A stretch of DNA of 37,135 bases from Paracoccaceae bacterium. GTDB lineage: Bacteria > Pseudomonadota > Alphaproteobacteria > Rhodobacterales > Rhodobacteraceae. The translations under genes and the position numbers were made by a program. Each line of letters begins with the position of its first letter. Position 1 is the stretch's first letter. The notes under the pieces are model-generated. The model made no database searches. It saw nothing but the letters and a program-made list of their open reading frames with translations, and was not told the origin of the DNA. Of the stretch, positions 1 through 37,135 are shown one piece after another. The DNA is taken from the NCBI GenBank assembly GCA_029242355.1, contig JAQWUC010000003.1:1-37135 (forward strand), given 5' to 3'.

Positions 1-161
1 AACATTTTTCTTTTTACATGAGGGTTCGTTGGAGCAGAGGAAGGAGTTCCATGTATAACTGTTCCAAAATCGTTTTGTGTTTTTATGTTCAAGGGAAGAA
101 TAATGAATAATGTTAAGAACCAAATTACGGCAAATAAGACAAAGGCTGCTGATATTGTCAC
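1..161 (-). CDS. DUF1467 family small membrane protein, 3' part beyond window edge
   Basis: The N-terminal 53 codons are visible and the gene runs off the left edge. The start is GTG at 161-159, with GAAGGA ending about six bases upstream, and only 11 bp separate it from the mce stop. The protein opens with a membrane segment of about 20 residues (AAFVLFAVIWFLTLFIILPL), followed by a polar stretch containing GTPSSAPTNP and then KRKM. A helix followed by a GTP-x-SAP motif is how I remember the DUF1467 family of Rhodobacterales, which often sits beside methylmalonyl-CoA epimerase. The function of the family is not known to me. It is probably co-transcribed with mce. Confidence 0.8.
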   Translation of the reverse strand, partial: MTISAAFVLFAVIWFLTLFIILPLNIKTQNDFGTVIHGTPSSAPTNPHVKRKM

Positions 162-172
162 GGTTTTTCCTT

Positions 173-577
173 CTATATTTCTTCTAACTCGATAAGTGTG
201 CCATTGAAGTCTTTTGGATGCAAAAATATTACAAGCTTCCCGTGGGCGCCGAGCTTTGGTTTTCCGTCGCCAATTAATTTTGCCCCGGCCTTTACCAGAA
301 TTCTTTGACTTTTATGTATATTTTTGACTCCGTAACATATATGATGGAGACCCCCATTAGGATTTTTTTTTAAGAAGTTATTTATAGGGCTCTCATGTCC
401 GAGAGGCGTAATTAGTTCGACCTTGGTATTAGGTAAGTCAATGAATGCTACCGTCACTCCATGTTCTATTTGTTCTACTTTATCAGACACTGAAGCTCCA
501 AGTAAAGTTTGGTATGTCTGGATAGAAGAGTTTAAATCTGGTACTGCAATCGCCACATGATTCAGAGATCCTATCAT
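173..577 (-). CDS. mce: Methylmalonyl-CoA epimerase
   Basis: It interconverts the (2R) and (2S) epimers of methylmalonyl-CoA in propionyl-CoA catabolism, feeding methylmalonyl-CoA mutase and succinyl-CoA. The 134 residues are the normal length for this vicinal-oxygen-chelate enzyme. Two βαβββ modules are apparent: residues 1-60 contain NHVAIAVPDL, and residues 75-134 contain GGLHHICYGV and HGKLVIFLHPKDFNGTLIEL. Likely metal ligands are His7, one of His78/His79 and Glu130 in the terminal LIELEE. The start is supported by AGGAGT about eight bases upstream. The downstream partner is DUF1467. Mutase and propionyl-CoA carboxylase genes are not in the window. Confidence 0.93.
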   Translation of the reverse strand: MIGSLNHVAIAVPDLNSSIQTYQTLLGASVSDKVEQIEHGVTVAFIDLPNTKVELITPLGHESPINNFLKKNPNGGLHHICYGVKNIHKSQRILVKAGAKLIGDGKPKLGAHGKLVIFLHPKDFNGTLIELEEI

Positions 578-717
578 GATATCTTACTCCTAGATAATGT
601 TGTGCTGATTTTTATTCTTAAACATTTTTATTCTTCCATTAAGTTAGCGGGTTTAGTTCTAACTTCAAGTTTAATGAACTTTTAAGCAATAGGCTAAGAT
701 TCATAAAATTTAAAGAT

Positions 718-1881
718 TTAGGTTTTAATGTTAGGTTGACTAAAATAAGACCTTAGAATTTTTTTGTAAATTTCTGATAAAGCTCTAATTTCTTTAATCG
801 ATACATTCTCGTTTGTTTTGTGCATTGTTGTACCAGTAAGGCCAAATTCTACTACTGGGCAAAGCTCTTGGATAAAGCGTGCGTCTGAAGTTCCCCCAGA
901 AGTAGAGAATGAAGGGAAAATTTTGGTTTGTGATTTGATTGATTGAGAAACGATATTAGCAAAGTCCCCTGGCTTGCAAATAAAGGGCCGAGCCGATACT
1001 TTTACCTCCAATTCTATATTTACTCCAGTTTCATGCATCACTTTTTGAACACATTTTTGTAGCCATTTTGATAATGATAAATCTGAGTGAAGATCATTGA
1101 ACCGAATGTTGACTATTGCTTCTCCTCTTTGTGGAATGACATTATTTGATGGGTTGCCAGTATCTATTGAGGTTATAGCAAGTGATGAAGGATCAAAAAA
1201 TTCGTTTCCTTTATCCAAGATTTTGTTTTCAAGTTGTAACAATAGTTTTGTTAGTGCAGGCAAAGGATTTATGGCCTTCTCAGGGTAGGCGACATGACCT
1301 TGTAATCCTACGGCGATCAACTTGACTGTGAGGGAACCGCGTCGCCCAATCTTGATAGTATCGCCTAAACACTCCCTACTTGTAGGTTCTCCAACAAGAC
1401 AATGATCAATTTTTTCATTGTGCTCTTTCATCCAATCTAAAATAGCTACGGTGCCATCTTTCGCTTCTCCTTCTTCGTCTCCAGTAATTGTAAGTACAAT
1501 GCTTCCTTGTGGTTTATTATTATGGATGTAGTCAACTGCTGCACTTATAAAGGCCGCTAGTCCTGATTTCATATCTGTGGCCCCTCTGCCAAAAAGGAAA
1601 CCATCTTTTTGAGAACCAGAAAAGGGATCATCTGACCAGGAATCAATAATGCCTGGCGGAACCACATCAGTATGGCCATTAAAACAGAAGCTTAAACCAT
1701 TCTTTGCTTGACCCCATCTAGCGAACAGATTTTTAATACCATTCCTATTAATAGTTTGGCATTTAAAGCCCGCTTCCAAAAGTAATTTTGCTATAAGATC
1801 AATAGCTCCGTCATCCTCCGGAGTTACGGACCGGCATTTTATTAGATCAGACGTGATTTTAACGGGGTTAAATCTATTCAT
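718..1881 (-). CDS. dapE: Succinyl-diaminopimelate desuccinylase
   Basis: It hydrolyses N-succinyl-LL-2,6-diaminopimelate to LL-diaminopimelate and succinate in the cytosolic succinylase branch of lysine and peptidoglycan-precursor synthesis. It is a di-zinc M20 peptidase-family enzyme, 387 residues against the usual 375-385. Metal and catalytic motifs are visible: NGHTDVVPPG (His70, Asp72), GRGATDMKSG (Asp103), TGDEEGEA (Glu136/Glu137), GEPTS (Glu165) and TGTTMHKTNE (His354). A dimerisation lid domain lies at about 180-290. The gene follows dapD by 13 bp on the same strand, so the two very probably form an operon for consecutive parts of the pathway. The start at 1881 matches the family N-terminus. 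Confidence 0.96.
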   Translation of the reverse strand: MNRFNPVKITSDLIKCRSVTPEDDGAIDLIAKLLLEAGFKCQTINRNGIKNLFARWGQAKNGLSFCFNGHTDVVPPGIIDSWSDDPFSGSQKDGFLFGRGATDMKSGLAAFISAAVDYIHNNKPQGSIVLTITGDEEGEAKDGTVAILDWMKEHNEKIDHCLVGEPTSRECLGDTIKIGRRGSLTVKLIAVGLQGHVAYPEKAINPLPALTKLLLQLENKILDKGNEFFDPSSLAITSIDTGNPSNNVIPQRGEAIVNIRFNDLHSDLSLSKWLQKCVQKVMHETGVNIELEVKVSARPFICKPGDFANIVSQSIKSQTKIFPSFSTSGGTSDARFIQELCPVVEFGLTGTTMHKTNENVSIKEIRALSEIYKKILRSYFSQPNIKT

Positions 1882-1894
1882 TTTAATGGTTGGG

Positions 1895-2725
1895 TTAGTC
1901 CCTTAATAAATCATTTATGGATGTTTTTGAGCGTGTTTTTGAGTCAACTCTTTTAACTATTACTGCACAGTACAAGTGTGGACCACCATTTTTTGAAGGT
2001 AGTGATCCTGCCACAACTACAGAATATGAAGGAATTTCTCCATATGTTATTTCTCCCGTAGATCTATCAACTATTTTTGTTGACTGTCCAATAAATACTC
2101 CCATTCCAAGGACGGATCCTTCTCTAACTATACATCCTTCAACAACCTCAGATCTTGCTCCAATAAAACAATTATCTTCGATTATAGTAGGGTTGGCTTG
2201 CATTGGTTCTAAAACTCCGCCAATTCCAACTCCTCCCGAAAGATGAACATTTTTACCAATTTGCGCGCAGGAACCAACAGTAGCCCACGTATCTACCATA
2301 GTTCCACTATCAACATATGCTCCAAGATTTATAAAAGATGGCATTAAAACCACATTGGGTGCAATAAACGCAGACCGACGAACCATACAATTTGGCACTG
2401 CTCGAAATCCTGCCATTTTCCAGTCTTCCGCAGACCAATTTTTAAATTTGCTGTCAACTTTGTCCCACCAAGTTCCTCCCTGAGGTCCTCCATTATGCTC
2501 TTGCATATCTTGAAGTCGAAAACCCAAAAGCACAGCTTTTTTTGCCCATGGGTTAACTTTCCATGATCCATCATGTTGCTTTTCGGCTACTCTAAGTGTA
2601 CCACAATCCAAAGAGTGTAAGGTCGCATCGATTGCATCTCTTATTTCCCCTTGTGTCTCTGGCGTGATAGTATCGCGTATTTTCCAGGCTTTTTCTATTG
2701 CATCTTCAAACGGATTTTGGAGCAT
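1895..2725 (-). CDS. dapD: 2,3,4,5-tetrahydropyridine-2,6-dicarboxylate N-succinyltransferase
   Basis: It transfers succinyl from succinyl-CoA to tetrahydrodipicolinate, committing it to the succinylase route to DAP and lysine. An N-terminal helical domain (about 1-100) is followed by a left-handed β-helix of hexapeptide repeats (about 105-230), visible as [20 protein letters not shown] and [16 protein letters not shown]. The C-terminus ends in [14 protein letters not shown], as in Rhodobacterales orthologues. I start at the ATG at 2725, giving 276 residues: AAGGAA (2732-2737) lies seven bases upstream, whereas the ATG at 2740 has no such site and would add only five residues. It is first in the dapD–dapE pair. 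Confidence 0.96.
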
Positions 2726-2765
2726 TGTGTATTCCTTCATAAAATTTGTTTTTGAATTACTATAA

Positions 2766-3662
2766 TTATTTTAATTTAATGTTTGTAAGTCTAAACTCTC
2801 TTATTTCTGAGGTAACAAATGGCAAAAAATTATTATCAGAAATTAACGTAATGAAAAATTTTTTAGATTCGTCTTGCCAAAGTGATAGGCCCTCATGGTT
2901 ATGCAATCCTGAATCTAAACTTAATACTTTAGTTTGACCAGTAATAGTATTATTGTTTACGTTTAAAATGCGTAGTTGCATCTTAAAACCCGCCTTCCAA
3001 CTGTAATCGCGTTCAAGGATTAATAGATCGTCATCAGGTAAAAAAACGGCGTCAGTAACAAGAAATGATCCTGAAGCAGGAAACCGAGAAAAAATTGACC
3101 ACTTTTTTTCGCCAAGCTTATAAACTGGGAAGTCAATATCGCCTTCTGGCGGTTCTTCTGGTATTGCAAAGATCTCACCTCTCGAGTTAGCAGCAATTGC
3201 TTCTAGCCCTTTATTGGCTTTAAAGTGTTTAAAATCCTTATGTCTCGGCAAGAAAGTCCCGGCAGCGCTTAAGTTTTTGTGAAACATTATTCTATGATTT
3301 GATTCAAATGAAATATAAAAGCCGTTATTATCTATTGTTGTGAGAGACTCACTATCAGTATTTCGGCCAGACAAAACATTTCCTGAGCTGTTTAATAGTG
3401 CGCCACTTTTAAATATTTCTATTTCGTTAATAGCACCATTTGTGTCTCTAAAAATATTGCCTTCAAAGTATTGTCCTTTGTCAGAGATAGTCACAAATTT
3501 TTTACCTGAGTGGCTGACTTTGATTGCCGACAACCCCCCTAGTTTAGGAATGTCTGCATTTATTTCATATATTCCCAAAGGTTCAAGAGTCCAATTCTCT
3601 GACCCATGTGCAACGCATGTATTAAAGACCCAAAAGGCAAATAAAATTTTAAGAGGTTTCAT
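2766..3662 (-). CDS. Exported esterase-like-activity-of-phytase family protein
   Basis: This is a secreted or periplasmic protein of about 298 residues. A signal peptide occupies roughly residues 1-20 ([20 protein letters not shown]). The mature part looks like a β-propeller of the esterase-like-activity-of-phytase family: GGLSAI and [11 protein letters not shown] near the start, [32 protein letters not shown] and HNHEGLSLW. The last two are typical of the family. The substrate is unknown; a phosphoester or similar ester is a family-based guess. I prefer the ATG at 3662, with AAGAT eight bases upstream, over an in-frame GTG two codons earlier. It lies upstream of dapD on the same strand and may be an independent unit. 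Confidence 0.75.
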
Positions 3663-3771
3663 TATCACAGATCTTAATGGGTGGAACGAAATTATTTTTA
3701 TATGTTATGGTGTTAGATATTAGTTTAGTTATTCTAGAACAATATCAGGCAATATATAAATGTACAATTAT

Positions 3772-3892
3772 GTTCCGCCTTACAGGTTTAAAGATTAGTT
3801 TTTAATCTTAAAATTCTTTTAAATTACAGTGTTTAGAAGAAAAATTTCCGTTTGTAATCTTATTTTATAATACTATATAGTTAAGGCGGAAC
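3772..3892. repeat. Perfect 11-bp inverted repeat bracketing about 100 bp, with an inner hairpin, upstream of yggT
   Basis: GTTCCGCCTTA at 3772-3782 is exactly the reverse complement of TAAGGCGGAAC at 3882-3892. The arms are the only GC-rich patches in an otherwise AT-rich divergent region. Between them lies a small hairpin, AAGATTA (3791-3797), loop GTTTT, TAATCTT (3803-3809). The right arm ends only a few bases before the yggT Shine-Dalgarno (CGGAGG, ending about 3901). No target-site duplication flanks the arms. It could be a structured 5' leader, a regulator-binding pair or a tiny element remnant; nothing decides between these. Confidence 0.55.
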
Positions 3893-3905
3893 GCTCGGAG
3901 GTTTT

Positions 3906-4193
3906 ATGACATCGTTAATTCAAATAATATTTCTTTTGTTAGATGTGCTCTGGTACTTAATTGTTGTGCAAGTAGTCATGAGTTGGCTTGTAAACTTTGG
4001 AATTCTAAACATGTCCCAGCCTTTAATAATTCAAATATGGAGTTCAATTAATAGACTTCTGGAACCAATTTATCGCCCAGTAAGGAATTTTCTTCCTTCT
4101 ACAGGTGGTCTTGATATAGCGCCGCTCATAGTAATCGTTGGTATAAGCATTTTAAGAATTATTATTATTAACAACTCTTCGTCATTTGTTTAA
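3906..4193 (+). CDS. yggT: YggT family integral membrane protein
   Basis: A 95-residue membrane protein with two hydrophobic segments, about 4-30 (IQIIFLLLDVLWYLIVVQVV) and about 70-90 (DIAPLIVIVGISILRIIII). They flank the family core NRLLEPIYRPVRNFLPSTGG. YggT proteins are linked to osmotic tolerance and, in several bacteria, to division or membrane organisation; the biochemical role is not settled. The ATG is preceded by a strong CGGAGG. It is convergent with argG with a gap of 7 bp. The leader contains the inverted repeat described separately. Confidence 0.88.
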   Translation: MTSLIQIIFLLLDVLWYLIVVQVVMSWLVNFGILNMSQPLIIQIWSSINRLLEPIYRPVRNFLPSTGGLDIAPLIVIVGISILRIIIINNSSSFV

Positions 4194-4200
4194 TTAGACC

Positions 4201-5433
4201 TTATAGTTTACCCTTTTTACGCTTCTCGCGGGCTGCTAGTAATTTTAGTCTTAAAGCATTTATATTAATGAATCCTGATGCGTCTTTTTGGTTGTAAGCA
4301 CCAGCATCTTCTTCAAATGTCACGTGCTTCTCTGAATAGAGACTGTTTTTAGACCATCTACCAACTGTTTGAGATCTTCCTTTATAAAGTTTAAGTCGAA
4401 CAACACCAGTCACAAACTTTTGACTTTCATCTATAAGCGCTTGCAACATATGGCGCTCTGGACTGAACCAAAAACCGTTATAAATTAATTCTGAATATTT
4501 AGGCATGATTTCATCTTTTAGATGAGATGCGCCTTGATCTAGAGTTATACTTTCGATGCCTCGATGTGCTTCTAGGAGAATGGTTCCTCCAGGTGTTTCG
4601 TAAATACCTCTTGATTTCATTCCCACAAAACGGCCTTCAACTAGATCTAATCTTCCAATACCGTGTTTTTTCCCCAATGAATTTAGTCGTTCCAGTAGAG
4701 CTGCAGGGGTCAGTTTTTCATTATTTATCGACACAGGGTCTCCATTTTCAAAAGCCAACTCAATATATTCAGCTTTATCGGGAGCTTCTTCGGGAGAAAG
4801 GGTTCTTTGATAAACGTAATCGGGAGCTTCTTTGGCAGGATCTTCTAATATTTTACCCTCGGACGATGTATGGAGAAGATTAGCATCCACAGAAAATGGT
4901 GCTTCGCCTCTTTTGTCTTTTGAAACAGGGATTTGGTTTTTTTCAGCGTAGGCTATCAATTTTGAACGACTAGTTAATTCCCACTCACGCCATGGAGCTA
5001 TCACCTTTATATCCGGATTGATTGAATAAGCTGCTAGTTCGAATCTAACTTGATCGTTTCCCTTGCCAGTTGCTCCGTGGGCTATGGTATCAGCTCCAGT
5101 TTGTTCGGCTATTTCAACGAGTCGTTTTGAAATTAAAGGCCTCGCGATAGAAGTCCCCAGTAAGTAAACACCTTCATATACTGCATTGGCGCGAAACATT
5201 GGAAAAACAAACTCACTGACAAACTTCTCACGCAAATCTTCAATGAAGATATTTTGGGGCTTAATGCCTAATAGAAGAGCTTTCTCTCTTGCGGGAGTAA
5301 GTTCTTCACCCTGACCTAAATCAGCCGTAAACGTAATGACTTCGAAATTATATTTATTTTGCAACCATTTTAAAATGATAGAGGTGTCTAAACCACCTGA
5401 ATATGCTAGAACAACTTTTTTCGGGGATGACAT
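4201..5433 (-). CDS. argG: Argininosuccinate synthase
   Basis: It condenses citrulline and aspartate with ATP to give argininosuccinate, the penultimate step of arginine synthesis; argH lies in the same window at 28.7 kb but in a separate unit. The N-terminal ATP pyrophosphatase P-loop is [19 protein letters not shown]. Other family signatures are [32 protein letters not shown] and [18 protein letters not shown] start at the ATG at 5433 (410 residues, the usual length) because GGAG lies six bases upstream. An in-frame TTG four codons earlier has no site. It faces yggT and diverges from the iron-dependent dehydrogenase. Confidence 0.97.
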
Positions 5434-5497
5434 TCTGGGCTCCAAATCACATTTAATAATTTATGGTCTAAATTATTTTCTTTTTTTGAGCAAGGTG

Positions 5498-5527
5498 TTG
5501 ACGCTCTTGTAAATATGTTTTTATGTT
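5498..5527 (+). promoter_or_regulatory. Candidate sigma-70 promoter for the iron-dependent alcohol dehydrogenase
   Basis: TTGACG (5498-5503) is followed after 18 bp by TATGTT (5522-5527), about 50 bp before the ATG at 5577. The -35 is close to consensus and the -10 is weak (four of six). It lies in the 143-bp divergent region with argG. Pattern match only. Confidence 0.4.
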
Positions 5528-5576
5528 TTTGTAAGTATCCAGTTCCTTTTGATAAATAAATGGAAAGAATAGATCT

Positions 5577-6752
5577 ATGGTTCTTAAACTACCATTTAGC
5601 TATGGCACGGTTCCGAGCATACGGTTTGGTATTGGCTCAATAGCAGAGTCAAAAAATGATATTATTGTTGCCTTAGGTAAAAGAATTATGATTGTTACTG
5701 ATCCAGGGTTGACAAAACTTGGCCTTCATCTTTCTGTGTTAAATGAAATAGACGTAGGAGATGTTTTACCTATCATTTTTGATGAAGTTGAGTCAGATCC
5801 TTCTCTTTTAACTGTTTTTAAAGCAATAGCGTATGCGAAAGAAAATTTAATAACTGGTATAATAGGTTTTGGTGGCGGATCTTCAATGGATGTTGCAAAG
5901 CTTACGGCACTAATTTGTGGATCTAAAGAAAACCTAGACAGAGCTTGGGGGGTAGGCAATGCTAAGGGACCACGGCTTCCTTTGTGTTTAATCCCAACTA
6001 CGGCTGGAACAGGATCAGAAGTTACTCCCATTTCTATTATTACGATAGAAGGTGAAGAGAAACGGGGAGTTGTCTCTCCAATATTACTTCCAGATTTGGC
6101 GGTTTTAGATCCAGCTTTGACGCTTGGTTTGCCAGCATCAATTACAGCTGCAACCGGAGTTGATGCCATGGTTCATGCAATCGAAGCTTTTTCATCTAAA
6201 AGTCCGAATAACAATCATTTATCGCGCGTAATGTCTAAAGAGGCATTAGTACTTCTAAATAGATCTATTCGTATAGCTACGGTGAGTGGAAAAAATATAG
6301 AAGCAAGAAGCGATATGCTAATGGGCTCTATGATGGCTGGCATGGCTTTTGCCAATTCTCCTGTTGCAGCAGTTCATGCTTTAGCCTATCCACTAGGAGG
6401 AACATTTCATATTCCTCATGGGCTTTCTAATGCCCTTGTGCTGTCAGAGGTTTTAAAATTTAATTCCACTGACAGTAAAGCGGCAGAAGCTTATACTGAA
6501 TTAGCTAAAATAGTTTGCCCAAGTTCAAAAAAAAATATTTCAAATTATTCTGAAGCTCTAAGGTTTTCACAGTATTTCAAAGAACTTGCCATGACTTTAG
6601 GACTACCGTTGAGACTGAGAGATCTCAATATTCCAAAAAAATCTCTTAAAAAGCTTGCATGTGATGCAATGCAACAGACTAGACTTCTGATTAACAATCC
6701 ACGTCCAATGAATGAAGCTGATGCGTTGAACGTATATCAAAGCATTTGGTAA
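5577..6752 (+). CDS. Iron-containing (group III) alcohol dehydrogenase
   Basis: NAD(P)-dependent oxidoreductase of the Fe-ADH family, 391 residues, full length. The N-terminal nucleotide-binding domain carries GFGGGSSMDVAK (98-109) and IPTTAGTGSEVTP. The C-terminal helical domain supplies the metal ligands Asp196 and His200 (GVDAMVHAIEAF), His267 (AVHALAYPLGG) and His281 (FHIPHGLSNA). The IPHGLSNA form is that of short-alcohol dehydrogenases; the substrate cannot be read from sequence, and a maleylacetate reductase is less likely because no aromatic-degradation genes are nearby. It is 51 bp upstream of ilvA on the same strand, so co-transcription is possible. The Shine-Dalgarno is weak. Confidence 0.88.
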   Translation: MVLKLPFSYGTVPSIRFGIGSIAESKNDIIVALGKRIMIVTDPGLTKLGLHLSVLNEIDVGDVLPIIFDEVESDPSLLTVFKAIAYAKENLITGIIGFGGGSSMDVAKLTALICGSKENLDRAWGVGNAKGPRLPLCLIPTTAGTGSEVTPISIITIEGEEKRGVVSPILLPDLAVLDPALTLGLPASITAATGVDAMVHAIEAFSSKSPNNNHLSRVMSKEALVLLNRSIRIATVSGKNIEARSDMLMGSMMAGMAFANSPVAAVHALAYPLGGTFHIPHGLSNALVLSEVLKFNSTDSKAAEAYTELAKIVCPSSKKNISNYSEALRFSQYFKELAMTLGLPLRLRDLNIPKKSLKKLACDAMQQTRLLINNPRPMNEADALNVYQSIW

Positions 6753-6803
6753 ATGTGACTTTGGGATCAACAAAAAAATATAGAAATAATAAGTGAGAAT
6801 ACT

Positions 6804-8060
6804 TTGAGTGATTTTATTAAAAATGTCGAGATAGCAACTGAGTCTATGAGAGCATTGTTCCCAGAAACCCCATTACAAAAAAATGAATTTTTATCAGAAA
6901 AATACGAGGCAGAGGTTTTTTTAAAAAGAGAAGATTTGTCTCCTGTTAGATCCTATAAAATTAGAGGGGCTTTAAATTCGATTAAAAAAGCCCTAACCCA
7001 AAATTCAGACATTAAAAACTTTGTATGTGCTTCTGCTGGAAATCATGCGCAGGGGGTTGCGTTCGTTTGCAAATATCTCAATAAGCATGGTTATATCTTT
7101 ATGCCTGTAACAACTCCTGAACAAAAAATTGATAAAACACGATCTTTTGGAGGTGAGAATATCGAGATTAGACTTACCGGAGATTATTTTGATACGACGC
7201 TAAAATCTGCAATAGAATTTTCAAGGAAGAATGATGCGATTTTTTTACCACCTTTTGATAGTTATGCTGTGATAGAGGGGCAAGCTACTGTACTTAAGGA
7301 AATATTAAATCAAAGTGGACCTACGAAGCAACCTGATTTTATTTTTTTAGCGGTTGGAGGCGGTGGATTGTCAGCTGGCATGTTAAAGTATTCAAAAGCT
7401 GTGAGATCTGGCATTAGTTTTAGGTTGGTTGAACCTTTTGGCGCAGCAAGCCTAAATGCGTCACTGTTGCAAGGTAAACAGATTACACTTGATCGTGTGA
7501 ATAATTTTGTTGATGGCGCTGCTGTGGCGCGTATTGGCAATCTAAATTTCGAAATTTTAAAAGATTTTTCGCTTGATAATATTTTAACCGTTACAGAGGA
7601 TCGACTTTGTGTGACCATGATGGAAATGTTGAATACTGAAGGAATTGTTTTAGAACCAGCTGGAGCGCTGTCCATTGACGGTTTAAAGGATATTGATAAA
7701 TCATTATTAAAAGGAAAAAGAGTGGTATGTGTAGTTTCGGGCGGAAACTTTGATTTTGAAAGATTACCTGATGTAAAGGAACGGGCTCTACGATTTTCTG
7801 GAAAGAAAAAATATTTGGTTTTACGAATGCCTCAGCGTCCAGGTGCGTTGAAAGAGTTTTTAAGTTTGTTAGGACCTGATGATGATATAGCAAGATTCGA
7901 ATATTTAAAAAAATCTGCTCGTAATTTTGGATCCGTACTTTTAGGTATCGAAACAACCGACGATAGAAATTTTGATATTTTATTCAAAAAAATGGAAAAA
8001 TTTGGTTTTGGATATCAGGATATTACCGAAAATGAAGCGTTAACGGAATTTATTGTATAA
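6804..8060 (+). CDS. ilvA: Threonine ammonia-lyase (threonine dehydratase)
   Basis: PLP enzyme that deaminates threonine to 2-oxobutanoate, first step of isoleucine synthesis. 418 residues. The PLP lysine is Lys52 in SPVRSYKIRGA; SAGNHAQGVAF and the glycine-rich VGGGGLSAGM bind cofactor phosphate. A single C-terminal ACT-like regulatory domain spans about 325-418 (LVLRMPQRPGALKEFL), which suggests feedback control and favours the biosynthetic enzyme over a catabolic one. The start is TTG, with TGAG about eight bases upstream and family agreement. The stop TAA overlaps the next gene's ATG by one base, indicating coupled translation with the hydrolase. Confidence 0.94.
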   Translation: MSDFIKNVEIATESMRALFPETPLQKNEFLSEKYEAEVFLKREDLSPVRSYKIRGALNSIKKALTQNSDIKNFVCASAGNHAQGVAFVCKYLNKHGYIFMPVTTPEQKIDKTRSFGGENIEIRLTGDYFDTTLKSAIEFSRKNDAIFLPPFDSYAVIEGQATVLKEILNQSGPTKQPDFIFLAVGGGGLSAGMLKYSKAVRSGISFRLVEPFGAASLNASLLQGKQITLDRVNNFVDGAAVARIGNLNFEILKDFSLDNILTVTEDRLCVTMMEMLNTEGIVLEPAGALSIDGLKDIDKSLLKGKRVVCVVSGGNFDFERLPDVKERALRFSGKKKYLVLRMPQRPGALKEFLSLLGPDDDIARFEYLKKSARNFGSVLLGIETTDDRNFDILFKKMEKFGFGYQDITENEALTEFIV

Positions 8061-8839
8061 TGGAAAACTTACTCAATTTTGAAGTCTTTGATAAAGGTAA
8101 TAATGAAAAGACTGTTATAATTGCACACGGTCTTTTTGGTTCACTCAAAAACTGGAGAAATATTGCAAAATATTTAGCAGATTTGGGTTATCAAGTTGTG
8201 GTTGTTGATATGCGCAATCATGGATTATCATTTTGGAATGATAGCCATCGTTATGAAGACTTGGCCGATGATTTAAGGAAAGTTATCATGAAATTTGGAA
8301 ACTTTGCCGATGTAGTTGGCCATTCTATGGGGGGTAAAGCGGCGATGACACTTTCTTTACTGTATCCTGAATGTGTGAATAGGCTTGTAGTAGTTGATAT
8401 AGCACCCGTTAGTTATGAACATAATCAATTAGATTATATATCTACCATGGAGTCAGTGAATTTGGATTTAGTGAAAACTAGAAAAGAACTAAACGACCAA
8501 CTTTCTCAAGGTATCGAGAGTCCAGCTTTGCGTGCATTCTTTTGTCAGAATGTTAATTTTTCTGACGTTACTAAAAAAAACTGGGTTTTAAATCTACGTG
8601 CTCTCAGAAAGAATATGCCAGCCATTATGCAGTTTCCTAAATTGCAGAGATGTAATCTAAGTCCAACTTTAATTCTTCGTGGAGCACTGTCTGAATATGT
8701 TATAGATGATTATGTATCAGAAATTGAACATTATTTTCCAAATTATATATTATCAACTATTGATAATAGTGGTCATTGGGTGCATTCTGAACAGAGTGAA
8801 GAGTTTAAAAATCATTTATCTAGGTTTCTTACTGTTTGA
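8060..8839 (+). CDS. Alpha/beta hydrolase, YbfF-like esterase
   Basis: Cytosolic serine hydrolase of 259 residues with no signal peptide. Visible motifs are the oxyanion region IAHGLFGSLKNW (21-32), the nucleophile elbow VGHSMGGKAAM with Ser89, and the catalytic histidine His239 in DNSGHWVHSE. The overall pattern resembles YbfF acyl-CoA thioesterase/esterase proteins. The substrate is unknown. It is translationally coupled to ilvA (TAATG), but that linkage does not by itself suggest a function in isoleucine synthesis. It converges on the thiolase gene with a gap of 2 bp. Confidence 0.85.
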   Translation: MENLLNFEVFDKGNNEKTVIIAHGLFGSLKNWRNIAKYLADLGYQVVVVDMRNHGLSFWNDSHRYEDLADDLRKVIMKFGNFADVVGHSMGGKAAMTLSLLYPECVNRLVVVDIAPVSYEHNQLDYISTMESVNLDLVKTRKELNDQLSQGIESPALRAFFCQNVNFSDVTKKNWVLNLRALRKNMPAIMQFPKLQRCNLSPTLILRGALSEYVIDDYVSEIEHYFPNYILSTIDNSGHWVHSEQSEEFKNHLSRFLTV

Positions 8840-8841
8840 GT

Positions 8842-10020
8842 TTAAACCCGTTGTAGGGCAATAGCAATTCCTTGACCCCCACCAATGCACATTGTCACCA
8901 AGCCCAGTTTACCATTAATCCTCTGTAGTTCTGATATAGTCTTTATTGCCAATATTGCCCCAGTTGCTCCAACAGGATGACCTAATGCAATTGCGCCACC
9001 GTTTGGGTTTACCTTTTTAGGATCTAAATCTAATTCTTTGGTAACCGCACATGCTTGGGCCGCGAAAGCTTCATTACTTTCGATCACATCAAAATCATCT
9101 AATTTCAATTTCAGTCTCTTGCATAGTTTTTTGACTGCAGATATCGGGCCTATTCCCATAACTTCCGGTCTAACGCCAGTTTGAGCGTATCCTAGGATTT
9201 TCGCTACTGGATTGAGGTTATTTTTGGAAACAGCATTTTTTGTGGCTAGAATTAATGCGGCAGCTCCATCATTTATCCCAGATGAGTTACCAGCGGTAAC
9301 TGTTCCGCCTTTCTTAAAAACGGCCGGAAGGTTTGAAAGCTTTTCTATATTAGTTTCTTTTGGATGCTCATCTTGATCAAAGATTGTTATTTCATTTCGT
9401 TTTCTGAGTTCGATTGGAATAATTTGTTCCTTAAATCTACCAGCTTCAATGGCCTCCAAGGCCTTTTTCTGACTTTCAGAAGCAAAATTATCCTGATCAT
9501 TTCGAGAAATTTGAAGTTCATCTGCCACATTTTCAGCTGTCACTCCCATGTGCCCAGTTCCAAATGGACATGTCAGGGCTCCAATCATCATATCTGTTAT
9601 TATTGCGTCGCCCATTTTTCGTCCCCATCGTGCTTCAGCAATTATGTGAGGAGAGCGGCTCATATTTTCTGCTCCTCCTGCGAGCCCAAAGTCAGAATCG
9701 TCCAGCATCAAGCTTTGGAATATTGAAACAATTGCTTGGGCACCTGATCCGCACAAGCGATTGACGTTCATGGCAGGGGTTTCATTTGGAATTTTTGCCT
9801 GTAAAGCTGCTACTCTAGATAAATACATATCTTTGGGTTCCGTATTTATTACGTGTCCAAAAGCTACTTGACCAATGTCTTCTGCCTTGATGTTAGATCT
9901 TTGAATAGCTGCTTTACTGACAGAGGATGCTAATTCGATTGGAGAAACTCCTGACAACGAACCACCAAATGTTCCTATTGCCGTTCGGGCACTTCCTAAA
10001 ATAAAAATTTCGTTACTCAT
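8842..10020 (-). CDS. Acetyl-CoA C-acetyltransferase (thiolase)
   Basis: Condenses two acetyl-CoA to acetoacetyl-CoA or performs the reverse thiolysis. 392 residues, typical for a tetrameric biosynthetic/degradative thiolase. The active-site residues are all present: Cys90 (NVNRLCGSGAQA), His348 (GGAIALGHPVGATGA) and Cys378 (VTMCIGGGQGIA). The N-terminal SARTAIGTFGG is also standard. It may serve short-chain fatty acid or amino acid breakdown or polyhydroxyalkanoate synthesis; no phaB or phaC is present, so the assignment to AtoB, PhaA or BktB stays open. It is monocistronic in appearance and divergent from the aminotransferase gene. Confidence 0.93.
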   Translation of the reverse strand: MSNEIFILGSARTAIGTFGGSLSGVSPIELASSVSKAAIQRSNIKAEDIGQVAFGHVINTEPKDMYLSRVAALQAKIPNETPAMNVNRLCGSGAQAIVSIFQSLMLDDSDFGLAGGAENMSRSPHIIAEARWGRKMGDAIITDMMIGALTCPFGTGHMGVTAENVADELQISRNDQDNFASESQKKALEAIEAGRFKEQIIPIELRKRNEITIFDQDEHPKETNIEKLSNLPAVFKKGGTVTAGNSSGINDGAAALILATKNAVSKNNLNPVAKILGYAQTGVRPEVMGIGPISAVKKLCKRLKLKLDDFDVIESNEAFAAQACAVTKELDLDPKKVNPNGGAIALGHPVGATGAILAIKTISELQRINGKLGLVTMCIGGGQGIAIALQRV

Positions 10021-10183
10021 TGTGGCACCATTTATACGATTGTTTAATAAGAGAGTTTAGATATACTATTTAAAGAATTTTTGAATTAAAAATTTTTTAT
10101 GAAATTTAACTGAAGGTGAGTATAAATTTTGTTTGATGTTTTTTTCAAGAGAAAAATTAATTTAGAGTATGAGAATTGGTTTT

Positions 10184-11038
10184 ATGGTTAGAACTGTTTA
10201 TGTAAATGGAGAATTTGTTCCTGAGTTTGAAGCAAGAATTTCTATTTTTGATAGAGGATTTCTTTTTGCAGATAGCGTGTATGAGGTCATAGCGGTATTA
10301 GAAGGAAAATTAATAGATTGGGATCATCATATTAAAAGACTTAAAAGATCATTGAAAAGCCTTGATATTTTTGCGCCGGTAAATGCAAAAGAACTTCTTG
10401 AGGCACACCGTGATATCATAAAATTGAATAAGTTATCAGATGGTTTGATCTATATGCAGATCTCCCGAGGTTCTAGCGAAAGAAATTTTATCATTGAAGA
10501 TAATTATAAAGCTTCAATTGTAATGTTCTCTCAGCAAGTAGATTTGTTGGGTCCGCATCGTTTAAGCAGATGCTTAAAAATATTAACTTTGCCCGAGGAG
10601 CGGTGGATGCATCGAGATATAAAAACTACGCAATTGCTAGCTGCAAGTTTGGCGAAGACCAAGGCGCATGACCTGGGGTATGATGACGCTTGGTTTGTTG
10701 AGAATGGTTTCATCACAGAAGGAACTTCGAGTAATGCGTTTATAGTTTTAAAAAATAATAAAATTGTTACTCGTAAAATAGGTAAAGTGATTCTTCCAGG
10801 TGTCACCCGATCTTCAATATTGGAGGCAGCTATATTCTTGGGCCTTGAGGTTGAAGAGAGACCTTTTTCTATAAAAGAGGCGGAAACTGCTAAAGAGGCT
10901 TTTATCACGTCAGCAACAAATTTTATAGCATCTGTTATTGAGATAAATGAACAAATAATTGGAAGCGGTAAAGTTGGAAGAATAACAAAATTGCTTAGAG
11001 AGCAATATATAATCGATATGAAACGAACATCTGTTTGA
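10184..11038 (+). CDS. D-amino-acid transaminase-like class IV aminotransferase
   Basis: PLP-dependent fold-type IV aminotransferase that would interconvert D-alanine/2-oxoglutarate with pyruvate/D-glutamate, supplying D-amino acids for peptidoglycan. The N-terminus VYVNGEFVPEFEARISIFDR and GFLFADSVYEV are class signatures. The PLP lysine lies in HRDIKTTQLL (Lys147 from this start) and the conserved glutamate in ITEGTSSNAF. The start at 10184 (284 residues) follows the family pattern M-x-RTVYVNG. An in-frame ATG at 10169 adds five residues but has GAG only one base before it. A branched-chain or 4-amino-4-deoxychorismate enzyme is less likely from these motifs. Confidence 0.87.
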   Translation: MVRTVYVNGEFVPEFEARISIFDRGFLFADSVYEVIAVLEGKLIDWDHHIKRLKRSLKSLDIFAPVNAKELLEAHRDIIKLNKLSDGLIYMQISRGSSERNFIIEDNYKASIVMFSQQVDLLGPHRLSRCLKILTLPEERWMHRDIKTTQLLAASLAKTKAHDLGYDDAWFVENGFITEGTSSNAFIVLKNNKIVTRKIGKVILPGVTRSSILEAAIFLGLEVEERPFSIKEAETAKEAFITSATNFIASVIEINEQIIGSGKVGRITKLLREQYIIDMKRTSV

Positions 11039-11126
11039 TTCGTTTAAACCAGCGTTCTCGAAAGATTACGTAATTATAACTGAACCCAACTAAAATGTAT
11101 CTTTTTAAAATTTAAAATCTGAATAA

Positions 11127-11402
11127 TTAATCTTGGTTGTGGTCAATTATTTTATTATCCTCGAGTTGATATTTTTCTTTCCACTCGTCAAATGGAATCC
11201 CATAAAAAATTTCGCGAGCTTCCTCTTTTGACATTTCTATATTCTTCTCAGATGCAGCTTCTTGATACCATCTTGAAAGGCAATTCCTACAAAACCCAGC
11301 TAAATTCATTAAATCAATGTTCTGAACATCTGTTCTTTTCGCCAGGTGATTACGTAGTTGTCTAAAAGCTGCCGCTTCCAATTCAGTAGTTATATCAGTC
11401 AT
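11127..11402 (-). CDS. DUF1244 family protein
   Basis: A soluble 91-residue helical protein. The diagnostic core is FRQLRNHLAKRTDVQNIDLM followed by NLAGFCRNCLSRWYQEAA, which I recognise as the DUF1244 family of proteobacteria. Two cysteines in CRNC (Cys38, Cys41) could bind metal or form a disulfide, but no function is established to my knowledge. It lies 12 bp downstream of the N-formylglutamate amidohydrolase gene on the same strand, a pairing I recall from Rhodobacterales, so an operon is likely. An 88-bp gap to the convergent transaminase gene holds no clear terminator. Confidence 0.88.
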   Translation of the reverse strand: MTDITTELEAAAFRQLRNHLAKRTDVQNIDLMNLAGFCRNCLSRWYQEAASEKNIEMSKEEAREIFYGIPFDEWKEKYQLEDNKIIDHNQD

Positions 11403-11414
11403 AACCAGTTTATT

Positions 11415-12173
11415 TCACTCCTTTATCTGTTTAATACTTCTATTAAGAACGGTTTTTATTATTTTGGCCCATTTAATTTGTCCACCTTTATGATCTATAA
11501 GATCGTTTCTAATTTCAATTAATACGTGCAATAAGTTATTATATATCCCATGTTTTGATAAGGTGTCTCCGTTTAAATTTCCTGAGTAAGGTTGGTTTTC
11601 TCCTACACGAATATCCTTGAATTTGGTAAACTCACTAAGCACAGCATTAGACATTCTTGTGTCTTTACCCCAGAGAATACCAATATGCCAAGGGCGAGGA
11701 GTATATTGATTTAATTGGGGTGTGAATGAGTGAATCGAAACAATACATGGAGTTATTTTTTTTCTTTGCTTTTTTTTTAGAAAATTAGCAATAGCGTTAT
11801 GATACGGGTCATAAAATAATTTTTGCCGTAAGGTTACTTGCTCTGGTGTTAAATTGCAGTTGCCTTTGATTATCGCACCATCATATATTTGCATGATTGA
11901 TGTTGGGTCTTCTTTTGATCGATTAGGATCAATAACTAAACGAGAATAATTAGTTGTTATTAGCGGAGCACCAAGTATTTTACCAAGGTTGAGAGCGGTA
12001 TCTTTTGCTCCAATGTCGTAAGCAATATGCCTTTGCAATTCTTCACTTTTTAAGCCTAGCTGAGTTTTAGAAACAGACATTGGAATACGATTAGTGGCAT
12101 GGTCACATAAAATTAAGAATTTTGAATTGTAATTTTGATAGAAAATCTGATAGGTATCTTCTGATGATTTCAT
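11415..12173 (-). CDS. N-formylglutamate amidohydrolase family protein
   Basis: A 252-residue protein of the FGase family (hydrolysis of N-formyl-glutamate to glutamate and formate, usually the last step of histidine breakdown). Visible family motifs are LILCDHATNRIP, RHIAYDIGA, TNYSRLVIDPNRS and IVSIHSFTP. No hut genes surround it, and a DUF1244 gene follows, so it may act on another formylated or acylated amino compound rather than in histidine catabolism. No obvious Shine-Dalgarno precedes the ATG at 12173. It is divergent from pyruvate kinase. Confidence 0.85.
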   Translation of the reverse strand: MKSSEDTYQIFYQNYNSKFLILCDHATNRIPMSVSKTQLGLKSEELQRHIAYDIGAKDTALNLGKILGAPLITTNYSRLVIDPNRSKEDPTSIMQIYDGAIIKGNCNLTPEQVTLRQKLFYDPYHNAIANFLKKKQRKKITPCIVSIHSFTPQLNQYTPRPWHIGILWGKDTRMSNAVLSEFTKFKDIRVGENQPYSGNLNGDTLSKHGIYNNLLHVLIEIRNDLIDHKGGQIKWAKIIKTVLNRSIKQIKE

Positions 12174-12263
12174 GCAAGACCAGTTAGGTTGAAAAGTAAG
12201 TTGTTCTCGAATTAAAAATGATGGCCGTCAAGTTTGTACGTTATTCCCTTTGATTTGGTCGAT

Positions 12264-12293
12264 TTCTCATTAAAAAACTTATGCTTTTATAAT
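12264..12293 (+). promoter_or_regulatory. Candidate sigma-70 promoter of the pyruvate kinase gene
   Basis: A perfect TATAAT (12288-12293) follows TTCTCA (12264-12269, four of six) after 18 bp. It lies 53 bp before the chosen ATG, in the 173-bp interval shared with the divergent N-formylglutamate amidohydrolase gene. Pattern match only. Confidence 0.5.
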
Positions 12294-12346
12294 CCGAAAT
12301 AATGCAATCGATCAACAACTATAAAAATTAGGAGAATTTGATAATT

Positions 12347-13804
12347 ATGGATGAAACTTTGAGAAGACAGCGTCGGGTTAAGATTGCTGCAACTTTGGGG
12401 CCTGCGTCAGATAATCGAAAAATCATAAAGGATTTGTTTTTAGCTGGTGCTGATGTCTTCAGGTTAAATTTAAGTCACGGCACCCATAGCGATATAAAGA
12501 GACGGTTTGATATTATTAGAGATATTGAAGCAGAGCTGGATCGACCAATTTGTATAATGGCTGATTTGCAGGGACCAAAATTGCGGTGTGGTCATTTTAA
12601 GGGGGGTTCAACGATCTTGGCGGAAGGAGATGACTTTTGTTTTGACTTAGATAATACTCCTGGAGATTCTTCTCGTGTTTGTCTCCCTCATATAGAAATT
12701 TTTGAAGCCTTAGATGTTGGATCGAAATTACTTATTGATGACGGTAAAATAAGATTAAAGGTTCTGTCTTGTGAAGCTAATCAGGCTAAACTAAGAGTTT
12801 TGGTGGGTGGAGTCATATCGGATAATAAAGGAGTAAATGTTCCAGATGTAGTCTTACCTGTTGCGGCTCTTTCCGAAAAAGACCGAACGGATCTAGAGTT
12901 TGTATGCCGTCTTGGCGTAGATTGGTTGGCTTTATCTTTTGTACAAAGAGCAAAAGACATAGAGGAGGCCCGGAAATTGGTAAAGGGTAGGGCTGAAATT
13001 TTATCCAAAATTGAAAAACCAGCTGCGGTAGAAGCTTTTGACAGTATATTAGAAGTGTCAGATGGGATAATGGTTGCAAGGGGAGATTTAGGAGTCGAAC
13101 TACCGGTCGAGGCTGTGCCTCCAATCCAAAAAAGATTAGTTAGCGCATGCAGGGCTAAAGGAAAACCCGTTATAGTAGCCACCCAAATGATGGAAAGCAT
13201 GATTAATGCCCCAGTGCCTACTAGAGCTGAAGTTTCTGATGTGGCTCAGGCTATTTATGAAGGTGCTGATGTTGTTATGTTGTCGGCCGAATCAGCAGCG
13301 GGCCTGTATCCTGTTGAGGCTGTGAGTACTATGAATAATGTTGCCGTTGAGGTTGAGAAAGATCCTATCCATCGTCAAGTATTAGAGTCAGCGCGGACGC
13401 CTGGAAAAAGAGGAGTTTCCGACGCTATAACAGTGGCTGCTCGTGAAATAGCAGAAACAACAAATGTAAAAGCTATTTGCTGTTTTACTCATAGTGGCAC
13501 TACCGCTCTACTTGCGTGCCGCGAAAGACCTCGGGTACCAATAATAGCTTTAACCCCTAAAATAGGAATAGCCAGGAGATTGACTTTAAATTGGGGTCTA
13601 CATTGTGTTGTGACAGAGGAGGTAGAGCGTTTCAAGATGGCCGTTGTTAGCGCTGCCCGGGCAGCAAGAGAAAATGGGTTCGCATCGAATAAGGATAAAA
13701 TCGTTGTGATAGCAGGAGTTCCATTTAATGTTCCTGGTTCTACTAATATTTTGCGGGTAGCGCCAGTTAATGAAAAATCGATTTTTGATGGTGAAATTGA
13801 TTAA
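12347..13804 (+). CDS. pyk: Pyruvate kinase
   Basis: Converts phosphoenolpyruvate and ADP to pyruvate and ATP at the end of glycolysis. 485 residues from this start. The N-terminal barrel opens with RRVKIAATLGPASD and VFRLNLSHG (38-45). The B domain follows GPKLRCG. The active-site lysine is in ILSKIEKPAAVEAF, metal binding in MVARGDLGVELP, and signatures continue with VIVATQMMESM, TRAEVSDVAQAI and VVMLSAESA. The C-terminal allosteric domain spans about 350-485. I prefer ATG 12347 to the in-frame TTG at 12338: AGGAG (12330-12334) is 12 bases from the ATG and only 3 from the TTG, and the family begins M-x-RRxRxVKI. Confidence 0.96.
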   Translation: MDETLRRQRRVKIAATLGPASDNRKIIKDLFLAGADVFRLNLSHGTHSDIKRRFDIIRDIEAELDRPICIMADLQGPKLRCGHFKGGSTILAEGDDFCFDLDNTPGDSSRVCLPHIEIFEALDVGSKLLIDDGKIRLKVLSCEANQAKLRVLVGGVISDNKGVNVPDVVLPVAALSEKDRTDLEFVCRLGVDWLALSFVQRAKDIEEARKLVKGRAEILSKIEKPAAVEAFDSILEVSDGIMVARGDLGVELPVEAVPPIQKRLVSACRAKGKPVIVATQMMESMINAPVPTRAEVSDVAQAIYEGADVVMLSAESAAGLYPVEAVSTMNNVAVEVEKDPIHRQVLESARTPGKRGVSDAITVAAREIAETTNVKAICCFTHSGTTALLACRERPRVPIIALTPKIGIARRLTLNWGLHCVVTEEVERFKMAVVSAARAARENGFASNKDKIVVIAGVPFNVPGSTNILRVAPVNEKSIFDGEID

Positions 13805-13837
13805 AATAAATTTACTGTAAGCACTTAATGAAATACC

Positions 13838-13866
13838 TTGCCTTTGAGCTAATAACTGCATATACC
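13838..13866 (+). promoter_or_regulatory. Candidate sigma-70 promoter of the rpmI-rplT operon
   Basis: TTGCCT (13838-13843) and TATACC (13861-13866) are separated by exactly 17 bp, the optimal spacing. Transcription would start near 13873, giving a 5' leader of about 63 bases before rpmI. It separates the ribosomal operon from pyk, which ends at 13804. Confidence 0.5.
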
Positions 13867-13872
13867 AGCATA

Positions 13873-13935
13873 AGCGTACAGGCTTGGCCAGTGAGGGCTG
13901 CCATGTTTGTCATAATACTTCGATGAGGAGAAAAA
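13873..13935 (+). promoter_or_regulatory. Putative structured 5' leader of rpmI-rplT
   Basis: The segment between the presumed transcription start and the rpmI ATG can form AAGC/GCTT (13872-13875 with 13882-13885) and a bulged stem TGGCCAG/CTGCCA (13885-13891 with 13898-13903, loop TGAGGG), followed by the GAGGAG ribosome site. L20 autoregulates its own operon through a leader structure in several bacteria, so a regulatory leader is plausible here. I see no match to a defined class by eye. Confidence 0.3.
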
Positions 13936-14136
13936 ATGCCCAAAATGAAGACTAAGTCTAGTGCAAAGAAGCGCTTTAAGGTAACTGCAAGTGGAAGTAT
14001 AAAATCTACTCAAGCTGGAAAACGGCATGGAATGATAAAGCGATCCAGAAAATTCATAAGGAACGCTAGAGGTACAACAGTTTTGGCAAAAGCTGATGAG
14101 AGTACTGTAAAATCATTTATGCCATATTCGGGTTAA
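13936..14136 (+). CDS. rpmI: 50S ribosomal protein L35
   Basis: A very basic 66-residue protein of the large ribosomal subunit, the normal length for bL35. Diagnostic motifs are [15 protein letters not shown] at the N-terminus and [13 protein letters not shown] in the middle, with MPYSG at the end. GAGGAG six bases before the ATG gives a strong ribosome site. It is first in rpmI–rplT, with pheS and pheT following on the same strand; infC is not adjacent, unlike in Escherichia coli. Confidence 0.97.
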
Positions 14137-14152
14137 AAAGGGGGATTAGAAA

Positions 14153-14515
14153 ATGTCACGTGTAAAATCAGGTGTGGTTACTCACGCTCGTCACAGAAAA
14201 GTGGTAAAAGCTGCGAAAGGCCATTATGGGGCTAGGCACAGAAATTTCAGAACTGCTGCCCAATCTGTAGATAAGGCAATGCAGTATGCAACCCGAGATC
14301 GTAAAGTGAGAAAAAGAACTTTTAGAGCTTTATGGATCCAAAGAATAAATGCTGCAGTAAGATCTTTAGACGAAACAATGAATTATTCTAAGTTTATAAG
14401 TGGATTGTCTTTAGTTGGAATTGAAATGGATAGAAAAGTTTTGGCGGATTTGGCCGTAAATGAGCCAGATGCTTTTAGTATCATTGTAGAGAGAGTTAAA
14501 AAGGCATTAGTTTAG
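14153..14515 (+). CDS. rplT: 50S ribosomal protein L20
   Basis: Large-subunit assembly protein of 120 residues. The long basic N-terminal helix is seen as [20 protein letters not shown] and [14 protein letters not shown], followed by the globular domain [18 protein letters not shown]. It starts 16 bp after the rpmI stop with GGGGGA upstream, so the two are co-translated from one message. L20 is a known translational repressor of this operon in other bacteria, which fits the structured leader before rpmI. Confidence 0.97.
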
Positions 14516-14531
14516 TAAGAGTGCTGATTTA

Positions 14532-14582
14532 ATGCTCTATGTTCTTCCTAATAAAAAAAATAAAAATGTTGGCTGGTTATGA
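14532..14582 (+). other. Possible 16-codon upstream ORF overlapping the pheS start
   Basis: An ATG at 14532 opens a 16-residue frame ([16 protein letters not shown]) ending in TGA at 14580-14582, so it overlaps the pheS ATG (14579-14581) as ATGA. pheS itself has no good Shine-Dalgarno, so re-initiation is conceivable. There are no phenylalanine codons, so it is not an E. coli-type attenuation leader. Its own ribosome site is also poor, and it may be chance. Confidence 0.2.
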
Positions 14583-15664
14583 ACGAAATATCAGAGTTAA
14601 GGAAAAGATATTTGGTTTTAATAAACTCAGCCGACACTGATTCTGCCTTAGAAGATGTGAGGATAAAAGCTCTTGGGAAAAAGGGTGAAATAGCACTAAA
14701 GATGCGTGAGCTTGGTAAGATGAACATGGAGCAACGCCAAGCTCAAGGTCCTGTCCTTAACGCTTTGAAGGAAGAAATTAACAACTTAATCAAAACCCAA
14801 AAGGATAATATCGAAGGGCAATTACTCGATAGTCGGGTGGCTTCTGAGTGGATGGATATAAGTTGCTCAACTCGACTGTCGGGCGGAGGATCTGTACATC
14901 CAGTAACCCAAGTGACAGAAGAGGTTATAGCAATTTTTTCTAGCTTGGGATTTAAAGTTGCGGACGGACCTCAAGTAGAAAGTGATTACTATAATTTTGA
15001 CGCGCTAAATATCCCGCCAGAACATCCTGCTAGGCAAGAATTTGATACTTTTTATATTTCTGGAGATGAGGATGACCAGACACCATCAAATGTATTGAGG
15101 ACTCATACAAGCCCTGTCCAAATTCGACATATGCAACAGGTAAATGGGCCTTGCCGAATTATTGCTCCAGGAAGAGTTTTTCGATCAGATTATGATCAAA
15201 CCCATACACCGATGTTTCACCAAGTAGAGGGATTGGCTATCGATACAGATATATCGATGGCTAATTTAAAATGGGTCCTAGAGGAATTTTGCCGGGCATT
15301 TTTTGAAGTAGAGACTGTTCAATTAAGGTTTAGAAGCAGTCACTTTCCATTTACCGAACCCTCCGCAGAGGTAGACATTCGTTGCTCTTGGGTAGACAAT
15401 CAATTGAAAATTGGTGAAGGAAATGATTGGATGGAAATTTTAGGAAGTGGGATGGTTCATCCAAAGGTTCTTGAAGCGGTTGGTCTGGACTCAGATAAAT
15501 ATCAAGGTTTTGCATTTGGTGTTGGGATAGACCGAATTGCAATGTTGAAATATGGCATACCTGACTTGCGTTCGTTCTTTGACAGTGACTTAAGGTGGCT
15601 AAGACATTTTGGGTTTTCCGGTAATGACTACCCTGCTTTGCATAGTGGGTTAAGTAAATTTTAA
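14579..15664 (+). CDS. pheS: Phenylalanine-tRNA ligase alpha subunit
   Basis: Catalytic subunit of the α2β2 enzyme that charges tRNA-Phe. 361 residues, usual length. The N-terminal coiled coil (about 1-85) contacts tRNA. The class II core follows: [37 protein letters not shown], the motif 2 region [20 protein letters not shown], and motif 3 [18 protein letters not shown]. The [15 protein letters not shown] stretch lines the phenylalanine pocket. It lies 63 bp after rplT and 37 bp before pheT on the same strand. The ribosome site is weak, and see the overlapping short frame. Confidence 0.97.
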
Positions 15665-15701
15665 CGAACGATATCCACGGGAATAAATTGAGGATACATA
15701 G

Positions 15702-18119
15702 ATGAAATTTACACTTTCATGGCTTAAAGATCATTTAAAAACAGATATGCACGTTGATGATATTGTCGAAGCATTAACGGATCTTGGACTTGAGGTTGAG
15801 AGCGTTAGTGACCCTACCAAGGAACTTAATCATTTCACTGTAGGTGAGATTGTCCAGGCTGAGCAACATCCCAACGCAGATCGTTTAAAAGTCTGTAAAG
15901 TTGCAACTGGTGATGGGTGTCGACAAATAATCTGTGGTGCTCCCAATGCTCGAAAGGGTATTAAAGTAGTTGTCGCGCATCCGGGAGATTATATTCCAGG
16001 CTTGGATACTGTTATAAAAGTCGGGAACATAAGAGGTGTTGAAAGCTATGGTATGATGTGTTCAGAACGGGAACTGATGCTATCAGATGAACATGATGGT
16101 ATTATAGAACTCGATAGCAAAGCATTGGTTGGAACAAAATACGTTGATCAGTGTAATGAGTTAGATATTGTTTTTGATATTGCTATAACCCCGAATCGGC
16201 CTGATGCTCTAGGGGTAAGGGGAGTTGCTCGCGATCTTGCGGCCAAGGGAGTTGGCGAACTGAAATTGAGAGAGATCCCAAGAGTAAAAGGTAGCTTTAA
16301 TAGTCCTATATCAATTCACCTTTCTAAGGATGTTCTGAATGAGGACTGTCCATTATTTGCAGGAAGATATATAAAAGGGGTCACTAACATGGAGTCGCCA
16401 AAGTGGCTTCAAGAAAGGTTAGTCGCAATTGGGCTGCGACCTATTTCAGCGTTAGTTGATATTACTAATTTTGTGACTTTTGATAGCGCCAGGCCTTTGC
16501 ATGTTTTTGACGCTTCTAAACTAAGTGGAGAATTAACAGTTCGAAAGGCAAGAAAAGGCGAAACTATAGTTGCTCTAGATGGATCCGAGTATACTCTAAG
16601 CTCTGAGGATACCGTTATCTCAAGTGGAAATGTAGTTGAATCAATCGCTGGAATTATAGGTGGAATGAATTCTGGTTGTGGAGGAGATACTAAAGATATT
16701 TTCTTAGAATCGGCATATTTTAATCCAATTTCTACAGCAAGAACTGGAAGACGATTAAGAATAAATTCAGATGCTCGATATAGGTTTGAGAGAGGCGTAG
16801 ATCCTTTGTTTGTTGAAAAAGGAATTGATTTTGCAACCCAATTGATTATTGATATTTGTGGTGGAGAAGTGTCAAAGACTTTATTAGAAGGAGAAACTCC
16901 ATATACTGATAAAGAGGTTATTCTTCGACCAAATCGGGTTGATAGCTTGGTTGGGATGAGAATTCCAAAAGTTGAACAAGAGCGCATTCTGATCGCATTG
17001 GGATTTAACGTTTCTCATAAGGATAACTTGTTATGTGTAAAAGTGCCGAGTTGGCGACCCGATGTTTATGGTGAAGCCGATTTAATAGAAGAGATAGTTC
17101 GTGTAACATCTCTATCAAAATTAAAAGGGATTCCCCTACAGAAGTCTAATTTAGGTGTGATGAAGCCAGTATTAACACCACTCCAGAATAGAGTTTCGCG
17201 AACACGTAGAGAAATAGTTGCCTTAGGAATGAATGAATGCATTTCTTACAGCTTTATCGACGAAAAAAGTGCAACCCTCTTTTCAGGGGCCATCCAAACT
17301 GTAGCGTTACTAAATCCGATAAGCTCTGAAATGACGCATATGAGACCAAGTTTGCTTCCTGGTCTGTTGCAGGCTGCGCGAAGAAATCAGGCACGAAGCC
17401 TAAATGATTTAAAATTGTTTGAACTTGGCGAAGTGTTTTTTGGTAGAAAACCTGGTGAACAAGCTATTCATGCAGGTGGTATTTTTGTAGGTAACTATTT
17501 ACCAAAAAATGCATTTGGTAATCAGCGAGAAGTAGATGTATTTGATGCTAAGAAAGTTGTTGAATCGACGTTAAATGATATGGGTGTTTCCGTTGAAAAT
17601 TTGTCAATTCTTCGCGATGGTGTACCGGCTTATTTTCATCCGAAGCGAGCTGGAAAAGTTTCTTTGGGGCCAAAAAATGCTCTTGCATCTTTTGGAGAAC
17701 TTCATCCAAAAATAGTTAAAGCGTATGATTTGAAGGGTCCAGTAATGGCTTTTGAAATATTTATTGAAAGAGTTCCCTTTTCTAAAAACCGAAAATTAAT
17801 TCGACCACCAATTAAAGTGTCAGAATTACAACCTGTCGAGCGTGATTTTTCCTTTGTAGTACAAACACGCTGTGAGGTTGATTTAATCAAGAAGGCAATA
17901 CTTAATGGTGAAAAAGGAGTTATTAACGAAGCTCGAGTTTTTGATATTTTTGAAGGTAAAGAAGCAGAGCAACAATTGGGTAAAAACAAAAAATCAGTGG
18001 CTTTTATGGTGCGATTACAACCTTTAAAGACAACATTTACTGATGCAGAGTTGGAAGCAATTTCTAAAAAAATTATCTCTCGTGTAGAAAAAATGACTGG
18101 AGCAAAACTGCGGTCATGA
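15702..18119 (+). CDS. pheT: Phenylalanine-tRNA ligase beta subunit
   Basis: Large subunit of PheRS, 805 residues. Domains in order: an N-terminal region MKFTLSWLKDHL; an EMAP-type tRNA-binding OB fold at about 40-150 (VGEIVQAEQHPNADRLKVCK); the B3/B4 editing domain at about 210-380 (RPISALVDITNFV, SARPLHVFDASKL); B5 at about 400-470; a catalytic-like core; and the C-terminal FDX-ACB anticodon-binding domain at about 710-805 (PPIKVSELQPVERDFSFVV). Together with PheS it edits and charges tRNA-Phe. GAGGATAC precedes the ATG. Its TGA overlaps the stop of the convergent ald gene within the palindrome TCATGA. Confidence 0.97.
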   Translation: MKFTLSWLKDHLKTDMHVDDIVEALTDLGLEVESVSDPTKELNHFTVGEIVQAEQHPNADRLKVCKVATGDGCRQIICGAPNARKGIKVVVAHPGDYIPGLDTVIKVGNIRGVESYGMMCSERELMLSDEHDGIIELDSKALVGTKYVDQCNELDIVFDIAITPNRPDALGVRGVARDLAAKGVGELKLREIPRVKGSFNSPISIHLSKDVLNEDCPLFAGRYIKGVTNMESPKWLQERLVAIGLRPISALVDITNFVTFDSARPLHVFDASKLSGELTVRKARKGETIVALDGSEYTLSSEDTVISSGNVVESIAGIIGGMNSGCGGDTKDIFLESAYFNPISTARTGRRLRINSDARYRFERGVDPLFVEKGIDFATQLIIDICGGEVSKTLLEGETPYTDKEVILRPNRVDSLVGMRIPKVEQERILIALGFNVSHKDNLLCVKVPSWRPDVYGEADLIEEIVRVTSLSKLKGIPLQKSNLGVMKPVLTPLQNRVSRTRREIVALGMNECISYSFIDEKSATLFSGAIQTVALLNPISSEMTHMRPSLLPGLLQAARRNQARSLNDLKLFELGEVFFGRKPGEQAIHAGGIFVGNYLPKNAFGNQREVDVFDAKKVVESTLNDMGVSVENLSILRDGVPAYFHPKRAGKVSLGPKNALASFGELHPKIVKAYDLKGPVMAFEIFIERVPFSKNRKLIRPPIKVSELQPVERDFSFVVQTRCEVDLIKKAILNGEKGVINEARVFDIFEGKEAEQQLGKNKKSVAFMVRLQPLKTTFTDAELEAISKKIISRVEKMTGAKLRS

Positions 18120-19229
18120 ATCGAGAAGGGTTTTGGGGTCCACAAAATTTAAATTTTGCGCTTTAGCAACAGCTCTATTGGTAACGTTACCATCATGAAT
18201 ATTAAGACCATTAAGTAAATGTTGATTTTCTGAACACGCTTTTTTCCAACCTTTATTCGCCAACTCTCTTATGAATGGTTTCGTTGCATGCGAAAGAGCT
18301 AAAGTGGATGTGTTTGGAACGGCTCCGGGCATATTTGCAACGCAATAATGAATTATATCGTCTACATTATAAATTGGGTTGTCATGAGTGGTGGCTGAAG
18401 AGGTTTCAAAACAACCACCTTGATCTATAGCGACATCCACCAAGACAGATCGCTTTTTAATTAGTGAAAGTTGTGATCGCGATACTAGCTTTGGGGCTTC
18501 TGCCCCGGGTACGAGCACGGCACCGATGATCATATCTGCGCTCTTGATAGCTTTTTCTATGGTTTCTTCTGAAGAAAAATTTGTATTGAAACGCGAGTGA
18601 AATATTTCGTCAAGGTATTTCAAACGCTTGATCGAATTGTCCATTAAGGTTACAGTTGCTCCCATACCCGAAGCGATCAAAGCAGCCTGAGTGCCCACGA
18701 CTCCTCCACCAATGATTAAAACCGTTACTGGTATAACCCCTGGTGCACCAGCAAGAAGCTTACCGCTGCCTCCGTTTGCTTTTTGTAATGCCCAGGCTCC
18801 CATTTGTGGTGCTAATCTTCCTGCTATCTCTGACATAGGTGCAAGCAGTGGTAGGGTTCCGTCGGTATCAGTTATTGTTTCATAGGCAATAGCAGTTGCT
18901 TTGCTATTTATTAACTCAGATGTTTGGTCTTTATCGGATGCTAAGTGAAGATATGTAAAAATCAGTTGACCTGAGTTGAGGTTGGCACGTTCAGACTGTT
19001 GCGGTTCTTTAACTTTTACTATCATTTCTGCATCAGAAAAAATTTCTGTAGACGTTACTATCCGTGCTCCGGCTTCGATATAATTATCATCTGAAAAACC
19101 GGATCCAACCCCTGCATTTTGTTCAATTATAACATCATGTTTATCAATCACTAATGACTTAACTATTGAGGGAGTTAAGCCAACTCGATATTCATGATTT
19201 TTGATTTCTTTTGGGCAACCTACCAGCAT
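18114..19229 (-). CDS. ald: Alanine dehydrogenase
   Basis: NAD-dependent oxidative deamination of L-alanine to pyruvate and ammonium, or the reverse. 371 residues, canonical length. Substrate and catalytic residues are in place: Arg15 (HEYRVGLTP), Lys74 (VKVKEPQ) and His95 (FTYLHLA). The Rossmann motif VLIIGGGVVGTQAA lies near 170, and the signature HYCVANMPGAVPNTST follows near 300. It is divergently transcribed from an Lrp-type regulator across a short interval, the usual arrangement for Lrp-controlled ald genes, so that protein is the likely regulator. Confidence 0.96.
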   Translation of the reverse strand: MLVGCPKEIKNHEYRVGLTPSIVKSLVIDKHDVIIEQNAGVGSGFSDDNYIEAGARIVTSTEIFSDAEMIVKVKEPQQSERANLNSGQLIFTYLHLASDKDQTSELINSKATAIAYETITDTDGTLPLLAPMSEIAGRLAPQMGAWALQKANGGSGKLLAGAPGVIPVTVLIIGGGVVGTQAALIASGMGATVTLMDNSIKRLKYLDEIFHSRFNTNFSSEETIEKAIKSADMIIGAVLVPGAEAPKLVSRSQLSLIKKRSVLVDVAIDQGGCFETSSATTHDNPIYNVDDIIHYCVANMPGAVPNTSTLALSHATKPFIRELANKGWKKACSENQHLLNGLNIHDGNVTNRAVAKAQNLNFVDPKTLLDS

Positions 19230-19333
19230 TATATTAATCCATTTTAATCAAAATAAGAATTATCATTATACAGCATGTTCTTGAATTATTTTACGTAAAT
19301 ATGCTAGAATATATAATAATAATGGTATATAAT
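19230..19333. promoter_or_regulatory. ald–lrp divergent regulatory interval with candidate promoters
   Basis: On the plus strand TTGAAT (19281-19286) and TAGAAT (19305-19310) are 18 bp apart; further TATAAT hexamers lie at 19314-19319 and 19328-19333. A direct repeat GAATTAT occurs at 19258-19264 and 19283-19289 (25-bp period), and AGCAT/ATGCT (starting about 19273 and at 19301) form a weak inverted pair. These are candidate Lrp-type contacts, unproven. Confidence 0.4.
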
Positions 19334-19828
19334 CCCACTAAAATACTTATTATAGGGAGAAAATTACTGAAAAATATAGATGTATTTGATCGAAAAATTT
19401 TAAGAATCATTCAAAAAAATGGGAGAATATCAAATTCTGATTTAGCAGATGAAGTTGGTTTATCGACATCAGCATGCCATAGGCGCCTGCAACGTTTATT
19501 CGATGACTCGATTATTAGAGAAGTCGTTGCGTTGGTAAGCGAGAAGGCAATTAAATTAAATTTGACTGTTTTCGTTGAAATTAAACTTTTGCGGCAGGTC
19601 GATGAAGTCTTGGAAGAATTTGAACGAGCGGTATGTCTCATACCGGAAGTACTAGAGTGTAATTTAATGGCCGGTTCTGCAGATTATCTTCTTAAGGTTG
19701 TGGTTGGCGATGCTGAAGATTTTGAGCGAATTCATAGAAAATATCTTTCGAGATTACCAAACGTATCAAACATGATGTCAAGCTTTTCGCTTAGGAAGGT
19801 CTATAAGACTACAGCTTTACCCATTTAA
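19322..19828 (+). CDS. Lrp/AsnC family transcriptional regulator, likely controlling ald
   Basis: DNA-binding feast/famine regulator. The N-terminal winged helix-turn-helix is clear (DVFDRKILRIIQKNGRISNS, then DLADEVGLSTSACHRRLQRL), followed by the RAM ligand-sensing domain (FVEIKLLRQ, LECNLMAGSADYLLKVVV). It is divergent from ald. The start is uncertain. ATGs at 19301 and 19322 have no Shine-Dalgarno, overlap promoter-like hexamers and add an odd hydrophobic tail (KILIIGRKLL). The only good site, GGGAG at 19355-19359, lies seven to eight bases before a CTG at 19367. I give the downstream ATG as a conservative start. The stop shares TTAA with the convergent gene. Confidence 0.88.
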   Translation: MVYNPTKILIIGRKLLKNIDVFDRKILRIIQKNGRISNSDLADEVGLSTSACHRRLQRLFDDSIIREVVALVSEKAIKLNLTVFVEIKLLRQVDEVLEEFERAVCLIPEVLECNLMAGSADYLLKVVVGDAEDFERIHRKYLSRLPNVSNMMSSFSLRKVYKTTALPI

Positions 19829-20724
19829 AATATATCCGAAATTTGTCCGACTATTAGAAAAGCTTTTCCAGATCGGGTATCAGCAATTTTAAATATTTGA
19901 TGATCTTCTGCTGTTGCCAATTTCTCTCGAAGTAACTTGTCAAACCGTCTCATCAGCATTAAGGTCGTATCGCGAAAAACTGTATCTGATTTTGTTCTAC
20001 TTTTCAGTTTCTTAATATGTTCATCAATTCCAACACAACTGAGCCTTCGCACATAATGTTTTTTTTCCGGTTTAACAAAATTTAACCAAGCCTCTACAGA
20101 CGGAGAGTCAATCTTTAAGTCATCAAGGTAAATGCCATCTTGTGCTAATAAATTTAAGAAATCTTCGCTGACTTGTAACAACTGCAGGACAGTGTTGTTT
20201 TTACGCGCTATCTCAAGGGCAATGAATCCTTCAGAGTCGTTTTTATCATTTGGAAAATGTAAAGCTTTTAAAAGTATATCCCAGGATAAAAAATCAGTTT
20301 CTAAACTGCTTTTAGGCAGTTCTTGCGATTTTTCTTTTATATTAAGCTCTAATTGATCTTTTATCAAAATCTCCTCAGTTTCCACTTGATCTTCTGCAAT
20401 AATTGTAGCCAATGTTTCTTGGGTTTTATTTGCAAGTTTAATTTTGAATAACTTGTTGTCTAACTGATGCATCTGCAAAGAGATTTTCTCTATGGCTTTT
20501 TCAACTTTGTCCTGTCGATTGCGTAACCTATTGAGTGATAAATTCAGTTTTGAAATTGAAGTAATTAGGTCAAAAAATTTAAATGAGCCGACAACAGTAA
20601 GAATAATAAAAAGAAACTTCCATAATGTTGTAAGTTTAGGTTCTTCGAACCAAAAGTAATGCGCAATAGCGTAAGAGCAAAAAGAGAGTGCGATTAGAAT
20701 AAGAATTTTAAAATTTTTAGTAAT
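19825..20724 (-). CDS. Uncharacterised membrane-anchored coiled-coil protein
   Basis: The frame is open from 20739 to its stop at 19825, but has no ATG, GTG or TTG before a TTG at 20478. Translated from an ATT at 20724 it gives about 299 residues: a hydrophobic segment at about 5-26 (FKILILIALSFCSYAIAHYF), a second at about 31-52 (LTTLWKFLFIILTVVGSF), a charged coiled coil at about 55-100, then a conserved-looking domain (ALHFPNDKNDSEGFIALEIA, LLAQDGIYLDDL, VFRDTTLMLMRRFD, ADTRSGKAFLIVGQ). I recall similar proteins of unknown function in Rhodobacterales. It follows greA on the same strand. The start is unresolved: ATT initiation, or an unseen base error upstream. Confidence 0.7.
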   Translation of the reverse strand: MTKNFKILILIALSFCSYAIAHYFWFEEPKLTTLWKFLFIILTVVGSFKFFDLITSISKLNLSLNRLRNRQDKVEKAIEKISLQMHQLDNKLFKIKLANKTQETLATIIAEDQVETEEILIKDQLELNIKEKSQELPKSSLETDFLSWDILLKALHFPNDKNDSEGFIALEIARKNNTVLQLLQVSEDFLNLLAQDGIYLDDLKIDSPSVEAWLNFVKPEKKHYVRRLSCVGIDEHIKKLKSRTKSDTVFRDTTLMLMRRFDKLLREKLATAEDHQIFKIADTRSGKAFLIVGQISDIF

Positions 20725-20768
20725 GTTACTATGAATCCGTTAATTTGAAAATCTATGGGTCTCTTTTC

Positions 20769-21239
20769 TTAGAAATAATCAATTTTAAGTATTTCAAAAC
20801 TCCGGCGCCCTCCTGGGGTTGCTACTTCCACGCTATCGCCCTCTTCCTTTGAAATCAGCGCTCGCGCCAATGGCGAACGCATATTTAGAAGATTATTTTC
20901 GATATCAGCTTCTGCTTCGCCTACTATTTGATATGTCTTCTTTTCTTCTGTTTCTTCATCAATAAGATCTACTGTCGCTCCAAATTTTATAGGTCCCGAT
21001 AATTTGGAAACATTAATTACATCGGCCAAGGAAATTATTGACTCTAGTTCTTTAATTCGGCCTTCTATGAACGATTGTTTCTCCTTAGCAGCATGATATT
21101 CAGCATTTTCAGATAAATCACCATGTTCTCGGGCTTCGGCTATAGCTTTGATAATATTAGGGCGGTCAGAACTCTTTAACTGGCGTAGTTCCTCATTAAG
21201 TTTATCAAATCCTGCTTTTGTGAGTGGAATTTTATCCAT
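20769..21239 (-). CDS. greA: Transcription elongation factor GreA
   Basis: Rescues backtracked RNA polymerase by stimulating transcript cleavage through the secondary channel. The N-terminal coiled coil carries the acidic tip and signature [19 protein letters not shown], followed by [13 protein letters not shown]. The C-terminal FKBP-like domain contains [23 protein letters not shown] and SPLARALI. I start at the ATG at 21239 (156 residues, the family length, [14 protein letters not shown]). An in-frame TTG five codons upstream is not supported. It is divergent from ETF-QO and upstream of the membrane coiled-coil gene. Confidence 0.96.
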
Positions 21240-21287
21240 CTTTCTTACTTTCAAAAAATTGTTTGGCTTATCCGTTAGGCCTAGGTC

Positions 21288-21348
21288 GAAATAAAATTTA
21301 ATTTCTCTCTTAACAAAAATAAGTTTAATAAAAATTGAATTTTATTTC
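21288..21348. repeat. Imperfect 17-bp AT-rich inverted repeat between greA and ETF-QO
   Basis: GAAATAAAATTTAATTT (21288-21304) pairs with AAATTGAATTTTATTTC (21332-21348) at 16 of 17 positions, the exception being a G-T wobble, across a 27-bp spacer. It lies in the divergent intergenic region. Low complexity weakens its significance; it may be a cruciform, a regulator-binding pair or chance. Confidence 0.35.
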
Positions 21349-21402
21349 AAGAGCACCGTATTAAAATATTTTCGTAAACATTGGGCAAATTATCTTTTGA
21401 TG

Positions 21403-21431
21403 TTGTGCTCAAAAATCCTAATTGATATGTT
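21403..21431 (+). promoter_or_regulatory. Candidate promoter of ETF-QO
   Basis: TTGTGC (21403-21408) and TATGTT (21426-21431) with 17-bp spacing. A start near 21438 would exclude the upstream in-frame ATGs and fit the chosen ATG at 21472. Both boxes are imperfect. Confidence 0.3.
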
Positions 21432-21471
21432 CGTTCTATACGATCTAACACTAGGGACATGGTCAATAAAA

Positions 21472-23115
21472 ATGATGAGAGATACTATTGAATATGATGT
21501 AGTTATTGTTGGTGCTGGGCCTGCGGGTTTATCTGCAGCTATCAGGCTAAAACAACTCAATTCTGACACAACTGTGGTAGTTTTGGAGAAGGGATCGGAG
21601 GTTGGAGCACATATCCTCTCAGGGGCTGTACTTGATCCAGTTGGTTTAAATAGATTAATACCAGATTGGAGAGAGAGGGGTGCGCCAATTAATACTGCGG
21701 TATCTGATGACAAATTTCTTTTACTTGGTCCGGCGGGAAGCATAAGAATTCCAAATTTTCCAATGCCATCTTTTATGAAAAATCACGGTAATTATATCGT
21801 ATCCATGGCTAACGTGTGTCGGTGGCTTGAAAAACAGGCTGAGAGTTTGGGTGTTGAAATCTTTCCTGGAATGGCTGTCTCCGATCTTGTATATGATAAA
21901 AAAAATAGCTTAAAAGGCGTCATTGCTGGTGAATTCGGTGTGAAAAAGGATGGCAGCCAAGGACCAAATTACGAACCCGGAATGGAACTCCATGGTAAAT
22001 ACGTGTTTCTTGCTGAGGGGGTTAGAGGATCACTGACAAAGAAAGTGATCAAAAAATACAAACTTTCAGATGCCGCAGATCATCAAAAATTTGGATTGGG
22101 AATGAAAGAGATTTGGGAAGTTCAACCAGATAAGCATAAAGAAGGTCGTGTTTTACATACTATGGGTTGGCCACTAGGAAAGAACGCTGGAGGTGGCTCA
22201 TTCGTATACCACGCTGAGAAAAATCAAGTTTTTCTCGGTTTTGTTGTGCACCTTAATTACAAAAACCCATTTCTCTTTCCTTATATGGAGTTTCAAAAAT
22301 TCAAAGGTCATCCATTTATAAGTGATTTGTTAAAAGATGGGAAAAGAATAGCTTATGGTGCAAGAGCAATATCTGAAGGTGGATGGCAATCCATTCCTCA
22401 AGTAGTTTTCCCAGGGGGAGCCTTATTGGGGTGTTCCGCAGGTTTAGTAAATGTGCCAAGAATAAAAGGCAATCATAACGCTATGATTTCTGGTATTGAA
22501 GCAGCTGAGGCCGCCCACCAGGCTATCTCTTCTGGACGATATAGGGATGAGCTTGTTGAATATGAACATCGGCTAAGGACTGGAGCCATCGGTAAAGATT
22601 TAAAACGAGTAAGGAACGTTAAACCACTCTGGTCAAAGTTTGGTATGGTTGCATCGCTTTTCTTGGGGGGTCTTGATATGTGGGTTGCAAATATAACCGG
22701 TCACACTTTATTTGGTACATTAAAGCACGGAAAGTCAGATTCCGACTCTACTGGTAAGGCTGAAGATTATAGAAAAATCGTTTACCCAAAAGTGGACGGT
22801 GTCATAAGTTTTGATAGATTAACTAATGTAAGCTTTTCTGGTACAAACCATGAAGAAGACCAGCCCTGTCATTTAAATTTGGGGAACCAGTCTGTTCCGC
22901 TAACTATAAACAAACCTAAATACGAAGAACCTGCCCAAAGGTACTGTCCCGCAGGTGTTTACGAAATTGTGCAAGGTAGTTCGAATAAATTGAAATTTCA
23001 AATAAATCCACAAAACTGCGTACATTGCAAAACGTGTGATATTAAGGATCCAAGCCAGAATATAACCTGGGTAACTCCAAACGGTGGTGATGGACCCAAT
23101 TATTCAAATATGTAA
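21472..23115 (+). CDS. Electron transfer flavoprotein-ubiquinone oxidoreductase
   Basis: Membrane-associated FAD/4Fe-4S protein that passes electrons from ETF (fatty acid and amino acid dehydrogenases) to ubiquinone. 547 residues from this start. The FAD site is EYDVVIVGAGPAGLSAAIRL near the N-terminus, with SEVGAHILSGAVLDPVGLNR following. The quinone/membrane region is around GWPLGKNAGGGSF. The C-terminal cluster cysteines are in RYCPAGVYE and NCVHCKTCDIKDPSQNI. The frame extends 25 codons upstream, but that extension has no homologous character and covers a candidate promoter, so I start at the ATG pair at 21472/21475. Etf subunits are not in the window. Confidence 0.95.
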   Translation: MMRDTIEYDVVIVGAGPAGLSAAIRLKQLNSDTTVVVLEKGSEVGAHILSGAVLDPVGLNRLIPDWRERGAPINTAVSDDKFLLLGPAGSIRIPNFPMPSFMKNHGNYIVSMANVCRWLEKQAESLGVEIFPGMAVSDLVYDKKNSLKGVIAGEFGVKKDGSQGPNYEPGMELHGKYVFLAEGVRGSLTKKVIKKYKLSDAADHQKFGLGMKEIWEVQPDKHKEGRVLHTMGWPLGKNAGGGSFVYHAEKNQVFLGFVVHLNYKNPFLFPYMEFQKFKGHPFISDLLKDGKRIAYGARAISEGGWQSIPQVVFPGGALLGCSAGLVNVPRIKGNHNAMISGIEAAEAAHQAISSGRYRDELVEYEHRLRTGAIGKDLKRVRNVKPLWSKFGMVASLFLGGLDMWVANITGHTLFGTLKHGKSDSDSTGKAEDYRKIVYPKVDGVISFDRLTNVSFSGTNHEEDQPCHLNLGNQSVPLTINKPKYEEPAQRYCPAGVYEIVQGSSNKLKFQINPQNCVHCKTCDIKDPSQNITWVTPNGGDGPNYSNM

Positions 23116-23139
23116 CATTAAGATTTTCCAACTGAATAT

Positions 23140-23178
23140 TCACTGATTTGAATATGGTTTCTTCGAAAAACTCAGTGA
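23140..23178. repeat. 7-bp inverted repeat before the TPR gene
   Basis: TCACTGA (23140-23146) and TCAGTGA (23172-23178) are perfect complements across 25 bp, with a small inner TTTC-TTC-GAAA hairpin. It sits in the 78-bp gap between ETF-QO and the TPR gene, without a T-run, so it is not a typical terminator. Confidence 0.25.
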
Positions 23179-23193
23179 CCATAATAGGGAATT

Positions 23194-23604
23194 ATGAGAA
23201 ATTTAAGCTATAATTTTTTTGTACAATTAAAAATGAGGATATTTGTACTATCGCTTGTTGGATTTGTATTTTTGCTATCTTTCCCAGCCATTGGTGCCTC
23301 TGGGCAATATCTAGTTGCAACCAAGGCTGCTAGGAATAATGATTTTGATTTAGCTTCAAAAAATTATTTGTCGCTTATAAAACATGGCATTTCTGAAACT
23401 TTGATTGTCCAAGAGGCGTTGTTATTTTCTGTCCTTGCAAATGACTTGGATTCGGCGTTGAAACTTTCAACGATAATTGAGCAACAGAGTGTCAGATTTC
23501 CTACAGCAGGTCTAATCTCTTTGGTAAGGCTTTTTAATAAAAGGAAGTTGACCAAGTTCAGGACTTGCTTTCTCAATATGAAGAAATTTTACCCAGATAT
23601 TTAA
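23194..23604 (+). pseudogene. TPR-repeat protein, N-terminal fragment of a frameshifted gene
   Basis: This frame carries a signal peptide (MRIFVLSLVGFVFLLSFPAI, from residue 14) and the first tetratricopeptide-like helices (GQYLVATKAARNNDFDLASK, VQEALLFSVLANDLDSALKL). After about SLVRLFNKR it loses family character and stops. The continuation, KEVDQVQDLLSQYEEI, is in the -1 frame starting at 23541, right after an AAAA run at 23539-23542. Joined through one extra A, the two frames give a single protein of about 560 residues, which matches my memory of the secreted TPR protein found between ETF-QO and ispE in Rhodobacterales. AGGGA three bases before the ATG is a close but usable site. Confidence 0.75.
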
Positions 23605-24884
23605 TTACTCTGGCGCAAGGTTGGACAGAGATTGCGAATGACTCTCTTAAAAAGGGGATAGAGCGCTTTAGTTCACTGGATGGTACAAATCGTCATCTTG
23701 GAAGTTATAATTGTGCAGTGGCGTTTGCAATCGCCGGTGATTTTCAGAATGCTTTGCTATATTTAGAAGAATTAGAGGATCAAAACTTAAAATTTGATGA
23801 ACTTCAGCTTCAGGCTCTTGTACAGATATATTCGAATAATAATTTGAATAATAAGGCAATAACTCTTCTTGAAAGTAGGAATAAGGATCAAAACTCTGGC
23901 ACATTTAATAAAGTGGTTTTAGATCTTAAAAATGGAAACAGATTAAAATTCAATGCTTTTAGGACTCCTGCTGATGCTCTAGCAAACGTTTTTTATTTGA
24001 TGGGCAGTACAAGCGCTAATGCAAAGAAAAATCCAAGATCATCAGGTTTTTATATACAGTTGGCCGAACTTCTTTCAAGTGATAAAGATTACTATAATAT
24101 GCGATTAGGTGAAATATTTAGGGATATGCGTACTTTTAACTATTCAATCGAGAAATTTAATAAAGTGCGTGATGAAAGTATATTTTATTCGCGAGCTCAA
24201 TTAGGAGTTGCTGACACGTTAGTTCGATCAGGGCGCAGTAATTTGGCGCAAGAAATTTTAGAACAACTGATTGAGGATGGTTTTAATGAATTCGTGATTT
24301 TTGATGCATTAGCAGACATTTTTAGAGTCAAGGAGGATTATGAGAGGGCAATTTATTACTATGATATGGCTCTAAAGAACATTACAGAGGATGCTAAGCA
24401 TACAAAATGGTCAACTTTTTTTGTCCGTGGAATTGCTTATGATCAGTTTGGTAATTGGGAAAGAGCGAAAGTCGATTTGAGAAATGCGTTAGAGTTATCT
24501 TCAAATCATCCTGAAGTTTTAAATTATTTTGGTTATAGTTTGATTGAAAGGAATGAAAGCTTAGAAAAAGCTCTAAAAATGATTGAAAATGCGGTATCGC
24601 AAAGGCCTGAGAGTGGCTATATTATAGATTCTCTTGCGTGGGGTCTTTTTAGATTAGGCCACTATAAAGAAGCGATTTTACCAATGGAGCGTGCCGTGCA
24701 GTTAGAGCCTCATGACCCAATAGTGAATGATCATCTTGGAGACATTTTGTGGATGATTGGAAGAAAGCGAGAAGCGACTTTTCAATGGCAAAGAGCTCTC
24801 TTTTTTGGACCTACAGCCGAAAATGAAAAGGAAATAAAGAAAAAACTTAAATTTGGAATTACGGATTCGTACAATTCTGATTAG
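23565..24884 (+). pseudogene. TPR-repeat protein, C-terminal part of the frameshifted gene
   Basis: About 440 residues with successive tetratricopeptide units: NDSLKKGIERFSSLDG, FVIFDALADIFRVKEDYERA, TKWSTFFVRGIAYDQFGNWE, HPEVLNYFGYSLIERNESLE, SGYIIDSLAWGLFRLGHYKE, and DPIVNDHLGDILWMIGRKRE. These scaffold-type repeats suggest a periplasmic or outer-membrane-associated assembly role. The TTG at 23565 has no properly spaced ribosome site, and in-frame stops at 23535 and 23538 close the frame upstream, so it is unlikely to be a separate gene. ispE follows 30 bp later. A base error in the sequence would restore one intact gene. Confidence 0.75.
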
Positions 24885-24914
24885 ATCAATAAAAATTCGT
24901 GGTATTCTTATGTT

Positions 24915-25799
24915 ATGAAAAATAAGATTATTAGTGTTAAAGCAAATGCGAAGGTAAATCTTGCCCTACATGTAATCGGGCAGCGCTCAGATGGTTTGCA
25001 TCTTTTGGACAGTATAGTTGCATTTCCAGAATATGGAGACGAGTTATGTTTTGAAGAAGCCGATGAGCTGTCTCTTTCTATATCTGGACCTTATGGTAAC
25101 CAATTATCGAAGGAAACGACCGATGCTTCTAACCTGATAATTCGCGCGGTTAAACTACTTAGATATCAGAATAATGGTGTCGCCATTAAGCTCATTAAAA
25201 ACCTCCCTATCGCGTCAGGGATTGGTGGTGGCTCATCAAATGCCGCAATCACCCTTAAAACACTTTCAATGCTTTGGAAAGAGAAGATGCCCAAGTTAAC
25301 TGATATTTTGGATTTGGGTGCTGATGTACCGGTTTGCCTTTCGAATGAACTTCAACGGATACAAGGAATTGGCGAAATTCGAACGGAGTTAACTAAACCA
25401 TCTCCAATGTGGATTGTTCTTGCTAATCCTGGCATAAAAATCCCAACAGCAAAAATTTTTGGTTTATTGCGTAGCAAAGAAAACGGAAAATTAGAACCTT
25501 TATTAGATACAACTGATCAAGATAGTTTTTTACGCTATCTTATTAGACAAAGGAATGATTTGGAGATTGTGACTTCTGATTTGTTCCCAGAAGTAAGAAA
25601 GCTTTTACATGCAATAAACGATACTAGTAATTGTAAACTAAGTCGAATGTCGGGGTCTGGAGCGACCTGCTTTGGTTTGTATACTGAAAAGAATCATGCG
25701 CTGCAAGCTAAAGAAATGATTGAGAATTGCTTTTCAAAAGCATGGGTTGTTAGTGCATCATTGTTTCTAGCTAACCCTAGCCACGACATAGTCTGTTAG
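24915..25799 (+). CDS. ispE: 4-diphosphocytidyl-2-C-methyl-D-erythritol kinase
   Basis: GHMP-family kinase that phosphorylates CDP-methylerythritol in the non-mevalonate isoprenoid pathway. 294 residues. The N-terminal VKANAKVNLALHVIGQRSDG carries the catalytic-site lysine; the ATP loop is LPIASGIGGGSSNAA; the catalytic aspartate is in LGADVPVCL; the C-terminal glycine motif is SRMSGSGATCFGLY. The last 11 codons overlap, antisense, the end of the convergent prenyl diphosphate synthase gene, so two isoprenoid genes share 33 bp of coding sequence. The Shine-Dalgarno is not obvious. Confidence 0.94.
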   Translation: MKNKIISVKANAKVNLALHVIGQRSDGLHLLDSIVAFPEYGDELCFEEADELSLSISGPYGNQLSKETTDASNLIIRAVKLLRYQNNGVAIKLIKNLPIASGIGGGSSNAAITLKTLSMLWKEKMPKLTDILDLGADVPVCLSNELQRIQGIGEIRTELTKPSPMWIVLANPGIKIPTAKIFGLLRSKENGKLEPLLDTTDQDSFLRYLIRQRNDLEIVTSDLFPEVRKLLHAINDTSNCKLSRMSGSGATCFGLYTEKNHALQAKEMIENCFSKAWVVSASLFLANPSHDIVC

Positions 25800-26753
25800 C
25801 TTAACTAGTAACTTATTAAATTGACTTTCAGGCAAAAATTTTAATTGGGATTTTGCTATATTTGACCAGTAAATTGCATCTAACCGTGTTTTATCCAGAG
25901 AACCATCATCAATTAACACTTTTTGAGCTATTTCAAAATCTTCAATTTTTTGGTGGCCTTTTTCTAGTGTCCGTTTCCAAAATAAGTAGTTAGTATTATT
26001 TTTTTTCTGTAACGAATAAATAATGGGCAGTGTAATTTTTTTCTCTCGAAAGTCGTCACCAATATTCTTTCCAAGGTTAGATTTGTTGCCCGTGTAGTCA
26101 AGAAAATCATCTACAATTTGGAAGCTAATTCCTAGAGCCTCCCCATATAATCTAAGTGCTTCTACATGCTCGTTTTTAGCTTCAGCTATTAACCCGCCAA
26201 CCTCACAGGCAGAAGCAAAGAGTATAGCGGTTTTCCCTCTTATTACCTGCATATATTGATCTTTAGAAGTAGATAAGTTTTGAGATAATGACATTTGTAG
26301 AACTTCGCTCTCTGATATTTCGGCAGATGCGTTAGATAATGAATCTAATACTTTAAGTGATTCTGTCTCTACCATTAATTGAAATGCTCTAGCAAATAGG
26401 AAATCTCCAACTAAGACAGAGGATTTATTATCCCAAAGTCTATTTGCTGTTGGTCGCCCCCTACGTTTTAAACTCTCGTCTATAACATCGTCATGAAGTA
26501 ATGTTGCTGTGTGAATAAATTCGACTATAGCTGCTAAATGGATGTGATATTTGGCTCGGTAATTACAAATATTTGCTGCAGCTAAAGTTAGAAGTGGCCG
26601 CAGTCTTTTCCCACCTGCATTAATGAGATGATTTGTAAGATTTTGAATTAATGGAGCATGTTCAGAGAACATGCGGTTGTTAATCAACTCGTCGACACTC
26701 TGCATTTCATTACTTAACGCATCAAATAAATCATTTAACGGATTATTATCCAC
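25767..26753 (-). CDS. Polyprenyl diphosphate synthase (octaprenyl/decaprenyl type)
   Basis: Long-chain trans-isoprenyl diphosphate synthase, probably making the side chain of ubiquinone. 328 residues. Conserved regions are GGKRLRP (47-53), the first aspartate-rich motif DDVID (88-92) in LLHDDVIDESLKRRGRPTAN, GDFLFARAF, and the second aspartate-rich motif DDFLD (215-219). Small residues before the first motif (HTATLLH) are those of medium/long-chain enzymes rather than farnesyl synthases, but chain length cannot be read exactly, so I give no ispB symbol. It is divergent from the DUF2007 gene by 53 bp and overlaps ispE tail to tail. Confidence 0.92.
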   Translation of the reverse strand: MDNNPLNDLFDALSNEMQSVDELINNRMFSEHAPLIQNLTNHLINAGGKRLRPLLTLAAANICNYRAKYHIHLAAIVEFIHTATLLHDDVIDESLKRRGRPTANRLWDNKSSVLVGDFLFARAFQLMVETESLKVLDSLSNASAEISESEVLQMSLSQNLSTSKDQYMQVIRGKTAILFASACEVGGLIAEAKNEHVEALRLYGEALGISFQIVDDFLDYTGNKSNLGKNIGDDFREKKITLPIIYSLQKKNNTNYLFWKRTLEKGHQKIEDFEIAQKVLIDDGSLDKTRLDAIYWSNIAKSQLKFLPESQFNKLLVKLTDYVVARVS

Positions 26754-26806
26754 ACTATTTCCTTTCTTAACTCGACGAATTCATATTTGCCCTATAGTTT
26801 GGGGAA

Positions 26807-27019
26807 ATGGAAGTTATTTTGCAAACAACCGATATTACGCAAATCCCTTTTGTAAAGATGCTGTTATCTTCTGAAGGAATTGAAGCTTATGTGTTTGATC
26901 AAAATATATCAGTGCTTGAAGGTTCAATAAATATATTTCCTATTAGGATTATGGTGTTAGTAAAAGATTCTGAAGTTGCTAACCGTGTATTAAAAGAGAA
27001 TGGAATTTTAATTCCATGA
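26807..27019 (+). CDS. DUF2007 family small protein
   Basis: A 70-residue soluble protein of the DUF2007 (putative signal-transducing) family, recognised by MEVILQTTDITQIPFVKMLL, EGIEAYVFDQNISVLEGS and IRIMVLVKDSEVANRVL. The fold is likely a small ferredoxin-like α/β unit. Function is unknown. It overlaps the methyltransferase start by four bases (ATGA), so the two are translationally coupled. This prenyl synthase | DUF2007–methyltransferase arrangement recurs in Rhodobacterales as I remember it. Confidence 0.88.
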   Translation: MEVILQTTDITQIPFVKMLLSSEGIEAYVFDQNISVLEGSINIFPIRIMVLVKDSEVANRVLKENGILIP

Positions 27020-27798
27020 GTGGTGAAGAAAATCTTGAGCAATGCAGTCTTGATGCATTCGTTGGTGGTAAAATATCATTATTCCAGCCATTGAATGGCT
27101 ATCGAGCAAACGTAGATTCTATACTTTTAGCGGCAGCAGTAAATGCCAAAGAAGGTGAGAGTGTCCTAGAGCTTGGTTGCGGTGTTGGAGCAGTTATGTT
27201 CTCCTTGATGAGTAGAATAAGCGGTTTAAATGTGGTTGGTATTGAGTGTCAAAAGCAATATGCAAAGCTAGCTATTCGCAACGCGGCGTACAATGGCTTT
27301 AAAGCAGAAATAATTGACTGTGATATTCTTTCTATTCCCATTGCATATAAGAATTTAAATTATAATCATGTTATTTTAAATCCTCCGTTTTTCAGTTCGG
27401 GCAGCTCAATGCGCATACTAGAGAGTGATAAAGACACGGCTAAAAGAGAATTAAACCATTCCCTGGAACAGTGGTTAGACTTAGCCATCAAGCGCTGCTC
27501 AGTGAAGGGAGAGGTTGTTATAATACACCAGGCTGCGCGCCTCGGCCAAATTATAACAATTATTGAGAAAAGGTTGGGTGATATAAAGATATTACCTATT
27601 TCTTCGTTTAGTGGTCAACATGCTAATAGGGTCATAGTCAAAGGAAAAAAGGGAAGTTTAGCACCACTTAAATTATTAACTCCTCTAGTTATGCACAAAG
27701 ACAGTTCGATAGAAACATCAGGCACAAATTATACGGAAAATGCTGAAGGAATCTTACGAAAAGGCGATGGTATGAATTGGGGAGAACAAAATTGGTGA
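27016..27798 (+). CDS. TrmN6-like class I methyltransferase
   Basis: SAM-dependent methyltransferase of 260 residues. The SAM-binding motif I is VLELGCGVGAVMFSL (50-64), with the acidic GIECQ after β2, and the catalytic NPPF motif (122-125, VILNPPFFSSGS) that marks N6-adenine or glutamine methylation. The N-terminal LDAFVGGKISLFQPLNGYRA is the pattern of YfiC/TrmN6 enzymes that modify A37 of tRNA-Val. A different RNA or protein target cannot be excluded. It is translationally coupled to the DUF2007 gene. Confidence 0.85.
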   Translation: MSGEENLEQCSLDAFVGGKISLFQPLNGYRANVDSILLAAAVNAKEGESVLELGCGVGAVMFSLMSRISGLNVVGIECQKQYAKLAIRNAAYNGFKAEIIDCDILSIPIAYKNLNYNHVILNPPFFSSGSSMRILESDKDTAKRELNHSLEQWLDLAIKRCSVKGEVVIIHQAARLGQIITIIEKRLGDIKILPISSFSGQHANRVIVKGKKGSLAPLKLLTPLVMHKDSSIETSGTNYTENAEGILRKGDGMNWGEQNW

Positions 27799-27858
27799 CA
27801 AATCATACTGTTTGATGTGTAATGAAGCATATAAAAGCAAAAAACTTAGGAGCAGTAA

Positions 27859-28032
27859 ATGAACCTAGAACATCATTTAGTAGAATTGAGGCGAAAGCAT
27901 TTTGAATTAGAGGAAACAATAAATATTCAACAAAAGAAGCCAGGATTTTCTGAACTTGAAATAAAAAGATTAAAAAAGAAAAAACTTTATATAAAAGATC
28001 GTATAAGTAAGGTAGGGCAAGGAACTTTATAA
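27859..28032 (+). CDS. YdcH-like (DUF465) short coiled-coil protein
   Basis: A 57-residue gene, easily lost to length cut-offs. It reads MNLEHHLVELRRKHFELEET, then PGFSELEIKRLKKKKLYIKD, ending GTL. This is the DUF465/YdcH pattern: two charged helices with a KKKKL core. AGGAG (27848-27852) six bases before the ATG is one of the best ribosome sites in the window. Family function is unknown. The opposite strand carries an 85-codon open frame, which I regard as its shadow. It lies 60 bp after the methyltransferase gene. Confidence 0.9.
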   Translation: MNLEHHLVELRRKHFELEETINIQQKKPGFSELEIKRLKKKKLYIKDRISKVGQGTL

Positions 28033-28123
28033 AATTCGTTATCAAAAGATAGAAAAGCAATTAATTAATATAGGCTTCGATTTTAGTTAACGGCGTTATT
28101 TAATATTTCCTGGTCGGAACCTA

Positions 28124-28699
28124 TCAAGGTAGGTGTGTATGCGCGAGTAAAGTATTGATGAACTTTATCGCCTCTTGAGAATTCCAATCTGTGCTACCAA
28201 AAAGCCTTGCTAATTCATTTGAGTGCTGGTCAACTATTATCGTTGTTGGAAGTCCCAATACATTCATATTCGATGAGACTTTTCCTTTTGGATCCTTGTA
28301 ACTTTTGAGATTGATTAGGTCATGTTTTGAAAAAAAATCTTTTATTGTGTCATCTGAATTTCGTCCAGCCGCGACCACTATTACAGAGAAATCTTTTGAA
28401 CCTACGCTTTTGACTAGCTTATTTAATGACGGCATTTCTTCTCTACAAGGTGCGCACCAAGTCGCCCAGAAGTTAATTAGCGTAATTTTATTTTGCTGAA
28501 AGTTAATTGGTTTTGAAGTATTATTTAGGGTTACTAAGTCCATTGATGGTACTTGTGTTGGTTCCTCATTAAGAAGTATGTTCTTTAAACTTCCTCTTAA
28601 GTGTTTCTTTATTGTTTCCAAATCTTTTCGCTCGTGTGAAAAACTGGTGTTTGCATAGAGCATCAACGTGGCGTATATCAAAATCAGGAATATTTTCAT
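28124..28699 (-). CDS. TlpA family thiol:disulfide oxidoreductase
   Basis: Periplasmic thioredoxin-like protein of 191 residues. A signal peptide or N-anchor is at about 1-21 (MKIFLILIYATLMLYANTSF). The active site is FWATWCAPCREEMPSL (Cys82, Cys85) and the cis-proline loop is LGLPTTIIVD. TlpA-type proteins keep cysteines reduced in the periplasm, often for cytochrome c or oxidase maturation; no such genes are adjacent here. It is divergent from argH across 44 bp, an arrangement I recall from Rhodobacterales. Confidence 0.9.
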   Translation of the reverse strand: MKIFLILIYATLMLYANTSFSHERKDLETIKKHLRGSLKNILLNEEPTQVPSMDLVTLNNTSKPINFQQNKITLINFWATWCAPCREEMPSLNKLVKSVGSKDFSVIVVAAGRNSDDTIKDFFSKHDLINLKSYKDPKGKVSSNMNVLGLPTTIIVDQHSNELARLFGSTDWNSQEAIKFINTLLAHTHLP

Positions 28700-28743
28700 A
28701 ATTTCTATCTATAAAATTTATATTAAGAAAAGAGTTAACAGTT

Positions 28744-30138
28744 ATGGTAAAAAAGGCAAAGTCAAATATTATGTGGGGCGCACGGTTCTATAATGCTCCC
28801 GATCATATTATGAAATCAATAAATGCCTCAATTAATTTCGATCGCCGGCTTTACAAACATGATATTTCAGCCTCGATCATTCATGCTGAAATGCTTGTTA
28901 AAAATGAAATTATTAGTGAACAGACTGGAATTAAAATTGTGGATGGTTTGCAAACTATTTTGCAAGAAATAGAAAGTAATAACTTTGACTTTAAAGTTGA
29001 TTTAGAAGACATCCATATGAATATTGAAGCGAGGCTGTATGAGCTCATTGGAGAAGAGGCAGGTTTTTTACATACTGCTCGTTCTCGAAATGATCAGGTT
29101 TCCACAGATTTTCGTTTATGGACAAGAGATGCGGTTGATGAGTTAATTCAACAATTAGAAAATTTAATGAAAGCGTTTTTGAAAAAGGCTGAGGCTCATG
29201 TTGATACAATTATGCCTGGCTTTACCCACCTTCAAGTAGCCCAACCAACAACTTTTGGACATCATCTCCTCGCATATTTGGAAATGCTTTCGCGGGATAT
29301 TAATCGTTTTCAAAGTACAAGATTAAGACTCAATGAATGTCCACTGGGGGCAGCTGCGTTGGCTGGAACTTCTTTCGCTATTAATAGAATCGACACATCA
29401 ACGCGGCTTGGTTTCGATCGACCAATGAGTAACAGTATTGATGCCGTTTCCGATAGGGATTTCTGTTTAGATTTCCTTTCTACATGCGCAATATGTGCCA
29501 CGCATTTAAGTCGTTTCGCAGAAGAGCTTGTTATATGGACATCAACACAGTTTAATTTTGTAAGTTTGTCCGATAAGTTTTCTACAGGTTCGTCTATCAT
29601 GCCACAGAAAAGGAACCCTGACGCAGCCGAGCTTATTAGAGGAAAAGTAGGTCGTGTGACTGGGTCATTGGTAGGGTTGCTATCGGTTTTAAAGGGTTTA
29701 CCTCTGGCATATTCGAAGGATCTTCAAGAGGATAAAGAGTGTGTTTTTGATGCTTTTGATACAATGTCGCTTTGTCTAATTGCAATGACTGGTATGGTTT
29801 CAGATCTTAAACCAAACGAAAAGATATTACGAGACGCTGCAAAAGACGGGTTTTCTACGGCCACTGATTTAGCGGATTGGCTTGTTAGAGAACTTGGCAT
29901 ACCGTTTCGCGAGTCACATAATATAACTGGAAGAATTGTTAAATTGGCTGAGAAAAATAAATGTAAGCTAATTGATTTAGATTTAGAATCCTTACAAACA
30001 ATCGAAGAAAATATTTCATCAAAGATTTTTTCTGTGCTCACAGTTGAAGCGTCTGTTGCTTCCCGAGATAGTTTTGGAGGGACTTCACCCTCGCAAGTGC
30101 GTATACAAATTAGCAAATGGAAGAAGAGGTTATTTTGA
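28744..30138 (+). CDS. argH: Argininosuccinate lyase
   Basis: Cleaves argininosuccinate to arginine and fumarate, last step of arginine synthesis. 464 residues, normal for this fumarase/aspartase superfamily member. Conserved regions are [47 protein letters not shown] and the flexible signature loop [15 protein letters not shown] (282-296) bearing the catalytic serine. It is first of argH–lipoprotein–lysA, whose genes overlap or lie close together, so expression of the arginine and lysine end steps is probably coordinated. Confidence 0.97.
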
Positions 30139-30263
30139 GAATAAGACTGCCTGAAATAATAATAGTTTTTGTTTTGGCCGCTTGTGGAATTAAAGGAAGC
30201 CCTCTTCCCCCAATTGCTGATGAGAATAATTTGCCGATCTCCTCACAGTTTGAAATTCAATAG
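30135..30263 (+). CDS. Small lipoprotein, LptM-like
   Basis: A 42-residue gene starting at TTG within the argH stop (TTGA overlap), with AGAGG five bases upstream. It has an N-terminal lipoprotein signal, [10 protein letters not shown], with lipobox LAAC (Cys17), followed by GIKGSPLPP. This is the pattern of the tiny LptM/YifL lipoproteins (LAGCGxKGPL...) that sit just before lysA in many proteobacteria and help the LptD outer-membrane translocon mature. The match is by motif and position. Confidence 0.83.
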
Positions 30264-30300
30264 GCCCTGATGATTAATTCATTTAAATGAGGATTTAAGA

Positions 30301-31578
30301 ATGTTGATTACAGAAAAGTCTTACTTCAAATATAGAAAAAAGATTTTAAACTTGGAAGATGTTCCGCTGCCAGAAATTGCATATCAAGTTGGAACACCTT
30401 TTTATGTTTACTCTGCGACAGCAATAAAGAGCAACTATGAAAAGTTTATTTTGGCATTAGGCGAATTGAACTATTCCATCTCTTATGCGGTTAAGGCAAA
30501 TTCAAATATTGCTATTTTAAAACTACTTGGAAGTTTAGGAGCAGGAATGGATATTGTTTCTTCAGGCGAGTACCTCAGAGCAAAGGCGGCTGGGATTCCA
30601 GGGAATAAAATTGTTTTCTCAGGAGTGGGCAAAACGAAAGATGAAATGAATTTGGCTATTGAAGGAGGAATAAAACAATTTAATGTCGAGAGCGAGTCAG
30701 AACTAAGGGTTTTAAATTCTGTTGCGGTTGCGCAAAATAAAACTGTGACTATAAGTATTCGTATCAATCCAGATATTGATGCACAAACGCATGAAAAGAT
30801 ATCTACTGGAAAAGCTGATAATAAATTTGGAATACCATATGAAGATGCTGAAAAAATTTTTCAGAAAGCTTCACAATTGAGTAATCTAAAAGTATCAGGG
30901 ATTGCAGTACATATTGGAAGTCAATTAACTGATTTAGAACCGTATAGACAAACTTTTTTAAAGCTGGCTGAGCTAGTTCATGTATTAAAAAGTAGAGGTC
31001 ATGATGTCAAAAGTTTAGACTTGGGTGGTGGTATTGGGATTGCTTATTCGGATAATAAAAAGGTCATTGATCTTCTTGAGTATGGAAAACTAGTAAAAAG
31101 TGTTCTAGGTCACTTGAATTGTAAGTTTGAATTTGAACCTGGCCGTTTGATTGTTGGGAATGCTGGATTACTTGTTTGTTCGGTCCTATACTTAAAGTAC
31201 TTAAAAAATAAAAAATTTATTGTCGTGGATAGTGGAATGAATGATTTAAGTAGACCGTCAATGTACGGTGCCTATCATGAAATTATACCAATAAAGGAAG
31301 AAAATAATACTTCAAGAATCAAAGTTGATGTTGTTGGACCAATTTGTGAAACTGGAGATACCTTTGCTCGTGATAGAAGTTTTCCAATAGTAGAAGAAAA
31401 AGATTTGGTCGCTTTCAAGTCTTGTGGTGCCTATGGCTCCGTCATGGCATCAGAATATAATTCGAGACCGTTAATACCTGAGGTATTTGTGAAGGGAACA
31501 AATTTTTCAATAATTAGACCTCGCCCATCAATAATGTCTGTAATTCAAAGAGATATTGTACCAGATTGGTTGGACTAG
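30301..31578 (+). CDS. lysA: Diaminopimelate decarboxylase
   Basis: PLP enzyme that decarboxylates meso-diaminopimelate to L-lysine. 425 residues. The PLP lysine is Lys65 in SYAVKANSN; HIGSQL, LDLGGGIGIAY and EPGRLIVGNAG bind cofactor and substrate; the C-terminal CGAYGSVMASEYNSRP supplies the active-site cysteine and tyrosine. AGGA lies seven bases before the ATG. With dapD and dapE elsewhere in the window it completes lysine synthesis. Its TAG lies in CTAG shared with the convergent zinc-ribbon gene. Confidence 0.96.
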   Translation: MLITEKSYFKYRKKILNLEDVPLPEIAYQVGTPFYVYSATAIKSNYEKFILALGELNYSISYAVKANSNIAILKLLGSLGAGMDIVSSGEYLRAKAAGIPGNKIVFSGVGKTKDEMNLAIEGGIKQFNVESESELRVLNSVAVAQNKTVTISIRINPDIDAQTHEKISTGKADNKFGIPYEDAEKIFQKASQLSNLKVSGIAVHIGSQLTDLEPYRQTFLKLAELVHVLKSRGHDVKSLDLGGGIGIAYSDNKKVIDLLEYGKLVKSVLGHLNCKFEFEPGRLIVGNAGLLVCSVLYLKYLKNKKFIVVDSGMNDLSRPSMYGAYHEIIPIKEENNTSRIKVDVVGPICETGDTFARDRSFPIVEEKDLVAFKSCGAYGSVMASEYNSRPLIPEVFVKGTNFSIIRPRPSIMSVIQRDIVPDWLD

Positions 31579-32123
31579 TTTATAATCTGTAAGGTATGGA
31601 TATAAAAATTTTGTATAAAAATGATAACTTGGTCAATAATCAGCTTGTACTTTAAAAAAAGACTTTGACCCACTGGAAAATTTTTTTGAAGTTGAGAATT
31701 TAAGACATAGAGAATACAAACCATAGAACAGATAAGTGATATTGTTAAAAAACCTATAATTGTCCATTGATTAGTGCTTGCTGCTGATTTGATAATTTCA
31801 GTCTTATGATTGAGACTATGCTGTCGATTTTTCTTAAATCTATCAGATGATTCTTGGACTCGAAGTCGTACATTCTCAGGAATATCTTTTTCTGTTCCAG
31901 TATTTGTGGTTGCTTTGGGTTTGTTGTTTGAGAGTTGATATTCCTCATTGGCTAATTTTCTTAGATTAATCTCCTCTTGGTTATCATTTTTATTTCTTTT
32001 GCATAAATTATATTGAAACCATTCTTGTGAACACTGCGAACATTCGAAGTTTTGCCCAATAGGGTTTCTATGGTTGACTTTTGTTTCGTAAGTAGCATCA
32101 CAATTTGGACAAAATATTTTCAT
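31575..32123 (-). CDS. Zinc-ribbon (MJ0042-type) membrane protein
   Basis: A 182-residue protein with an N-terminal zinc ribbon (FCPNCDATYE, Cys5/Cys8; FECSQCSQEWFQ, Cys28/Cys31), a polar, lysine-rich linker (about 45-118) and one membrane helix at about 120-142 (WTIIGFLTISLICSMVCILY), with a short C-terminal tail. This architecture is the alphaproteobacterial MJ0042 zinc-finger protein that I remember next to ftsEX in Rhodobacterales. No ftsE or ftsX is found here. The molecular role is unknown. Confidence 0.82.
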   Translation of the reverse strand: MKIFCPNCDATYETKVNHRNPIGQNFECSQCSQEWFQYNLCKRNKNDNQEEINLRKLANEEYQLSNNKPKATTNTGTEKDIPENVRLRVQESSDRFKKNRQHSLNHKTEIIKSAASTNQWTIIGFLTISLICSMVCILYVLNSQLQKNFPVGQSLFLKYKLIIDQVIIFIQNFYIHTLQIIN

Positions 32124-32354
32124 AGTTGGTCACTTTTGAAGTTGGACAGATTTAACTCTTCATATGCTCGACTGTATCGAAATGCAGAGTTCTATGAAAG
32201 GCTTGTTTTATTTTTTTTAAATAAAATAATTATAAAAAATTGTTTAGATCTCAAAGTTTTTCATAATGAAAAGCGAGTCAGTATGTTTGTCAATCGCATA
32301 TTACTCTGGTAGAGAATAATCGGTATTAAAATTATTAGAGTGCTAGGACTGATA
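32124..32354. other. Divergent intergenic region between the zinc-ribbon gene and plsC
   Basis: These 231 bp hold no protein frame that I can support. A plus-strand frame from within the zinc-ribbon gene to 32312 has no family character. The stretch is AT-rich, with T and A runs around 32205-32240. It must hold the promoters of the two divergent genes, but no convincing hexamer pair stands out. ftsE and ftsX, expected here from remembered synteny, are absent. Confidence 0.5.
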
Positions 32355-33083
32355 ATGAAAATTCTCTATTTTGTTCGCTCCCTGACGTGTGACTTTCTGA
32401 TGTATTTTTTAATGGCATTGATAGGAATTTTAGGACTTCCTTATGCAGTTTTGTCTCGAAAACATACGTATAAATTGATTCGAATTTATTGTAATAGTGT
32501 ATTTTTCATATTGAGGTACGTAGCTAAATTAAAGGTAGAAATTAGAGGAAAAATTCCCTCAGAATCTTGTCTAATTTGTTCCAAACATCAGTCCTTCCTG
32601 GATGTGTTGATGCTTGCATCAGTTTTGCCTGATTTTCGATTTATAATTAAGCATCAGTTAACATACCTACCAGTTATAGGGTTTTATGCGAAACAAACTG
32701 GATGTGTTGCTGTTAATCGAGCAAAGAAAATAGGTACTGTTAACAAGATGTTAGACGCATTAAACCAAGAAAAAGACAGACAGACTGTTGTTTACCCACA
32801 GGGCACTCGGGTCCTACCGTATGCTCAAAAACCATATAAGTTTGGTGCGGGTCTTATATATAAAAATTTGAGTCTTAAGTGTTATTTGGTGGCTACTAAC
32901 GCAGGGAGCTTTTGGGCTCGTCGAAGTTTATACCGGTATCCTGGAACAGCAATAATTGAATTTATCGATGTGTTGGATCCTAATTTAGAAGTGACTCAGT
33001 TTATGTCGCAAATAGAGAATAAAATTGAGCTTACATCGAATAAGTTGATGGATGAGGCTTTAGAATCTAGAGGAAGGGTTTAG
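32355..33083 (+). CDS. plsC: 1-acyl-sn-glycerol-3-phosphate acyltransferase
   Basis: Membrane-bound acyltransferase converting lysophosphatidate to phosphatidate. 242 residues from the ATG at 32355, chosen because AGGA lies six bases upstream; an in-frame GTG at 32340 is unsupported. One or two membrane segments occupy about 8-32. The catalytic motif is KHQSFLD (His78, Asp83), followed by [27 protein letters not shown] and the substrate motif YPQGTR. It converges on accA with shared stop bases, so two lipid-synthesis genes abut. Confidence 0.93.
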
Positions 33084-34039
33084 GAAATTCTGTGCGACCC
33101 TAAGTGTAGAAATTTTTCCCGCCGCTCCTTCATCAACTCTGTACTGGAAGATTTTTCAAGTTCAGATAAAACATTATCTAGTACTACTCCCACATTTTTT
33201 ATAATTTCTTGTTTGTTACGTTGGGCGCCACCAACTGGTTCTGGAACGATTTTATCAATTATTTTTAACTCAAGTAAGTTTTGAGCTGTTAATTTCAGAG
33301 CTTCTGCTGCTTCTCGCATCTTTTCTGGGTCTTTCCATAAAATTGACGCACAACCTTCAGGTGAAATTACCGAATAAATAGAGTGCTCCAGCATTATAAC
33401 TTTATTTGCCGTGGCTAAAGCAACTGCTCCACCTGAGCCGCCTTCTCCAATTATGATTGAGACGAGTGGAACTTTTACATTGAGACACTTTTCTATCGTT
33501 CGAGCTATTGCTTCTGCTTGACCACGTTCCTCCGCGCCTTTTCCAGGATAAGCTCCAGGGGTATCTACAAGTGTAACTATGGGGATTTTAAAACGATCGG
33601 CCATATCCATAAGTCTTTGGGCTTTTCGATAACCCTCTGGTCGGGACATTCCAAAATTTCTAAAAAGTCTTGAGTTTGTGTCATGCCCTTTTTCATGTCC
33701 TATGACCATTAAAGGCCTGTCGTTGAATCTAGCAAGACCTCCAACAATAGCTTTATCATCTGAGAAATTTCTATCACCAGCTAGAATTGTAAATTCTGTA
33801 AAGAGCTGATTTATATAATCCATACTATGAGGTCTCAAGGCATGGCGTGCGACTTGACATTTTCTCCAAGGGCTTAAATTTCCATAAAGATCCTTAAGAA
33901 GTTGCTTAGATTTTTTCTCAAGAGCACTTGCCTCGGAAATCGCATTGATACCTTTACCCGAATTATCAAGAGCTCTCAATTCTTGCGCTTTTCCATCAAT
34001 TTCAGCTAAGCTCTTTTCAAATTCAAGATAGATTTGCAT
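33080..34039 (-). CDS. accA: Acetyl-CoA carboxylase carboxyltransferase subunit alpha
   Basis: Transfers the carboxyl group from biotin to acetyl-CoA with AccD, giving malonyl-CoA for fatty acid synthesis. 319 residues, canonical. The N-terminal helical part ([20 protein letters not shown]) precedes the crotonase-like core, seen in [55 protein letters not shown] and [14 protein letters not shown] good AGGAT precedes the ATG. accD is not in the window. The 167 bp upstream to the next gene contains no gene. Confidence 0.97.
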
Positions 34040-34206
34040 TTTTATCCTTTTCTAGGTTCTGATCCACTTTATCTCTTTAATTCAAAATACTAAATCTTAG
34101 CTTTTTATAAATTCTATTTTAACGGCAATGTTTAGTTATTACGAGGACTCTTTTTTATAAAAGGTATTGAATGATGTTAATCAAATTAGGCAGACCTCTG
34201 GTATGG

Positions 34207-35370
34207 TTAATTAAATGTAGTTTCAAGTCTTTTTACCGCTTCTATAACTTTTGCTTGCGGACACGCCAAATTAAATCTCATGAATTTTTCACCACCTTTA
34301 CCAAAGGTTGATCCTACGCTTGCCGCGATACCAGCCGTTCGATGCACTTTATTAATAATATCTTTTTCTGACATTCCAGTGTCAGAAAAGTCTATCCACG
34401 CAAGGTATGTTGCGGAAAGTTTCATGGACTTTAAGCCATTTATTTCTGAAATTCTGTTATCAAATAATTCAATATTCTTTTCAAGATATGCTAATAAATC
34501 ACTTAACCAATAATGACCATGAGTATAAACGCTTTCCGCTATTTTCATGCCAAATAAATTTGGCATAGTACCGATGGCTTTATGGGCTTGTTGGAATTTT
34601 TTCCTCAAGATTAAATTTTCTATTATAACGTTTCCCATTAACCCACCCGCAATGTTGAAAGTTTTCGATGATGAGACAAGGACTATAAGCCTGTCGGTAA
34701 TTTCTGGTACGGCAATCGGAAACATTATGTGCTTTTTTTGTTTAAAAACGAGATCGTTATGAATTTCATCTGATATTATTAGTAAGTCATGTTTTTCGCA
34801 AAATTGAGCAACTTTTTTTAATTCTTCCACCGACCATACTTTTCCACCAGGGTTGTGGGGAGAACAGAATAACATAATTTTTTCTTTCCCAGTCATGCTA
34901 CGTTCTAATTGTTTGAAATCAATGTGGTATTCATTATTCTCCACATACATTGGTTGTTCGATTAATTTGCGATTGTTTTGTTTTATAATGCTAAGGAACG
35001 AGTGGTAAACTGGTGTAAATACAATTACACCATCTTTTTCGTTTGAGAAGGCTCTAATAGCAATTGAGATTCCTGCACAAAGCCCGTGAACAACGGATAT
35101 TGAATCTGACTGCAATGACCAGTTATGTTTTAACTGGTACCATTGTTTAACTGCTAAGTTATAACTCTCTTGCCCGCCGTAATATCCAAAGATTCCATTA
35201 GCTGATAAATCGTCTAGTGCATCAAAAACACACTTTGGTGCTTTAAAATCCATATCTGCGGTCCACATTGGCAACGTTTCTCGGGGAGATAGGCCATAAA
35301 GTAGTTCTAAATTGTCATATTTGTGTGAGTTTGTACCTAGGCGTTTAATGTCTTCATCAAAATTATTCAT
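34207..35370 (-). CDS. MalY/PatB-type PLP C-S lyase or aminotransferase
   Basis: Fold-type I aminotransferase of 387 residues in the PatB/MalY family, best guess cystathionine β-lyase for methionine synthesis or cysteine-conjugate cleavage. Motifs are LPMWTADMDFKAP, FGYYGGQESY, VVHGLCAGISIAIRAF, CSPHNPGGKVW (Asn173), IISDEIHNDLVF (Asp201), VSSSKTFNIAGG with PLP Lys236, and MRFNLACP with the carboxylate-binding arginine. AGGAT before the ATG supports the start. Its neighbours do not define the substrate. It is divergent from def. Confidence 0.87.
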   Translation of the reverse strand: MNNFDEDIKRLGTNSHKYDNLELLYGLSPRETLPMWTADMDFKAPKCVFDALDDLSANGIFGYYGGQESYNLAVKQWYQLKHNWSLQSDSISVVHGLCAGISIAIRAFSNEKDGVIVFTPVYHSFLSIIKQNNRKLIEQPMYVENNEYHIDFKQLERSMTGKEKIMLFCSPHNPGGKVWSVEELKKVAQFCEKHDLLIISDEIHNDLVFKQKKHIMFPIAVPEITDRLIVLVSSSKTFNIAGGLMGNVIIENLILRKKFQQAHKAIGTMPNLFGMKIAESVYTHGHYWLSDLLAYLEKNIELFDNRISEINGLKSMKLSATYLAWIDFSDTGMSEKDIINKVHRTAGIAASVGSTFGKGGEKFMRFNLACPQAKVIEAVKRLETTFN

Positions 35371-35449
35371 TTATCCTAGATTCCTTTAAATATATTCAAT
35401 TGAGCCACGTGCTATTGCATGACCCTTATTGTTATAATAAAAACATCTT

Positions 35450-35992
35450 ATGACAAAGTATGAAATAGTTCTACACCCAGATCAAAAATTAAAGAAAAAA
35501 TGCTTGCCAATTAGTGAGATAACTAACGAAATTCGATCAATAGGGATGAAGATGCTCGAAACTATGTATGCTGCTCCTGGAATTGGCCTTGCAGCACCAC
35601 AAGTTGGGGTTTTAAAACGAATGTTTGTTATGGATTGTTCTGAAAAAAACAAAGCTTCTGAACCATATATTTGTATTAATCCAGAAATTAAGTGGGTTTC
35701 TGAGCGAAAGAGTGTTTATGAAGAAGGATGCCTCTCCATACCCGATTTTTATGGTGATATTGAAAGACCATCTGAAATAAGACTGAGTTGCTTAAACGAA
35801 GATGGTGAAAGTGTAGAATATTATTTTGATGGTTTAGAAGCGACTTGCGTACAACATGAAATAGACCATTTGAATGGTATACTATTTATAGATTACTTGG
35901 GTTCTATGCGAAGACAAATAATTACCACCAAAATGAAAAAATTAAAAAAACAAAATGCTTTGCTATCATTTTCTGGTACGATTGGTGTTTAA
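35450..35992 (+). CDS. def: Peptide deformylase
   Basis: Metallohydrolase that removes formyl from nascent N-terminal methionine. 180 residues. All three signatures are present: motif 1 GIGLAAPQVG (44-53), motif 2 EEGCLSIP with metal ligand Cys94, and motif 3 QHEIDHLNG with His136, Glu137 and His140. It is followed without any gap by fmt, whose product adds the formyl group this enzyme removes, so the pair is an operon. Confidence 0.97.
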   Translation: MTKYEIVLHPDQKLKKKCLPISEITNEIRSIGMKMLETMYAAPGIGLAAPQVGVLKRMFVMDCSEKNKASEPYICINPEIKWVSERKSVYEEGCLSIPDFYGDIERPSEIRLSCLNEDGESVEYYFDGLEATCVQHEIDHLNGILFIDYLGSMRRQIITTKMKKLKKQNALLSFSGTIGV

Positions 35993-36907
35993 ATGAAAGT
36001 AGTTTTCATGGGGACATCAGACTTTGCACTTCCATCACTTCGCGCATTGGTAGAAACTAAGTTGGATGTTGTGGCAGTTTACACTCAACCCCCACGACGC
36101 TCAGGACGCGGGAATAAAATACAGATCAGTTCGGTTGGGCGGTTTGCGCAAGCAAATCGGTTAAAATTATGTCACCCTGAAAACTTTTCTGATGCATCTG
36201 AAATCGATTTTTTACAAAGTCTTAGGCCTGACTTAGTTTTGGTAGTTGCGTATGGTCTTATTTTACCTAAAAAAATACTGGAGATATCCACAAGAGGTTT
36301 TTTTAATGTTCATGCCTCAATATTACCACGGTGGAGGGGAGCAGCCCCGATTCAACGAGCTATATTAGCGAACGATAAAAAAACTGGTGTGTCTATCATA
36401 AAATTGGAACCAACTCTAGATACTGGCCCTATTGTTTTACAAAAGCAGTTAAAAATTGAAAGTAATGATAATACAGGGTTATTACATGATAAATTAAGTG
36501 TAATAGGCGCAAATCTAACTAGTCGATTGTGTGCTAGTATTGGGCAATTGGAGTATACGATACAAAGCACGAAAGGTGTTTCATACGCCAAAAAAATTGA
36601 GAAATCAGAAACACAAATAAATTGGGATGTTGATGCTGTGGCGGTTAATCGGCAAATACGAGCATTTTCTCCTAATCCTGGAGCCTGGTTCAATTTTGGT
36701 GGAGAGCGAATTAAAATTTTAGAATGTCAAGTGTCGAATGGTAAAGGAAAGCCTGGCTTTGTTATGGATGAATATTTTCAAATCGCATGCCTTCATGGTA
36801 GTATTCTCCCGATGGTGTTGCAACGGGCCGGTAAATCTCCTCTTAATGTAGGGGATTTCATACGAGGCTATAAAGTTCCCGCTGGAACGGTCTTAATTAA
36901 TTATTAG
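35993..36907 (+). CDS. fmt: Methionyl-tRNA formyltransferase
   Basis: Formylates Met-tRNA of the initiator using 10-formyl-tetrahydrofolate. 304 residues. The N-terminal catalytic Rossmann domain has VVFMGTSDFALPSLRAL, FNVHASILPRWRGAAPIQ (Asn105, His107) and LEPTLDTGPIV (Asp143), matching the catalytic triad of the family. The C-terminal tRNA-binding β-barrel begins near 205 (INWDVDAVAVNRQIRAFSPN). It directly abuts def. Its stop overlaps the convergent rnhA stop. Confidence 0.97.
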   Translation: MKVVFMGTSDFALPSLRALVETKLDVVAVYTQPPRRSGRGNKIQISSVGRFAQANRLKLCHPENFSDASEIDFLQSLRPDLVLVVAYGLILPKKILEISTRGFFNVHASILPRWRGAAPIQRAILANDKKTGVSIIKLEPTLDTGPIVLQKQLKIESNDNTGLLHDKLSVIGANLTSRLCASIGQLEYTIQSTKGVSYAKKIEKSETQINWDVDAVAVNRQIRAFSPNPGAWFNFGGERIKILECQVSNGKGKPGFVMDEYFQIACLHGSILPMVLQRAGKSPLNVGDFIRGYKVPAGTVLINY

Positions 36908-37135
36908 TTTTGAAAATTCTTCATACCTAACCTGGCCAGATAATCAGCTTTTTCATTCTCTTCATGGTTGTTGTGTCCTTTAACCCACGCCCACGATACG
37001 TCATGTAATTGTGTTAAAGCATATATTTCTTTCCACAAATCTACGTTCTTAATTTCTTTTTTTGCAGAGTTTCTCCAGTTAGTCAAAAGCCATCGATCGA
37101 GCCACTTTGTCATTCCATCTTTTAGATATTTACTA
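36904..37135 (-). CDS. rnhA: Ribonuclease HI, C-terminal part (gene cut by the right edge)
   Basis: The visible 76 codons are the C-terminal half of RNase HI, which degrades the RNA strand of RNA-DNA hybrids. The frame runs to the window edge without a start (SKYLKDGMTKWLDRWL), so the ATG at 37113 is internal. Signature elements are KEIKNVDLWKEI, VSWAWVKGHNNHEENEKADY and LARLGM, including the flexible-loop catalytic histidine (GHNNHEE) and the final active-site aspartate (KADYLA). Confidence 0.93.
   Translation of the reverse strand, partial: SKYLKDGMTKWLDRWLLTNWRNSAKKEIKNVDLWKEIYALTQLHDVSWAWVKGHNNHEENEKADYLARLGMKNFQN

Follow-up and report, generated by a model that had tools for sequence, protein, structure and literature searches.

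The gene that follows greA in this low-GC genus poses a simple question: where does its translation begin? The window, by which we mean the whole 37,135-nucleotide stretch analyzed, is contig 3 of the 1.73 Mb genome G000 (61% complete), and the GC content around the greA-linked gene is about 0.37. Directly after greA (20769–21239, ATG at 21239; this and all other window coordinates at the locus are on the minus strand) ORF reading of the window gave a frame open from 20739 to 19825, 304 codons plus a stop. The frame is bounded at its 5' end by an in-frame TAA (20740–20742), and its own stop is the TAA at 19827–19825. The earliest canonical codon in it is TTG 20478 (20476–20478), and our reading confirmed the statement of a first-pass annotation that the preceding 87 codons contain no ATG, GTG or TTG. 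That annotation proposed three ways out: initiation at an ATT (20724 or another), loss of the start through a base error, or a frame joined to something upstream after greA. The downstream neighbor is a convergent Lrp/AsnC-type regulator that shares a four-base overlap of 3' ends with the greA-linked gene.

The N-terminal third of the protein had been described as two hydrophobic segments plus a charged helix, and hydropathy analysis agreed, placing the segments at residues 12–30 and 42–60 of the open frame with a long charged helix behind them. The first (TM1, 20650–20706) is also a predicted helix in a low-confidence structural model, and the second (20560–20616) continues into the charged helix according to hydropathy, alignment and the model. 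The conserved C-terminal domain comprises residues 151–304 (19828–20289); an alignment of 28 sequences of the family has 22 invariant columns, all of them in the C-terminal half and within this domain. Searches of Pfam and NCBIfam with the window protein, its counterpart from a second species of the genus and one further family member gave nothing above the curated cut-offs. Two weak matches, eIF-5a for the window protein (E 0.0012) and CENP-H for the coiled-coil region of the congener (E 0.00032), were not accepted as homology. A profile search of the PDB returned five matches with E values of 0.05 to 0.45, the best being TatA. AlphaFold modeling from two sequences reached a mean pLDDT of 52.4 and a pTM of 0.23, and the model backs at most a first helix followed by a long second helix. 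Taken as a whole the architecture is suggestive of a protein anchored in the inner membrane, with its helix and domain in the cytosol.

Given the codon usage of the genes of this genome, the probability of finding no ATG, GTG or TTG in 86 codons is about 0.012, which is only mildly unusual. The gap counts as a finding because the conserved N-terminus falls entirely inside it. This conservation was seen upon comparison with one genus-mate (genome G001, locus L002), and the genus sample is these two genomes. The congener coding sequence (L002:1507–2400) encodes a protein 56% identical to that of the window; there too the frame, which opens behind the TGA at L002:1477, reaches TM1 without a canonical start, the TTG at 1546 and the ATG at 1564 both lying within that segment. 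Over the N-terminal 81 codons the two genes gave pS 0.687 and pN 0.357, a dN/dS of about 0.26, whereas over the remaining 215 codons pN was 0.22 and dS was saturated. Differences at codon positions 1, 2 and 3 numbered 35, 26 and 43 in the N-terminal stretch versus 67, 34 and 114 in the rest, and thus the third-position excess in the N-terminal stretch is modest. The other two frames across this stretch are interrupted by several stops in both genomes. The N-terminal conservation, the dN/dS value and the stops in the alternative frames together argue that the membrane segments belong to the coding sequence and are subject to selection. Judged from these comparisons the frame 20739–19825 is a real gene, and the earlier view that its N-terminal part codes beyond chance expectation is borne out, all the more as the membrane segments are also found in the family (see below). 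A search of contigs for further species returned one locus, apparently the congener itself (MAG isolate NAT185, PAHT02000033.1). The search for more homologues found none in viral contigs and, among plasmid records, turned up three distant relatives from Ruegeria and Tritonibacter.

The same comparison bears on the proposal that the start was lost to a base error, or that the gene is decaying. The genome of the window is incomplete, which could be taken to favor such a defect, but two different genomes carry the identical gap although their proteins are only 56% identical, which makes a base error very unlikely. The frames are also open to their ends in both species, and the purifying selection seen in the N-terminal stretch, with a still lower pN in the rest of the gene, argues against decay.

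We next consider the sequence between greA and the membrane segments. From 20768 to 20681 ATG, GTG and TTG are absent from all three frames of the strand, and the earliest canonical codon past greA in any frame is TTG 20680, which is out of frame and inside TM1. There is therefore no ordinary start in this interval from which a frameshift could lead into the frame, and the suggestion that the frame is joined to something upstream after greA is not supported. Read-through of the greA stop was also discarded as implausible on reasoning, as it would need an extra frame change after TAA 20742. The congener differs from the window in that it has a 13-codon leader ORF (L002:1464–1505), the ATG of which overlaps the greA stop (TAATG) and the TAA of which ends one base before the ATT discussed below. 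The window has no counterpart of this leader ATG. The congener ORF may be a relic of an ancestral leader or a coupling device. One could propose that it feeds the main frame by a +1 shift or by termination–reinitiation, the version in the window having decayed; the leader ATG and stop are directly visible in the congener sequence, and relatives commonly start close behind greA. However, with no canonical codon in any frame from greA to the middle of TM1 in the window, leader recoding is not the shared mechanism, and reinitiation in the congener would still employ the ATT, such that we regard recoding as very improbable.

As neither genus genome has a canonical codon ahead of TM1, the start must lie within a stretch of about 12–22 codons. 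For the congener alone, a shortened protein might in principle begin at TTG 1546 or ATG 1564, both inside TM1. In a gap-free alignment of the start region the window sequence AGT AAC ATT ACT AAA faces AAT AAT ATT CCA AAA in the congener, which pairs the ATT at 20722–20724 with the ATT at L002:1507–1509; this codon is present in both of the two genus genomes. Initiation there would give a coding sequence of 19825–20724 and a distance of 44 nt from the greA stop codon; the window protein of 299 residues would begin (M)TKNFKILILIALSF and its congener counterpart (M)PKNSIIFFLVLLLF. Counted from the ATT only 5 of the first 12 residues are identical. ATT is a common codon, 4.2% of all codons in this genome, and as the gap is known in only two genomes the single aligned ATT is possibly due to chance.

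Ribosome-binding calculations point both ways. The SD energy at ATT 20724 is −3.3 kcal/mol, which beats 48% of the reference set, the 345 first canonical starts in this genome, and the median is −3.9 for the 195 pairs having aligned first canonical starts; this yardstick is rough because the first canonical codon is sometimes other than the true start. The SD-like element is a weak GGA (20736–20738) in the run of open codons that separates the in-frame stop from the proposed start (20725–20739). Of the in-frame near-cognate codons in the window N-terminal region, 20724 alone reaches the ordinary range of SD energies. Those at 20736, 20706, 20700 and 20694 have energies of +0.4 to +2.1 and beat 11%, 1%, 1% and 1% of the reference starts, respectively. 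In the congener the value at ATT 1507 is −2.2 (better than 31%), and the SD at the ATT is weak in both genomes compared with the median. By computation the 70 bases spanning 20724 have less structure than those at roughly 77% of the first canonical starts. The aligned codons, and 20724 being the one near-cognate of the window stretch with an ordinary SD energy, agree with the initiation at ATT 20724 put forward by the first-pass annotation, and we conclude that the greA-linked membrane protein gene probably initiates at AUU 20724, a weak start of the infC/pcnB type that would keep the protein scarce.

Initiation could instead take place at a different near-cognate codon. ATT 20706 faces an ATC at L002:1525 and is therefore near-cognate in both genomes, and in the congener CTG 1492 has a slightly better SD (−2.7) than ATT 1507. 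However, at +2.0 ATT 20706 has no SD, and a start there would lose the lysines ahead of TM1, whereas the congener CTG faces CGG in the window. A start at one of these codons is unlikely on this evidence, and AUU 20724 is the start assumed in what follows.

The gene belongs to a family that is widespread in the Rhodobacteraceae, with homologues in 374 of 394 genomes at E ≤ 0.001, those of the window and the congener included. From the other 372 genomes we examined 50 further loci (L003–L052), a nonrandom set composed of 23 from a sample of relatives and 27 best-scoring new matches. Four, truncated by the end of a contig or locus, were excluded (one of these, L041, also has an ATG ahead of the segments) to leave 46 complete loci. 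Every one of the 46 has a canonical start upstream of the first membrane segment, usually an ATG roughly 15–35 residues ahead of it and commonly close behind greA. Two separate membrane segments are present in the window, the congener and 44 of the 46; the exceptions, L024 and L025, have long N-terminal extensions and showed just the first segment inside the scanned stretch. greA is directly upstream on the same strand in 44 complete loci as well as in the window and congener, whereas no greA was found within the stretch examined for L024 and L025. A representative relative is TM1040_RS04205 of Ruegeria sp. TM1040 (WP_011537354.1, 'hypothetical protein'), which is likewise next after greA on the same strand and alignable over the C-terminal two thirds. 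The genus studied here thus differs from the family loci in having neither a canonical start nor the longer N-terminal leader.

These orthologues also speak to another reading of the frame, in which the protein begins at TTG 20478 or ATG 20472, the earliest canonical starts available, and has no membrane segments. The first-pass annotation had named orthologues beginning at the position of 20478 and devoid of upstream membrane segments as the observation that would speak against its proposal, and what we found instead is that all 46 have a canonical start before the first segment. Moreover, neither TTG 20478 nor ATG 20472 is aligned with a start codon of the congener, and the 81 codons upstream are under purifying selection. 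We consider a start at either codon extremely unlikely.

As a control within the genus we compared 851,502 bases of G000 with 1,462,859 bases of G001. The G000 set came from 51 of its 75 contigs: the window in full, plus up to 20 kb from the start of each of the others. The G001 set drew on 61 of about 90 contigs, with up to 20 kb from the start of each of C1–C60, further stretches of nine of these and 200,000 bases of C69. When stop-to-stop frames were matched reciprocally, 772 best pairs resulted. Removal of overlaps reduced them to 453, of which 423 had at least 35% identity; a minimum of 80 aligned residues left 358, and discarding shadow frames left 345. Seven of the 345 pairs have at least 15 aligned residues ahead of the first canonical codon in both genomes. 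Five of these stretches overlap another ORF of at least 90 codons in G000, and the other two are the greA-linked gene and infC. In infC 53 residues precede the first canonical codon in both genomes, and the conserved part opens at an ATA behind AAAAGGA (G000:C5:3603, plus strand, L067; G001:C26, L139). infC was matched in 57 of 61 family genomes, and all 57 align from the ATA residue onward. By its sequence infC apparently starts at ATA in both genus genomes, and not at ATT, and its unprompted recovery is a positive control of the screen. Conserved N-terminal coding sequence with no ATG, GTG or TTG able to start it is found at the greA-linked locus in both the window and the congener, and there the near-cognate codon is kept in the genus only (two of two genomes), whereas in the wider family 46 of 46 complete loci have a canonical start before TM1.

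Further candidates surfaced under a weaker criterion than the 15-residue screen. A TupB-like ABC permease (G000:C33:7504, minus strand, L095; G001:C44, L157) has a conserved N-terminus lacking a canonical start in both species, and both copies have an ATT preceded by a good SD, AAAGGATAAGAA in one and TAGGAGTTAAAA in the other. The best match of the permease is NCBIfam ABC_perm1; position 4 of the TupB model aligns to permease residue 2 when read from the ATT, at a score under the cut-off. In a lipoprotein-like gene (G000:C51:1191, plus strand, L113) the first canonical codon, a TTG, is at the lipobox and an ATT lies behind AGGAG, whereas in the G001 copy a GTG directly follows the ATT. Going by its sequence the G000 gene likely starts at the ATT behind AGGAG. 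Both are weaker ATT candidates than the greA-linked gene. In the screen of pairs a further locus (G000:C46:2643–1867, minus strand; G001:C4:5729–4908) showed 12 and 14 conserved aligned residues ahead of its first canonical codon, and in G000 this stretch has no overlapping long ORF. In a tally of conserved identical codons ahead of first canonical starts, ATT was found at 18 sites, four with an SD in both genomes; the comparison codons gave 16 and 4 (AGA) and 53 and 3 (AAA). ATT showed no clear enrichment, which speaks against a general claim for the genus. Two of the four ATT sites simply precede a canonical start. A lineage-level change in which the genus uses AUN codons as fixed starts more widely than is assumed for bacteria (infC, the greA-linked gene, the TupB-like permease and the lipoprotein), perhaps caused by AT-biased drift of start codons together with relaxed IF3 checking, is conceivable, and we regard it as doubtful.

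Near-cognate starts of this type have precedents. E. coli infC and pcnB are reported to have AUU starts (PMC1780047, PMC13009471), and an AUU start was inferred for lepA in two bacteria (PMC1780047). In S. aureus starts were mapped to AUU for cvfC1 and to AUA for infC and ccpN; these near-cognate starts have extended SDs, and AUU and AUA reporters gave about 10–30% of the AUG output (PMC13009471). In L. monocytogenes six conserved genes carry fixed non-canonical starts, and infC (ATT) and rnhC (ATC) are cases with a near-cognate AUN codon, and in a Listeria reporter protein from ATT was the lowest among ATG, ATA and ATT (PMC13068326). N-terminomics of E. coli reported ATT sites in ribE (PMC13245402). 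The rarity of ATT starts stated by the first-pass annotation stands, whereas its view that they are otherwise known for infC was too narrow, as pcnB and others also have them and the infC of this genus apparently has ATA. As in genes of the infC/pcnB kind, a near-cognate AUN codon would open the coding sequence of the greA-linked gene and no usable canonical start is nearby. In contrast to S. aureus cvfC1, infC and ccpN the SD is weak here; the gene also differs from the AUN-start genes named in being a greA-linked membrane protein, and in that its start is proposed from sequence, whereas the E. coli, S. aureus and L. monocytogenes cases are reported as experimentally supported. Given the reported AUN-start genes, the greA-linked gene is probably a further case of a known, rare kind. 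Our literature searches found no report of such a start in this gene family or genus, and none on the greA-downstream membrane protein family.

A plausible course of events is that the ancestral canonical start and N-terminal leader were lost in this genus and that fMet-tRNA now initiates at AUU 20724, such that a short lysine-bearing N-terminus would precede segment 1. The weak GGA-type SD would position the ribosome in a leader computed to be AU-rich with little structure. By analogy with infC and pcnB, the AUU start would cap synthesis at a fraction of the AUG level and confer sensitivity to IF3. The gene would thus encode an inner-membrane protein of low abundance, its putative topology being an N-terminus inside, two membrane helices, a long helix and a cytosolic C-terminal domain.

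Fixed AUU starts are rare in bacterial genes, and gene finders that accept only ATG, GTG and TTG truncate such proteins. In the present case truncation at the first canonical start drops both membrane segments, and a membrane protein would look soluble. Comparison of two species within a genus detects such genes without experiments. If the TupB-like permease and lipoprotein cases are true, this genus would be well suited to the study of the frequency and causes of start-codon drift away from AUG.
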